Assembly: GCA_902528515.1 (NCBI GenBank)
Contig: CABZTD010000001.1
Span: 1-64,000, forward strand
DNA length: 64,000 nt
DNA from: K189A clade bacterium
GTDB lineage: Bacteria; Pseudomonadota; Gammaproteobacteria; Pseudomonadales; Azotimanducaceae
Direction of reading: 5' to 3'
Numbering within the stretch: the first letter of the stretch is position 1; each line of letters begins with the position of its first letter. Positions 1-64,000 of this stretch are shown here, piece after piece. Under the pieces are notes generated by a model. It was given only the letters and a program-made list of their open reading frames with translations, made no database searches and was not told the DNA's origin. The translations under genes were made by a program, and so were the position numbers.

Positions 1-857
1 ACCGAAGCTACCTGATTGTCCGCAGGCTTCCTTGTACGCGGGTCAATCACGTGATCTACGCGAATGCCGTCTATCTCGCGAAAATTTCGGTAGTCACCAG
101 AGGTCGCAACACCTTGACCGGTTACACTGAGCACGCGCTGTATGGAGCCAAGGCTGCCAGCGACGGGTTTTTCGATACCAATGCGCCAAGGCCGACCTCC
201 AGGACTGGAGCCCACGGTCCGCATCTCACCGCCAATATCCACCATAAAGTCTGTGCAGGATTTAGCGGTCATATACTCCGCTAACTCATCAACACCCAGA
301 CCCTTCGCCAGCGCCGACAAATCAACATAGACACCCCTCGCCTTTTTCCGCGCTGCGCTATTTGCCGCATCGAGCTGCAGTCGTTCCATGCCAACCCAGC
401 GGGCGGCCGAGCGCTGGGCATCTAAGGAGGGTATTTCGACAACCTCGACGGGCCCGAACCCCCACAAATTTACCAAGGGGCCAATAGTCACATCAAACGC
501 ACCCTCGCTCTCTCGCCACACTTGCAAGGCTGCCTGCAGCACAGAAGAAAGGCGCGGCGACAGCGTTTGCCACCTTCCCTCGTCCGCGCGGTTAAACGCA
601 CTGATCTCAGAATCGACAACGTAGGTCGACAGGCTTTGATTAAAACCCTGCAGTAATTCATCCAGCTCTTGTTGGGTTGTTGCACAGTTTTCACTCTCGC
701 GATACTGCACCCGGTAGTAGGTGCCCATGGTGGCGCCCTCAATGCTGCGATAACTCGGTGCCTGATTTTTGTCGGCGTCGCCTCCGCAGGCCGTTAGGAG
801 CAACACTCCAGCCAACAGCATGAGCCATCGTTTTGCACCAAAAATAAGTGTATTCAT
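1..857 (-). CDS. apbE: FAD:protein FMN transferase (ApbE family lipoprotein), truncated by window edge
   Basis: Minus-strand reading from ATG at 857: MNTLIFGAKRWLMLLAGVLLLTACGG (lipobox), then ...IEGATMGTYYRVQY...FNQSLSTYVVDSEISAFNR...GAFDVTIGPLVNLWGFG...VDLSALAKGLGVDELAEYM...MVDIGGEMRTVGSSPGGRPWRIGIEKP. Typical ApbE motifs. Runs off the left edge. Confidence 0.88.
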   Translation of the reverse strand, partial: MNTLIFGAKRWLMLLAGVLLLTACGGDADKNQAPSYRSIEGATMGTYYRVQYRESENCATTQQELDELLQGFNQSLSTYVVDSEISAFNRADEGRWQTLSPRLSSVLQAALQVWRESEGAFDVTIGPLVNLWGFGPVEVVEIPSLDAQRSAARWVGMERLQLDAANSAARKKARGVYVDLSALAKGLGVDELAEYMTAKSCTDFMVDIGGEMRTVGSSPGGRPWRIGIEKPVAGSLGSIQRVLSVTGQGVATSGDYRNFREIDGIRVDHVIDPRTRKPADNQVAS

Positions 858-1090
858 GCGCGCTCGCCGAGTTGGGTCGCCCAGTTTAACGCGCTTGGCA
901 GGCAAATCAGATGGCTAACGAAAATATGACCATGCAGTACCCACAACATTCGCTGTACTTTTGCTAATTCGTACCGCAAAAGGCACCATTTCGTGCTTCG
1001 CAAATATGACGCGGGTTTGAAGCTATTAGCGCAGCCGCCTGCTCGCCAGGACCTACGACTCGCACTGCTTCACAGCATAATAGGAAAGAC

Positions 1091-2323
1091 ATGAATTCAC
1101 ATTGGTTTGCCCCGCTTATTTTTGCGGCCGCCATTTTCGGCTGGCTTACGGCCACGGCGCTACCCGACGTGGTTTGGCTGGATCAAATCACCCAGCTATT
1201 GCGCACAGCCTTTTTCTCCGCGCTGAAAATGGTGATTGCCCCACTGATCTTTTTTTCACTCATCGCCGGTGTCATGCAGCTTCGCGCCTCCAGCCACATG
1301 GGCCGACTAGGCGGCGTTACCATCGCCTACTACCTCACCACAACCGGCATCGCAGTGCTCATTGGTCTAATCGTCGTGCTGTTCTACCACCCCTGGACAG
1401 CATTTCCGCCTCTGGTCGAAGACCCCAGCGTCCTCGGTGACTTGACGACGCAATCGGCAAGACTGATTGATCCCGGTGACGGTTCAACCTTCAGTCTACT
1501 GAGCACCTTGTTACAGCGCATGCTGATCAATCCCTTCAACGCATTGGCGCAAATGAACGTACTAGGTATTTTGGTAGTGGCAATCTTGTTCGGTCTTGCA
1601 GCCGCTATCACCCTACCCACCGATTCAGCGCTTCCAAAAATCTTTGATGAGCTAGCCCAGATCACCTACAAACTTGCGGGCTGGGTACTTACCACCCTTC
1701 CCATTGGTTTATTCGCCATTACCTTTCAGCTTGCGCAAAGAATCGATTTCTCCACCCTCGCCGCCCTCGGTCAGCTTGTTGGCGTCGTTTTTGGCGCCAC
1801 GCTATTTCACGGCCTTATCGTGCTGCCCGCCATCGCTTGGAGGGTCTCTGGCAAAAACCCGCTGCAGTTTCTGCGCGCAGTGAGCCAGCCCATGGTGACA
1901 GCGTTATTAACCTCCTCTAGCGCCGCCACACTGCCGTTATCGATGCGGACCGCCCAGGAAAAACTGGGTCTAGACCAAGCGCGCAGCGCCTTTGTGCTCC
2001 CCCTTGGCGCTACCGCCAATATGGACGGAACAGCGCTCTTTGAGGGCATCGCCGCAGTGTTCCTGGCCTATATGTTCGGCATCGATCTGGGCACCACCGG
2101 CGTCATCGCCATTTTCCTCGTTGCCATGCTGTCTTCGGTCGGCGCACCAGGCATACCTTCCGGCTCCATGGCGGGGATGCAAATGGTGCTACTAGCGGTG
2201 GGGATACCCCTAGAAGCCATTGGACTGCTGCTGTTAATCGAGCGACCACTGGATACCTTCAGAACCGCAATTAATGTTGAAGGCGATTTAGTGGGCTGCT
2301 TAGTCGCGAAGCGCTTCGCCTAG
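1091..2323 (+). CDS. Dicarboxylate/cation symporter (SDF/DAACS family)
   Basis: Multi-TM protein with AFFSALKMVIAPLIFFSLIAGV, TSSSAATLPLSM and PLGATANMDGTALFEGIAAVFLA, all SDF signatures. Confidence 0.9.
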   Translation: MNSHWFAPLIFAAAIFGWLTATALPDVVWLDQITQLLRTAFFSALKMVIAPLIFFSLIAGVMQLRASSHMGRLGGVTIAYYLTTTGIAVLIGLIVVLFYHPWTAFPPLVEDPSVLGDLTTQSARLIDPGDGSTFSLLSTLLQRMLINPFNALAQMNVLGILVVAILFGLAAAITLPTDSALPKIFDELAQITYKLAGWVLTTLPIGLFAITFQLAQRIDFSTLAALGQLVGVVFGATLFHGLIVLPAIAWRVSGKNPLQFLRAVSQPMVTALLTSSSAATLPLSMRTAQEKLGLDQARSAFVLPLGATANMDGTALFEGIAAVFLAYMFGIDLGTTGVIAIFLVAMLSSVGAPGIPSGSMAGMQMVLLAVGIPLEAIGLLLLIERPLDTFRTAINVEGDLVGCLVAKRFA

Positions 2324-2372
2324 TAACCAGAACCGAAATCACAAAAACGACGACAAAAAGAGAGGCAACGCT

Positions 2373-2996
2373 ATGGCCCCAAGGCTGTTATTGCTCAGAC
2401 ACGGACAAATTACCGCCAATCGAGTTGGTCGCTGGCACGGCTCCACGGATAGTCCGCTGACACTGCGCGGACGCTGGCAGGCTTGGCGCACAGGGCGATA
2501 CCTGAGCAAAAACGAGAATTTGGCCGCGGTTTATACGAGCCCACTGCAGCGCTGCCGACATACCGGCGCATTAGCAGCACCGGCATCCATAGCGAACCAC
2601 AAAGTCGAAAACGGTCTTGCCGAGATGTCTATTGGTGATTGGGAGAACGAGCGCTTTGAGCATCTGAATCGTAAGCGAAATTTAATCGAACGGTTAAACA
2701 AAGACATAAACTGGGCCCCACCCAAAGGCGAGGGTCTGGCCACGGTCGCCGCCCGCATGCGAGAAAGCCTTGAATGTATCAGCGCGGCTCATGGGGATGA
2801 AGAAACCGTGCTGGTAGTCAGCCACGGAGCCGCCATGGCCGTTGCACTTGGCGAGTTGGTACACGGCCACCCCACGGAATGGGCGCGATATCATTTTGCC
2901 AACTGCAGCCTGACACAGTTGCGATTGAGTGATGACGGTGAGCCTGCACAGCTGATTGATTTCAACAGTTATGCACACCGGCTGCCCTTCAGTTAA
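2373..2996 (+). CDS. Histidine phosphatase family (phosphoglycerate mutase-like) protein
   Basis: LLLRHGQITANRVGRWHGSTDSPLT...VYTSPLQRCRHTG...VVSHGAAMAVALGEL (RHG motif). Confidence 0.85.
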   Translation: MAPRLLLLRHGQITANRVGRWHGSTDSPLTLRGRWQAWRTGRYLSKNENLAAVYTSPLQRCRHTGALAAPASIANHKVENGLAEMSIGDWENERFEHLNRKRNLIERLNKDINWAPPKGEGLATVAARMRESLECISAAHGDEETVLVVSHGAAMAVALGELVHGHPTEWARYHFANCSLTQLRLSDDGEPAQLIDFNSYAHRLPFS

Positions 2997-3042
2997 AGTC
3001 GGGTGGAAGCTGAGACAAACTGCGCAAGGGAGGAGAACGCAA

Positions 3043-3813
3043 ATGGGTGAATATTCTATTGTTGAAAAAGCCGATCACATACTGACAGTGCGCATCAATC
3101 GACCAGATCGATTGAATGCCCTACACCCGCCGGCTAATGCCGAACTCGGCGAAGTATTTGATGATTTTGCTGCGGACGACGACATGTGGGTCGCCATCAT
3201 TACCGGCGAGGGTCGGGGCTTCAGCGCCGGCAATGACCTACGTTACCAAGCAGAGGGCGGCGAGCGTGTACCCACACCCCGCGGCTTCGGTGGACTTACC
3301 TCGCGCTTTGATATGACCAAGCCCGTGATCGCAGCAGTAAACGGTGTCGCTATGGGTGGCGGCTTTGAAATAGCGCTAGCCTGCGATTTGATCATCGCAT
3401 CTGAAAACGCCAAGTTCGCACTACCAGAGCCCAAGGTTGGCCTCGCCGCCCGGGCGGGCGGGTTGAACCGACTGCCGCGTCAAATTGGCCCGAAGCGAGC
3501 GTTGGGCATGATTTTGACCGGTCGCCACGTCAGCCCGGAAGAAGGCAAAGAACTTGGTTTTGTGAACGATGTGGTATCCCACGATGCGCTGATGAATGCC
3601 GCCATGGACTGGGCCAAGCAGATCTGCGTCTGTGCTCCACTCTCCATTCGTGCCAGCAAAGACGTCGTGTACAAGAGCCTCGACAGCGCGTCGCTGCAGG
3701 ACGCCATGGAAGGCAAGTACGATTCAGTGAAGGCCATGGTCAAAAGTGAAGACTTCATCGAAGGTCCAAAGGCCTTTGCCGAAAAGCGTGCACCCAATTG
3801 GCAGGGTAAGTAG
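3043..3813 (+). CDS. Enoyl-CoA hydratase/isomerase family protein
   Basis: MGEYSIVEKADHILTVRINRPDRLNAL...GRGFSAGNDLRYQ...GVAMGGGFEIALACDLIIASENAKFALPEPKVGL; RBS-like aggag upstream of 3043. Confidence 0.9.
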   Translation: MGEYSIVEKADHILTVRINRPDRLNALHPPANAELGEVFDDFAADDDMWVAIITGEGRGFSAGNDLRYQAEGGERVPTPRGFGGLTSRFDMTKPVIAAVNGVAMGGGFEIALACDLIIASENAKFALPEPKVGLAARAGGLNRLPRQIGPKRALGMILTGRHVSPEEGKELGFVNDVVSHDALMNAAMDWAKQICVCAPLSIRASKDVVYKSLDSASLQDAMEGKYDSVKAMVKSEDFIEGPKAFAEKRAPNWQGK

Positions 3814-3857
3814 CCGGCGGCCTGATTTAGCTGCGTGCAAGAAAAGAGGGATAAACC

Positions 3858-4259
3858 ATGTTGAAAGTAACCCACCGAGACCTAATCGACCGCGCACTTG
3901 CAGAGGTTGACACTCTGGATTTAGACGACGCGATCGCGCTACTCGAAGACGATGACACAGTCTTTGTTGACCTGCGCGACCCGCGGGAATTGGAACGCGA
4001 AGGCAAGGTGCCCAATGCTTTTCACGCACCACGGGGCATGCTGGAATTCTGGGTAGACCCATCGTCGCCCTACCACAAAGAGGTATTCGCCTCGGGCAAA
4101 CGACTGGTTTTTTACTGCCAAAGCGGATGGCGCTCGGCGCTGGCTACCAAGGCGGTACAAGACATGGGGCTCGAGCGTGTTTGTCACATAGGCGATGGCT
4201 ACCGGGGCTGGAAAGACAGCGGGGCTGATATCGAAAACGTCGAACCAAGACGTCGATAG
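3858..4259 (+). CDS. Rhodanese-like domain protein
   Basis: VFVDLRDPRELEREGKVPNAFHAPRGMLEFWV...KRLVFYCQSGWRSALATKAVQDMG; CQSGWRS active-site loop. Confidence 0.88.
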   Translation: MLKVTHRDLIDRALAEVDTLDLDDAIALLEDDDTVFVDLRDPRELEREGKVPNAFHAPRGMLEFWVDPSSPYHKEVFASGKRLVFYCQSGWRSALATKAVQDMGLERVCHIGDGYRGWKDSGADIENVEPRRR

Positions 4260-4296
4260 CCCCTAGCTCAAGGGGCTGGCACATATTGGGGTAGTC

Positions 4297-4896
4297 ATGG
4301 TGCTGCTGATTCACATACTCGCCTTCTGCGGCGGCTTCGTCATTATGTCCATGGAGCTGTTGGGTGGGCGCATCCTTGCCCCCTACTTCGGCAGCGGCGT
4401 ATACGTGTGGGGCAGCATTATTACAGTTTTTATGCTCTCACTGTCACTCGGCTACCTGCTGGGCGGCAGGCTATCGGTCAACAACCCGTCGCTACAGCGC
4501 TTCGCCGCGATATTCGCGCTGGGTGCGGTACTACTCTACCCGCTGATACTGTTCGCAGAACCGGTCATGGAATTTATCTTCCTGCGCATAGAAGACCCAC
4601 GCTACGGATCGCTAATGGCATCCGCGTTCTTGTTCATTTTGCCGACGGTGATACTGGGCATGATTTCGCCTTACTCGGTTAGGCTGCTGGTGACGAAGGT
4701 GGAGGAAAGCGGGCAAGTCGCGGGAACACTGTATTTCGTTTCAACCCTGGGCAGCGCCATCGGCACGCTGATGACCTCGTTCTACTTCATCTTGTGGTTT
4801 GAGGTGAATACAGTGCTGACATTGTTGACGGTGGTTTTATTAATGGTAGCAGGCGTGGCGATGTTGGCGGCCAGGCGGCCCTCAGAAAGTCGATAA
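4297..4896 (+). CDS. Membrane protein resembling the transmembrane half of fused MFS/spermidine-synthase proteins
   Basis: GGFVIMSMELLGGRILAPYFGSGVYVWGSIITVFMLSLSLGYLLGGRLS; hydrophobic throughout. Confidence 0.7.
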   Translation: MVLLIHILAFCGGFVIMSMELLGGRILAPYFGSGVYVWGSIITVFMLSLSLGYLLGGRLSVNNPSLQRFAAIFALGAVLLYPLILFAEPVMEFIFLRIEDPRYGSLMASAFLFILPTVILGMISPYSVRLLVTKVEESGQVAGTLYFVSTLGSAIGTLMTSFYFILWFEVNTVLTLLTVVLLMVAGVAMLAARRPSESR

Positions 4897-5121
4897 CCTC
4901 TCTCGACTTTTATCTATTTGGTCAGGCCTCTCCAATGTTCTTTCAAACTCGCTTATCAACCGCGCCGTCACCTCAATCTCTAGCCCCATTGCACCCTACA
5001 GCAGAACAGCAAGATTCAAATCGAGTTTGTTGGGAAAAATGTAGTGCACTCTGATGATGTCATCCACACTGCCGCTTGCAGGGCCGTTTTAATGTTTTGA
5101 AAGCAAAGCTCCTTCTTAACT

Positions 5122-5270
5122 TAGGGATAAGGTGAAATAGCCATGGTGTAGTAGTCGAAGCCCGTGGTGTCTGAAACGAAAACATTATCGCCGTCTACAG
5201 CAGCGCGGAAATGACCGATGTTGTTTTCAAATGCCGAACCGGTGGATATCCATTGCCTGACAAAGTTGTC
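5122..5270 (-). pseudogene. Truncated RidA-family remnant
   Basis: Minus-strand frame reads DNFVRQWISTGSAFENNIGHFRAAVDGDNVFVSDTTGFDYYTMAISPYP*, resembling only the N-terminal ~45 aa of RidA-like proteins (ISTGSxFE...VVDGDWVFVSGTTGFDYxTM). No start codon and an abrupt stop. Confidence 0.6.
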
Positions 5271-5437
5271 TTACTCGCTGGAGTATGAAGTGATTGCGGG
5301 GAAGACTAAGCCGATCGCCGCATGATGTGATCGAACATGCGGGTCTGTGGCCAGTAAGTGAAGGCTGTATTCGCTTTCTGCGAGTGATTCCACAGTCGTG
5401 AGCCAGTAAATGTAAGCTATGCTGCAGCACTCCGGCG

Positions 5438-5767
5438 CTACTCTTTTTTCAACCGCCCCGATAGCCTCAACAACTGCACATTCACCTCTTTCAACAGCGC
5501 CACATAGCCTTCGCTGGCCTTGAAGAATTCGTTGAGCTGCATTTCGGCGAGGTTTTCGTTGCCAAAGATCGGATGGTCGCTGGGAATGTCATCGAAGAAA
5601 GCCTGATCCTCGTGCCTAACCGAGGCGACTCTTGAGGACAACTGAAACACCCGGCGACCCAGCTTTACCAACTGTTGCTTGGTATCTGCCAGATCGTCCG
5701 CGAGGGTTTGCGCGGTCTCCTCCTCGAGTGGAGGAGGGGTGTTGCCGCTATTAGATAGATTAGTCAT
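5438..5767 (-). CDS. Small hypothetical acidic/coiled-coil protein
   Basis: 109-aa ORF MTNLSNSGNTPPPLEEETAQTLADDLADTKQQLVKLGRRVFQL...; protein-like composition, no recognised domain. Confidence 0.5.
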   Translation of the reverse strand: MTNLSNSGNTPPPLEEETAQTLADDLADTKQQLVKLGRRVFQLSSRVASVRHEDQAFFDDIPSDHPIFGNENLAEMQLNEFFKASEGYVALLKEVNVQLLRLSGRLKKE

Positions 5768-6079
5768 GTATTTGATCTTGTTGCGTATGCACTTTTTCTA
5801 ACGCGGTGATCCATGCTTTATCCTGAAGTGAAGTGGCAGAGGTGCTAGCGGCTATTCGTCAACTAGTTTGCAGTCACCTTTAGAGCTTTTCCCCAAACTT
5901 AAGATTGGTAGCCAACGTCAGTATTTACTCCTGCAATGCATTAGTCATCTCAAAATCAACAACGATATCCGTAACGACTGCCTTTGCGCCAAATCCTCCG
6001 TCCCAGAGAGCAACTGTGTTGGTAATCGAAGATGAGTCGCATAGAGTAGCCACATCACTCGGCCAACCAAGAGATTTCG

Positions 6080-7024
6080 ATGCATCGAACACGCCCAGCT
6101 CCAAGATGTTGGATCGGAACAACATTCGCCTTACTCGCGTTTACGTTGTCAATTCCCGGCTACGCCAAAGTCCTGCATGAAGAACGCTCGGTCTACACCC
6201 GCATCATCGTGGAAGACGAGCGTAATCTGCGCTGTCTGAAGTTCACGCTGGTCCGTGAAAACAGCCGACAAACCTGTATGGACCGCAACAATCCGCAGCG
6301 ACTCGTGTTCGACTACGCCAAGATGACCCTGTCTGCTCTGCTGCTGAAACCTGACCCAAAGCGCATTTTGATCATTGGCCTCGGCGGAGGCACCCTTCCC
6401 ATGGCCCTGCGGGATATTCTGCCCAGCACGGTTATTGACACGGTGGAGATTGACGAGGCCGTCGTGCGGGTGGCGAAGCGATTCTTTGACTTTGCTGAAG
6501 ATGACCAAAATCGAGTCTATGTTCAGGATGCCCGGGTGTTCGGTAAGCGCGCGGCGCTGCGCGGCGAGCAGTACGACCTTATTATTCTCGACGCCTTCGA
6601 CGGTGAATACATTCCCGAGCACCTGATGACCATCGAGTTTCTTGGCGAGATGCGAGACTTGCTCAGCGACGATGGGGTGCTGGTCGCCAATACCTTTGCC
6701 AGCAGCAAGCTCTACGACTATGAATCGGCGACCTATGCCGAAGCATTTGGTGGTTTCTTGAATTTTCGTCTGCCAACTTCGGGCAATCGCGTGATCTTGG
6801 TGCCTCAGGCAAAGCTCCACATTGATGCACGAACCCCCCTGGATCGCAAAAACCTCCGGGCCAACGCCGACGCCTTAGAGGTGCCCATGGCACCTTACGA
6901 CATACCGCTAAAGCGATACGTAGGCACCCTGCTGTCGCTGAGCGGGCAAAAGCCGGATTGGAATAGCCGCATTCGCCCGCTGACTGATCAATTTTCGCCA
7001 GCGAACGTGCTTCAAAGTCAGTGA
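6080..7024 (+). CDS. Spermidine synthase-like methyltransferase-fold protein
   Basis: PKRILIIGLGGGTLPMALRDILPSTVIDTVEIDEAVVRVAKRFF...VYVQDARVFGKR...YDLIILDAFDGEYIPEHLMTIEFL; spermidine synthase fold. Start codon uncertain. Confidence 0.8.
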   Translation: MHRTRPAPRCWIGTTFALLAFTLSIPGYAKVLHEERSVYTRIIVEDERNLRCLKFTLVRENSRQTCMDRNNPQRLVFDYAKMTLSALLLKPDPKRILIIGLGGGTLPMALRDILPSTVIDTVEIDEAVVRVAKRFFDFAEDDQNRVYVQDARVFGKRAALRGEQYDLIILDAFDGEYIPEHLMTIEFLGEMRDLLSDDGVLVANTFASSKLYDYESATYAEAFGGFLNFRLPTSGNRVILVPQAKLHIDARTPLDRKNLRANADALEVPMAPYDIPLKRYVGTLLSLSGQKPDWNSRIRPLTDQFSPANVLQSQ

Positions 7025-7033
7025 GATTGCGCG

Positions 7034-8557
7034 TTACTGGTTGGCCCAATATTCGTCTTTCAGCAGCCGCTTGTACAGCTTGCCAGTTGGGTGGCGCGGC
7101 AGCTCATCCCTGAAGTCGATACTGCGCGGGCACTTGATGCTCGACAGTTGGGAGCGGCAATAATCTAGCAGCTCTACTTCCATCTCCGGCGTACCAAGGG
7201 CCGGAGCTTTAAGCTGCACAACCCCTTTCACTTCCTCGCCAAAGTCGGGGTTAGGTACCCCAAATACCGCCACATCAACCACGGCGTCGTGGGTGATGAG
7301 CGCGTTCTCCGCTTCTTGAGGGTAAATGTTAACACCGCCGGAAATAATCATGAAATGCTTGCGGTCGGTCAGGTATAGGTAGCCGTCTTCGTCGAGATAA
7401 CCGACGTCGCCCAAGGTTGACCAACCCTGAGGGTGCCGCGAATCGTTGGTTTTACCTTCGTCTTTATAGTATTCGAAGGTTCCGCCTCCGCCCATGAATA
7501 TGGTGCCGGACTCACCAACGGGGACTTCTTCGCCGTGCTCATCGCAGATATGCAGTTCACAGGTCAGCGGCTTGCCCACCGAGCCTTTGTGCGCCAGCCA
7601 TTCTTCGGAGTTGAGCTGCACGAAACCGTTTCCCTCGGTGCCCGCGTAGTACTCGTAAATCACCGGACCCCACCAGTCGATCATCTGTTCCTTAATCGGA
7701 ATGGGGCATGGCGCTGCAGCATGAATAGCACACTGCAGCGAGCTTACATCGTATTTGAGGCGCACGACTTCTGGCAGTTTGAGCATGCGTACGAACATGG
7801 TGGGTACCCACTGGCTGTGGGTGATTTTGTAGCGTTCGATGCATTCCAGCGCGAATTCGGCTTCAAAGTGCCCCATGACTACCACAGGCACACCGGTGCG
7901 AATGCAGTTCATAGTGAAGGCGAGTGGTGCTGCATGGTAGAGGGGGGCCGGAGACAAATAGATAGAGTCCGCTCTCGCGCCGTAAAGCACCTTGAGTAAG
8001 TCAACGCCCTCGTCCTCCCCGTAAGCTTGTTCCGGCAGCGGTCGCTTAACGCCCTTGGGGTAGCCCGTAGTGCCAGACGAGTAAAGCATGGCCGCGCCCT
8101 CGCATTGATCCGCAATAGGCTGGTCTGACATGGCGGCAATGGCATCTTCCCAGCTCGAGAAACCGTCGATGGTGCCGTCGAGCATATAGCACTGCTCGAC
8201 GATCGGCATTTTGCCCACTAAAGGCTCCACTACTTCTTTGCGGGCATGAGAGGTAATAAATACCCGCGCCTCGCAGTTGTTCACAATGTAGTCCACCTCG
8301 GCTTGCTGGAGCCGCCAGCTGATGGCGGTGTAGTAAATGCCGGCGCGCTGTGCTGCCCAGCAAATCTGGAAAAAGCGCGGGTGATTCTCGAGCAAGATAG
8401 CGATATGGTCACCGCGTTGAAGCCCAAGCGCGCGAAACAGCTGGGCACCTTGGTTAGCAGTGGCTTCCAGCTGAGCAAAGGTGACCCTGTCACCTGTCTC
8501 GGCCATGATATAAGCCGGCTTATTCGGATGGGTGGCAGCTATATCTGCTGGACTCAT
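7034..8557 (-). CDS. Acyl-CoA synthetase (AMP-forming)
   Basis: AMLYSSGTTGYPKGVKRPLP...YEYYAGTEGNGF...STLGDVGYLDEDGYLYLTDRKHFMIISGGVNIYPQE...PRHPTGKLYKRLLKD. Confidence 0.93.
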   Translation of the reverse strand: MSPADIAATHPNKPAYIMAETGDRVTFAQLEATANQGAQLFRALGLQRGDHIAILLENHPRFFQICWAAQRAGIYYTAISWRLQQAEVDYIVNNCEARVFITSHARKEVVEPLVGKMPIVEQCYMLDGTIDGFSSWEDAIAAMSDQPIADQCEGAAMLYSSGTTGYPKGVKRPLPEQAYGEDEGVDLLKVLYGARADSIYLSPAPLYHAAPLAFTMNCIRTGVPVVVMGHFEAEFALECIERYKITHSQWVPTMFVRMLKLPEVVRLKYDVSSLQCAIHAAAPCPIPIKEQMIDWWGPVIYEYYAGTEGNGFVQLNSEEWLAHKGSVGKPLTCELHICDEHGEEVPVGESGTIFMGGGGTFEYYKDEGKTNDSRHPQGWSTLGDVGYLDEDGYLYLTDRKHFMIISGGVNIYPQEAENALITHDAVVDVAVFGVPNPDFGEEVKGVVQLKAPALGTPEMEVELLDYCRSQLSSIKCPRSIDFRDELPRHPTGKLYKRLLKDEYWANQ

Positions 8558-8605
8558 TTATTTCTCCCCAAAATAGTTCGTCTTTTCGTGCTTCGTCAGC
8601 CTTTG

Positions 8606-9016
8606 TTAGCTTTTGTCGGCATCCAAGGTCAAACACACCGAGTTCATGCAGTAGCGCAAACCCGTAGGCGCCGGACCGTCTGGAAATACGTGGCCCAGAT
8701 GGGCATCACAACGGGCGCAAAGCACCTCGATGCGGCGCATACCTAACGAATTATCCTCGCGGTTAATCAGTGCTTCGGATTCCAGTGGTGCATAGAAGCT
8801 TGGCCAGCCGCAGCCCGCATCAAATTTAGTTTCCGCGTCGAATAGCGCCGCGTCGCAACATTTGCACAGATAGGTGCCGGGGCGATTCTCATCCCAATAG
8901 ATACCGGTAAAGGGCCGCTCAGTGCCCGCTTGGCGCGCGACCGCGTATTCCTCTGGTGACAATTGAGAGCGCCACTCTTCGTCGGTTTTTACAATCTTGT
9001 CTATTTCCACGCTCAC
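8606..9016 (-). CDS. msrB: Peptide-methionine (R)-S-oxide reductase
   Basis: [32 protein letters not shown]...[35 protein letters not shown]; two CxxC zinc motifs and RYCMNS. Confidence 0.95.
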
Positions 9017-9141
9017 TTGAGCCTCTTTTTCTTGACTTAGTTGATGCTAAGCCAAAGGCAGCGCCTTAGACTAGTGGCCTTGTGCATTCTTCTGCGCCTT
9101 ACAACGGCGCGACAAGTTGCGACGCTAATCTAGGAAGGCTC

Positions 9142-10389
9142 ATGACACAGGCAGCACCTCTTCAACCGCCCACAAGGACCATACGCAAGTCCGACAAGCT
9201 GGCGGATGTTTGTTACGACATTCGCGGGCCTGTGTTGACCGCAGCCAACCAGCTGGAGGCCGAGGGCCATCAGATTCTGAAGCTGAATATTGGCAACCCC
9301 GCACCCTGGGGCTTTAGCGCACCAGAGGAAATTTTGCTTGATGTGGTGCGGAACATTCCCAACTCTCAGGGCTACAGCGATTCCAAGGGCCTTTTCGCCG
9401 CTCGCAAAGCTGTGATGCAGTACTGCCAGCAAATCAACATTCGCGATGTCGATGTTGAGGATATATACATCGGTAATGGCGTATCGGAACTTGTGGTGCT
9501 GTCAATGCAGGCCCTGGTAAACGATGGTGACGAGGTTCTGGTCCCCTGCCCTGACTTTCCTTTGTGGAGTGCCGCAGTAAATCTCTGCGGCGGCACACCG
9601 GTGCATTATCTTTGTGATGAAGAAGACGAATGGCAGCCAGACCTTGAAGACATTCGCAGCAAGATTACTCCGAATACCCGAGGCATCGTGGTGATCAATC
9701 CAAACAACCCCACCGGCGCCGTTTATACCCCGAAGATGCAGCAAGCGCTGATCAATATTGCGCGTGAGCACGACCTAGTCGTTTTTGCCGACGAGATTTA
9801 CGACAAAATTTTGTTTGATAACGAACGGTATATTCCACTTGCCTCCTACGCCGATGACCTCCTCTGTATGACCTTTAGCGGCCTGTCGAAGTCTTATCGG
9901 GTCGCGGGTTTTCGCGCTGGATGGATGGTGGTAAGCGGTGCCCGAGAACGTGCCTCGGATTTTATTGAAGGCCTGAATATTCTCGCTTCCATGCGACTGT
10001 GTTCAAACGTGCCAAGCCAGCACGCCATACAAACCGCCCTCGGCGGACACCAGAGCATTTTTGAACTCACCGCACCGGGTGGGCGACTGCATGAACAGCG
10101 GAACCTGGCCTGGGAGCTGCTGAACAAAATTGACGGCGTTTCCTGCACAAAGCCTAAGGGCGCGCTCTATCTGTTCCCTAAGTTGGATACCAAGCGCTTT
10201 AATGTTCGAGATGACATGCAGTTCGTGCTCGATTTTCTATTAGCAGAAAAAGTACTAACGGTTCAGGGCACTGGCTTTCACTGGCCGAAGCCAGATCATT
10301 TTCGCGTGGTATTTCTGCCCCACGTTGAGCAGATACGCGAGTCCATTGGCCGCCTAGAACGCTTTCTCGCGAACTACCGGCAGCAGTAA
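9142..10389 (+). CDS. alaA: Pyridoxal-phosphate aminotransferase (AlaA-like)
   Basis: ILKLNIGNPAPWGFSAPEEI...VVINPNNPTGAVYTP...VVFADEIYDKILFDNE...TFSGLSKSYRVAGFRAGWMVVSG. Most likely start is ATG 9142. Confidence 0.85.
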   Translation: MTQAAPLQPPTRTIRKSDKLADVCYDIRGPVLTAANQLEAEGHQILKLNIGNPAPWGFSAPEEILLDVVRNIPNSQGYSDSKGLFAARKAVMQYCQQINIRDVDVEDIYIGNGVSELVVLSMQALVNDGDEVLVPCPDFPLWSAAVNLCGGTPVHYLCDEEDEWQPDLEDIRSKITPNTRGIVVINPNNPTGAVYTPKMQQALINIAREHDLVVFADEIYDKILFDNERYIPLASYADDLLCMTFSGLSKSYRVAGFRAGWMVVSGARERASDFIEGLNILASMRLCSNVPSQHAIQTALGGHQSIFELTAPGGRLHEQRNLAWELLNKIDGVSCTKPKGALYLFPKLDTKRFNVRDDMQFVLDFLLAEKVLTVQGTGFHWPKPDHFRVVFLPHVEQIRESIGRLERFLANYRQQ

Positions 10390-10396
10390 TCGTCTA

Positions 10397-11587
10397 CTAA
10401 GGCGAGTAAGTGTTGGCGACCCGATACAGCAAGAAGTCGTCATAGCCTGTCAGCACGCTCACCAAACCTGACAACTGCTGATCTAGTGTTGCATCTCCAG
10501 TATCGACCAACAGCGGGCGCCGTTCCAAGGTAGCCATCTTGGTGCGGGATCCCACGACCGTAACGTCTCGCTCCCAGCTTAGCGCGCGTAGCAAACCCGG
10601 GCCAAGTTGCTGATTGCCGCGCCCTAACAGAAAACCTTGGTGGCGTGTGAAGCTGACCAATACATGGGTTGGCTGCTGTTCTGCCATACGCTGGAGCTGG
10701 GCACTGGTGGCATTCTCAATAGCCTCACCGCCCGGCAGCATTACATCGCATCCAAGCAGCGTGCCGTTTAAGCCCAGCGCCTGCTTGATGGCTAGGCAGG
10801 TGCTGCCAGGGCCAATGACTAAGGCTTTATCCGCATAAACTTCCGAGTTGTCCAAGAAGTAGCTGACGATCTCTTGCACCACTAGGCCCTCGTCCTCTTT
10901 GCCGCCTACCTTCATATGTTGGAGATAGCCCCCCGCTTCCGGCACCCAAAGCTCGCCATAGCGCTTAGTAGCGACGACCTGATGTCTTGCGATCGGGTTG
11001 TCACTGGACATAGGCACGTAATCACGGACCTCCCGTTCGATGCGGCCCACCAAACTCCCCTGGACCAGGCCTGCCACCACATCGGCAGCTGCGTTGGCGC
11101 TTATCGCGAATACGCCACTGTGCATTTTTACACCAGCGGGCAAGCCAAGCGCACAAGTGCGTTCGTCAATAGATGTCAGCACGTCTCGCGCTGTGCCGTC
11201 GCCACCGACAAAAATCAATAGGTCGATCTTCCTCCCGCACAGGGTTTCAACGGCGCAGCGTGTGTCCTGTGCTGAAGTTTGAGTCGCAGGTTCGCCGAGC
11301 ACTTGGGCCAGCACGTCCAAGGAAGCCAAGAGCTCCGCGCCCATTGCACCACCCCACGTGTACCAGGCGAGTTGCGCAAACTTGTCGCCCAATAGCCTCT
11401 GTAGCCGCGCTAAAAATATCGTTAGTCGCTCCTGCCCTGTCGGCTTGCCGTCGAGCTTCCGAGCGGCGCGCTGCAAGGCCTCGCCGTCGCTCCCCTGCAG
11501 ACCCACTGCGCCACCAATGCCAGCGAGCGGATTTACCACCAAGCCTAGGCGCAGCGAGGGCACGAATGTTTCAGACATAGCGCTCAA
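10397..11587 (-). CDS. ATP-NAD kinase family protein
   Basis: RLGLVVNPLAGIGGAVGLQGSDG...DLLIFVGGDGTARDVL...LGLPAGVKMHSGVFAISANAAADV. Confidence 0.85.
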   Translation of the reverse strand: MSAMSETFVPSLRLGLVVNPLAGIGGAVGLQGSDGEALQRAARKLDGKPTGQERLTIFLARLQRLLGDKFAQLAWYTWGGAMGAELLASLDVLAQVLGEPATQTSAQDTRCAVETLCGRKIDLLIFVGGDGTARDVLTSIDERTCALGLPAGVKMHSGVFAISANAAADVVAGLVQGSLVGRIEREVRDYVPMSSDNPIARHQVVATKRYGELWVPEAGGYLQHMKVGGKEDEGLVVQEIVSYFLDNSEVYADKALVIGPGSTCLAIKQALGLNGTLLGCDVMLPGGEAIENATSAQLQRMAEQQPTHVLVSFTRHQGFLLGRGNQQLGPGLLRALSWERDVTVVGSRTKMATLERRPLLVDTGDATLDQQLSGLVSVLTGYDDFLLYRVANTYSP

Positions 11588-12666
11588 TAGTCGAGCGCCA
11601 TCAGCTCGCCAACCTGCTCAGCGATGGCCAGGGATGATGTAAGACCGGGCGACTCAATACCAAGCAGGTCGATGCGACCAAGGACCGCGTGATTCTTCGG
11701 ACCTCGTATCAGAAAATCTGCCACCTCACCTGGCCCTGCGATTTTTGGGCGTATGCCGGTATACCCCGGCTGTAATCTGGACTCATCCAGTTTCGGATAG
11801 TAGCCACGAATGGCAGCGACGAATTCATCTCTCAAGCTGTCATCGAATGTGTAATCAATGCCGTCTACCCAACGCACATCTGGACCAAATTTTACCTGAC
11901 CTCCCAGATCTAGGGTGACATGCACACCCAGGCCGCCCTGTTCAGCAGTCGGATAAACTAGCCGCTGAAAAGGCTGGGCACCAGAGTAGGTGTAGTAGTG
12001 ACCGATGGCATAGTGGGCCTTGGGCGAGCCAGGCACATTTTGAGACAAATCGGGTGCCTGCAAACCACCGGCGTTGATTACCCAGTCTGCTGCCAGGGAC
12101 ATTTGCTGAGAGTGCACAGTGAGTTGGTCGCCACTTTCTATCGAAAACACTGGATTTTGAAAGGCGATAAATCCGCCGTTGGCTTCGAGAATACCCTGCA
12201 AACTGAGCATGAAAGCGTGGGAGTCAACAATCCCCGTTGAGGGTGACAAGGCCGCACCGATTCCACACACCTCCGGCTCGAGCGCGCGCAACTCGGCCTG
12301 ATCGATCCAGCGTAAATCAGTAACTCCGTTGGCGGCCGCTTGTTTTACGTAGCCGTCAACGACGACGCGCTGGGATTCGCTGGTAGCTACTATCACCTTG
12401 CCACAACGATCGTAGGGCACGGCATACTCATCACAATGGGCATAAAGCAGTGTCTTGCCCCGCACACATAGCTCGGCTTTACGACTACCGGTAGGGTAAT
12501 AAATGCCAGCGTGAATCACTTCAGAGTTTCGGGAGCTAGTCTCTGTGCCGATGGCGTCATGCTGCTCCAGTACCACGACCTCACGACCTGCTGCGGCCAA
12601 TCGTGCGGCCACAGCCAACCCGATGACCCCCGCACCAATAACCACGCATTCAACTTTATCCGTCAT
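11584..12666 (-). CDS. FAD-dependent oxidoreductase (L-2-hydroxyglutarate oxidase-like)
   Basis: VECVVIGAGVIGLAVAARLAAAGREVVVLEQHDAIGTETSSRNSEVIHAGIYYPTGSRKAELCVRGK; LhgO-like DAO fold. Confidence 0.85.
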   Translation of the reverse strand: MTDKVECVVIGAGVIGLAVAARLAAAGREVVVLEQHDAIGTETSSRNSEVIHAGIYYPTGSRKAELCVRGKTLLYAHCDEYAVPYDRCGKVIVATSESQRVVVDGYVKQAAANGVTDLRWIDQAELRALEPEVCGIGAALSPSTGIVDSHAFMLSLQGILEANGGFIAFQNPVFSIESGDQLTVHSQQMSLAADWVINAGGLQAPDLSQNVPGSPKAHYAIGHYYTYSGAQPFQRLVYPTAEQGGLGVHVTLDLGGQVKFGPDVRWVDGIDYTFDDSLRDEFVAAIRGYYPKLDESRLQPGYTGIRPKIAGPGEVADFLIRGPKNHAVLGRIDLLGIESPGLTSSLAIAEQVGELMALDY

Positions 12667-13225
12667 CAGCGCGCCGCCCCAGAGCCAATGGCGGAGGCGG
12701 ATCCTGAGCTATGCGCTCTCGTACGCGCTCTAACGCCAGAATAAAAATCCGGGCACGCGCACCAGCAGAACTCGCCAACCAGTCTTGAAGTGTCGGGGTA
12801 TGAGCCTCTATTGCTTGGGCAAATGTATTGATATCTGCCTCCAGGTTGTCCGCACTGGGTTGAAACTCCAGGCCAAGGGCTTGTGCGAACACACGCTCTA
12901 AACTTTGCGTATGCAGCTCCGATTCGAAAAAAGCATCCTGATTCTCGGCATTTCTGGGACCTGGGATGTAGCCATATCCAAAGTCCTCCTGCCTGCGACG
13001 CTGGGTACCCGCGATGCACCAGTGAGCGATTTCGTGGAGTGCAGATGCGGGATAGTCTTCGCGAAAATACAGAGTAGCTGGGGCGGTACCCGTCGCAGGC
13101 CGGTAGAGCGGCTCAAGCGCGCCGCCAGTCAACTGAGCATTATGCTCCCGTCCGAGTGTCTGGGCGAAGGTCTGGGCAATGCAGTCGGCCAATTCAGCGT
13201 CGGTTATGTCCGCCATACTTTTCAT
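12656..13225 (-). CDS. epmC: Elongation factor P hydroxylase
   Basis: LYFREDYPASALHEIAHWCIAGTQRRRQEDFGYGYIPGPRNAENQDAFFESE; HEIAHWCIAG...DFGYGYxPxGR-like core of EpmC/YfcM. Confidence 0.85.
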   Translation of the reverse strand: MKSMADITDAELADCIAQTFAQTLGREHNAQLTGGALEPLYRPATGTAPATLYFREDYPASALHEIAHWCIAGTQRRRQEDFGYGYIPGPRNAENQDAFFESELHTQSLERVFAQALGLEFQPSADNLEADINTFAQAIEAHTPTLQDWLASSAGARARIFILALERVRERIAQDPPPPLALGRRADDG

Positions 13226-13229
13226 TTGC

Positions 13230-13478
13230 TCAGCCGTGCTTCCGTATCCAGAACTGCAGCACCTTGTCGTCGCCCTTCCAACCGGCCCGGTCAACCTTCA
13301 AATAGTCGTGCTTCATAAACTGACAGAAATGTTCAAAGTCGCGCTCGGTGGTCGGGTCTGTGGCAAGAATGTGCAGAACGTCGCCGCCTGCTAGCTCCCG
13401 CACCTTGTTTTTTACCAGCATAAGTGGTTCCGGGCAGAACAGTCCTCTAGCGTCGATTTGAATGTCGTGGTCCAACAT
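13230..13478 (-). CDS. tusA: Sulfurtransferase TusA
   Basis: MLDHDIQIDARGLFCPEPLMLVKNKVRELAGGDVLHILATDPTTERDFEHFCQFMKHDYL; LFCPEP active-site motif. Confidence 0.92.
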   Translation of the reverse strand: MLDHDIQIDARGLFCPEPLMLVKNKVRELAGGDVLHILATDPTTERDFEHFCQFMKHDYLKVDRAGWKGDDKVLQFWIRKHG

Positions 13479-13605
13479 TGACTCCTTCTTTGACGGCGAA
13501 GATGTTAGGCCAGATGACTCCCGATTTACACCAAGCGCAACGCGTCTTGCCTTCGCAAGTCTACAAATGGGTGCAAAGCGACGGCAAATTTTGCAGCATG
13601 TCGTC

Positions 13606-13917
13606 ATGCAGAAACGGATATCTAGATTGCGATTATGGTCCTGCCTCGCCCTGCTAGCGCCTTGCTGCGCAGTGGCCGAGGCACTCTCGAATGAGCCCGT
13701 AGGCAATACGCAACCGCCTGAGACAGCATCGGAGCAGGATCCCTCGCTTTGCGATTTAAAATCCCAGCGCTTGCCTATTCCACCCACGCCCGACATTGTT
13801 GCCGAGCAGCTACGGCTCACAATAGAGCACACGGAAGATGCAGCGCTGCAAAGAAAATTGCGCAGCGCCTATCTGCACTATCTGGGATGTCTGTCAAACT
13901 CCTTACAGATAAACTAG
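13606..13917 (+). CDS. Hypothetical secreted protein
   Basis: MQKRISRLRLWSCLALLAPCCAVAEALSNEP signal-peptide-like N-terminus; C-terminal PPTPDIVAEQLRLTIEHTEDAALQRKLRSAYLHYLGCLS. Confidence 0.5.
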   Translation: MQKRISRLRLWSCLALLAPCCAVAEALSNEPVGNTQPPETASEQDPSLCDLKSQRLPIPPTPDIVAEQLRLTIEHTEDAALQRKLRSAYLHYLGCLSNSLQIN

Positions 13918-13919
13918 CG

Positions 13920-14546
13920 TCAGGGACGTATTTCCGCCACCTCACCGACAAATCGGTCTGGCTCTATGGCATACCACTCTTGCAGCGTAACCTGATGAGT
14001 TTTCGACAGCTGATCACATAACTCGTAAAAAGGCGGTCTTCCGGGGTCGGTTAGCACCACGCGCTTTGTACCATTTTTGATGGCTCGATTGATCAGCAGC
14101 TTTAAAGGTTTAACCAGGTTATCCCAAAAGCAAATATCACCGCCGATGATCAATGGGTGCTGTCCCAAAAACGGTCCCGCAAGGCGGCTGAAGTCGGCGC
14201 ACTTGTTGGCTAGCGACACCGAGTTAATCTCGGCAAATACATCGACGAAAGGGAATACCGCGGGATCCAGGTCTACTGCCGTCACCTTCGAACCAAAATG
14301 ATGGGCGCAAAATACGGAGGTTGCGCCCCATCCGCATCCAAGTTCCATGACCTTGCGGTTCTTGGCTGGCGGATGCTCCTGGAGATAATCCATCAATAAA
14401 TATGCAGAACCCCAGGTGCGGGTGCCATGCACCGAGGGTTGATGGCGGCGCTTCAGGGCCTTGACCAGCCTGTGGCCGTCCTGAAGTAAGAAGATGCCGT
14501 AGGCAAATTCAATGTGATCTTCTGGGAGCCGTTGCAGCTTGGGCAT
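13920..14546 (-). CDS. Class I SAM-dependent methyltransferase
   Basis: KVMELGCGWGATSVFCAHHFGSKVTAVDLDPAVFPF...PLIIGGDICFWDN. Confidence 0.78.
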   Translation of the reverse strand: MPKLQRLPEDHIEFAYGIFLLQDGHRLVKALKRRHQPSVHGTRTWGSAYLLMDYLQEHPPAKNRKVMELGCGWGATSVFCAHHFGSKVTAVDLDPAVFPFVDVFAEINSVSLANKCADFSRLAGPFLGQHPLIIGGDICFWDNLVKPLKLLINRAIKNGTKRVVLTDPGRPPFYELCDQLSKTHQVTLQEWYAIEPDRFVGEVAEIRP

Positions 14547-14886
14547 AAGGCGGCCTTTTGTCTGTATCGGATGGATGATGCTAGCGACGCAGTATGAATC
14601 AGCGGCGACGAAATTTGTGGGCAATTTGCGCCCTGATGAACCCAGAACAAACGCGCCAGGCGAAAGGATCTTGACGAGCGACCTATTGTCCAGCTTTCGC
14701 GCAAAATAGCCTGAAATCCGCGACGCCCGCGCGCTTGCAGGGCCTCATTTCACCCCCATTGTTCAAAGCATAATTTACGACGCGGTTTTTGCTTGCGCGA
14801 CGAGGCGCCTGTAGAATCCCCGGCCCCAAACGCATCGGCCAACCACCCTCGACACGTGGCGGTATGCACCAAGAACAGGAGACCTA

Positions 14887-16380
14887 GTGGGCAAATCCAG
14901 TGTTGATGACCTAGTCGAAGCGGGCAGCGAGTATCACGCAGGCTTCGTCACTGACGTTGAGTCGGAGACGCTGCCGCCGGGATTAGACGAAAGCGTCGTG
15001 CACTTTATTTCTGCGCGCAAAGACGAGCCCCAATGGCTTACCGATTGGCGTTTAGAAGCGTTCGCTAAATGGCGAAAGATGCGCGAACCGAACTGGGCGC
15101 ACGTTCACTATCCGCCCATCGACTTTCAGGCCATTTCCTACTATTCCGCACCCAAGAGTCAGACCGATGGTCCTCGATCATTGGACGAAGTTGACCCGGA
15201 GCTACTGCGAACTTATGAAAAACTGGGGATTCCACTGCATGAACAAGCCGCGTTGGCTGGAGTGGTGCCGGACCCAGCTGCCGTTGGCACACCCGAAGGC
15301 ACCAATATTGCGGTCGACGTAGTCTTCGACAGTGTCTCCATCGCGACAACGTTTAAAGAAACGCTAGCACAGGCCGGCGTGATCTTTTGCCCAATCTCCG
15401 AGGCCGTGCATAGCCATCCAGACCTGGTGCAAAAGTACCTTGGCTCTGTGATACCGCAGCAGGACAACTACTACGCAGCACTAAACTCCGCGGTCTTCAG
15501 CGACGGTTCGTTCGTCTACATTCCCAAGGGCGTGCGCTGTCCGATGGAACTTTCTACCTACTTTCGGATCAACGAGCGCAATACAGGACAGTTTGAGCGC
15601 ACCCTGATTATTGCGGACGAGGGATCTCATGTGAGCTACCTCGAAGGGTGCACGGCCCCGATGCGCGACGAGAACCAATTGCATGCAGCCGTGGTAGAGC
15701 TGGTGGCCTTGGGCGACGCGGAAATCAAATACAGCACGGTGCAGAACTGGTATCCCGGTGATGAGAACGGTAAGGGCGGCATTTACAACTTCGTCACCAA
15801 GCGCGGCTTGTGTGCAGGGCCGCGGGCAAAGATCTCCTGGACCCAAGTTGAGACTGGATCGGCGATTACTTGGAAATACCCCAGCGTGGTGTTGCGTGGT
15901 GACGAGTCCGTTGGCGAGTTCTATTCAGTAGCACTGACCAACAACCGTCAGCAAGCTGATACCGGCACAAAGATGATCCATATGGGTAAGAACACTAAGA
16001 GTACGATTGTGTCTAAGGGCATCAGCGCTGGGGGTAGCGAAAACTGCTATCGCGGCCTGGTGCGCATCTCACCGACGGCGCAAAACGCTCGTAATTTTAC
16101 CCAATGCGATTCTTTGTTGATTGGTGATCAATGCGGTGCGCACACGTTCCCCTACATTGAGAACAAAAATAATTCGGCCACGGTCGAGCACGAAGCCAGC
16201 ACCTCCAAGGTCAGCGATGATCAGCTATTCGTCTGCCAGCAACGCGGTATTGAAACCGAACAGGCGGTGAGCATGATCGTTAACGGTTTCTGCAAGGACG
16301 TTTTCCGCGAACTGCCCATGGAATTTGCCGTAGAAGCCGGGAAATTATTGGAAGTCAGCCTAGAGGGTGCGGTTGGATGA
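14887..16380 (+). CDS. sufB: Fe-S cluster assembly protein SufB
   Basis: [88 protein letters not shown]; start at GTG 14887. Confidence 0.97.
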
Positions 16381-17132
16381 AATTGCTTGATGTATCAAAT
16401 CTGCACGCCAGCGTTGAGACCGACGATGGCCCCCAACCCATCCTCAAAGGCCTCAACCTCACAGTCAAAGCAGGGGAAGTACACGCCATTATGGGGCCGA
16501 ATGGTTCGGGCAAGTCGACCCTGGCCAATATACTGTCCGGTCGACCCGGCTACACCGTTGATGGGGGTGAGGTGATGTTGGGCAATAACAACCTGCTCAA
16601 TCTTGAGCCTTTCGAACGAGCCCAGATGGGTATATTCCTCGCCTTTCAATATCCCGTGGAAATTCCAGGTGTGAGCAACATGGAATTCCTTAAGGCCAGC
16701 ATCGATTCCCTCGCCCGAGCAAGAGGGGAAGAACAGCCAAATACTGCTAACTTCATGCGCACGGTGAGAGAATTAGCGGGATCCCTAGATCTCGATCCGG
16801 CTTTTTTAAAACGCGGCGTCAACGAAGGCTTTAGCGGCGGCGAGAAGAAGCGCAACGAAATCATGCAGCTTCTGCTGTTAAACCCCAAACTAGCACTGCT
16901 GGACGAGACCGATTCAGGCCTCGACATCGATGCCCTCAAAGTCGTCGCCGACGGGGTAAACAGGTATCGTAACCAGAGCAATGGAGTTGTGCTCATTACC
17001 CACTATCAGCGTTTGCTCGACTACATCGTGCCTGATTATGTTCATGTCTTATCAAACGGCCTAATCATCGAGTCCGGCGACAAAAGTTTGGCGCTGGAGT
17101 TAGAAGCCAAGGGCTATGCGTGGCTGACCTAG
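16377..17132 (+). CDS. sufC: Fe-S cluster assembly ATPase SufC
   Basis: [27 protein letters not shown]...[37 protein letters not shown]. Confidence 0.97.
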
Positions 17133-18232
17133 CGCTGCCAAAGACTCTGCTAGTGCCTGCTGGGCTCGCCGAGGGCTTAACCGAATCGGGCGGTACGATT
17201 AATGATATCGTCCAGGACGCCCTCAACAGCCCGATTCACCGGGAGCGCTGGAAGTACACCAAGGCCGACGGTTTTCTGACACAACTCGTTGCGCTTTCTA
17301 AAGCGCCGACAATTTATGGTGAGCAGCAAACTGGCGTTCGCTGGTTGCGAGAAACCATTAGCAATCCAATTCCTGGGCTCGATCTTCAGCAGGGCCCTGA
17401 AGCCTTTGCGCGATTGTGTTTTTCCGGTGAGGCCATGCGTCTGGAAATCACAGGGTCGGTGACGGATCCCGTAACGCTCATACATAGGAGCAACACGTTA
17501 CCCGTCATCGTTAACCTATCCGCCAGCGCCTCCCTTACTTTGATCGAGATGATAGAGGGCGACGAAGGGCAGCAGACCGTTTGGATCGACATTGGCCCGA
17601 ATGCCAAGCTTAACCATTCTCGCAATGCCTTGAACGCTGCGTCCTCGAGCTGGCAGTACGCAAGCGTGCGCCTACAGTCGTCGGCTCGCTATCATTTGAA
17701 CAACCATGTCCTGGGCTGCGGCGTGCGAAGACAAGACCTGCATGTCATCATGGACGGTCAGGGCGCCGACGCGAAACTGGTGTCAGCGGGCATGGTCGAC
17801 AACAAGGCCGCGCTAGATCAGCAGATCACTCTGGAACACCGACAACCCAGAGGCCACAGCGAACAGACCATTCATAACATCGTCGCCAATGGCGGCAAGT
17901 GCTCGTTTAACGGCCGCATTCATATCCACGATGGGGCGAGCGGAACCGAGGCTCAGTTATCGAATAAAAACTTAGGGCTCGGAGACAACGCCACCATTAA
18001 TACCAAGCCTGAACTCGAGATCTACAATGACGACGTCAGTTGTTCCCATGGCGCAACGGTTGGCACCCTGTCACAGGAAGCCCTCTTTTACCTGACCAGC
18101 AGAGGCATCGACAAGGCCGAGGCCGAAGCACTGCTTAGCCAGGGTTTCTTGCAGCAATGCATTGACGGTCCGTTGGCAGAGACCGCGCTGAAGGCCATGA
18201 TCGGAATCCGAGAGTTAGGTGCAAGCCTATGA
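17120..18232 (+). CDS. sufD: Fe-S cluster assembly protein SufD
   Basis: C-terminal GKCSFNGRIHIHDGASGTEAQLSNKNLGLGDNATINTKPELEIYNDDVSCSHGATVGTLSQEALFYLTSRGI, in suf gene order. Confidence 0.95.
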   Translation: MADLALPKTLLVPAGLAEGLTESGGTINDIVQDALNSPIHRERWKYTKADGFLTQLVALSKAPTIYGEQQTGVRWLRETISNPIPGLDLQQGPEAFARLCFSGEAMRLEITGSVTDPVTLIHRSNTLPVIVNLSASASLTLIEMIEGDEGQQTVWIDIGPNAKLNHSRNALNAASSSWQYASVRLQSSARYHLNNHVLGCGVRRQDLHVIMDGQGADAKLVSAGMVDNKAALDQQITLEHRQPRGHSEQTIHNIVANGGKCSFNGRIHIHDGASGTEAQLSNKNLGLGDNATINTKPELEIYNDDVSCSHGATVGTLSQEALFYLTSRGIDKAEAEALLSQGFLQQCIDGPLAETALKAMIGIRELGASL

Positions 18233-19428
18233 ACATTCGCGACGATTTCCCGATATTACAGCGCACAAGTCGCAGCAAACCCCTGGTATATCTCGACAAC
18301 GGTGCAACCACGCAAAAGCCACAAAAGGTTATCGACACCATTGATCGCTACTACCGCCGGCATAACGCCAATGTGCATCGGGCCGCCCATGAGCTTGCCG
18401 AAGAGGCAACAGCGTTACTAGAGGAATGTCGCACCAAGGCACAGGCTTTCATGAATGCCGCACATCGTGAGTCAGTGATTTTTACCCGCGGTACCACCGA
18501 GGGTATCAACCTGGTTGCCCAGGTTATCGAGGGCAACATTAAAGCAGGTCAAGAAATTGTCATCAGCCAACTAGAGCACCACTCGAATATCGTGCCTTGG
18601 CAGCTTCTGGCCCAACGCACAGGTGCTAAAATCAAGGCCATTGATATTGATGAGAATGGCGATCTTGACCTTGAAAGCGCCTCGAGCCTAATCAACGAAA
18701 ACACTGCCCTGCTCGCCATTACCCACATCAGCAACGGTCTCGGCGCGGTGAATCCTGTTGCCAACCTTGTAGAACAAGCCAAGCAAGTAGGTGCGCTAAC
18801 CCTCGTTGACGGCGCCCAGGCGGTACTACATGCCCGCATCGATGTGCAGGCGATGGACTGCGATTTCTACGTATTTTCAGGCCACAAAATGTTCGCTCCT
18901 ACAGGCATTGGCATCCTATATGGCCGCCTTGAACTACTGAACGCGCTACCCCCATGGCAGGGTGGCGGCGAAATGATCGACCAAGTGAGCATCCAAGCGA
19001 GTACCTATCAACCAGCCCCCTTTCGCTTTGAGGCCGGAACGCCAAATATCGCCGGATGCGCGGGTCTTGGCGCCGCTATCGACTACATCAATGGCCTGCC
19101 TATGGATGAGCTGATTCAAAAAGAGGAGCAGCTAGTCAACAGAGCGCTTTTTGGTCTTAAACAGATACCTGGACTTCGTTTGATCGGAGAACCAAATAAG
19201 CGCGCTTCCGTGATTTCCTTTTTGCTCGACAACGGGCACCCCAACGATGTCGGTACCCTACTCGATCAACAGGGTATCGCCGTGCGCTCCGGCCACCACT
19301 GCAACATGCCGCTGATGACGCGGCTCGGCATTCCTGGCACAGTGCGCGCGTCGTTTAGCCTGTACAACAACGAAGACGATGTTGATGCTCTTCTAACGGG
19401 AGTAGAAAAGGCAGCCACTTTTCTTTAA
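18229..19428 (+). CDS. sufS: Cysteine desulfurase SufS
   Basis: PLVYLDNGATTQKP...FTRGTTEGINLVAQ...DFYVFSGHKMFAPTGIGILYG...VRSGHHCNMPLM. Confidence 0.96.
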   Translation: MNIRDDFPILQRTSRSKPLVYLDNGATTQKPQKVIDTIDRYYRRHNANVHRAAHELAEEATALLEECRTKAQAFMNAAHRESVIFTRGTTEGINLVAQVIEGNIKAGQEIVISQLEHHSNIVPWQLLAQRTGAKIKAIDIDENGDLDLESASSLINENTALLAITHISNGLGAVNPVANLVEQAKQVGALTLVDGAQAVLHARIDVQAMDCDFYVFSGHKMFAPTGIGILYGRLELLNALPPWQGGGEMIDQVSIQASTYQPAPFRFEAGTPNIAGCAGLGAAIDYINGLPMDELIQKEEQLVNRALFGLKQIPGLRLIGEPNKRASVISFLLDNGHPNDVGTLLDQQGIAVRSGHHCNMPLMTRLGIPGTVRASFSLYNNEDDVDALLTGVEKAATFL

Positions 19429-19481
19429 AAAAGACCTGTTCCCCAGGGGCGTACAGTGGGCGAAAGCCACGAGATAAAAAT

Positions 19482-19880
19482 ATGAGTACACCACAGATCT
19501 CTGTTTCCCAGAGCGCTCAAGCGCATATCAAAAGTCAGGTTGAACAGACCCAAAGCCGTTACCTGCGCCTTGGCGTTAAGGAAAGCGGCTGCAATGGCTT
19601 CATGTACATCCTGGACTTTTTAGAAGAGATTGAACCCGGCGACCACCTCGTGCCGGTTAGCGACCACGTCACCGTCTGTATCAACGAAAATGATTTGGCT
19701 CTGGTTGATGGCACTGAAATCGATATGGTCACCCAGGGATTGAACTCGGCCCTGATATTCAAAAACTCTAACGCCACCAGCTATTGTGGATGCGGTGAAA
19801 GCTTTGCTCTGATTGACGATGCTGATGCCCCCGAAGGGACTGCTTCCGATCTCGCAACTGACGCGACTCAGCCGAACTAG
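19482..19880 (+). CDS. sufA: HesB/IscA-family iron-sulfur assembly scaffold
   Basis: RYLRLGVKESGCNGFMYILDFLEE...GLNSALIFKNSNATSYCGCGESFAL; Cys...CGCGESF motif. Confidence 0.92.
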   Translation: MSTPQISVSQSAQAHIKSQVEQTQSRYLRLGVKESGCNGFMYILDFLEEIEPGDHLVPVSDHVTVCINENDLALVDGTEIDMVTQGLNSALIFKNSNATSYCGCGESFALIDDADAPEGTASDLATDATQPN

Positions 19881-19883
19881 CTT

Positions 19884-20411
19884 GTGGAGAGGCGCATCGT
19901 TACAACAAGCCGGGATTGTCCCGGAAGACTGGTGCCTACCGGCGACCCTATTACCATTCCCCGCGGGGCCTTCATTACGCTGACCCAAACCCTTGGCGGC
20001 AGCTTTACAGTGGTGGTAAACGGCAACATGGCGCGCATCGCCGGTGCCGATGCCGATGCCATCGGTTTGCGCGTGGAACCCCTGACGTTCGCTGATAGTG
20101 ATACGCCAAATGTCGTAGACACGGCGCACGTGTGGCATGCGCTTCGGTCGGTATATGACCCGGAAATTCCAGTCAACATCGCCGATCTAGGTTTGATTTA
20201 CGCAGTTCGCGTTGAAGATGACAAAGTCGATATTGATATGACCCTAACCGCACCTGGCTGTGGCATGGGCCCGGTACTGATCGAGGAAGTCAAAGATCGT
20301 GTTCGTCAGGTACCTAACTTAATAGATGTCGAGGTCGCTTTAGTTTTTGAACCGCCGTGGTCTCGCGACATGATGACCGAGGAAGCGCAGCTCGAACTGG
20401 GTGTATTCTAA
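19884..20411 (+). CDS. sufT: SufT-like MIP18/DUF59 Fe-S assembly protein
   Basis: VWHALRSVYDPEIPVNIADLGLIYAVRVEDDKVDIDMTLTAPGCGMGPVLIEEVKDRV; start codon may be TTG/GTG upstream. Confidence 0.9.
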   Translation: MERRIVTTSRDCPGRLVPTGDPITIPRGAFITLTQTLGGSFTVVVNGNMARIAGADADAIGLRVEPLTFADSDTPNVVDTAHVWHALRSVYDPEIPVNIADLGLIYAVRVEDDKVDIDMTLTAPGCGMGPVLIEEVKDRVRQVPNLIDVEVALVFEPPWSRDMMTEEAQLELGVF

Positions 20412-20413
20412 AC

Positions 20414-20830
20414 ATGGCCCAAAGCATGACGGTTGATGAACTTCTAGAGACCTTCAGTTTTTTCGATGATTGGGAGGACAAGTATCGGTTCATAATCGAC
20501 CTGGGCAAGGATCTGGGTGGTCTGCCTGAATCTGACAAGATCGATGATAACCTGATTCGCGGCTGTCAGAGTCAGGTCTGGCTGACGCATACTTCTGATG
20601 CGGATGGGCTCACGTTTTCGATGGATAGCGATGCGCATATCGTGCGAGGACTTATTGCCGTGGTGTTGGTCATTGTCGACGGCCGTCAGGCCAGTGAGAT
20701 AAAGAGGCTGGATATTGAGAACGTCTTTGAGCAACTCGATCTACTGGCACATCTGTCAGTAACCCGCGGCAATGGCCTGCGCGCGATGGTTGCTAGAATC
20801 AAGGAAGTCGCCGCACAGGCCCCGCCTTAA
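20414..20830 (+). CDS. sufE: Cysteine desulfuration protein SufE
   Basis: MAQSMTVDELLETFSFFDDWEDKYRFIIDLGKDLGGLPESDKIDDNLIRGCQSQVWL; RGCQSQVW motif. Confidence 0.95.
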   Translation: MAQSMTVDELLETFSFFDDWEDKYRFIIDLGKDLGGLPESDKIDDNLIRGCQSQVWLTHTSDADGLTFSMDSDAHIVRGLIAVVLVIVDGRQASEIKRLDIENVFEQLDLLAHLSVTRGNGLRAMVARIKEVAAQAPP

Positions 20831-21456
20831 ACTCCGTCCGTCGTTTTTTCCTTTTCAACCGCCTGCAGTGCTAAATACCGCAGCCAGTCCTCGGGTCGAT
20901 CGACGTCCCAAAGTGTATCAAGCTGAGACACCCTGAGCCGAGCCTGGGAAGCCGACTTCAGGGTTTGCTCTAGCACCCGATGCGTACCCCATTCGATTTC
21001 ACGAAAAATCTCTGGCACTGCTCGCGAGCAGCCAATCAGCACATATCCACCGTCTTCAGCAGGACCTAGCACAACATCGGCTGATGCCAGAGCGGCCTCT
21101 GCTTGTGCAACATAATTGGCACTCATCAAGGGACAATCCGTGCCAATCAATATCGCCCGCTCGGCACCGGCGGCTAACTCATCTGCTAGCGCGTGTGCCA
21201 TACGCTCGCCTAGATCATCGCCCTGCTGCTGTCGCAGCGGCCAACCGCTTTGGGCTGCCCAAGCAACTAGGGTTGGGTGCTGTGATGCGCCCCATAAAAC
21301 AATGCTTAGTTGGCTCGTCGCTATGGCTTGAAAAACGCGCCTAGACAGTTGTTCATGGACTGCCGCCGCTTCCTCGGCGTCAAGCAGGGGCATTAGCCGA
21401 GTTTTGCTCAGTCCCGGTTCAGGTGCCTTAGCAAAAATGAGCAAGGATGTCGTCAC
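20827..21456 (-). CDS. TIGR04282-type glycosyltransferase (arsenosugar-biosynthesis-associated/CofC-like)
   Basis: LLIFAKAPEPGLSKTRLMPLLDAEEAAAVHEQL...RAILIGTDCPLMSANYVAQAEAALASADVVLGPAEDGGYVLIG. Confidence 0.85.
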   Translation of the reverse strand: MTTSLLIFAKAPEPGLSKTRLMPLLDAEEAAAVHEQLSRRVFQAIATSQLSIVLWGASQHPTLVAWAAQSGWPLRQQQGDDLGERMAHALADELAAGAERAILIGTDCPLMSANYVAQAEAALASADVVLGPAEDGGYVLIGCSRAVPEIFREIEWGTHRVLEQTLKSASQARLRVSQLDTLWDVDRPEDWLRYLALQAVEKEKTTDGV

Positions 21457-22181
21457 TGATCACCCTGCCTTGGAAGGCCGTAGTATTCGCGGTAAAGCGA
21501 ATCCGCCGAGGCACCGAAAAAGTAACGAATACGCCAGCGCCACATAGAAAAAACTGTTCGCCAAAAGCCTTTTCTTAACCAGCGCTCGCCGCTGGCTGCA
21601 ATTGTCACCTGCGGAGCCCGGAACTCACCGATCTGTCGCAGACGCTTGCTGACTTCAATATCTTCCATCAGCGGCTGATCCGGAAAGCCCCCAATTTGAT
21701 CGAGTAACTTGCGATGGAAAAACATGCCCTGATCCCCGGTGCAAATTCGCCGGAGCCTAGAACGCCAATTCATCGCTCGCGACACCCAGACAAGGCCCGG
21801 GTGATCGCCCCGTAACTCCACATCAAAACGCCCCCAAGATGGGGCCCTGGCCGTTGTCAGATCTTGAAGATAGGCAAGGCCTGGCGCGAGATTGCTACTA
21901 TCTATATGCAGCACCCAAATTAGGTTAGCGCGAGTAGAGGCAATACCTGATGCGATTTGCCCACCCCGGGAGGCAGGTGCTTGTATCCATCGAACGCCGA
22001 CGTCTTGGCACCGACGCCTGATGTCGTCTCCCTCGGAAAAGGGACTGTCCGGCGACGCCTCCACCACTACGACCTCGTGGCCCATGACCAGTAGCGGGCT
22101 AACAAATGCCTCCACAGATTCGTCCGCAAATTTGATCGGAATCACAATGGCTAAGGCTGGCTGGACTTGCTCTGACAACAT
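21453..22181 (-). CDS. TIGR04283-type glycosyltransferase (arsenosugar-biosynthesis-associated)
   Basis: VVVVEASPDSP...RWIQAPASRGGQIASGIASTRANLIWVLHIDSS...GDQGMFFHRKLLDQIGGFPDQPLMEDIEVSKRLRQIG. Overlaps the preceding gene by 4 bp. Confidence 0.85.
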   Translation of the reverse strand: MLSEQVQPALAIVIPIKFADESVEAFVSPLLVMGHEVVVVEASPDSPFSEGDDIRRRCQDVGVRWIQAPASRGGQIASGIASTRANLIWVLHIDSSNLAPGLAYLQDLTTARAPSWGRFDVELRGDHPGLVWVSRAMNWRSRLRRICTGDQGMFFHRKLLDQIGGFPDQPLMEDIEVSKRLRQIGEFRAPQVTIAASGERWLRKGFWRTVFSMWRWRIRYFFGASADSLYREYYGLPRQGDQ

Positions 22182-22424
22182 GTTAAGAATGATCGTTACT
22201 CAATAGGCCGGGACGCAGTTTGACCCCAGCAAAACATAAGGACAATCACAAGCAGGTCTCCCGGCATTTTCTTCGCTCCAAGCGCAAACCCAATCCTTTA
22301 GCCCATCCTTAGATCCTGTCCTGGATTGGCCCTTATTCCCACCATCGACGATTCAAAGAGCTTCACGACGTCTTCGCAAACTCACCGTGAGCCTGTACTC
22401 TTTTATGCTTTAGGGGGGAGAACT

Positions 22425-24119
22425 ATGTATCAAGATTACCGCGCAGCTTGGACGCAGCTGACCGCATCGGGTGCGGATTTCGAAGTAGTGACGACCAACG
22501 TTCGCGGTGTCGATATACGCACCTATGCCAACGCTCCCGGCAGCTTGAGCGACCTGTGGCTGAGCACCGCACAGTTCGCAGATCGTGACTATCTCGTATA
22601 CAACGACGAGCGCCTTACCTACGGCGAAGCACACCAGCGCGTCGCATCCTTAGCCAACTGGCTAATTGATCAAGGTGTTGAGCCCGGCGACAGAGTCGCA
22701 ATCGCCATGCGTAACTATCCCGAGTGGATGCAGGCGTATTGGGCCGTTACCTCCGTTGGCGCGGCGGTTGTGGGCATGAATGCTTGGTGGATCGGACCAG
22801 AGATGCTCTACGCCCTAGAAGACTCCACTCCCAAGGTGCTCATAGTCGATAAGGAGAGATTGAATCAGCTCGGTGAACACCGTGCCAATGTGTCGAACAT
22901 CAAGCTTGTCGGTGTTCGATTTCCGGAGGCAGAAATTGGCGTAACACCCTGGAATGACATCGTTTCTGGTAACACCCAACAACCCATGATCGATATCGAT
23001 ACCGACAGCGATGCCTGTATTTTTTATACCTCAGGTACCACAGGACGTCCGAAGGGCGCACAGCTGACCCATCGCGGCTGCGTCAGTAATGTGTGGAGCA
23101 TGCTCTTTTCAGCGGGACTGCAGAGACTACTGGGCATTCAGAAAGGTTTGATTAATGCCGACGACGAGCCGCCCATCGGCTGCGCCCTACTCACGACACC
23201 CCTGTTTCACGTGACCGCTAATAACTGCGCGGCCCAGGGCACGACTTTGGGCGGCGGCAGACTCGTGCACATGTACAAATGGGACGCAGGAGAGGCGCTG
23301 AAACTCATCGAGCGCGAACGCATTACTGCTGTGAGTGGCGTGCCCGTGATGGCGAGAGAAATCATCTCACACCCTGATTTTGCGAAAACCGATACGTCGA
23401 GTTTAATGACATTGGGCGGTGGCGGCGCACAGCTGCAGCCGGATCTGGTCGGTAAGATCGATCAGCAGGTGGCCACTGCGCGTCCGAATACGGGTTATGG
23501 CATGACCGAAACCTGCGGCATCATCACCTCCATCAGCGGCGATCACTTCGTGGATAAACCTGCGAGCTGCGGCCCTGCGATGCCCGCCTATGAATCTAAA
23601 ATCGTGAACCCTGATACGGGCGAGGAAATGCCAGAAGGCGAGCCTGGCGAACTATGGGTGCGCGGCGCCCACGTGATTCGGGGTTATCTCAATCGCGAAG
23701 AAGCTACCGCAGAAACTATCATCGATGGTTGGCTGCGCACCGGCGATATGGCGCGAAAAGACGAAGACGATTTCCTATACATTGTGGATCGAATTAAAGA
23801 CATGGTGCTCCGGGGCGGTGAAAACATCTACTGCGCGGAAGTGGAGAGCGCAATCTTTGATCATGAGGATGTAGCTGAATGCACAGTTTTCGGTGTGCCC
23901 GATCACCGACTGGGCGAAGAAGTCGGAATCGCGGTCTTCTTGAAGCCCGGTGCTGCTACCACTGCCGACGCGCTGCGCGAACACTGCGCCACTCAACTCG
24001 CGAAGTTCAAAGTGCCGCGCTATTTTTGGTTTGTTGAAGAAGCACTGCCTCGTAATGCCTCGGGTAAATTTCTTAAGCGCGAGCTACGCGAATCGTTGGA
24101 TATCAGTGACGCGCACTAG
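22425..24119 (+). CDS. Class I adenylate-forming acyl-CoA ligase
   Basis: CIFYTSGTTGRPKGAQLTHRG...TGYGMTETCGIIT...WLRTGDMARKDEDDFLYIVDRIKDMVLRGGENIYCAEVE...PRNASGKFLKREL; start ATG 22425 preceded by ggggggag. Confidence 0.92.
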   Translation: MYQDYRAAWTQLTASGADFEVVTTNVRGVDIRTYANAPGSLSDLWLSTAQFADRDYLVYNDERLTYGEAHQRVASLANWLIDQGVEPGDRVAIAMRNYPEWMQAYWAVTSVGAAVVGMNAWWIGPEMLYALEDSTPKVLIVDKERLNQLGEHRANVSNIKLVGVRFPEAEIGVTPWNDIVSGNTQQPMIDIDTDSDACIFYTSGTTGRPKGAQLTHRGCVSNVWSMLFSAGLQRLLGIQKGLINADDEPPIGCALLTTPLFHVTANNCAAQGTTLGGGRLVHMYKWDAGEALKLIERERITAVSGVPVMAREIISHPDFAKTDTSSLMTLGGGGAQLQPDLVGKIDQQVATARPNTGYGMTETCGIITSISGDHFVDKPASCGPAMPAYESKIVNPDTGEEMPEGEPGELWVRGAHVIRGYLNREEATAETIIDGWLRTGDMARKDEDDFLYIVDRIKDMVLRGGENIYCAEVESAIFDHEDVAECTVFGVPDHRLGEEVGIAVFLKPGAATTADALREHCATQLAKFKVPRYFWFVEEALPRNASGKFLKRELRESLDISDAH

Positions 24120-25609
24120 GAAGCAAATAAATCACCATACTGATCACGCAGCAAATTCTTCTGCACCTTACCCATGGTATTGCGCGGAAGCTCAGCAACA
24201 TTCAACACTTGCTTTGGCTGCTTAAATCGCGCGAGCTGACCGCCAAGGGCTGCGTCTACGTCTGCTCGCGTCACCTCGGCACCCACAGGCACGACCACCG
24301 CGACTACCGCTTCCCCGAAGTCAGGATGAGACACGCCGATCACCGCAGATTCTGCCACCTCAGGCATCTCATCTAGCGCCACTTCAACTTCCTTGGGATA
24401 CACGTTATAGCCACCAGATATTACCAGATCTTTTGATCGCCCAACGATGCTTAGTCGCCCATCCGCGGCCTGCATGCCCAGGTCTCCGGTAATAAAGAAA
24501 CCGTCAGGGCGAATTTCTTCAGCAGTTTTTTCAGGCATACGCCAGTAACCCTGAAACACGTTCGGACCCGCCACTTCGATCATGCCAACCTCACCCGTCG
24601 GCAGGACGACGCCATCCTCGCTGGCAACTCGCACCTTTTGGCCGGGCAGCGCGAATCCAACGGTGCCGGCAACGCGCTCACCTTGCAATGGATTACTCGT
24701 GTTAATGATGGTTTCGCTCATGCCATATCGTTCCAAAATACGATGACCCGTCCGCCGCTCCCATTCACTGAAGGTCTGCTCGGTCAGCGGCGCAGAACCA
24801 CAAATAAACACGCGCATGTGGGCAACACTTGCCGGTGTCAGCTCGGACTGGTCTAGTAGACGGGTATAAAACGTCGGCACACCCATCATCACCGTAGCGT
24901 CAGGTAATCGCGCCATCACTTCATCGGCGTCGAACTTTTCGAGAAAGATCATAGGCGTGGCATTAAGCAGAGCGCAGTGGCTGGCGATGAATAAGCCGTG
25001 CACGTGAAAGATCGGTAAAGCATTGAGCAAAACATCAGATGACTGCCAACCCCACTCCTTGCTTAAGGCATGGGCATTGGATGCGAGATTGCCGTGGCTG
25101 AGCATGGCGCCCTTAGAGCGGCCCGTAGTACCAGAGGTATAGAGAATGGCCGCCAAATCATCTGTGCTTCGAGTCACAGTCGGCGGCAAAACGAAGTCAA
25201 TTTCCGAACCTTCACCATCGCTAAAAACCAGTAAGCGCCGGGCATCCCTCGGCTGCAGCGTCGCGCTTGCTACGTCGCTGCGGTGTCGCTCACCCACGTA
25301 CAGAACCGGTTCGGCATCGCTGACAAAGTAATCGAGCTCTGCAGCGGTATACCCAGTATTTAAAGGCACGTACACCAGCGCAAGTTTCAAACATGCAAGG
25401 TAGAGGGCTAAGTTCTCTGGGGACTTAGGCACCTGCACAAGCACTCGATCACCGGGGTTTGCACCGAAAGCCATCAGCTGCCCGGCGGCTCTATTGATCT
25501 GCTGCAGTAACGCCGCGTAGGTCCAGTCGTCTTGACCTGAAAGGATCAGCGCTAGCTGATCAGCGCTTGCCTCAAAGCCAGACTCTAGTTCCGCAAAAAA
25601 ATTGCTCAT
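24116..25609 (-). CDS. Malonyl-CoA synthetase-like acyl-CoA ligase
   Basis: AAILYTSGTTGRSKGAMLSHGNLASNA...PIFHVHGLFIASHCALLNATPMIFLEKFDADEVM...ERYGMSETIINTSNPLQGERVAGTVGFALPG; MatB-type motifs. Confidence 0.88.
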   Translation of the reverse strand: MSNFFAELESGFEASADQLALILSGQDDWTYAALLQQINRAAGQLMAFGANPGDRVLVQVPKSPENLALYLACLKLALVYVPLNTGYTAAELDYFVSDAEPVLYVGERHRSDVASATLQPRDARRLLVFSDGEGSEIDFVLPPTVTRSTDDLAAILYTSGTTGRSKGAMLSHGNLASNAHALSKEWGWQSSDVLLNALPIFHVHGLFIASHCALLNATPMIFLEKFDADEVMARLPDATVMMGVPTFYTRLLDQSELTPASVAHMRVFICGSAPLTEQTFSEWERRTGHRILERYGMSETIINTSNPLQGERVAGTVGFALPGQKVRVASEDGVVLPTGEVGMIEVAGPNVFQGYWRMPEKTAEEIRPDGFFITGDLGMQAADGRLSIVGRSKDLVISGGYNVYPKEVEVALDEMPEVAESAVIGVSHPDFGEAVVAVVVPVGAEVTRADVDAALGGQLARFKQPKQVLNVAELPRNTMGKVQKNLLRDQYGDLFAS

Positions 25610-25700
25610 ACCCTGCTCCCCTGCTCTTGCCTGCTTCAAGGTCTACAAACCTGCGAGCCCTAGGTTAAAGTGGTGACTCTCACAAATTTGCAGATGACCT

Positions 25701-26993
25701 ATGATACCCGACAACACTTTTTTGATCCCCAAGTTGTCCCCTGGGTTCGAGGCCACGGTCACGCTACCGGGCAGTAAATCAATAGCGCTGCGCCAACTCG
25801 CCATCGCCGCCCTGGTGGAAGGCACGAGCCATATCACTGGCATCCCGAAATGTGATGATACCGACGCCATGATCGACTGCTTGCGAGCCCTCGGTGTAGC
25901 CATAGATGAAGACACATCAGGAACCTGTATTAAAGGCCCTATGGACTTTGGCTCAGGCCACGTCGAGCTCAACTCTCGCATGAGCGGCGCTTCGACGCGT
26001 CTGCTGATTGCGCTGGCCGCTTTGCGCAATGGCAGCACGCGCATCGACGGTCACGAATCCCTACGAGTGCGAACTAATGCACCCTTGTTTGAGGTGCTTC
26101 GCGACAAAGGTTGCGACGTAACCAGTGACGCAGGTACTTTGCCAGCTGTGATTCATGGCGGATTAACCAGCAACGGCCCGTTGCATATCGATGGATCTCT
26201 ATCAAGCCAGTACATCACCGCGCTAACTGTGATAGCCCCGATACTGGCGCGCCGCCAGGCACTACCTACCCAAAGAATTCATATCGAAGGAGACCTTGTC
26301 TCTCGACCATACATCGACATCACGCTGAATGAGATGGGTAAGCGGTCAGTTGTCGGTAAATGGGTTGATAACACGGTCTTAAGTCTGCCAGCGGCAGACT
26401 ACCTGCCGGGCGAATTTGTGATCGAAGGAGACGCCTCGGCGGCGAGCTATTTCTTGGCGCTTGCGACCCTTCACGCTGGCAGGGTGACCCTAACGAACCT
26501 AGGCGAGACCACAGTGCAAGGTGACTATCTTTTTTGCGACGTAATGGAATCGTTAGGATCAAGCATCGAAAGACACTCTCAAACCCGCATCACTGGTCCC
26601 CAGAAGCTTCTCCCTCTTCGCCGAATTGATATGCAAGAAATGCCAGATGTTGCGCTGACGTTAATCGCCATGTCTCCCTTGTTGGCAGAACCGATTGAGA
26701 TCACCGGGCTGCAGTCGCTACATTATAAGGAGTGCGATCGATTGGAGTGTCCTGCAAAGGAGATGAGGGCCATGGGTATCGAGCTGAATACTACTTATGA
26801 CAGCATCATAGTATCTCCGCTGGGCAAGTACGTACCCGAGATCCATACACTCAATACCTACCACGATCATCGAATGGCAATGGCTTTTGCTACTTTGGCG
26901 AGCGCCTACGGTACCTTGACCATCGATGACAAGGCGGTCGTCAATAAGACCTATCCTGCATTTTGGGACGACTACCAGCGTCTACAATATTAG
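25701..26993 (+). CDS. EPSP-synthase-like enolpyruvyl transferase (AroA superfamily)
   Basis: ATVTLPGSKSIALRQLAIAAL...CDDTDAMIDCLRALG...LRVRTNAPL...KECDRL...TYHDHRMAMAFA. Confidence 0.85.
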   Translation: MIPDNTFLIPKLSPGFEATVTLPGSKSIALRQLAIAALVEGTSHITGIPKCDDTDAMIDCLRALGVAIDEDTSGTCIKGPMDFGSGHVELNSRMSGASTRLLIALAALRNGSTRIDGHESLRVRTNAPLFEVLRDKGCDVTSDAGTLPAVIHGGLTSNGPLHIDGSLSSQYITALTVIAPILARRQALPTQRIHIEGDLVSRPYIDITLNEMGKRSVVGKWVDNTVLSLPAADYLPGEFVIEGDASAASYFLALATLHAGRVTLTNLGETTVQGDYLFCDVMESLGSSIERHSQTRITGPQKLLPLRRIDMQEMPDVALTLIAMSPLLAEPIEITGLQSLHYKECDRLECPAKEMRAMGIELNTTYDSIIVSPLGKYVPEIHTLNTYHDHRMAMAFATLASAYGTLTIDDKAVVNKTYPAFWDDYQRLQY

Positions 26994-27054
26994 GTCACAT
27001 AACAATTGCACCTAGGGAAGAATCTTCATGTCTCGAAGCAGCAAAGAAAACCAA

Positions 27055-27678
27055 ATGGGTGTTTTCGACACTATGTATAACTGCCGCGCCATGAGGCGAT
27101 TGGATAGCAGAGCGGTTCCCGGAGAATTGCTGTGCGAGTTGGTGAGCGCGGCTAATCAGGCACCTTCAGGTTCTAACACCCAGGGTGCGCGCTGGATTGT
27201 CGTTACCGACGCTGAGGTGAGACGACGTTTGGCCGATTTGAACCGTCAAGGGGTTGAAACCTATTTGGCACCGCTGATAGAAAACCCAGGTAGCCTATCG
27301 CACCAGACCAGCGATAAGCGTCAGCGCATGGTCGACGCTGTGGTATGGCAAAAAGAACACATGCACGAAATTCCAGCGCTTATAGTCGCCTGCATGGAAT
27401 TCGGCGCTCCAGCCACCAACGATATGATTGCCCGGGGTAACGGGTCCATATGGCCAGGTATTCAGAATTTACTGCTTGCCGCAAGGGCCCTAGAACTTGG
27501 AGCAGCACCAACAACTTTGGCGCTGAATGATCGCAAAGCCGTCGCCGAAGTACTGCATTTGCCGGAAACCATGGCCGCCTATGCACTGATTCCCGTCGGC
27601 TACCCTCTGGGTAAATTTGGCCCGGTCACGCGCAAACCGTTAAAGGAGATCATGCGCTTTGATCGTTGGTCGGATTAA
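27055..27678 (+). CDS. Nitroreductase family protein
   Basis: MGVFDTMYNCRAMRRLDSRAVPGELLCELVSAANQAPSGSNTQGARWIVVTD...GSIWPGIQNLLLAARALELG. Start could be 27028 or 27055. Confidence 0.87.
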   Translation: MGVFDTMYNCRAMRRLDSRAVPGELLCELVSAANQAPSGSNTQGARWIVVTDAEVRRRLADLNRQGVETYLAPLIENPGSLSHQTSDKRQRMVDAVVWQKEHMHEIPALIVACMEFGAPATNDMIARGNGSIWPGIQNLLLAARALELGAAPTTLALNDRKAVAEVLHLPETMAAYALIPVGYPLGKFGPVTRKPLKEIMRFDRWSD

Positions 27679-27742
27679 GTGCAGGCCAGGCTATTTGTCA
27701 ATCAGGCATCTTGTTACAATTAAAGAGCTGTAATAGGCCTTA

Positions 27743-28068
27743 GGCTCCGTAGTTCAATGGATAGAACGATCGCCTCCTGATTAATGTTGGGTCATCGGTT
27801 TGGAAACGATCGATGAGATGCATTCAAATTCGGGGAAACCTGTACTCGTAATAAAGCTACTGGTTAACGAGCATGGCAATCCCGAGCCAAGCCAACGCTT
27901 TGTTTTAGTGTTGGAAGGTGTAGAGACTTAACGGATGCAGCCTACCGCTTGGCACCAACTAAGCCATGGCTAAGAGAAAGTCCAGACCACAAACGCCCTC
28001 GGGCGGCTGCGAAAGCAGTAGCGGGTATGAAGCGATAGATACAGGTTCGACTCCTGTCGGGGCTACCA
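27743..28068 (+). tRNA. tRNA-Arg(CCU), interrupted by a group I intron; exons 27743-27778 and 28030-28068 (CCA encoded)
   Basis: 5' exon GGCTCCG TA GTTC-AATGGATA-GAAC G ATCGC CTCCT; 3' exon AA GCGAT AGAT ACAGG TTCGACT CCTGT CGGGGCT A CCA. Acceptor (two G-U), D, anticodon (ATCGC/GCGAT) and T stems all pair once 27779-28029 is removed. Confidence 0.92.
27779..28029 (+). ncRNA. Group I self-splicing intron (IC3-like) in the anticodon loop of tRNA-Arg(CCU)
   Basis: 5' exon ends in U and the intron ends in G. Core resembles bacterial tRNA introns: P/Q GGCAATCCCGAGCCAAGCC, R GGTGTAGAGACTTAACGG, S AAGAGAAAGTCCAGACC; GNRA hairpin CTGCGAAAGCAG near the 3' end. No ORF inside. Confidence 0.92.
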
Positions 28069-28275
28069 CAGCATTTTTATGAAACTAGCCGCATATAATT
28101 TGCTTCGCTGCTCATATATTTAGACCTTCGATACCTTGAACAGATAGAAATAACACTCTATGCCCGTTCGTCCAGTCACCAACGATATTAGGTCACGGTC
28201 TCCTCTACTTGCGGATATGCAACAAAGTGATTTGGGTTGCGCTAAAACGATTTTTACGGAACAACAGGGGAAAGC

Positions 28276-29793
28276 ATGCTCAGTAAAGTGGGATACGGAT
28301 CGTGGGCAATTGCACTACACATCTACTTTTGTTCAATTTCTGCAGGAGTGCACGCGGATGGATTAAGAGTGGGTTTTGCGGAGGCCCCCATAACCCCTGA
28401 GGTAGTTGATGAATGGGTCGATGTCAACGATGACGCTCAGTTCGATCCTGAAAAAGATACCTGGAGCGACGGTAACGGCAACGGCAGATTCGATCCGGTC
28501 TGGATCGCGGGTTTCCAAAAAAAACGAGCAGCCCAGGGAGTTAAAGATGATTTGATGGCCGTTTCGGTCGTTATCGACGACGGCAATACCCGTATAGGCA
28601 TCGTAGCTGTAGATACCATCGGCTTAATGCGTAAGTTCGTCCTCGACGTTCGCCGATCACTACCCGCTGAATGGGGCATAGATTATTTGTTAGTTCATGC
28701 TACCCACAACCATGAAGGCCCCGACACTCAAGGTCTTTGGGGTCCAGGGTTATTTAGCAGCGGCGTAAATGCCGACTACATGATGAAATTAAAGCTCTCG
28801 ATCTTGGAAGTAATAGAATCTGCGGTCAAAAATTTAGAGTCCGCTAAGCTGTCTGTAGCGCGAATCAGCACCGACCCCCGAACTCCTATAAAAGATAAGC
28901 GCAAACCCATTGTCATCGACGAAGATATGCGCGCGCTTATGTTTCGCCGCCAGGACAATTCGGTTATCGGTACATTAGTCAATTTCGGTATTCATGTGGA
29001 GCTCGCTTGGGATAAGAATCTATTTCTGACCTCTGATATCGCTGGATATCTTAGGCGCGGAATCAGCGAGGGCATCTACTACGATGACGAATTGCGCATG
29101 CCTGGCATTGGTGGTGTCACCATGTGGCTGACAGGCAACATTGGAGGATTAATGACCTCCGGCCCCACCGACCCAGTCTACGACGTATTTTTACAACAGA
29201 ACATTAATGCTGCGGGTCACCAGAAGGCGCGAGCATTTGGCCATAGTTTAGCTCGCAGTTTGATAAGCGCTGCAAACCAGGGCAATTTCAAGCCCTCCCC
29301 AGCGCCTTCGTTGAAAGTTAAAACGAGCGAAATCGAACTAGGAATCGATAATTTCATGTTATCTCTTGCCACCTTGGTGGGCATAGTAGACAGCGATCCT
29401 AGATTACACTTCATCCCACCTTTCGTTCGCTACTCAAGTGAAGTTGCATATATAAAATTAGGCAACGCGACGATTACTGCTATTCCGGGGGAACTGTACC
29501 CAGAAATAGCTGTCGGTGGCATTGAAAACCCATCTGGCGCGGACTTCGAAACTGCTCCTCAAGAGGTTCCAAACCTACGCAGTCAATTGCCAGGCGAGGT
29601 CAATTTAATGGTAAACCTGGCAAACGACGCCATCGGCTACATCATTCCGAGAAGCGAGTGGGACGATGCCACCCCGTGGATATATGGCGAGGAAGAAGAA
29701 ACCTACGGCGAAATCGTTTCGTTGGGCCCTGACACTGGACCTGATATCCATCGAGCCGTTTTAGATTTAGTGAAAAGTGCGCCGCAAAAATAA
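28276..29793 (+). CDS. Neutral/alkaline ceramidase-like secreted protein
   Basis: Signal peptide, then GLRVGFAEAPITPEVVDEWVDVNDDAQFDPEKDTWSDGNGNGRFDPVWIAGF...VDTIGLM...HATHNHEGPDTQGLWG. Confidence 0.75.
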   Translation: MLSKVGYGSWAIALHIYFCSISAGVHADGLRVGFAEAPITPEVVDEWVDVNDDAQFDPEKDTWSDGNGNGRFDPVWIAGFQKKRAAQGVKDDLMAVSVVIDDGNTRIGIVAVDTIGLMRKFVLDVRRSLPAEWGIDYLLVHATHNHEGPDTQGLWGPGLFSSGVNADYMMKLKLSILEVIESAVKNLESAKLSVARISTDPRTPIKDKRKPIVIDEDMRALMFRRQDNSVIGTLVNFGIHVELAWDKNLFLTSDIAGYLRRGISEGIYYDDELRMPGIGGVTMWLTGNIGGLMTSGPTDPVYDVFLQQNINAAGHQKARAFGHSLARSLISAANQGNFKPSPAPSLKVKTSEIELGIDNFMLSLATLVGIVDSDPRLHFIPPFVRYSSEVAYIKLGNATITAIPGELYPEIAVGGIENPSGADFETAPQEVPNLRSQLPGEVNLMVNLANDAIGYIIPRSEWDDATPWIYGEEEETYGEIVSLGPDTGPDIHRAVLDLVKSAPQK

Positions 29794-29963
29794 GCGCGAA
29801 ATCTTCAGGCACCGGAAAACATTCAAAAAAATCAAGATAACCTCTTGCCCTGCTTATTTACTTTTTGATTTTTTACCGGGGTTTTCTTTAGGCCGCCTCA
29901 GGGGCCTTGAAATAGGAGTCTAGGTGTAATACAACAGCGGCCCTGACCACAGGTTATTTCATA

Positions 29964-32207
29964 TCACGAACGATACTTCTCTACTTGAACCAAGCATGTT
30001 TGCGCACTGGGCCCTTGGGCCAGATGAGATGTGCCCTTGTCTCTAGTGAGAACATTTGGATTCCCATTAAGTTCGATACCAGTAACCGGACAGGGTTTGA
30101 ACCAAGCACCAGTTGGCAGCGACACCGTGTCTCGTCGCATTCGAGCATTCAGAGCAAGTCCTGCCAAGCACGCCCCCCTAGGGTTGAACACACGAACCAC
30201 ATCCCCGGCTTTGAGATTCCGCTCTTTCGCCGCTTCAGGGTGCATCGTAATCACTTCATGGCCTTCGATTTTGCTCGCTTGGCTATGAGCGCTATGGTCG
30301 AACTGGCTGTGTAAGCGATTTTTGGGTTGGGGTGAAAGCAGATGCAAAGGAAAAGCGTCTCGATCTAGCTCTAGCCACTCTAAGGGCGTCATCCAAACCG
30401 CTTGTCCTGGACAATCTAGGTAATCGAAGCTTGCCACGGTCTCCGAGAAAAGCTCTAACTTGCCGGACGGCGTTGCCAACGGGAAATGCGCCGGATTTTC
30501 CCGAAAATTCGCGAGCCAGTCGCGCACGCGTGGCTCGTGAGGCAATTGATATACCCCCTGAGACTCCCAATCCTCAAAAGAAGGCAGCTCGAAGCCTTGG
30601 CCCTGGGCCATTACCTGAGAACGCTGCCAGATGTCTTCTATCCACTCACGCTCGCTTTTATTTTCTGTGAAGGCGTCCTCGAATCCGAGCACCGCTGCGA
30701 GGCCAGCGAATATCTCATGATCCGAGCGCGCTTCGTGCTGCGGCTGTATCGCTTGCTGCATAAAGTGAGCGTAGGGATCGTGGCTAGATGCACAAATATC
30801 GTTACGCTCTAGAGAAGTGGTCGCCGGAAAGACGATATCGGCCCATTGGGCGATAGGTGTCCACCAAGGCTCATTGACGATCACGGTATCAGGTTTGCGC
30901 CATGCTGAGACTAGTCTGTTGAGATCCTGGTGATGATGAAATGGGTTACCGCCAGCCCAGTAAATTGCCTTGATCACGGGATAGGTGATCGCTCGACCAT
31001 CGTATTGGACATCATCACCTGGGTGAAGAAGCATGTCAGAGATACGCGCGACAGGAATAGCGAAGCCTGTAGGGTTTCGGCCCTTTGGAAATGTTGCCCA
31101 GTTAAATCTTTTGTATTCTGAGCCAACAAATGCCTCAGCACTGTAGCCAAAGCCAAAACCACCGCCGGGCAATCCGACTTGACCTAGCATTGAGGCTAAA
31201 GTGGCAAGCATCCAGTAAGGTTGTTCTCCATGATCGCCACGTTGCAACGACCATGCCGCAGCTACAAACGTTCGTTTACTTGCCATTCTGCAGGCCAACG
31301 CAACTATGTCTTCAGCGGCCAAACCACAAATTGAAGATGCCCACCGAGGGGTCTTAGCAATTCCATCGGATCTGCCGAGCAAATAATCTTTTACCTTTGA
31401 ATAACCTACACAGTGGCTATCCAGAAATCTGGTGTCTGCCAAATTCTGAGTTTCTAGAACATGAGCAATGCCGAGCATAAGAGCAACATCAGTGCCAGGC
31501 AGCGGCGCTAGCCAAGTGGCACCGAGACTCGCCTCAGTGTCGTCAGCGATGGGCGAGATACTGACAAATTCAGTACCGGCCTTATGCGCTCGATCGAGAT
31601 CAAGAGCAGTGCGGTGCTCGGTAACGCCGCCATATGCCACTTGAGCATTTCTCTTGGGCAATCCGCCAAAGGCGACGAAGAGCTGGGTATGGTCAATGAT
31701 GTTTTGCAGTGTCGTCTGTTGCAACTCCATCTGTGGCCAGGGCGCTACAACGTGGGGAAGAATTACCTGAGCGGCCGCCGTGCTGTAGGAATTCATAGCG
31801 CGCGTGCATCCGCCCATTAGATTTAAAAATCGATGAAGTTGCGATTGTGCATGGTGGAACCGACCCGCGCTTGCCCACCCGTAAGAACCACCAAATATCG
31901 ACGTGTTACCGTGTTCGTCCGCTACTCGACGAAGCTCGTTAGCCGCCATTTCTAACGCCTCATCCCAAGGCACGTCGAAAAATTCGTCGCTACCTCGGCG
32001 GCAGCGCTGTCGATCGCCGCCCTCAAGCCACCCTTTGCGAACAGATGGTCGTTTTATGCGTTCCCCATGCTGAATGCCATCAAGGAGAACGTTGCCAATT
32101 TCTGAGGGCTCTGGATCTTCATCAACCCCGCTGACGCCAACGATACGCCCATCCTCTACCTCGATGTTGTAAACCCCCCATTGAGTCGCGTTGCGATAGC
32201 GTTTCAT
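29964..32207 (-). CDS. Molybdopterin-dependent S/N-oxide reductase (BisC/TorA/DmsA family)
   Basis: GSYGWASAGRFHHAQSQLHRFLNLMGG...KAIYWAGGNPFHHHQDLNRL...VIVNEPWWTPIAQWADIVFPATTSLERND...SPQPKNRLHSQFDH. Confidence 0.9.
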   Translation of the reverse strand: MKRYRNATQWGVYNIEVEDGRIVGVSGVDEDPEPSEIGNVLLDGIQHGERIKRPSVRKGWLEGGDRQRCRRGSDEFFDVPWDEALEMAANELRRVADEHGNTSIFGGSYGWASAGRFHHAQSQLHRFLNLMGGCTRAMNSYSTAAAQVILPHVVAPWPQMELQQTTLQNIIDHTQLFVAFGGLPKRNAQVAYGGVTEHRTALDLDRAHKAGTEFVSISPIADDTEASLGATWLAPLPGTDVALMLGIAHVLETQNLADTRFLDSHCVGYSKVKDYLLGRSDGIAKTPRWASSICGLAAEDIVALACRMASKRTFVAAAWSLQRGDHGEQPYWMLATLASMLGQVGLPGGGFGFGYSAEAFVGSEYKRFNWATFPKGRNPTGFAIPVARISDMLLHPGDDVQYDGRAITYPVIKAIYWAGGNPFHHHQDLNRLVSAWRKPDTVIVNEPWWTPIAQWADIVFPATTSLERNDICASSHDPYAHFMQQAIQPQHEARSDHEIFAGLAAVLGFEDAFTENKSEREWIEDIWQRSQVMAQGQGFELPSFEDWESQGVYQLPHEPRVRDWLANFRENPAHFPLATPSGKLELFSETVASFDYLDCPGQAVWMTPLEWLELDRDAFPLHLLSPQPKNRLHSQFDHSAHSQASKIEGHEVITMHPEAAKERNLKAGDVVRVFNPRGACLAGLALNARMRRDTVSLPTGAWFKPCPVTGIELNGNPNVLTRDKGTSHLAQGPSAQTCLVQVEKYRS

Positions 32208-35200
32208 GATCCGAAGCGATACCTGAGCTTTATCGTAAGCTGCTCAGCCAAAGGATCTCTTAGCGCGTCGGTAAAAAGACTATCGAAAGAATCGCTTACG
32301 CTCTCCTGCCGACCATTCAGCGTGTACACTACGTACAGATCTGAAAGCGGCGCAATCTGCCATCGATATCGAAGCTGCAGAGATAAGTTGGAAAGAGCAA
32401 AATCCTCACTTCTGGCGATACTGTCATTCACCGCCGTCAAGGGGTCACCATTGACCTGCAGCTGGTAATTCGCTCGGCGCTTTGCGCGTATCGCAACCCA
32501 TTGTGTGGACAGTTTGATCTGATGATTTACAGCAGGAAAGTATTCAAGCTGGAACCGAGGCCGCCACTCGTTTGTTTGATAAGTCGCAAAATTAATACCA
32601 TCCCGCCACAATAACCAACCGGCCCGATCGACAAATCCAATGCCAATTCCCAAGTTTAAATTGTCTCGAGGACGCCAGTTCGCACCGACCGCCGCCGCAA
32701 CCTGCGCACCGGACAGCTGCTCATCTTCTCGGTAAAAATTTATTTCATAGCTAAAGGGTTTAGCTCGGTCCGTTTGATATTTGCCTTTTAATCGGCTGCG
32801 ATCTCCCAAGCGATAAGTGCCGTTACCTCTACTTTCAAAGTCTTCATCACGCGCTGGGAAAAAAGCTGCACTAAGCTCGACCTTAGATTGATCAAAAAGG
32901 TCTACCTTAGAGTCGACACCAATCGCTTTTCGAACATACTCCCCTACCGAATTTCGCTCTAAACGAAACCAGTAGCCCACGTAGCTTTTTCGGTAGCGGT
33001 TTGAAGTTGATCGATTAATCTCGTATCGACCGTTGGCGCCACGCAAATTATTGCGTCGAAGATACCCTAGGTCATTAATATTAAGGTCTTGATCATAGTG
33101 AGAGTAACCAATGCGTAATCTCCTCCCTTTACCAAAATCTCGCCCAATATCCACAAATCCACCAAATCCATCGCGACGCTCATCCGCTGATGAGAATAAA
33201 AACTGACCATCTACCTTCCATTCTCCCCTCGCAGTTAGGTAGTGGTAATCAACACCATGTGCTTGCGTCTCTTGGTCAGGGTGACTGGTTAGAGTAGAGA
33301 GCAAGCCTATAGCTCGATAATCGCCTGCCTTCGTCTTATCCTCATAGAGAGCTCTGGCAACACCATATTCTGTCCCTTCTTGCTCGAATCTCTGACCATC
33401 AGCCTCATACGAGACCTGGTCCTCAAAAGCGCCAAGAATTCCATACCGCAGAGCTCCAATCGAGCCAACTGTTTTCAATGCTCCCTCGAGTTCCACAGGC
33501 TTTTGACGCTCCAGGTCGCTAAGCCGGATTCCATCGGGTAATTCCGGATCTCGCCCTATCCCGCCAATACGACGAGTATTGAGGAGTGTTGTGGGTTTAC
33601 CTCCCTCAGCTCGCGGGGTTGCAGTAAATACCTCAATGCCTTCTTGAAAAAACAAACGTTTTTCTGGGAAAAAAGTCTCGAAAGCTCCCAAATTAACAAC
33701 GACGTCGTCGCTTTCTACAGAGCCAAAGTCTGGCTTAAATGCTGCTGTTGCCTGGAAATTCGTGGATGGTCGCCAAAACAAATCGGCCCCAATCTTGTTA
33801 CTGACATCGCCTCGAACAAAATCATTCGTTGACGAGAGGTATGGAAAGACACTCCAGTTCTGAACTGGAGCCACGCCATCGAGCATCAGAGGCTGCATTC
33901 GCGACATAAACAGGGGTTGCGTTCTCGGCAAGGCCGGAAGACTCCAATCCTCATCAAGGTGAGCAACTTTGCGAGATAGATATACCTTAATCGTACGCTG
34001 ACCAGCGTTTTGTGGCATGGCAACTTGAGACCAAGGTAGGAAAAACTCGGCACTCCAACCCGTTTTAGTAAGCTGGGTGCCCGAATACCAAGCCCCGTCC
34101 CAATCCCTGCTGAACTGGCGCTCCGGAAGCAACGTCCCATCAGATTGACTTCCGCCGAGCGCGACAGTCATCCAATAACCGTAGCGACCTTCACCTGAAG
34201 TATCGAGATACACCCCGACGCTGTCCCTTCGAACATAGGAATCACGGCTTGATAAGCGACGAACCAGCGTTTCGGCTGGTTGCTCCATATCGATGCCAAC
34301 ATAAAGCCCTTTTTGGGTGTAGAAAGCTTTTACCAACGTGCGATAGGCGGGCTTGGCAAAGGTATCGGGATCGTCCACCAAAAAATTGTCAGCGCCCGGC
34401 AGCGATGCCCAAATTGTTTCTTGGAGCCTGCCATCAACAGCAAATCCTTCTGGAACAGTCTCACGCCGGGGCAATGTCACGGGCATATCCAGTGAGAATT
34501 CTAGGATTTTTTCTGGTGAATATGCTGGTACTGCGTCTTTGCTTGTGTTCTTTTTTTGGGGTTCTGAATTGGGCGGAAGCTTGGGGCGGGTTTGGTTGAG
34601 AGACACGGCTAGATTTAGATGCTCGAAGGGCGGCGCTCTGGCCTCGCGCCGAAGCTTATTAAGCTGATAGCCCTCAGGCGCAGTTTCGGGAATTAGCGGT
34701 ATGGAATTTTGAATTGGCGCGTTGTTTTCTGGGGCGAAAGTGTCTTCCGTGCCGAGATCTATATTCTCATCAAACTCAAGCTCATCATCCCACTCGTCAT
34801 ACCAGTCGCGGTCCCAATCGCTCCCTGAAGAACTGGCCTCATAGCCCGATAAATCTCCAGATAACAGCGATTCCCTCGAGCTCGATGCTTCATCCAGATT
34901 AGATGCGCGTTGCTTCAATGCTTGGGGGCCGTCGCTCCAAATCCAGCCTGCGTTCAGGCCATTAGCGGACAATGTCTTTTGCGCCCTTTTAGCCTCTCTT
35001 TGGGTCAGATATGGACCTGCCATGACGCGAAAAAAATAACCCTTATCTGTTCGCGCGCCGTATATGGCGAAAGCTTGTTCACTCCTTGCCTGTGTTTTGA
35101 TCAGAGCAGACTCAGCACTGTCCCGATTCTTGAAGCTGGCAACGGAGATCCAATATTCGGCTGCCGCAATGACCGGCGCAAAGACGCCAAGTAGGAACAC

Positions 35201-35221
35201 TAAGAAGCTTTGGAATTTCAT
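32204..35221 (-). CDS. SPOR-like N-terminus fused to CBM9-like/DUF5916-type outer-membrane beta-barrel protein
   Basis: Signal peptide; AAEYWISVASFKNRDSAESALIKTQ...FFRVMAGPYLTQREAKRAQKTLSANG (SPOR-like); FAVDGRLQETIWASLPGADNFLVDDPD...KAFYTQKGLYVGIDMEQP; PDFGSVESDDVVVNLGAFETFFPEKRLFFQEGIEVF (DUF5916-like); C-terminal LTIKLRYRFGS. Confidence 0.78.
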   Translation of the reverse strand: MKFQSFLVFLLGVFAPVIAAAEYWISVASFKNRDSAESALIKTQARSEQAFAIYGARTDKGYFFRVMAGPYLTQREAKRAQKTLSANGLNAGWIWSDGPQALKQRASNLDEASSSRESLLSGDLSGYEASSSGSDWDRDWYDEWDDELEFDENIDLGTEDTFAPENNAPIQNSIPLIPETAPEGYQLNKLRREARAPPFEHLNLAVSLNQTRPKLPPNSEPQKKNTSKDAVPAYSPEKILEFSLDMPVTLPRRETVPEGFAVDGRLQETIWASLPGADNFLVDDPDTFAKPAYRTLVKAFYTQKGLYVGIDMEQPAETLVRRLSSRDSYVRRDSVGVYLDTSGEGRYGYWMTVALGGSQSDGTLLPERQFSRDWDGAWYSGTQLTKTGWSAEFFLPWSQVAMPQNAGQRTIKVYLSRKVAHLDEDWSLPALPRTQPLFMSRMQPLMLDGVAPVQNWSVFPYLSSTNDFVRGDVSNKIGADLFWRPSTNFQATAAFKPDFGSVESDDVVVNLGAFETFFPEKRLFFQEGIEVFTATPRAEGGKPTTLLNTRRIGGIGRDPELPDGIRLSDLERQKPVELEGALKTVGSIGALRYGILGAFEDQVSYEADGQRFEQEGTEYGVARALYEDKTKAGDYRAIGLLSTLTSHPDQETQAHGVDYHYLTARGEWKVDGQFLFSSADERRDGFGGFVDIGRDFGKGRRLRIGYSHYDQDLNINDLGYLRRNNLRGANGRYEINRSTSNRYRKSYVGYWFRLERNSVGEYVRKAIGVDSKVDLFDQSKVELSAAFFPARDEDFESRGNGTYRLGDRSRLKGKYQTDRAKPFSYEINFYREDEQLSGAQVAAAVGANWRPRDNLNLGIGIGFVDRAGWLLWRDGINFATYQTNEWRPRFQLEYFPAVNHQIKLSTQWVAIRAKRRANYQLQVNGDPLTAVNDSIARSEDFALSNLSLQLRYRWQIAPLSDLYVVYTLNGRQESVSDSFDSLFTDALRDPLAEQLTIKLRYRFGS

Positions 35222-35280
35222 ATTGGACCGATTTATTCAGCCGGGGAATGTTAACAGTGCCCCGCGCAAAGAGCTAACTC

Positions 35281-36414
35281 TTAGCTTCCTACCAGCATGA
35301 TCATCAAGCCCGCAGCGACAGCGGATCCAATCACTCCCGCAACATTTGGACCCATGGCATGCATCAGCAAGTAATTTTGCGAGTTCGCTTCGAGACCAAC
35401 TTTGTTTACGACTCGAGCCGCCATAGGAACCGCACTTACCCCAGCCGCACCGATGAGTGGGTTAATTGGGCTAGAGGACAAATGGTTCATTAGCTTTGCC
35501 ATAAGCACACCACTAGCAGTGCCAATGGCGAAAGCGAACATGCCTAGCACAAGAATCCCAAGGGTTTGCATGGTCAAAAAAATCTCTGCCTGTAGCTTTG
35601 AGCCAACCCCCAATCCGAGCATTATGGTAACGATATTAATCAGCGCATTTCGCGTGGTATCTGCCAATCTATCCACCACCCCACATTCACGCATGAGATT
35701 GCCGAAACAAAACATTCCCAACAAAGGAGCAGCTGAGGGCAACAAAAACGCGACCAGCAGTAGCAGCAAAAGCGGAAAAATGATCTTTTCTAGTTGACTG
35801 ACTTCACGGAGCTGCACCATTTCGATTGCCCGCTCTCGCTCACTTGTCAAAGCTCGCATAATCGGCGGCTGAATAATCGGTACAAGCGCCATATACGAGT
35901 ATGCTGCAATCGCAATGGCTCCCAGCAGCTCAGGAGCTAGCTTGCCAGCAACAAAGATCGCCGTAGGACCGTCCGCACCGCCAATGATGCCTATGGCGGC
36001 AGCTTGGTTCATAGAAAAATCCATCCAACCTAGACTGCTTATCGCGACGGCTCCAAGCAGCGTCGCAAAAATACCAAACTGAGCGGCGGCCCCTAACATA
36101 AATGTTTTGGGATTCGCCAGTACAGGACCAAAATCGGTCATGGCGCCTACCCCCATAAAAATCAGAAGCGGAAAGGCCCCAGTTTCAATTCCGATCATAT
36201 AAATCAGGTGTAACAATCCATCACCAGTAGCAATTTCGACGCCTGGAATATTGCTTAGCAACCCCCCAAACCCAATCGTCACCAGCAGCAAAGGCTCGAA
36301 CTTCTTTGCAACGGCCAGGTAGAATAACAAAAGGCTGATTGCAATCATGGCAGCCTGACCGTAGCTTATTTGGGCTAGTCCAGACCCTGCCCAAAGTTGT
36401 TCAAACAATTCCAA
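35281..36414 (-). CDS. oadB: Oxaloacetate decarboxylase sodium-pump beta subunit
   Basis: [57 protein letters not shown]...[15 protein letters not shown]...[12 protein letters not shown]. Confidence 0.95.
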
Positions 36415-36454
36415 GTCGCTGCTCCGTTATTAGGATTTCTACTGGCGCATCACC

Positions 36455-38254
36455 TTACGATAGCGTAATCAAGGTCTGACCAACGGTCACGCTATCGCCC
36501 ACGGCGACATCGATACTCGCAACCGTGCCCGCAGCTCCAGCCCGCACCTCGGTTTCCATTTTCATCGCTTCGAGTAAGCAAACGACTTGCCCCTCGCTCA
36601 CTTCATCGCCAACGCCGACCATCACCTGGTAAATGGAGCCTGCAAGGCCTGCTGTTATTGTCGACGCAATACCGCCAACATTTGCGGGGGAGGCGGGAGC
36701 CGGTTGAGCGAGGACTGCGGGCGTGAGATTGACCGCGCCTTCTGACACAACAACCTGATAGGCATGGCCATCTACCGAAACCGTATATTGGGCAGGTTCC
36801 ACAGATGATGCGCTGATGGCTGGAGAAGCTACATTTGCCGTCGAAGTATTAAAATCTGGTGCGGGTTCAAAAGCTTCGGGATTACCGCGATTCGCCAAGA
36901 ATTTGGTCGCAACTTGCGGGAACAACGCGTAAGTGAGTACATCGTCCACCTCGTAGCCGTCTTCAGTCTGCCCAATCATGAAGCCTTCTTCTCTGGCGAG
37001 CGCGCGTAACGCTTCGGTCTGAGTGGCAAGTTCTGGCTCCAGATGATCCGCGGGCCTTGAAGTAATCAGGTCATCACCATCCAAGGCACGTACCCGTAAA
37101 TCCTCATTCACCGACGCAGGTGTGGCGCCGTATTCTCCACGTAGCACACCAGCCGATTCCCGGGTGATCGATGCGTAACGGCTGCCACTTAAAACATTGA
37201 TTACCGCTTGAGTGCCTACAATTTGTGATGTTGGAGTGACTAAGGGAATCATACCGAGGTCTTCGCGCACCTTAGGGATCTCTTCCAGTACTTCGTCGAG
37301 TCGATCAACCGCATTTTGCTCTTTTAGCTGACCCTCAAGGTTGGTTAGCATCCCTCCGGGAACCTGGGCCACCAAGATGCGAGAATCAACACCACGCAAA
37401 CTGCCTTCAAATCGCGAATATTTTTTTCGCACGGCTCGAAAGTAGGCTGAAATCTCTTCCAATAACTCGATATTTAGGCCGGTGTCACGAGGCTGATCTT
37501 GCAATATGGCCACCACGGATTCGGTCGCCGAGTGCCCGTAGGTCATACTCATCGACGATATCGCGGTATCCACATTATCGATCCCTGCCTCGATGGCCTT
37601 GAGGTAGGTAGTCGTCGACATGCCCGTGGTGGCATGGCACTGCATATGAATGGGTATGTCCAGACTCTCTTTCAGGCCGCTTACCAACTCATAGGCGGTA
37701 TAGGGCTTAAGGAGGCCGGCCATATCCTTAATGCATAAACTGTTTGCGCCCATATCTTCTATCTGCCTGCCTAAATCGAGCCAAAGCTGCAGGGTGTGGA
37801 CGGGGCTGACTGTGTAGGAGATCGTGCCCTGAGCGTGCTTCCCCGTAGCTAGAGTAGCCTTGACCGCCGTCCGCAGGTTTCGCATATCGTTCATGGCATC
37901 AAAGATCCGAAATACGTCGACGCCATTAGTGGCAGCGCGCTCGACAAATTTCTCGACCAGATCGTCCGCATAATGGCGATAGCCCAGAATGTTCTGTCCA
38001 CGTAGCAACATTTGCTGGGGTGTATTTGGCATGGCCTCTTTGAGCAGGCGAATACGTTGCCAAGGATCCTCACCTAGGTATCGAATACAGGAATCGAAGG
38101 TTGCTCCACCCCAAGACTCGAGTGACCAAAATCCGACCTGGTCCAGCTTTTCGGCTATGGGCAACATGTCATCAATGCGCATACGCGTTGCCAATAAACT
38201 CTGATGTGCGTCGCGAAGCACGACATCTGTTATCCCAAGTGCAGATTGTTTCAT
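36455..38254 (-). CDS. oadA: Oxaloacetate decarboxylase alpha subunit (biotinylated)
   Basis: [79 protein letters not shown]-terminal biotinyl EAMKMET. Confidence 0.96.
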
Positions 38255-38313
38255 GTTTTCTCCGTGTAAAAACCGATACGAGTGGCAAAAGCGATTTTGG
38301 CGACGCTATTTAT

Positions 38314-38565
38314 TTAGGGTGCTTGGGACCCTCGATGCTTTTCAATGGCAGCAGCGACAGCCGCCACATGCGCCCGGGGGACACCTTCTGCAGTCACAAC
38401 AGCTTTATTGGTTTGAATAGGTACTGGTGGGAAGTACATGAGAATAAGTGCGCTCATCGTCCTGACTGCAACCACTAGAAGAGTAAGAAAAACGAAGACC
38501 GTGCCCATGCCTATCAGCATAAGCTGAACTCCCTCCATCACCATTGGATGCGCTACCGACGTCAT
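38314..38565 (-). CDS. oadG: Oxaloacetate decarboxylase gamma-chain-like small membrane protein
   Basis: MTSVAHPMVMEGVQLMLIGMGTVFVFLTLLVVAVRTMSALILMYFP, immediately upstream of oadA; typical OadG N-terminus. Confidence 0.85.
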   Translation of the reverse strand: MTSVAHPMVMEGVQLMLIGMGTVFVFLTLLVVAVRTMSALILMYFPPVPIQTNKAVVTAEGVPRAHVAAVAAAIEKHRGSQAP

Positions 38566-38715
38566 GCCACACCTCTTTTTGTTATGATCAAAAGAATAGC
38601 TCGAAAACCTCCACGATGGCGATAAGTTGACAAAGTCACCGTGGCATAATGCTTTAACACCTTGAGAAGTGATTGGTTCTTCCAGATAATTCTTTTCCGG
38701 TCGAGAACCAACCGA

Positions 38716-38792
38716 GCACCCGTGGCCAAACTGGATAAGGCACCGGTCTACGAAACCGGGGATTACAGGTTCGAATCCTGTCGGGTGCGCCA
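38716..38792 (+). tRNA. tRNA-Arg(ACG); island integration site
   Basis: GCACCCG TG GCC-AAACTGGATAA-GGC A CCGGT CTACGAA ACCGG GGATT ACAGG TTCGAAT CCTGT CGGGTGC G CCA; all stems pair. Confidence 0.97.
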
Positions 38793-38793
38793 T
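38779..38793 (+). repeat. attL core (tRNA 3' end copy)
   Basis: TGTCGGGTGCGCCAT, identical to 47356-47370. Confidence 0.88.
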
Positions 38794-38849
38794 TTCCTTT
38801 TTCTATAACTAATGAATTCAATGGCTTGCGCCATCTATCGATTCATTTC

Positions 38850-38867
38850 GTATACATAAATGTATAC
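38850..38867. promoter_or_regulatory. Perfect palindromic operator-like site upstream of the integrase
   Basis: GTATACAT-AA-ATGTATAC, 8-bp inverted repeat with 2-bp spacer, 17 bp before the integrase ATG (38885). Confidence 0.6.
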
Positions 38868-38884
38868 ACCGTCGGTCATGCGCT

Positions 38885-40294
38885 ATGCTAAAGCTAGCGA
38901 TCAATGGCGTGACCCTATCAGTGAAATACCTGCATAAAGCTAAGGGTAGGCAAACCTACAACTACAGGAGACTTGTCCCTTCAGACCTTCGCCAGCACTA
39001 CGCAGGGCGAGAAATCATCAGATCACTCAAGACATCTGATCCAACAATCGCTGCACGAGAGTGTCTTAGAATGACACGGGAAGTAGAAGCTGAATTTCTG
39101 CGATTGCGCAGTGGTCTGCCAAAAGTGTCCAGCGAGGGTAAGCACGGCCTAGGGCTGAAGCTGCTGAGGCAATTTGGCATACAGCCCCAGGATTACGACA
39201 AAGCTGACAATGAGGCGCAGGGAGACGTACTGGGCTTCGCAGCCCACATTGAAAAGGCTTTTGAATCGGCGCTGTCGGTCGAGGAAATGGATGCACTTAG
39301 ATGGGATGCCGCCAAGGCTGATGCATCAAGGCTGCCTTTAGCAGAGAGGGCAGCACTTGAGACACTGAGAGGCGAGTTCAGGCTCAAAGCTTCAGAGTAC
39401 CCAGCTGAATACCTGCGATTGAAAGACAAAGCGTCAGACCAAAAGTTTAAAAATGACGCTGAGTTAGCGGTGAAGTTTCTGCTTGCGGCGCTGCCTGATA
39501 AAGCACCGGGCGAATACAGACGCTCCGATCTCAATGATTTGATCGCTCTTCAGCGTGACCTAGGACTCAAAAGTGCCAGCATCAGACGAAGGCTCGCGAT
39601 GCTGAGGGCCATGTTCAACTTAGTTTCGATGGAGCTAGAGCTTGATGAGGACAGACAACATCCTTTTCACGATTGGCACATCCCTGGCGAAGGAGAAGAC
39701 AAAAGAGACAAACAGGACTTCTCCTTTGATCAGCTTATGCAACTGCGAGAATTTGAGGTCGGCAGAGTCAAGGAGATCAAGTGGATGATGCATCTCATGC
39801 TCGACACGGGCTTGAGGATGAAAGAATGCTGCGGACTCATGCGACAAGACGTATACCTAAATGATCAGTACCCCCATTTGCGGGTCGCCCAGAACCCCTT
39901 CCGACGATTAAAGACAAAAAACAGCAAGCGATTTGTACCTCTTGTTGGTGTGGCGCTAGAAGCCGCTATGGAGGCCGTGGAGAGCGGTGACAGCGATTGG
40001 TTGTTCGCGCGTTATATCGATCTGAAGAAGCAGCAGACAAAAAACACGTCTGCCGCCAATACGATGAATAAAGCCATCGCTGGATACCTAGGCCCTGGCG
40101 CCCCTACTTCCCATAGCTTCCGTCATACAATGCAGACAAGACTGCGGGAGGTTGGCTGTCCAGAGCACCTGCGCAACGAGTTGGGAGGATGGAGCAAAAC
40201 CGTGTCTCAGAGCTATGGCTCAACGGCCGACCTGAAAAATAAAAGCGAATACCTGCAAAAGGCGGTTATGACACCTTTCAGGAACATCACTTAG
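38885..40294 (+). CDS. Tyrosine-type site-specific integrase
   Basis: N-terminal KAKGRQTYNYRRLVPSDLRQHYAGREIIRSLKTSDPTIAARECLRMTREVEAEF; C-terminal LMLDTGLRMKECCGLMRQDV...TSHSFRHTMQTRLREVGCPEHLRNELGGWSKTVSQSYG (R..HxxR..Y catalytic pattern). Confidence 0.95.
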   Translation: MLKLAINGVTLSVKYLHKAKGRQTYNYRRLVPSDLRQHYAGREIIRSLKTSDPTIAARECLRMTREVEAEFLRLRSGLPKVSSEGKHGLGLKLLRQFGIQPQDYDKADNEAQGDVLGFAAHIEKAFESALSVEEMDALRWDAAKADASRLPLAERAALETLRGEFRLKASEYPAEYLRLKDKASDQKFKNDAELAVKFLLAALPDKAPGEYRRSDLNDLIALQRDLGLKSASIRRRLAMLRAMFNLVSMELELDEDRQHPFHDWHIPGEGEDKRDKQDFSFDQLMQLREFEVGRVKEIKWMMHLMLDTGLRMKECCGLMRQDVYLNDQYPHLRVAQNPFRRLKTKNSKRFVPLVGVALEAAMEAVESGDSDWLFARYIDLKKQQTKNTSAANTMNKAIAGYLGPGAPTSHSFRHTMQTRLREVGCPEHLRNELGGWSKTVSQSYGSTADLKNKSEYLQKAVMTPFRNIT

Positions 40295-40503
40295 GATAGA
40301 GAGCCTGTGGTTCTTGGAGCCAAACACATGATTAGGCCGGCTAGCTTTGTTAACACACGTGGTTTTTTGGGTTAACCATACAAGGTAAGTGAATTAAAAT
40401 TCTAACCATCTGTTTTTACTAACTATTTTAAATATTTACCATAAGAACAAGATCTTATTTTAATTACTATTTAATCTAAATAAAAATTTTTTATAACTTT
40501 TAC

Positions 40504-40531
40504 TTGACAAATCAGCTACAGCGTGTATAAT
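40504..40531 (+). promoter_or_regulatory. Consensus sigma70-type promoter with no CDS downstream
   Basis: TTGACA (40504-40509), 16-bp spacer, TATAAT (40526-40531); both hexamers match consensus exactly. Confidence 0.75.
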
Positions 40532-40547
40532 CTTGCCAATACGTCCC

Positions 40548-40632
40548 ATAAAGAAACTCTATTCAACGTTAAGTTTCTTTATTTATAAAATAATGTTTTA
40601 TAACTATATGAAATATAGATAACTAGAAGTTA
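40548..40632 (+). ncRNA. Candidate structured RNA: array of abutting perfect hairpins
   Basis: ATAAAGAAACT-N13-AGTTTCTTTAT (40548-40582); TTATAAAA-TAATG-TTTTATAA (40583-40603); CTATAT-GAA-ATATAG (40604-40618); TAACT-AGA-AGTTA (40620-40632). Starts ~10-15 nt after the predicted start site. Confidence 0.5.
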
Positions 40633-40867
40633 CTTAATTGGCCTTATTGGTAATATTGACAATATTGAGTCAGTGAGGGCCGGTGTCTCTGCTACTGCCA
40701 GATAGGTTAGGTACTGTTCTCTACCTGCGTTCCCATTGCCGGAACTTTTATCCCACTCTGTGATTGAGCCTTCAGTACAGGTGTTGCATTACTGGATTAA
40801 AGGGAAAAGATCCGCCCCGTAAAAGCAGCAGTGGGCTTCTACAAGGCGGTCTTTGAAAAGACTCAGA

Positions 40868-41560
40868 CTACTGGATTCTGACTGAGGTAGCCTGTTGTAC
40901 AAATTCCCCGGCTGGGTCGCGACCGGCTGCCGACCAATACTCAACCCACTCTTGGCTTTCATTTCTCTTCGCTACATTAGATTGCCACTCACTCCAACTA
41001 GCGGCACCAGTAATGAAGTACATGACTCCAAGTCCCGAGGAGTAAACCATCGGATTTAAATCGAACTTGTCCTGAATACTTGCGCTGGTTTGCATACTCG
41101 TTAGAAGGTCAGCAGCAGTTTTACCGTCGGCGGCATCCCAAGCAGAGAAGTAGACAATATTGATGTCTTCCCAAACACTGGAAGTTGCATTTGGATCAAG
41201 TACGTTGCCCAAGTTAAAGCTTTCTACCAAGTGAGAGCTAAAAGTCGCGTAGTTGGCATTGATCCAACTTTGCCACGCATCATCCTCGCTGAGCTTGTCT
41301 TTGAACGAAGCCCAGTCCTCTCCGGTATCGAATCTAATAATATAACTAACTACGTTGTTTCCCATGACGTCGTGCTGCCAGTATTCAACCGAGCCACCCA
41401 ACCTTTCGTGCACGGCCTTAGCTTCGTCGAACCAAGCGATAGTGTCTTGTAAGCTGCCATTGATCGGTTTGAAGTCCCATGCTTCAAACCCGTCCGAATA
41501 TACTTTCGTACTGAGCAAAAGCATCAGCAAGCCGCACATCGTGATCTTCACTTTGAGCAT
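40868..41560 (-). CDS. Hypothetical secreted protein
   Basis: MLKVKITMCGLLMLLLSTKVYSDGFEAWDFKPINGS signal peptide; 230 aa with duplicated-looking W-rich segments; no recognised catalytic motif. Confidence 0.7.
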   Translation of the reverse strand: MLKVKITMCGLLMLLLSTKVYSDGFEAWDFKPINGSLQDTIAWFDEAKAVHERLGGSVEYWQHDVMGNNVVSYIIRFDTGEDWASFKDKLSEDDAWQSWINANYATFSSHLVESFNLGNVLDPNATSSVWEDINIVYFSAWDAADGKTAADLLTSMQTSASIQDKFDLNPMVYSSGLGVMYFITGAASWSEWQSNVAKRNESQEWVEYWSAAGRDPAGEFVQQATSVRIQ

Positions 41561-41859
41561 TGCGTATCTCCTCTCTTGTTATTTGTTGTTTGTCACGACA
41601 TCAGCGGACTGTGTCGCGCCAGTTAACGGTAGGCTAAGTGATGTTGATATGAAACCTACTATTCGAGGCTACACAACTAGGTGGAGTGAACATAAATATT
41701 GGTTACAGATGCTGGAGAACCCTATCTAAGTAATCTACTAGTACATTTCCATTACCGGGGGATTTATTCCTTCCGTCAAATTCACCGCTTGATTCCTCCG
41801 ATTGATGACTTTCTCTCAGGCTTAAGGCAGCATCAAAAAAAAGACTTAGGAGCAAATGT

Positions 41860-42210
41860 ATGGCCAGTAACCCAGAAAAATTGACCGTGAGCGAATGGAA
41901 GAAAGTCATACGCACTGTGCAGAGTCAGCCCACTGCGGATCTATCCTTGTTCATACTCAGATGTCTGGCTAACTCGCAGCAAGTCAGCTACCACGCCATC
42001 GCCGCCTTCAAAGGAGAAATTACAGAGGATTTAGGCCATGTAGGCCAGAAGCTAAATACATATATTGGAACAATTACGAGTTCCGTAAATAAAGTTTGCG
42101 ATCTGCGTGGAGAGGCGAGTTGGTATATCTGGCACACCACAGATAAGGCTTGGGTAATATCTTGGAGCAACCTTATTAACCTAAGAAAAGCATTCGGAGC
42201 AAAGGATTAG
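41860..42210 (+). CDS. Hypothetical small soluble protein, possibly winged-helix-like
   Basis: 116 aa, MASNPEKLTVSEWKKVIRTVQSQPTADLSLFILRCLANSQQVSYHAIAAFKGEITEDLGHVGQKLNTYIGTITSSVNKVCDLRG... Confidence 0.6.
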   Translation: MASNPEKLTVSEWKKVIRTVQSQPTADLSLFILRCLANSQQVSYHAIAAFKGEITEDLGHVGQKLNTYIGTITSSVNKVCDLRGEASWYIWHTTDKAWVISWSNLINLRKAFGAKD

Positions 42211-42360
42211 GCCAGCTTGGAGGGTCATTTTCTTCGAGCTTTAAGTAGATCCACTGATGGGCGTTTATTCTGACTCCCCAAAAGTCACTCTTTACCGTAG
42301 CAAGTTAGAAATCAGATACGGAACGCAGGAGGCGGAACAATCTCAGCGGAATCCTTCTTA

Positions 42361-43245
42361 GTGCGGAGCTACCGTTTTATACGGATAGCTGTTTTCACGC
42401 TTCTAGTGCTGTGGCTTTTAACGAAGGCAGTGACTGCAATAACCAGCCAGCAGCTTGAAAAGAGCCGTACGCGCCTAATCACCCAAGAAGTAACTCTGAA
42501 AGAGGCATCTTTTGACGCTCTGCTTGGTCTAGAAAACAGCGCTTACCGCTATGTGCAAGCTCCTCACAAGGGATCATATATTGGAGTTGTTAAACAGGCT
42601 GAAAGAGTAAGCCAACCAGCAACTCAAGAGATTACTTACAACCGAGTCGAAGGCACCGAAAATAGGGAAGTCAACCTCCGATATTTCGCAAACGACAAAA
42701 GAGGCCTTTACGTTGTTGAGTTAAATAGTTCGGCCAGAGAAATGTCCTTTGGCGAGAGTTGGGAGCAAACTACCAGAGGACGCCTTCTAACAGCTAGGGA
42801 CTACAACACCCCACCAAACGAATCTAGCCGTTGGACTGAAAAGACGACCGCCCGAAGAACAGAGAGCGGCATTGTTATTGAACGTGACCAACCTCAAAAA
42901 AACGGTGTTGCCGAAAATGAAGCTTTGTTTGAAAGCGAGATGCATTCAGAGGTACTCAAAAACATAGAGTCAGGCAACCTAGACTTTCAAATCACTGTTC
43001 TGCGAGACGAATCCCAAACCTTTTCAGATTTGGTTAAAGTTACGATAGAACCTGACCTAAGATTCGGCGAACAACTTCCACTTCACAAATTGGTCAGAAA
43101 CGGTACCTTTACCAGCCATGATGGTACTGTCGCAGACTGGAGTTCTACCGAAGTAATCACATCGTCTGGGATCATTGTAGAAAGCCGCCTGGAAACAGGA
43201 GGTAGTGAGTTGTCATTCAAGCTCGAAGCTTTAGAGCTCCTCTAG
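42361..43245 (+). CDS. Hypothetical membrane-anchored protein
   Basis: GTG start; N-terminal TM (YRFIRIAVFTLLVLWLLTKAVTAI) and a 270-aa polar extracytoplasmic region. Confidence 0.6.
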   Translation: MRSYRFIRIAVFTLLVLWLLTKAVTAITSQQLEKSRTRLITQEVTLKEASFDALLGLENSAYRYVQAPHKGSYIGVVKQAERVSQPATQEITYNRVEGTENREVNLRYFANDKRGLYVVELNSSAREMSFGESWEQTTRGRLLTARDYNTPPNESSRWTEKTTARRTESGIVIERDQPQKNGVAENEALFESEMHSEVLKNIESGNLDFQITVLRDESQTFSDLVKVTIEPDLRFGEQLPLHKLVRNGTFTSHDGTVADWSSTEVITSSGIIVESRLETGGSELSFKLEALELL

Positions 43246-43299
43246 GCCACAATCTGATAAAGCCTTCTCTGAAACCCTACAAACACGTCCTTTATCTGA

Positions 43300-43491
43300 G
43301 AGACATTCCCATCAAAAACCTTAGCTAAAGCAAGCTATCGCGCATCAGGACTCACCATCCCGAGACGCTTTCTTGGTCTTAACTATCAGTGGCGGCAGAA
43401 CAAGAAGAAGTGGAAGGAAGAAGAAGCCTGCTTTGCTACTGATTTTGAAAATCATGTAGCAGCAGTACAGCACCAAAACGGTGATCAATAG
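43300..43491 (+). pseudogene. Possible decayed ORF fragment
   Basis: Open frame without start: ETFPSKTLAKASYRASGLTIPRRFLGLNYQWRQNKKKWKEEEACFATDFENHVAAVQHQNGDQ*; protein-like composition. Confidence 0.3.
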
Positions 43492-43911
43492 GTTTCTTAC
43501 TAGGATCATTCGCAAACCCTACCAAAACACCCTCTCAGACGCACACACAGGCCCGCAGAGGCGTTTTAAAGGCTGGGTAATAGGAAATTAGTGGGTATAA
43601 TTTTAACCCCTCAGAATGCTTCCTCGAAGCTGTGCTGAGTTTAGCCTGTTTTTGAAGGTTTGTCAAGATCTGCCACCTTCGCAACTGTATTTAGCTCCAA
43701 TACCTTCGCAGGGCTAGCTTCTGCTCAGAGCATATCTACAAGGCGATTAATCATGGGAGGTAAGCGAGCTTCAGGCCCTCTGATGCCGCGCGTGTCTGAA
43801 CCACTCGCATATTTTGACGCAAGAAAATAATAGAAGCGCTTAAAAAAGCATTTGCAAAGAGAGGGTGAAATCACTTACAACGAGGAACTCAGCGCTGCCT
43901 AAATAAAAACA

Positions 43912-44379
43912 ATGAAAAATGAATTCTTTAGCTCGAAGCTGCCCATCTTAGCCACGCTCGCAGCATTGACCGCTTGTGCGACTATCCCTGATTACAAACC
44001 AATCGTAGACACGAGTTCCGTAGACGACATACCGAAGTTAAACAAGGATATTGCCGAATGTGAGGATATTACCAACCAAGTCGACTACTCCGACGAGGAG
44101 GCTATTGCAGCGCTTGCTGGGGCAGGCGTTGGCGCAGCAGCGGTTGCTGGGGGAACAGCAGTAGTACTTGGAGCAACAGGTGGCTTTAGTGCCCTCGCCG
44201 CAGGAGCCACCTTATCCCCTGTAGTATGGCCCTTATTGGGAGCAGGTATGTTAATTGGGAGTCAAACGAACAAGCGCAAAACAAACGTAGAAGAACAAAA
44301 ACTGAGAGCGTTAGTTTGGAATAGGTGCTTGATGGATCGCGGATACGCCGTCTTAACAGAAAATTACGACCCATCATAA
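43912..44379 (+). CDS. Glycine-zipper-containing putative lipoprotein
   Basis: ILATLAALTACATIPDYKPIVD (lipobox LTAC); AALAGAGVGAAAVAGGTAVVLGATGGFSALAAGATLSPVVWPLLGAGMLIG. Confidence 0.7.
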   Translation: MKNEFFSSKLPILATLAALTACATIPDYKPIVDTSSVDDIPKLNKDIAECEDITNQVDYSDEEAIAALAGAGVGAAAVAGGTAVVLGATGGFSALAAGATLSPVVWPLLGAGMLIGSQTNKRKTNVEEQKLRALVWNRCLMDRGYAVLTENYDPS

Positions 44380-44421
44380 GAAATCTGGTTCATATGCGCC
44401 TATTAAGCTAGAACCTAGCGA

Positions 44422-44460
44422 ATAACCCCCAAACCCCTCAAAATGTCCGCCCATGCCTAT
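44422..44460 (+). repeat. Intra-island direct repeat, copy A
   Basis: ATAACCCCCAAACCCCTCAAAATGTCCGCCCATGCCTAT, imperfect copy of 47138-47176. Confidence 0.55.
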
Positions 44461-45707
44461 TTCAAAGAAACGGAAGCTATTGGCCGCTTCTTTGTCTTCT
44501 CATCTGCAGGGTCGGGCAGCTCGCCATAACTTGGAGTGCCATTGATGATGTTCAAAACCTCAATTTTCACTTCCTCATCCTCGAGCCAGTAGGGAATTCT
44601 CGCGACTGTAAACCCTAACTCCTTGGCGCGAAGGAGTTTCTGAGCGTCATTTGCCGCTTGATTAGAGTACGTACGGCCCTTCTTGGTAAACAAATGAGAG
44701 GTCTCCCTGCCCCATACCTCTGGGTAATGCTGTTCACCGTCCCTTTCAATCAATATGCCTTGGTCGATAAGGAGAAAATCAAAGAACCTTACAGCTCCAT
44801 TAACGTTAACTTTGTACTGGCTTCTGAAATTTGTAATGTCCTGAAGAATTTCAGCTAGCCGCCCCTCGCCTTTGTTATAGCAGGATGAGCAGCCGCTACC
44901 TTTCAAGTGATGATCTGCTCGTTGTTCAAAGTAACCATGTACCCTGCATCCGATCTCCACACCTTCTTGATCCCCACAGTATTTTGCTCTGTCATAAAGG
45001 TAAGTCGTCCCATGAGTATTTAAGGCCTCTTGCAGAAATTGCTCTTGTGACTTCCTTGTCTTTGCCGTTATCTTCGCGACTCTACAGGCCTCACATCCCA
45101 CCTTGCGGTAATAATGATCAGCTGCGGTGGGGAAAAACGTTTGACTGTGTTCATTGCAAAATACTTCGATAGGCTGATGCCAAGCCACCTTTGACGGATC
45201 TAACGCTACGTTTTCATAATTGAATTTGTGAGATCCATGAGCCTCTCTAAATCTATTCACAAGGCTGGACACTTCGGCGCGCCGCGACTCTGCGTAGCAA
45301 GCCCTGCACCCATATTTGGTGTCATCAAGTAATAAATAGTTCGCTATAACGCTCTTTTCGCCATGACGACTGCAAATGAATGTTGCTTTCTCATCGCCTC
45401 CTGCATAAACCGTTGCTGAGAAATCGAGATGGTCGCCATACTTTTTTCTCAATGCGGCTCTAAACTCGTCTGTTGTATATTTTGTTCTGGCCTTAGCCCT
45501 CGCTGTAATGCTGCAGTCTCTGCAACCATGTTTGCTTTTCAGATGATTGTCTGGGGTAGTGCGGATTTCCTTGTCGTGGACAAGACAGCGTAGAACCACC
45601 TCGCTCTTTGCATCGAGGTAATTAGTTTTGCTGTAATCGAACCTATCTCCAAACTTAGACCGTGATTGTTCGATGAAGGTTTGTGTGGATTTGCGCTGCC
45701 CTTTCAT
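44457..45707 (-). CDS. Multi-zinc-ribbon protein with C-terminal PD-(D/E)xK/Vsr-like nuclease domain
   Basis: Four tandem ~70-aa modules with CxxH...GCxxC (CLVH..GCRDC; CSRH..GCRAC; CNEH..GCEAC; CRVH..GCSSC); C-terminal FFDFLLIDQGILIERDGEQHYPEVWG...NDAQKLLRAKELGFTVARIPYWL. Confidence 0.78.
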   Translation of the reverse strand: MKGQRKSTQTFIEQSRSKFGDRFDYSKTNYLDAKSEVVLRCLVHDKEIRTTPDNHLKSKHGCRDCSITARAKARTKYTTDEFRAALRKKYGDHLDFSATVYAGGDEKATFICSRHGEKSVIANYLLLDDTKYGCRACYAESRRAEVSSLVNRFREAHGSHKFNYENVALDPSKVAWHQPIEVFCNEHSQTFFPTAADHYYRKVGCEACRVAKITAKTRKSQEQFLQEALNTHGTTYLYDRAKYCGDQEGVEIGCRVHGYFEQRADHHLKGSGCSSCYNKGEGRLAEILQDITNFRSQYKVNVNGAVRFFDFLLIDQGILIERDGEQHYPEVWGRETSHLFTKKGRTYSNQAANDAQKLLRAKELGFTVARIPYWLEDEEVKIEVLNIINGTPSYGELPDPADEKTKKRPIASVSLK

Positions 45708-45712
45708 TAGTC

Positions 45713-45865
45713 TTAGCCCGCTCTGAACATACGCTCGAACTCATCCTCAATAAGCTTAGCCACCTGTAATCCCGGCCCACGCTTTTCAGCCTTACAAATC
45801 TTTTCCAGCTTCTTGAAAGTTTTCAGATCCAACTGAACAGGCTTCCTTATCGGTTTCTTATCCAT
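45713..45865 (-). CDS. Small ribbon-helix-helix-like protein
   Basis: ORF below track threshold: MDKKPIRKPVQLDLKTFKKLEKICKAEKRGPGLQVAKLIEDEFERMFRAG*; short strand plus two helices, basic N-terminus. Confidence 0.55.
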   Translation of the reverse strand: MDKKPIRKPVQLDLKTFKKLEKICKAEKRGPGLQVAKLIEDEFERMFRAG

Positions 45866-45883
45866 GACTCTCCACCACGATCT

Positions 45884-46126
45884 TTAATGCAAGTCCTCTC
45901 GCCAGCCGTCAGCAGCAATTTCGCGAGCTTCGGCTATCCGTAAGTCGACATCGATTTTTTTTCCGCTCATGTAAAGCTCATAAGCACAAATGGTGAGGAC
46001 TGTAAGAAATAGAGACTTTTCCTCATCTTCATCCCGCTCGTTCTGACCCACCCATGATCTAAATGATTCGATAATGCCAGCTTCTTGGCGGTGCTCTGAG
46101 CTAGCTTTTTTCACCGTCGTCTCCAA
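45884..46126 (-). CDS. Hypothetical small protein
   Basis: 80-aa ORF METTVKKASSEHRQEAGIIESFRSWVGQNERDEDEEKSLFLTVLTICAYELYMSGKKIDVDLRIAEAREIAADGWREDLH, co-oriented with the next two genes. Confidence 0.5.
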   Translation of the reverse strand: METTVKKASSEHRQEAGIIESFRSWVGQNERDEDEEKSLFLTVLTICAYELYMSGKKIDVDLRIAEAREIAADGWREDLH

Positions 46127-46206
46127 ATAAGTTGTGGTTGACTGAGGGTTATTAGATTAATACGCTGAACTCTGAAATGCAACTGATAAAAACCGTTTGC
46201 ACTTCT

Positions 46207-46222
46207 GTATACAGAAGTATAC
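46207..46222. promoter_or_regulatory. Palindromic operator-like site in a divergent intergenic region
   Basis: GTATAC-AGAA-GTATAC between the minus-strand operon starting at 46126 and the plus-strand ORF pair starting near 46249-46297. Confidence 0.5.
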
Positions 46223-46296
46223 GTGGTCAGGATTAAGGTGGGTGGCAATTGCACCAAGAAAATAGGGTGGGCGAACACGAGTATAGGGATGACAGG

Positions 46297-46707
46297 ATGT
46301 TCGTTATGAACCTTCATCCCTGTGGCGGTGGCCGTTGGCAACTGATCACTTATCGGAACACTGGGCTTCTGCCTGGCGTTAGATCAGATGAGTTCGATAG
46401 CTTTAAGGAGGCTGAACGGTACGTCAAGAAATGGGAATTAACGGTGCCTTTGCAAAGCCTTTCGGGAAGGCCGATGAATCTTGATCACCTAGAGACACAG
46501 GATGAGCGTTATAACTTTTATCTAAATTGGCTGGAAGAAAGAGGACTGTTTGGAGCAATGAAGCTATATCGGCATTGTCCCTATTGGCATGACCCTCGTG
46601 GATGGACAGAGAAAAGGGCTGCAGTGCGTGTCAAAAGAGAGAGCCGGACATTCGAGGGTGTGGAAGTGGAGGTAACTGAAACAAGCTTCCCCTTAAGAGA
46701 AGAGTAA
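46297..46707 (+). CDS. Hypothetical protein, first of a coupled pair
   Basis: MFVMNLHPCGGGRWQLITYRNTGLLPGVRSDEFDSFKEAERYVKKWELTVP...; TAATG overlap with the next gene. Start could be 46249. Confidence 0.55.
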   Translation: MFVMNLHPCGGGRWQLITYRNTGLLPGVRSDEFDSFKEAERYVKKWELTVPLQSLSGRPMNLDHLETQDERYNFYLNWLEERGLFGAMKLYRHCPYWHDPRGWTEKRAAVRVKRESRTFEGVEVEVTETSFPLREE

Positions 46708-47129
46708 TGGCTTTCATTCCTCGTAGGAAATATGCGCAAGCGCATTTAGATGAAATACGTTTTATCACTGACGTAAACGATTGGTTTGCTTTCCTAGACC
46801 AAAAAGACCGCCTGCTTTATTTAATGGAAATAGCTGAACCATGGCATGAGTCACTTATCCACAGACACAAAATAAAAAGGGGCGTCATGGAATGGGGAGA
46901 TTTGACGCTGCTCGTTGGCTCTAACTTTTATGGTCTATGGACCGATCGAACTGGTCAGGAGAGGTGGATATGCGAAATTGTCTCTGACATGGCTGTTGAA
47001 TGGCATGCATGCGGAGGCTTCTATTATCCAAATGCGTCCATTTTTCACGATGAACACGGTCTTGAGGCTGAACGAATATGGGAGCGGTACTTAAAATTGA
47101 TTGAGCAGGTGAGGAGCACGTTAGCTTGA
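46707..47129 (+). CDS. Hypothetical protein, second of a coupled pair
   Basis: MAFIPRRKYAQAHLDEIRFITDVNDWFAFLDQKDRLLYLMEIAEPWHESLIHRHKIKRGVMEWGDLTLLVGSNFYGLWTDRTGQERWICEIVSDM...; overlaps the previous stop (TAATG). Confidence 0.6.
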   Translation: MAFIPRRKYAQAHLDEIRFITDVNDWFAFLDQKDRLLYLMEIAEPWHESLIHRHKIKRGVMEWGDLTLLVGSNFYGLWTDRTGQERWICEIVSDMAVEWHACGGFYYPNASIFHDEHGLEAERIWERYLKLIEQVRSTLA

Positions 47130-47137
47130 ATTACTTT

Positions 47138-47176
47138 ATAACCCTTTAAACCCCAAAAATGCCCTCCCATGCATAT
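47138..47176 (+). repeat. Intra-island direct repeat, copy B
   Basis: ATAACCCTTTAAACCCCAAAAATGCCCTCCCATGCATAT; core of 29 aligned bases matches copy A at about 25 with one gap. Confidence 0.55.
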
Positions 47177-47355
47177 ATCTAGGTAGCTAGGGGGTATGGT
47201 CACCTGCCTCCCCCTTTCTTTAAGGACAGAAGAACGTATACATAAACGTACGCATTACGACCATTATTGCGGGCGATTTATCCGTGATTGAATGCGTTTT
47301 TAGCCAAAAATTACCGTAAGATAGCAAAAATCGTCGCCATTTGAGGTATGAGTCA

Positions 47356-47370
47356 TGTCGGGTGCGCCAT
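47356..47370 (+). repeat. attR core
   Basis: TGTCGGGTGCGCCAT; second copy of the tRNA-Arg 3' end with no tRNA attached. Confidence 0.88.
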
Positions 47371-47549
47371 ACCTCCATCACCGCTGATCACTAAGACGGA
47401 ATCTGATCGCTTGATTAAATACGCTGGCAAGCAAATTACTCGCTCAACCCTTAAACCATGCTTTTAATCTGACATGGAGACCATGAGGCCATTGCGGTGA
47501 AGTCACGTTACCTGTTTCAATCTAGCGAGCAGTTCGTCTCAGGATCGTC

Positions 47550-48629
47550 ATGCTAGTTGAACATCTGTCTCTAACTAAAGTTACTAGTGCCATCTTGGCA
47601 GCAGCCGGCGCCCCCTCAGTCCATGCTGACGCGGTTGCCGAACACCTTGTCGAAGCCAACCTCAAAGGCCATGACTCTCACGGTATTGGCATGGTTCCGT
47701 CTTATGTCAAAGGCATGCTGGATCAGCATGTGGACCCTCATGGTCACGCACAGATAATCAAAGACAACGGTGCGATTGTGAACATCGATGCTGGCACAGG
47801 CCTCGGCCGCATCGTGGGTATTGAGGCAATGGAAATTGGTATCGAGAGGACGAAAAAGCACGGTTTGGCCTGCGTAGCTTTAGGTAATGCTGCGCACCTC
47901 GGACGTATAGGCGCATTTGCTGAGTATTGTGCGGACCGTGGATTAGTCTCCATGCATTACGTCAATGTTGTAGGGCACGACCCTATGGTGGTTGCCTTCG
48001 GTGGCCGAGATCGTCGCTTTATCACCAATCCCTATTGCTGCGCTGTACCAAGACCAGATGGTCAACATGTTGTACTAGATATGGCAACTACCACCGTCGC
48101 CGCAGGCAAGGTACGCGTCGCCTATATGAAGGGAGTGCCTGTGCCACCTCAATCGTTGGTGGATGAAAACGGGGTCGAGACGACGGACCCGAGCGTGATC
48201 TTTGGCAAGAGCGCAAGCGGCGCGATGCAACCCTTCGGTGCGCACAAGGGATATGGTCTGATGGTTATTTGCGAGCTTCTTGGCGGTGCATTGGGAGGGT
48301 TGTTCACGATGCAGCCTGAGCACCCGCGCTTGGGCGCAACTCTTAATAATATGCTGTCGATTTTGATAGACCCTGCCGCCATCGGCGATCTGCAGGCATT
48401 CGACCAAGAAGTCGGCGCCATGATCGACTATATTCACGCTAGCACTCCGGCTGAGGGCATTGACCATGTACGCTTACCGGGCGATCCGGAGAAAGAGAGC
48501 ACCACACGAAGAATGCAGCACGGCATCGAACTCGATCCAAACAGTTGGAACTCGGTTCTAGACTCAGCGGAATACGCTGGGCTGGAACGGTCTCAGGTCG
48601 TGGCCATGGCTACAATCCTCCAGCCTTAA
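47550..48629 (+). CDS. Ldh family (malate/L-lactate/ureidoglycolate-type) dehydrogenase
   Basis: HLVEANLKGHDSHGIGMVPSYVKGM...DMATTTVAAGKVRVAYMKG...FGAHKGYGLMVICELLGGALGG. Confidence 0.92.
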   Translation: MLVEHLSLTKVTSAILAAAGAPSVHADAVAEHLVEANLKGHDSHGIGMVPSYVKGMLDQHVDPHGHAQIIKDNGAIVNIDAGTGLGRIVGIEAMEIGIERTKKHGLACVALGNAAHLGRIGAFAEYCADRGLVSMHYVNVVGHDPMVVAFGGRDRRFITNPYCCAVPRPDGQHVVLDMATTTVAAGKVRVAYMKGVPVPPQSLVDENGVETTDPSVIFGKSASGAMQPFGAHKGYGLMVICELLGGALGGLFTMQPEHPRLGATLNNMLSILIDPAAIGDLQAFDQEVGAMIDYIHASTPAEGIDHVRLPGDPEKESTTRRMQHGIELDPNSWNSVLDSAEYAGLERSQVVAMATILQP

Positions 48630-48665
48630 CGCGATGATTTTTTGTGAAACGTCAAGGGTTTCTTT

Positions 48666-48824
48666 ATGCATCCAGAAGAACAACCACCAGCTCCAGACAA
48701 GGAAGAAAAGTTCCATGTTTGGCGCCTATTAGGAATTATTTTCCTAGTATGCGTAGCCTTGGCAGCCGTTTCAATCATCGTGGACTGGGCCATCATCGGC
48801 CCCCTCGAAGGACGTGCGTATTAG
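48666..48824 (+). CDS. Small single-pass membrane protein
   Basis: Unlisted 52-aa ORF: MHPEEQPPAPDKEEKFHVWRLLGIIFLVCVALAAVSIIVDWAIIGPLEGRAY*; immediately downstream of the Ldh gene. Confidence 0.5.
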   Translation: MHPEEQPPAPDKEEKFHVWRLLGIIFLVCVALAAVSIIVDWAIIGPLEGRAY

Positions 48825-48924
48825 ACTTTAATCTGAGGTCTTATTTCTTCCGCCATGTTTTTTCGTCTTATCAGCTTTTGGGATCTTGCGAGTTGATCAC
48901 ACCTAGATCAGCGTGAGTAAACAG

Positions 48925-50007
48925 CTACTGAACAGCCTTTGCTGCATCTCGCTCGGCAATTTTTTCCCGAATTTGCGGAATAAGTTCTCGACCATATTCG
49001 ATGGCATCATTGAAGGGGTCAAAGCCGCGGATCAGCACGCCGGATATACCCAAGTCGTAATACTTCGAAATTGCCTCAGCAACCTGTTCTGCGGTGCCTA
49101 CCAAGGCAGTAGAGTTGCCGCTTCCCTTCGCCGCTGCTGCGATGGGCACCCACAAGCGCTCATCTTGGACATCCCCACCGTCAATCAACCGCATCAGGCG
49201 ACGTGCGGTTTCTGCTTGGGGAATACCGGGGCCTCCTCCCCCACCCGAGGCCTCTACGCCAGCTAATATCGCTTCAGCCTTGCGCCAAGCCTCTTCTTCG
49301 GTCGCACCAATGATTGGCCGAAAAGATAGGTTGTAACTCGGTCGCCGCCCGTGGTCCGCGGCCTCGGCGTTAATACGAGTCATCAATTCCACTACCTGAG
49401 CCCTGGGTTCGCCGAACAGGGCATAGGTATCGCAATGCTTTGCGCCTACCGGAATTGCGGCATCCGACACTCCACCAAACCAGAGCGGTACATGCGGCTT
49501 TTGGTGTGCCTGCACATCAGAAGCTGCACGACTCACTCGATAGAACTTACCCTCAAAGTCGACGGGTTCGGTGGCATTCCACACTAGACGCATGATCTCG
49601 AGATATTCGTCAGTGCGCTCATAACGCTCATCGTGGGGGGTATAATCACCGTCCCTGCGCTGATCCGCGTCGACTCCACCGGTAATAATATGTAGCCATA
49701 GCCGCCCCTCAATCAGATTATCGAGTGTTGCAACACGACGAGCAGCCTGTGTGGGGGAAGCAAACCCTGGTCGATGCGCAAGTAATATCTTGACGCGCTC
49801 TGAATGGGTCGCCACGTACTGGGCGATGCCGAAACCGTCGGCGGAACTGGATGAATGCCCGATAAGAATGGCATCAAAATCTGATTTTTCATGCGCCCGG
49901 GTAAAGGCTTTAATGTAATCACGGTCGATGCCGCCACCAACAATATGGACGGTGGCAGCGTCCGGCGGTGGCGCCACACCGATCATTCCCAGTATATTTA
50001 GCGGCAC
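48925..50007 (-). CDS. LLM-class flavin-dependent monooxygenase (alkanesulfonate monooxygenase-like)
   Basis: FDAILIGHSSSSADGFGIAQYVATHSERVKILLAHRPGFASPTQAARRVATLDNLIEGRLWLHIITGGVDADQRRDGDYTPHDERYERTDEYLEIMRLVW. Confidence 0.9.
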   Translation of the reverse strand: MPLNILGMIGVAPPPDAATVHIVGGGIDRDYIKAFTRAHEKSDFDAILIGHSSSSADGFGIAQYVATHSERVKILLAHRPGFASPTQAARRVATLDNLIEGRLWLHIITGGVDADQRRDGDYTPHDERYERTDEYLEIMRLVWNATEPVDFEGKFYRVSRAASDVQAHQKPHVPLWFGGVSDAAIPVGAKHCDTYALFGEPRAQVVELMTRINAEAADHGRRPSYNLSFRPIIGATEEEAWRKAEAILAGVEASGGGGGPGIPQAETARRLMRLIDGGDVQDERLWVPIAAAAKGSGNSTALVGTAEQVAEAISKYYDLGISGVLIRGFDPFNDAIEYGRELIPQIREKIAERDAAKAVQ

Positions 50008-50393
50008 GTTGTTTTCCCCTAGACAGCGGCTTTGAAGAGTGAACTACAAGTTCGATTTTAAAACAACGTCGGAGGTTTAAGGGGCGTTCGACTCGAATCA
50101 ACCAGTGGATATGTCAGTTGTGATTCGTTTAAGCCCTTTGTCATCCCCAGAAAGCGTCAGAGTCGAAGCCTTCGAGCAACGCAACGAATGCAGGAAGCGC
50201 GGTATGGGAGAAACTTTCTAGCTGTATTAAAAAATTAGACTGGTTCAAGCGATTAAGCCAAGTACCAATAACTTACCCAAGCGAAGCTGGTCCGACCTTA
50301 AAGAAGCGTGAGAGCCTAAGTTCACACGGATTTTATTGCACGTTCTGTACTCTCACTACCCCACCATCGCGTTTACCAAGGCGGAGGTTTGCA

Positions 50394-50708
50394 ATGCTGT
50401 TGAAGGAAATCAAACAATCTTTGGGGAGGGAAAAAACTCTGGCCTTTGAAGTGCACAGCATTGATCCATGCATTTATCTCATTTTTTGCTGTCACGACGG
50501 TGAACGAACTCCATTGAAGGCAGCGAACGGTGATAACTTGATATTTCACAGTCGAAACAGAGCCTTTGATGCACTGCGCGAAATAGGAGTTAAACAGGCG
50601 GATTTTGTCCATAAATCCGCCTTCGACGAGATGGTCGGCGTAGGAGACGGCTCCTCCACAGAGCATAGAGAAACTATCGTACTGCAGGACGTCACGGCCA
50701 GTGCTTGA
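50394..50708 (+). CDS. DUF6482-like small protein
   Basis: FEVHSIDPCIYLIFCCHDGERTPLKAANGDNLIFHSRNRAFDALREIGVKQADFVHKSAFDEMVG. Confidence 0.6.
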   Translation: MLLKEIKQSLGREKTLAFEVHSIDPCIYLIFCCHDGERTPLKAANGDNLIFHSRNRAFDALREIGVKQADFVHKSAFDEMVGVGDGSSTEHRETIVLQDVTASA

Positions 50709-50758
50709 TATATCGACAAATAACGATAGCGACCTCCGATTAACTCGGCGCCAGACAA

Positions 50759-51067
50759 ATGCCATCAATTGGTGAGCGTATTCATAGATTCAGGCTACAT
50801 ATTGGTTGGTCCGTAGAGGAGTGCGCCTACCGAGCGACCATCTCCGCCAATGCATACATCGACCCGACAACATGGCTAGAGTGGGAAAGATGCTCCGACC
50901 AGCAGGCATCAACCAATGGCCTCTCAATGCACTTAGATGCGATATCCAACCTTTTTGCTGTTGATAAAGACTGGCTACTGAGAGGTGGGATCGATGAAGC
51001 TGAAGTACAGGCTAACCGCGTCTTAACTTTCCCTTTAACAACGCCTTCAAACGACCAAAATATCTGA
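50759..51067 (+). CDS. XRE-like helix-turn-helix protein
   Basis: SIGERIHRFRLHIGWSVEECAYRATISANAYIDPTTWLEWERC...LDAISNLFAVDKDWLLRGG. Confidence 0.6.
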   Translation: MPSIGERIHRFRLHIGWSVEECAYRATISANAYIDPTTWLEWERCSDQQASTNGLSMHLDAISNLFAVDKDWLLRGGIDEAEVQANRVLTFPLTTPSNDQNI

Positions 51068-51204
51068 AGGATTCAGGACCACCTCAATATTCGAGGCGTG
51101 CTAATTTTTGGAAGAATCCTGGTACTGACCTCGACCCGACGTTATGTTTATGCGCTGAGATTATTATCTTCGACCTAAACGTTATAAGTGTTAGGGGTAT
51201 CTTT

Positions 51205-52155
51205 GTGTTTAGCCTACGGCGCAATCTACCAAACGATCCCATACCGAAGACCTTAGTCGTCCTCGCGTTAACTGCACTCGTTATGGTTGGCAATCCGGCC
51301 ATTGCCCTGATGGTTGGAATGACAATTTCGCTCTTTCTCAATCGTGCGCCAGTTGCCAACGGGTCAACCTACGGTAAACACTTGCTGCAAACCGCTATTG
51401 TGTTGCTTGGGCTAAAGCTTAACGCGACAGAGCTACTCGATATCAGCAGCACCTATGCAATGCCCGTTGCCACGTTCGTTTGCATAACTCTAATAGTTGG
51501 TTTGCTGTCTGGCTGGCTTGCGCATAGCGATCGCACCACAAACGCTTTAATTTCTTCGGGCACGGCAATTTGCGGTGGGACAACGATTGCGACTTTGTCA
51601 CCAATCCTTGCCGCCCGCCCCGAGCAAACCGGCGCAGCATTGTGCGTCGTGTTTCTGCTGAACGCGATTGCGTTGATGACCTTCCCCACCATCGGCGCTT
51701 GGTTAAACCTAAGCCAGCAGCAATTTGGCGTTTGGGCTGCGTTAGCCATACACGACACCAGTTCTGTCGTCGCAGCGGCCCAGATGTACGGAACGGAGGC
51801 TGCAGAAATCGCTACAACAATAAAAATGGGCCGAACCCTATGGCTTATCCCCTTGATGATCGTAGCGAGCCTCGTAGTAGGAACCCAGCAATCAAAGATA
51901 CGAATTCCAAATTTCATTTTCGTCTTCATTACCGCATCAGTAATGGGGTCTTGGATCGGTTTCTCCAGCAGCGCTTTGACTGCTATCGGTCACGTTGTAG
52001 CCTCGCTTTTGGTGGTCGCGCTATTTTTCGTTGGTACGGAAATCACCCGAGAGACCTTAAAAAGTCTGGCGTTTACCTCTGTGGCGCATGGAGTCGTGCT
52101 CTGGCTTTTGGTGATTCTGGCCGTACTTTGGGGCGTCACCCTATGGGTCCCTTAA
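51205..52155 (+). CDS. YeiH/UPF0324 putative sulfate exporter family protein
   Basis: LLQTAIVLLGLKLNATELL...SSGTAICGGTTIATLSPILAARPEQTGAALCVVFLLNAIALMTFPTIG...WAALAIHDTSSVVAAAQMYG. Confidence 0.9.
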   Translation: MFSLRRNLPNDPIPKTLVVLALTALVMVGNPAIALMVGMTISLFLNRAPVANGSTYGKHLLQTAIVLLGLKLNATELLDISSTYAMPVATFVCITLIVGLLSGWLAHSDRTTNALISSGTAICGGTTIATLSPILAARPEQTGAALCVVFLLNAIALMTFPTIGAWLNLSQQQFGVWAALAIHDTSSVVAAAQMYGTEAAEIATTIKMGRTLWLIPLMIVASLVVGTQQSKIRIPNFIFVFITASVMGSWIGFSSSALTAIGHVVASLLVVALFFVGTEITRETLKSLAFTSVAHGVVLWLLVILAVLWGVTLWVP

Positions 52156-52255
52156 CGAGCTTTGGCATGGGTACATGAGGTTTATCCTGCGGTAGGAGTC
52201 CTTAATCCTCGTAGTGGCTCCAACCTCGCCTATCGTTGCATAAGCATAGCTAAAA

Positions 52256-52387
52256 ATGATATTTCCGGGCTCTCTAACGAGTACGTATAGTTTCTACGTG
52301 AACTTTCGAAAGCTTAAAATCGACGCGCTAGGAATAGTGAGCATCGCTCTGTTCTTTGTGTATATTGCGGTAGGCGTTGCTCAGTGA
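52256..52387 (+). CDS. Candidate small membrane protein
   Basis: Unlisted ORF MIFPGSLTSTYSFYVNFRKLKIDALGIVSIALFFVYIAVGVAQ*; hydrophobic C-terminal helix. Confidence 0.25.
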   Translation: MIFPGSLTSTYSFYVNFRKLKIDALGIVSIALFFVYIAVGVAQ

Positions 52388-52819
52388 GCGGCAGCGTCCC
52401 TCCATTTTTAGCCGAGCAGCGGCCATAGATTAGCGGTGATTTTTTAAAGAGGGCCCCCGCGTCCAGCTAACTATCAACCCCTAAAATTGTTAGCCTAAGC
52501 AAACAAAGAGGTCTGTTCGCGACGCAAATGCTTTAGCAGATCCGGGGCTAACGTCGCGTGCTTGCTTCTTCCCGCGCTACGGGCCAGGTTCATGCTTCGT
52601 AGCTTAAGCTTGCTTACGCAGCAAGAGATCTCAGTCCTTAAACAACCTTATGAACTTATTTTTCTAAATCTGCCATAAGCCCTATTAGACGATAACGTTA
52701 GAGCTTGGCCGAATTTATGCGATGCAGTAGGAAATTCGTTTAATTTGGATGAAAACCAGGACAATTTTTGGTGTGCTGCTAGCCGTTATTTTAAGGCTTT
52801 AACTCGTCGAGGTTGATCA

Positions 52820-53863
52820 ATGCACATCGCTTTGTTAATCGCGCTACTCGCGCTGCCTACAGGATTCGCAGATGCCGAAGTGAGCAATGTGTTTCAATCC
52901 GGTGAGCCCGCTCGTGCGACAGAAATCAATCAAAACTTCGATGATCTTGAAGCCGCTATAGACAAAATACCGGCGGGGCCTGCGGGAAAAGTCGGGCCTG
53001 TTGGCCCAATGGGCGCGACTGGTCCTCAAGGTCTGCGCGGAGAAATCGGGCCCGCTGGACCTGCCGGTCCGATCGGAGCTATTGGGCCTCAAGGCGTGCA
53101 AGGGGAAATCGGACCGGCTGGACCCACTGGCCCGATTGGGGATACTGGTCCTCAAGGCCCTCGAGGGGACATCGGTCCTGCTGGACCTGCCGGTCCGACT
53201 GGAGCGCAGGGGCCGCAGGGACCTACTGGCACTCAAGGACCGGTAGGGTTGACGGGTCCTGCTGGAGCTGACGGTGTTAATCCTCTTGGGAACCTAAGCT
53301 GCACCCAAGACCAGTTAATTCAATGGAATGCGGCCGCTTCTCCCCCTGCATGGGTGTGCGCCGATATGCCCGGCGGCGATGAATATTCCGGAAGGGTGTG
53401 GGTATATCAAGGCGACGTCGTCGGTCTAGCAGTTGGTACAGACAAATTATTCGTCAAACTTGGATCTAAAGTTTACGACGTCGGCGTCATTTCATCGTAC
53501 GAAAATATCGGCCTATTCCTCAACAGCGCGGTGTATTACGAAACGAATAATTGCACTGGAAGCGCTTTTTTGGCTCCGAATCTCTCATCGCAAAAATATC
53601 CATATGTTAGTACCGCGAGATTAGGGTACAACGGCGGCTCTCCCTCTTGGTTCGTAAGAAATGTTTCGATACAAAACACAACGTCGGTTAATCTCAGGTC
53701 CCAATCAAATTTCAGTACCGTCAGTGGTTTAAGTTGCGGCGCCTACGTTACTACGAGGAATATGTATCGCGCGACCAGCATCGGTGCTCCACCGAGTGGG
53801 TGGTCAAACGGCGCTGCGAGCGGTCAAGGCACCATTTCCGACTGGAGTATGGAATTCCGCTGA
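52820..53863 (+). CDS. Collagen-like triple-helix-repeat secreted protein
   Basis: Signal peptide, about 34 uninterrupted G-X-Y triplets ([19 protein letters not shown]...GPAGADGVN), then a ~190-aa C-terminal domain. Confidence 0.88.
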
Positions 53864-54211
53864 TCTGTCTCGTAGCACCAGACTGTTTTTCATATTTTAT
53901 TTCCCGAGCGCGGTAAATGTTTGGGAACCTCCCAATACTGAATTGGTTTGAAAACAGAGCAACGAACCGTCGAGGCCGCTATATCAAGGAAACCGCGAGC
54001 TATGCTTTCCAATTAGAGGCTAATCTTTTCTGCTGGCCACAACCTTTTGGCCCCTCGATTCGCAAATATTTCTGTCCATGCCCATATCTTGGTTGAAAGG
54101 GAGTACAGCCAGCTGCCCCAGAATAAACAAAAAGACCACTTCGTAGCTCTTGAAAATGAATATAACGTGTTGGAATGTTTGGTTCCGTAGTCATTGGAGT
54201 GAGAGGAATTT

Positions 54212-54589
54212 ATGTCAGCGACCGAAGGCATTAACGAAACCAACAAACTTTTTATGGATGCTTTTTCAGCTGGAGATGCGGAAAAAGTTGCTGGGTTCTA
54301 TACCGCTAACTGTCGTTTTTTACCTGACAACAGCGATCCCGTTGATGGCAGAGCTAATGTACAAGGACTTCTTCAATCAATGATGGATAGAGGAGTGTCC
54401 TCAGTCGAGCTCATAACTTGGGAAGTTGAGGACTGCGGAGACACTGCTGTTGAAGTTGGCCGAGTTGTAATGCGCGGCGATGACGATGAGATCGTTGATG
54501 ACGGAAAATTTATCGTCATTTGGAAGAAGGAAAGCGACGGCTGGAGGTTACACAGAGATATTGTTAACTCGAATCTCCCTAGCCCTTAA
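54212..54589 (+). CDS. SnoaL/NTF2-like (DUF4440-type) protein
   Basis: NETNKLFMDAFSAGDAEKVAGFYTANCRFLPDNSDPVDGRANVQGLLQSMMDRG...GKFIVIWKKESDGWRLHRDIVNSN. Confidence 0.82.
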   Translation: MSATEGINETNKLFMDAFSAGDAEKVAGFYTANCRFLPDNSDPVDGRANVQGLLQSMMDRGVSSVELITWEVEDCGDTAVEVGRVVMRGDDDEIVDDGKFIVIWKKESDGWRLHRDIVNSNLPSP

Positions 54590-54743
54590 AGTTTTTCGGA
54601 TTTCTCGGTTCGATTCACAGGGCGTGGAAGCCATCGGTCGCTACCCCAGGCAGACGAGGCTTTTTCAAGATTTAATGCTAACGTCACCCCTCATGCGTTA
54701 GCGAAGCGGTTTGGCGCGAGAAAAAGACACAAGGAAGATCACT

Positions 54744-55256
54744 ATGATTACCTTCCGTTTAAACGGTACCGAACAGAATTTGGATGTGGATCCCAGCATG
54801 CCGTTGCTGTGGGCCATCCGCGAAAATTTAGGCCTCACGGGTACAAAGTTTGGCTGTGGCCAGGCTCAGTGCGGTGCCTGCACGGTTCACTTAAATGGCG
54901 CAGCGATCCGGTCCTGTGTGACGCCGGTAGCTGCCGCACAGGGATCTGAGGTCACAACCATTGAAGGTCTGGCTTCTCCAGAAGGTGAGCTGCACCCGCT
55001 GCAGCAGGCATGGATCGACGAGCAGGCACCACAGTGTGGCTATTGTCAGTCCGGCCAAATCATGTCGGCGGCAGCCCTGCTGGCAACAAATCCAAATCCA
55101 GACGATGCGGCCATTGATGCAGCGATGTCAGGCAACATCTGTCGTTGTGGCATGTACCAGCGCATTCGCAAGTCGATTAAGCGTGCAGCAGGTTCTAAGG
55201 CTGTGGTCGGCGTTTTCGAACCTCAAGCAGAAACCGAGGAGTTGAATCATGTCTGA
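54744..55256 (+). CDS. (2Fe-2S)-binding subunit of xanthine-oxidase-family enzyme (IorA-like)
   Basis: [27 protein letters not shown]...[11 protein letters not shown]...[18 protein letters not shown]. Confidence 0.94.
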
Positions 55257-57531
55257 GAAAGCACAAGAGGATACAGAGGCGAGCACAAAGCAGTTTGCCT
55301 TGGGTAAGTGGACGCGACGAGGATTCATTTCCGCTGGCGCTCTAGCTGGCGGTGGTCTGATCGTCGGTGTTGCGCTGCGTCGTGGTGATCGTCGTGATCA
55401 AGTGGCAGAACTGGTGGCCGATGACAGTGACACGCTGTTGAATATGTGGGTGAAGATCGACGAAGCCGGGAAAATCACCGCCATCGTACCGCACAGTGAA
55501 ATGGGTCAGGGCGCGCAAACGGTGCTGACTCAAATGCTGGCCGATGAAATGGATGCCAACTGGGCAGATGTGTGTTTTGTCGAAGCACCTGCCGAAGACG
55601 AATACGCCAATGGACCCTTAGGCAAGGGATATCTGCTGGCGGGTGCCGAGATACCTGCCGCGTTGATGGCAACAGTAGACGGCGCCATGCACCAGGCCGC
55701 AAAAGCACTGGTACAACAGATTACCGGCGGCAGCTTGAGTATTCGAGCCACCGGTATTGCTGGTATGCGCGTAGCGGGCGCTGCAGCCCGAGACATGATG
55801 GTCAAGGCTGCGGCGGGTACCTGGCAGGTCCCCGAATCGGAATTGACCGCATCAAAAAGTATGGTAATGCATCAGGCATCCAATCGGGTGGCGAGCTACG
55901 CCGAGTTGGCCAGCGCCGCGGCAAAATTTGAACCGTCGAATAAGCCGACTCTGAAGAAACCCGAGCAATTCACGCTGATGGGCACAGACCTGCCGCGACA
56001 CGATATTCCGTCCAAGGTTACCGGCGAAGCAATGTTTGGAGTAGATGCTCAGGTCCCCGGCATGCACTACGCGGCTATTCGACAGGCACCGGTATTTGGT
56101 GCCAAAGTGAAATCCTTTGATGCCGGGGACGCCAAGGCGCAGCCAGGTGTGACCCATGTGGTCGATCTGGGTGACGCCATCGCGGTAGTGGCCACCGGTT
56201 ACTGGGCCGCTGAGCGAGCGGTTCAGGCCGTAGACATTCAATGGACCGCAACCGAAAACGACGCGGTAAGCAGCGAATCGATTACGAAGCAGTTCCGAAC
56301 GGATTTAGCTAAGGCCCACTCAGAAGGAACCAGTAGTGCCGATGTTGATTACGGGGACATTAGCGGAGCCTTTGCTGCAGCGTCGCAGGTCGTCGAAGCG
56401 ACATACGAAGTGCCTTTCTTGGCCCACGCCTGTATGGAGCCGATGAATGCAACAGCACGCTTTGCCAACGGCCAGTGCGAAGTTTGGACAGGCACCCAAA
56501 ACCCGCTGGGTGCGCGCCATGAGGTGGCGGCTGCGCTGGAGCTGGATCTGGCGGACGTTGCCTTACATCAACATTTCATGGGCGGTGGTTTTGGTAGGCG
56601 ATCGAAGCATGATGCGTCGATTCAGGCAGCTCGTATCGCTCGTGACACCGGTGTGCCAGTGAAACTGATTTGGTCTCGTGCAGAAGACACCCAGCACGAC
56701 TTTTACCGACCCAGCGTGGCATCGCAGTTCCGAGCCGCTCTAGACAGCGATGGTCAACTTCTCGCGTGGGATAACATCTATCACGAGAAGCATGAGCCCG
56801 CTGAAGCGCCTTTGATTCCCTACAACGTGGCAGTCCAGCATATCCACTACACCGACAGCTCGACACACGTGCCCTTTGGGGCTTGGCGAAGTGTTGACCA
56901 TTCGCAGCACGGATTCTTCACCGAAGCTTTCTTTGATGAGGTCGCTGAGGCCGCGAACAAGGACCCTTACTTGCTGCGGCGAGAATTGCTTGCGGACAAG
57001 CCTCGACACCGCAAGCTGCTGGATCTTGCGGCTGAAAAAGCAGGCTGGGAGCTGCCTGTTGGAGAAGGTCGAGGTCGTGGTATCTCCTTACAGGAATCCT
57101 TCGGTACCCTGGTCGCTCAAGTAGTTGAAGTCACGGTAGATCAGGGAGATGTGTCTGTGGATCGGGTGGTTCTGGCTGTCGATCCGGGCTTTGCTGTGTC
57201 TCCAGACGGTCTCACCGCTCAGATGGAGTCCGGTGTGATCTACGGTCTTAGTGCCGCCATGTATGGTGAGATCAATATCGAAAAAGGTCGCGTATCTCAA
57301 AGCGCCTTCGCGGATTATCCCGTGGTTCGGATGCATGATGCACCCACGATTGAAACTCACATTGTGAACAGTGGGGAGGCGTGGGGTGGTGCCGGAGAAC
57401 CGGGCACGCCGGGCATCGCACCAGCTCTGGCTAATGCGATATATCAGGCAACAGGCACTCGTGTGCGACAGTTGCCGGTATCGCGCTATGACCTCACCTA
57501 TCGGGTCAGCGAGCCGGAAGAGCTGATTTAG
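55249..57531 (+). CDS. Molybdopterin-binding subunit of xanthine-oxidase-family enzyme (IorB-like)
   Basis: Tat-like [107 protein letters not shown]. Confidence 0.93.
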
Positions 57532-57752
57532 GCTGCGGGCCTGATGTGCGAAAAAGCCAGGGGGCTACCGACTCTCGTAAAAGCTTCATATTTTTTGGGT
57601 GTGGGTGGCTAGGGACCCACTCAACGCGGTTATTTCGCTAAGAATTTTAGTTTCAACCAAAAAGATATTGGGTACGAGAGCAGAAACTTTTTCACCAAGG
57701 CATAAGATTGTACACCTATGTAATTGATTTATGTTGATTTATTAGAGATAGG

Positions 57753-57842
57753 TGGCGGAGAGAGAGGGATTCGAACCCTCGAAGGCTTTTACACCTTACA
57801 CGCTTTCCAAGCGTGCGCGATCGACCACTCTGCCACCTCTCC
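57753..57842 (-). tRNA. tRNA-Ser(GGA)
   Basis: Reverse complement GGAGAGGTGGCAGAGTGGTCGATCGCGCACGCTTGGAAAGCGTGTAAGGTGTAAAAGCCTTCGAGGGTTCGAATCCCTCTCTCTCCGCCA; anticodon GGA, long variable arm, CCA encoded. Confidence 0.96.
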
Positions 57843-57852
57843 GCGAGATGGT

Positions 57853-57962
57853 GGCAACCCACCCAGCCTTATCCAAAGCCCGACGCCGCTGTTACCGTTG
57901 CTCCCTTCCGGGCCTGGCGGGGTTCACAACACGTCGCCTTCAGGGGACCAAGATGGGTCGCC
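57853..57962 (-). ncRNA. ffs: 4.5S RNA / SRP RNA
   Basis: Reverse complement contains GTGAACCCCGCCAGGCCCGGAAGGGAGCAACGGTAACAG (SRP domain IV: CAGGxCCGGAAGGxAGCA); ends GGCGACCC/GGGTTGCC pair. Confidence 0.92.
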
Positions 57963-58122
57963 ATTGGGGGGCGAAATGCTAAAGGAAAAGGTCGATAATT
58001 CCTACCGGCGCCTACGGTGTGGGGTGTCTGAGCACCTCTTTCGAGTCCGGCCGCTACCACCACACTTGCAGCAAAGCGATTACGTGCGTAAAAGCGCGGC
58101 ATACGAATGCGTTGGGTTTACT

Positions 58123-58845
58123 ATGCGTGACGATCATCGCCCCTATCGCCTGAAAGTAATTCAGGGAAAGTTAGAGGCAGCTTGGGTACACCACTTTATT
58201 AAGCCTCAGCTGGAGTCGCTTGGGCATCATTCCATGATCATGAAACCGTGGAATCTTAAACTCCATGGTCGGGGAATCGCTTTTGGCACATCTATTCATG
58301 TAATTACCTCTGCAGATCGCACCGTACGACTAACCACCTGGTCTATGAATGAGCATCAAGGTCACATCGAAATTGATGATGCAGTTTTAATCTGCCCTGG
58401 CGTGCGCATCGACTCGGCCTGCCGAGTCAGCATCGGAGAAAGCACCATGCTGGCCGCTGGCGCTTACATCACGGACGCGGACTGGCACGACGTTTATGAC
58501 CGCACTCAGCCCATTGGTCAGACCGCCCCGGTGATACTAGAGCGCAACGTTTGGATCGGTGATGGGGCCATTGTTTGTAAGGGCGTAACGATTGGCGAAA
58601 ACAGTGTGATCGGCGCTGGCTCAGTCGTGACCAAGGATATTCCTGCTAACGTAATCGCGGCTGGCAATCCAGCCAAACCAATCAAGCCACTCGACCCCAA
58701 CCTACTAGTTACAACTCGTCAAGATATGCTGGGTAACGGCATCGCCGTGACAAAGCAAATGGACACATTGGAGCGTTGGCTAAGGCAAAACAATACCTGG
58801 TGGCGTTGGTTTCGCAGCAAAATCGCACCACGGCCGGAAGACTAA
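58123..58845 (+). CDS. Left-handed-beta-helix acyltransferase (LbetaH)
   Basis: IEIDDAVLICPGVRIDSACRVSIGESTMLAAGAYITDADWHDVYDR...VWIGDGAIVCKGVTIGENSVIGAGSVVTKDIPANVIAAGNPAKPIKPL. Confidence 0.88.
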   Translation: MRDDHRPYRLKVIQGKLEAAWVHHFIKPQLESLGHHSMIMKPWNLKLHGRGIAFGTSIHVITSADRTVRLTTWSMNEHQGHIEIDDAVLICPGVRIDSACRVSIGESTMLAAGAYITDADWHDVYDRTQPIGQTAPVILERNVWIGDGAIVCKGVTIGENSVIGAGSVVTKDIPANVIAAGNPAKPIKPLDPNLLVTTRQDMLGNGIAVTKQMDTLERWLRQNNTWWRWFRSKIAPRPED

Positions 58846-58876
58846 TCAGTCCACACTGACTTAGCCATTGGCCTCG

Positions 58877-59668
58877 CTATTGCCTAGCTAGCCTCGACAC
58901 ATCCATGGGCTGGGGTTCGCTAGATCGCGTGGGACTAATATCCAGACCGCCCCGGCGCAAAAATCGGCCGCTAACGGACAGTTTTTCGGGTTGGCATCGC
59001 TCCCAAATGTCTGCGTAGATTCGTTCGACCGTGGTTTCGTGAAAAGCCTGGTGCTGTCGATAGGAAATCAAGTACTTCAACAACCCAGCCTGATCGATCG
59101 CCGCACCGCTGTAGCTGACAATTACTGATGCCCAATCAGGCTGTGCTGTTACCGGGCACAGGCTACGAAACAGGTGGGAAGTCAGCACCTGTGTGACCGG
59201 TGTTTCTTTAGCTCCTTGAGTTGCAGCCGGCACCAACAAGTCTGGATTGCGCTGGTAGTCTGTAATTTCAACGTCCAACTCATCTAAGCACTCGCCAGTC
59301 AGTTCGCTAACGCCAAGGCTTGGCTCAGCCAATGCCAAAAGATCTACAACAACTGCCCCGCTAAAGGCCTGGCTCAAATCCTCTGCCAATCGATCGCGTA
59401 CCTTCGATTTGGATTCAAACCGAGTTTGTGCATAGCCATTGAGGTAGAGCTTCATGGACTTGCTCTCAACAATATGGCTCGACTCCACAGCAACGGTTAG
59501 GCGCAGTACCGCAACCTCGGGCTTACCTCTTTCGTTAAGCCAAGAAAACTCGTATCCAGTCCAGAAATCCTGCCCAGCTGAGTAAATCCGGCCAACACGT
59601 TGGTATTGTTTCGTCACCGTCTCTAGCTCATAAATATCAAGTCGCACTCGAATGGCTGGGCCACTCAA
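58877..59668 (-). CDS. queF: NADPH-dependent 7-cyano-7-deazaguanine reductase, QueF
   Basis: VESKSMKLYLNGYAQTRFESKSKV...SLCPVTAQPDWASVIVSYSGAAIDQAGLLKYLISYRQHQAFHETTVERIYADI. Confidence 0.92.
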   Translation of the reverse strand: MSGPAIRVRLDIYELETVTKQYQRVGRIYSAGQDFWTGYEFSWLNERGKPEVAVLRLTVAVESSHIVESKSMKLYLNGYAQTRFESKSKVRDRLAEDLSQAFSGAVVVDLLALAEPSLGVSELTGECLDELDVEITDYQRNPDLLVPAATQGAKETPVTQVLTSHLFRSLCPVTAQPDWASVIVSYSGAAIDQAGLLKYLISYRQHQAFHETTVERIYADIWERCQPEKLSVSGRFLRRGGLDISPTRSSEPQPMDVSRLARQ

Positions 59669-59766
59669 GTGTCATCATCGGATCGCAGGCCGCTACGATC
59701 AGCGGCGCGTTTACGATCAACGCGCATCTGCTCACCGCAGGCAAGGACCCAGGGGCATGAAATAGC

Positions 59767-60405
59767 ATGACGAGCGTACTTAACGAATATCTTAACGACC
59801 TACCCCTAATCGCAATCTTACGCGGCATAACGCCAGAGGATTGCGAGGCTGTGACGGAAGCTTTGTTTGCGGCAGGATTTCGCATGGTTGAGGTGCCGCT
59901 TAATTCGCCGCAAGCACTGCGGAGTATCGAGCGCATCGCGCATCAATTTGGCGATGTCATACTCGTTGGCGCAGGGACCGTGCTTGCGCCGGAACAGGTG
60001 CATCAGGTACGTGAAAAGGGCGGTCGTTTGATTGTCGCTCCCAATACTAATCTCCCCGTAATTCAGGCAGGTGTCGAAGCCGAGATGGTCACAATTCCTG
60101 GGGCAGCGACACCAACGGAGGCCTTCGCCGGCATTCAAGCCGGCGCCAGCGGGGTTAAAGTATTCCCTGCCGAGGCAATCGGTCCGCAGGTTTTAGCCAG
60201 CTGGCGTGCCGTGATTCCCGACACGGCACCTCTGCTTCCAGTTGGCGGTATCGACAGCCATAACATGTCGGATTATTGGCAGGCCGGCGCAGCAGGTTTT
60301 GGTATAGGGGGCGCGCTGTATAAGCTCGGTAAAAGCCTGGGAGACATTAGTGCCAGTGCAACAAAACTGGTTTGGTCAGCCACGTCTCTCACCAAGACCA
60401 TGTAA
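59767..60405 (+). CDS. KDPG/KDPGal aldolase family protein (2-dehydro-3-deoxy-6-phosphogalactonate aldolase-like)
   Basis: LPLIAILRGITPEDCEAVTEALFAAGFRMVEVPLNSPQALRSIERIA...VGAGTVLAPEQVHQVREKGGRLIVAPN...GVKVFPAEAIGPQVL...PVGGI. Confidence 0.9.
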   Translation: MTSVLNEYLNDLPLIAILRGITPEDCEAVTEALFAAGFRMVEVPLNSPQALRSIERIAHQFGDVILVGAGTVLAPEQVHQVREKGGRLIVAPNTNLPVIQAGVEAEMVTIPGAATPTEAFAGIQAGASGVKVFPAEAIGPQVLASWRAVIPDTAPLLPVGGIDSHNMSDYWQAGAAGFGIGGALYKLGKSLGDISASATKLVWSATSLTKTM

Positions 60406-60425
60406 GAGAAAACAGGGTGCTTTAA

Positions 60426-60466
60426 GCCTCAGCCAGAGGCAATTAGCCCCGCAGGGGCGAGCAAAA
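60426..60466 (+). terminator. Tandem hairpins downstream of the aldolase gene
   Basis: GCCTC-AGCCA-GAGGC followed by GCCCC-GCA-GGGGC, 20-50 bp after the 60405 stop; no clear U-tract. Confidence 0.4.
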
Positions 60467-60781
60467 AACGCCATCGATTTGGACTAGAGATTAAAAGTTA
60501 TCGTTGCTGTCAAACGCCCATAGGGTTCGTCAAAATATCGGGAAGTAGTATAGCTATAAGCCATTTCGACAACCTAGTTTGATATTTTTTTGATATTCTT
60601 ACCCGGGCAATTACCTGAAAGCGACCCTGCACCCTCGATGAGGGCCAGCACGCTGCTCGTCTATGACCTACGGTCTCCATTAGGCTAACGTTTTTCCGAA
60701 GCTCAGCAGCTCGTCGTGCTAATCCATCCCAGCTGTGCGATATTTTACGTGCTGGGCTGAGGTTCCTGCCGCGGTTGAAAA

Positions 60782-61630
60782 CTACGCCTGCAGAACCGAC
60801 AACCACTCACGATCACCATCACTGAGCATCGCGTCAGAAGTGAGCACAGAACCGCTCAACGCGTTGCGAATATCCTCAGGCGTATCGGTGAGCGGGTGTT
60901 GAAGCAACTCCGCAATCACTCGCTTAGCTTTTTCAATTGCTCCTTGGTAAGTAGCCTTAAAGGCATCCACGCTTACATGTTGATCAGGATCATCCATCCA
61001 GCAGTCGTAATCGGTCACCAGGCATATGGTACAGTAAGCCAACTGAGCTTCCCGAGCCAAGAAGGCCTCAGGCACATTGGTCATGCCGACCAAATCACAC
61101 TGAGCGGAGTCACGTAGGAAAAAGCTCTCAGCCCTAGTGCCAAGTCTGGGGCCTTCCACACACCCGTAAGTTTTGCCCTCATGCATCAATTCGCCGCTTC
61201 GTTCAGCCGCTTGAACAATGTCGGCGCTAAGACTGGGACAGGCCGGATTGGCTGTCGAAACATGGGCTACTACGCCGTTACCGAAAAAACTGTATGCACG
61301 CTTACCGCGGGTATGATCGAAATACTGGGCAGCAAGAGCTAACTCGCCCGGTTGGATTTCCATGCGCAGACTACCTGCAGCAGAAATGGCCACCACGCGC
61401 CGAGCACCAAGTTTCTTTAGGGCAAAGATATTGGCGCGATAGTTCACTTCGCTAGGCAAGTGCGAATGCTCGATACCGTGGCGAGCCAAAAATAACACTG
61501 CCTTGCCTGCAAAAATACCTTGCAATATGGGGGCCGAAGGTTCGCCAAATGGTGTCGTTATTTGATGTTCTTGCTCTAGCTGCAATCCCTGCAACGCATA
61601 GAGACCCGAACCGCCAATGATCGCGAGCAT
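60782..61630 (-). CDS. S-methyl-5'-thioinosine phosphorylase (MTAP family)
   Basis: MLAIIGGSGLYALQGL...LFLARHGIEHSHLPSEVNYRANIFALKKLGARRVVAISAAGSLR...YGCVEGPRLGTRAES...DLVGMTNVPEAFLAREAQLAY; MTIP annotation rather than MTAP is inferred. Confidence 0.85.
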   Translation of the reverse strand: MLAIIGGSGLYALQGLQLEQEHQITTPFGEPSAPILQGIFAGKAVLFLARHGIEHSHLPSEVNYRANIFALKKLGARRVVAISAAGSLRMEIQPGELALAAQYFDHTRGKRAYSFFGNGVVAHVSTANPACPSLSADIVQAAERSGELMHEGKTYGCVEGPRLGTRAESFFLRDSAQCDLVGMTNVPEAFLAREAQLAYCTICLVTDYDCWMDDPDQHVSVDAFKATYQGAIEKAKRVIAELLQHPLTDTPEDIRNALSGSVLTSDAMLSDGDREWLSVLQA

Positions 61631-61733
61631 AATTTTTTAGCCTCCTGATAAATATCACGAGCATACCCAGCTATGCCAACCAGCCACAATTCATCTATCT
61701 TTCCTACGAAGAATTGTTATTCGATCTGAGGTT

Positions 61734-61921
61734 ATGACGGGTGCTGTGGTAGAGAGAAAGCCTATGGCAAAACACGTAGCCACTACTAATCTCGGATTTA
61801 ACCCTAAGAGCTACGAGCAAAACACCGCGAAGAGCGTGAAAAACGCCTATGCGCAGACGGCGGGGGGCCCACGCGGTTCTTTAAAGTCATCGACGCCTGG
61901 CGAGAGGAAGGTTTAATGCAA
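61734..61921 (+). pseudogene. Possible gene remnant
   Basis: Two overlapping frames look protein-like; the second ends GGPTRFFKVIDAWREEGLMQVLGLR* but is blocked upstream by a stop. Family not recognised. Confidence 0.25.
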
Positions 61922-61953
61922 GTGCTCGGGCTGCGTTAATTTTCTTCCGAGAG

Positions 61954-62769
61954 CTAAGCCTCGGCACTGACGAGCCAGACTGCCGAATCCAGATGCAGGC
62001 CGCTTCCCCTATCAAAGGGTCGCAACGCGTCTTCGACAGCGGCCAGTGCCTGAGCGCGTTTGTCACCTTCGAGTTCTGCTATCACCCGCGCTGCTGGCCC
62101 CACGCGAGTTTGAAATTGGACAGCTTCAGCCAACGTATCCGCCACCTTTAGACTCTCCTCATGCGATTTAATCCGGATCCTGCTGAACCCTGCGTCCTGA
62201 AGAATCTGCTCTACATAGCGCGCATCAGCAAAGGCGAATGGTCCTGGAGCACGAGAGTTTGGCGCCTCATCAGAGGATGGTAAGTAGGGTGCAATGGCCC
62301 GGCCAGCAGTAGCCATCCACGGATTCCTCGCCGGTGGCTGCCAACAAACGAAAAGCAATCGTCCGTCAGACGTCAACGCGTTGTGCAGGTTCTGGAATGC
62401 CGCAGCGGCATCGTCGAAAAACATTACACCAAAGCGTGAAAACACCAAATCGAATGCACGAGCAAAGTCCATGGTCGCCGCATCTGCCTGCTGATATTCA
62501 ATCGATGCATCTCGGCTTCGAGCACGCGCAAGCATGGGGGCTGACACATCAACACCAAGAACTTTTGCGCCCATGGCGCTCATGGCAATAGAGGTATCAC
62601 CGCAGCCGCAACCGACGTCTAACACTTGGTCACCGGGCCTCACTTCAGCAGCGGCCAAAGCTGCCGCGGACAGAGGCGCCAGAAGTGCATCTAGGCGATC
62701 CTGCAGTTCAGCCCAAGTTTCTCCAGCGCGGTCATTCCAGTACTCAATTTGCTCCTGGTTCGACGACAT
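61954..62769 (-). CDS. Class I SAM-dependent methyltransferase
   Basis: GDQVLDVGCGCGDTSIAMSAMGAKVLGVDVSAPMLARAR...FDLVFSRFGVMFFDD. Confidence 0.9.
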   Translation of the reverse strand: MSSNQEQIEYWNDRAGETWAELQDRLDALLAPLSAAALAAAEVRPGDQVLDVGCGCGDTSIAMSAMGAKVLGVDVSAPMLARARSRDASIEYQQADAATMDFARAFDLVFSRFGVMFFDDAAAAFQNLHNALTSDGRLLFVCWQPPARNPWMATAGRAIAPYLPSSDEAPNSRAPGPFAFADARYVEQILQDAGFSRIRIKSHEESLKVADTLAEAVQFQTRVGPAARVIAELEGDKRAQALAAVEDALRPFDRGSGLHLDSAVWLVSAEA

Positions 62770-62783
62770 GGCCTCTTCTCCTG

Positions 62784-63731
62784 TTAATCCATCTGCTGTT
62801 CAGTATCGTCCTCAGCATCACCGTTGCAATAGCGCCGATTTCGCCAATTTGCTCGCCGCTCTTCCCGGGTCATTTCGGCAAGCTCAGGGTATTTGGGTGC
62901 GGTCATGAACCGCGCAAACCAATCACCGATCAGATCGTCGTTATCAATAGCGCGCCAGAGCTGCTGTTTCGCCTGTGTCACAAATTCTTGAGCGATGTCT
63001 GGCCCAGCGAGGGCATGGGACATGGGCGGATCTCGATAGTGCGCGTCATAGCCCTGAGCGATCAGCTCGACTGACAAGTCACCCAGCAAATCTGCAATAC
63101 TCGGCGAACGAAAGCCAATGGAGTACGTAAGGCATTCGCTCTCGGCTACGCCCCAATGGGCGATACCCGGTGGCAGATACAGCATATCTCCCGGCTCAAG
63201 CAGCCATTCCTGTTGGAATGTAAAGGATTCCAGCATACGCATTGGGCAGTCGAGCTTTAGCGGTGTATTACCATCACAGTGTCCGCCAATCTGCCAACGT
63301 CGGGTACCTTCAACCTGCAGTAGGAACACATCGTATTGATCGAAATGCGGCCCGACACTTCCACCAGGGCAAGCGAAGCTGACCATCACGTCGTCCATTC
63401 GCCAGCGCGGAAGAAACTCAAATCGGTCCTGTAGCTGTTGCACCTGTGGCACCCACAAATCGACCGCTTGGACCAACAGCGTCCAGTCCTGTTCGGGTAG
63501 GTTTAAAAAGTCCTGCTCAGTAAAGGGGCCATGGCGCAGTGACCAGTTGTTGCCCCGCCCTGCCACCAAACGCGACTCCACCTCTTCCTCCAGCGCCAAA
63601 CCCGCCAGCTCTTTCGAGCTGATTGGAGAAATATATCCAGGTAGCGCCTGCCGAATCAGCAGGGGCTTTTGCTGCCAATACTCCTGAAGAAATTCGTGAG
63701 CGTCTGTATGACCGAAATTTAAATTGCCCAT
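62784..63731 (-). CDS. roxA: Ribosomal protein arginine hydroxylase-like JmjC/cupin protein (RoxA/YcfD)
   Basis: FLQEYWQQKPLLIRQALPGY...DDVMVSFACPGGSVGPHFDQYDVFLLQVEGTRRWQIGG...EPGDMLYLPPGIAHWGVAE; HxD...H iron site. Confidence 0.88.
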   Translation of the reverse strand: MGNLNFGHTDAHEFLQEYWQQKPLLIRQALPGYISPISSKELAGLALEEEVESRLVAGRGNNWSLRHGPFTEQDFLNLPEQDWTLLVQAVDLWVPQVQQLQDRFEFLPRWRMDDVMVSFACPGGSVGPHFDQYDVFLLQVEGTRRWQIGGHCDGNTPLKLDCPMRMLESFTFQQEWLLEPGDMLYLPPGIAHWGVAESECLTYSIGFRSPSIADLLGDLSVELIAQGYDAHYRDPPMSHALAGPDIAQEFVTQAKQQLWRAIDNDDLIGDWFARFMTAPKYPELAEMTREERRANWRNRRYCNGDAEDDTEQQMD

Positions 63732-63936
63732 TTAGCTACTCTGATTTGCATGTTCTGGATTATCCGAAATTTGTCCAAGATCGACATTAACCAAGCCTGG
63801 CTCCGATGAGAGTTAAAAGCTTCGCAGTCCATTACTTGGAACATCTAAAAGCGTGCTTAGCAATTGATCGACGGTGGCCGTAATATCTTCGTGTCATTGG
63901 GAGGGGTACAAAACACAACAAAGGGGAAAACTTTTT

Positions 63937-64000
63937 GTGAATCCAACTACGCTTATGAAGTATGTCGCTGTCATGCTTATCGCTTCCTTACTCAACATCG
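63937..64000 (+). CDS. Start of a CDS truncated by the right window edge
   Basis: GTG start after AAAGGGG; (M)NPTTLMKYVAVMLIASLLNI, signal-peptide-like. Confidence 0.4.
   Translation, partial: MNPTTLMKYVAVMLIASLLNI

Follow-up and report, generated by a model that had tools for sequence, protein, structure and literature searches.

An IC3-like group I intron in the tRNA-Arg(CCU) gene of a K189A clade gammaproteobacterium

An interrupted tRNA-Arg(CCU) gene

The window, that is, the whole stretch of 64,000 nucleotides analysed here (positions 1 to 64,000 of contig CABZTD010000001.1), comes from the genome assembly of a K189A clade bacterium of marine type (G000; 2.13 Mb in 89 contigs, 75% complete) and carries a tRNA-Arg(CCU) gene whose two halves are separated by a 251-nt insert. 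The locus comprises the following features.

27028-27678, + strand: nitroreductase-like gene directly upstream of the tRNA (context only), common to 13 of 14 intron-bearing genomes
27743-28068, + strand: whole tRNA-Arg(CCU) gene, intron included, with a 75-base product after intron removal
27743-27778, + strand: 5′ exon with acceptor, D arm, anticodon stem and C32 U33 C34 C35 U36, the same in the intron-less genes of G032 and G022
27779-28029, + strand: group I intron of 251 nt, without an endonuclease ORF, last base G28029, delimited by RF00028, ARAGORN and empty sites in relatives
28030-28068, + strand: 3′ exon, from A37 to the encoded CCA

The 5′ exon reads GGCUCCGUAGUUCAAUGGAUAGAACGAUCGCCUCCU and the 3′ exon AAGCGAUAGAUACAGGUUCGACUCCUGUCGGGGCUACCA. 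Excision of 27779-28029 yields a regular tRNA with the anticodon CCU and the splice point after U36; this product matches at 75 of 75 positions the intact gene of the congeneric genomes G032 and G022, which scores 69.4 bits as a tRNA, in agreement with the original prediction that the halves form a complete tRNA once the insert is removed. Moving the join by one or two bases still leads ARAGORN to call CCU, but position 37 then becomes G, and the junction position is fixed because A37 suits an ANN-decoding tRNA (t6A37).

With introns allowed, ARAGORN reported tRNA-Arg(cct) at 27743-28068 with a 251-nt intron and identical boundaries, which, together with the exact empty sites, bears out the predicted split. 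The further expectation that standard finders overlook the gene held only for default settings: default ARAGORN and a scan of the window at Rfam gathering thresholds listed neither the tRNA nor the intron, whereas the intron option of ARAGORN recovered the exact boundaries. tRNAscan-SE 2.0 is not designed for such intron-split genes, to which its authors ascribe the lack of fMet or Ile2 tRNA in 36 genomes (PMC8450103). Because tRNA searches and Rfam scans at default settings overlook the gene, annotations of such genomes are left without this Arg tRNA and probably without an essential Ile tRNA, described below. A promoter scan upstream of tRNA-Arg(CCU) found nothing.

Group I identity and predicted fold

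The Rfam family RF00028 (Intron_gpI) matched the insert end to end at 43.3 bits, with E values of 7.7e-10 locally and 8.1e-10 against the whole genome; despite falling under the Rfam gathering score of 50 bits, this match, which the original prediction had proposed as a check, is not due to chance. P1 to P9 could be assigned, comprising the P3-P8 and P4-P6 domains and the P3/P7 pseudoknot; the 5′ site carries a U·G pair, and the intron ends in G. The elements are arranged as follows.

27776-27791, + strand: P1, CCU^GAU (27776-27781) with GUUGGG (27786-27791), U36 opposite G27789; CCU/GGG invariant in 13 homologues
27792-27816, + strand: P2 with inner hairpin, 27792-27797 with 27811-27816; two-sided changes at three pairs
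27820-27938, + strand: P3, 27820-27825 with 27933-27938; compensatory changes at two pairs, in G014
27830-27885, + strand: P4, capped by P5/P5a, 27830-27834 with 27881-27885; P4 invariant, P5a with two-sided changes in some homologues
27892-27914, + strand: P6 hairpin; two-sided changes at 6 of 6 pairs
27925-27982, + strand: P7, GACUU (27925-27929) with AAGUC (27978-27982), invariant in 13 homologues; presumably the guanosine site, by analogy with group I introns
27939-27971, + strand: P8 with variable P8a, 27939-27942 with 27968-27971; two-sided changes in both
27994-28018, + strand: P9 hairpins, two-sided changes in both stems, second loop GAAA at 28011-28014

The GGG guide in P1 complements the anticodon CCU, and the loop strand of P1 is slightly longer in the window intron than in most relatives. 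The pairing of U36 with G27789 and the final base G28029 are invariant across the 13 homologues, as anticipated for a splice after U36 and an intron ending in G, and the core segments singled out originally (27875-27893, 27917-27934 and 27972-27988) are nearly invariant. Minimum-energy folding of the precursor did not yield the group I fold, which is to be expected of a pseudoknot.

The fold was assigned on the window sequence, and its pairs were then counted in 13 introns and their exons, aligned by sequence alone. Across the 82 named pairs, 93% of cells pair, compared with 29-44% when the partners are slid, although a structure drawn on the window sequence is favoured over its slid versions in this count. 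Two-sided changes occur at 34 of the 82 pairs against 17.3 expected from shuffles, with none of 500 shuffles as high. The covariation is contributed by P2, P3, P5a, P6, P8, P8a and P9 together with the acceptor, anticodon and T stems of the tRNA, and even the anticodon stem, which spans the intron, still pairs through two-sided changes in homologues. P4 and P7 never vary and are thus uninformative in this respect. Covariation and family match thereby corroborate the group I identity first proposed for the insert.

The intron displays traits of subgroup IC3, being a small tRNA intron that lacks the P5abc extension, has a short hairpin as P5a and bears GAAA both in P9 and in the region of P2; the assignment as IC3-like is based on this resemblance to tRNA introns already described rather than on a subgroup model. 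No ORF of at least 80 aa lies within the 251 nt, consistent with the predicted ORF-less state and setting the intron apart from the mobile homing-endonuclease class.

Taking fold, boundaries and conservation together, we are highly confident that the locus is a tRNA-Arg(CCU) gene in which an IC3-like group I intron without an endonuclease is inserted after U36. Judging from the chemistry of its family, this intron would be removed by two guanosine-started transesterifications. The precursor RNA would fold into P1 to P9, with the guide GGG holding the anticodon CCU and the U·G pair placed at the 5′ site. Exogenous guanosine docked in P7 would attack after U36, and the freed U36 would in turn attack after G28029, ligating the halves into the mature tRNA.

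That the element is instead a decayed intron in a dead tRNA gene is very improbable. The source genome also encodes tRNA-Arg(UCU), which might read AGG and so render tRNA-Arg(CCU) dispensable, and the RF00028 score lies below the Rfam cut-off; however, the exons are identical to intact genes of relatives, compensatory changes have accumulated among homologues in the tRNA stems, P2, P3, P6, P8 and P9, and P4, P7 and J8/7 are unchanged. A second tRNA-Arg(CCU), which the original prediction had named as marking this copy as a pseudogene, was not found in the source assembly at 75% completeness. A genuine intron that is unable to self-splice and depends on a host protein deserves somewhat more weight, since maturases or host factors are required by certain group I introns (PMC3984707, PMC7717549), but it too seems unlikely, as no protein is needed for splicing of the tRNA-Arg(CCU) intron of Bartonella (PMC7717549).

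Distribution and empty sites within the genus

The genus sample comprised 40 genomes, which we searched both with the spliced 75 bases and with the whole interrupted gene. The interrupted gene is present in 14 of them (G000, G033, G059, G001, G029, G012, G011, G058, G016, G017, G005, G021, G014 and G024), with introns of 228-314 nt that always lie between U36 and A37. Besides the two identical intact genes in G032 and G022, an intact gene at 87-96% identity occurs in eleven further genomes, and an intact-type gene in G027 is cut by a contig end; neither form was recovered in twelve genomes, which incompleteness may explain. In G024, an assembly break lies inside the intron, where two contig ends (L086, L096) overlap by ~120 bases.

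The interrupted gene sits behind the same nitroreductase-like gene in every carrier except G014, whose flanks gave no match in this comparison, and most intact genes sit at other loci. The intact gene of G036 (96%) follows a gene that precedes the nitroreductase gene in G058 and G016, and itself precedes a gene whose product end resembles that of the window ORF at 32204-35221; G036 thus looks like an empty site at a broadly corresponding place.

Within the clades G000/G033/G059/G001/G029/G012 and G058/G021/G016/G017/G005, the branching of the introns is largely that of a tree built from RpoD DNA, on which the intron state requires three changes. Descent with some loss and a small number of gains both fit this distribution, and the intron appears to have been passed on mostly by descent in the genus, being absent or lost in some lineages. 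A genus with both intron-bearing and intron-less species thus offers a good setting for studying gain, persistence and loss of endonuclease-less introns.

The most diverged intron, that of G014 (L054 1436-1825; 314 nt), resides in a diverged tRNA at another locus; its P3 and the stems of that tRNA show compensatory changes, and it could be a separate acquisition.

A second intron in tRNA-Ile(CAU)

The source genome contains a second group I intron, of 266 nt and scoring 81.8 bits, located after U36 of a tRNA-Ile(CAU) gene behind rpoD (L001 1476-1818, contig G000:C3). Given that the other two CAU tRNAs of this genome (L025, L014) resemble initiator and elongator Met, L001 is probably its only Ile(CAU) gene, within an incomplete assembly, and its splicing is probably essential. 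The tRNA-Ile(CAU) intron is carried by ~19 congeneric genomes. The Ile(CAU) intron of L129, from marine gamma proteobacterium HTCC2089 isolate FRAM18_bin322, nests within those of the genus, which places its host in the Gammaproteobacteria.

Like the Arg intron, the gammaproteobacterial tRNA-Ile(CAU) introns, including L001, are group I introns inserted after U36, and the presence of both at this position in one genome could suggest that the Arg(CCU) intron arose in the genus when the Ile(CAU) intron moved into another tRNA gene. We rejected this origin as highly improbable: the two introns share 53% identity, differ in their P7/P3 sequences, with a longer 3′ part in L001, and belong to lineages far apart in the intron tree, and a single clade of the Arg and Ile introns of the genus is rejected (p-AU 0.026). 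That unrelated introns interrupt two tRNAs of a single genome at an identical anticodon position adds to the value of the genus for study.

Relationship to other tRNA-Arg(CCU) introns

The window intron is genuine and belongs to a known kind, tRNA-Arg(CCU) introns having been described previously in other bacterial classes. Those of the alphaproteobacteria form a described family, in which the intron of Bartonella bacilliformis splices in vivo and in vitro (PMC7717549). Two-step splicing started by guanosine and ending in exon ligation has been shown for this Bartonella relative; the same paper refers to Reinhold-Hurek and Shub 1992 and to Paquin et al. 1999, the latter, as cited there, on alphaproteobacterial tRNA-Arg(CCU) introns. 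No paper on Arg(CCU) introns of Gammaproteobacteria was found in a search covering mainly open-access literature, which is no proof of novelty.

The alphaproteobacterial introns (Agrobacterium, Bartonella BbgpI, other Rhizobiales, Acetobacteraceae) occupy the same site after U36 of the same tRNA and share with the window intron the guide core UUGGG, the core motifs and the lack of an ORF; they are 215-252 nt long. In contrast, they belong to another class and a separate clade, with 59-66% identity in the pairs compared. At least two other families of the same order also have Arg(CCU) introns, represented by three loci (L233, L234, L236) that share tRNA, site and order with the window intron but fall into a separate clade, with 59-61% identity for the two compared; their sisterhood is neither supported nor rejected (p-AU 0.303). 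The Azoarcus-type betaproteobacterial tRNA-Ile(CAU) introns, for example L215 of Propionivibrio, resemble the window intron in their compact architecture and in the GAAA loops of P2 and P9, but differ in tRNA and guide sequence and show 61% identity. Crystal structures exist for the Azoarcus tRNA-Ile(CAU) intron (PMC3984707).

In a tree of 105 introns over 201 columns, the Arg introns of the genus form one clade (100/98), separate from the alphaproteobacterial (100/97), cyanobacterial (98/92) and other gammaproteobacterial (99/94) Arg(CCU) clades. The tRNA-Arg(CCU) group I introns thereby gain a further well-supported clade, one that belongs to neither alphaproteobacteria nor cyanobacteria. 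On the weak ground of 201 columns, AU tests rejected none of five combinations joining Arg(CCU) clades (p 0.15-0.38), including that of the genus with the alphaproteobacteria (p-AU 0.235), and we therefore do not claim a separate origin. Several separate origins are possible on these sequences. Only tentatively do we consider that different IC3-like introns may have colonised the CCU site several times, in alphaproteobacteria, in cyanobacteria and twice in this order, with the guide GGG each time, so that the likeness of site and guide would reflect re-targeting and convergence, not descent.

Group I introns in other bacteria

A core pattern scan of named genomes yielded at least 115 loci, with host tRNAs assigned by script. 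Among the matches listed, the hosts of Arg(CCU) introns are cyanobacteria and such alphaproteobacteria as Agrobacterium, Neorhizobium, Bartonella, Gluconobacter and Skermanella, Leu(UAA) introns are widespread, introns in CAU tRNAs are found in many groups, including beta- and gammaproteobacteria, and introns in further tRNAs appear in Patescibacteria and archaea.

The original prediction had regarded a gammaproteobacterium as a less common host, a view that does not hold: 50 of 369 sampled Gammaproteobacteria genomes (~13%) contain an Intron_gpI match at E<=1e-6, mostly in tRNA genes. Among the 29 gammaproteobacterial loci read, 26 lie in tRNA genes, mostly Ile(CAU), with some Thr(UGU) and Leu(UAA) and one with the anticodon CUU, and three lie in 23S rRNA. 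Five loci (L273, L275, L278, L281, L284) have introns after position 36, four in tRNA-Thr(UGU) and one in the tRNA with anticodon CUU.

Other insertion sites were also seen. A group I intron at L050 ~1468-1830 (G049, from another family of the order) interrupts an apparent tRNA-Leu(CAA); its insertion point, seemingly between positions 32 and 33, is unusual for the anticodon loop. The intron at L239 ~1350-1690 (G156) precedes the anticodon of an Ile-like CAU tRNA, lying between positions 33 and 34, the usual site being after 36. In one 23S rRNA gene (L294 ~1100-1900; G598:C1 320016-320733), two near-identical group I introns lie ~67 bases apart, and G466 (L298) has two adjacent 23S intron matches with a LAGLIDADG-like reading frame upstream.
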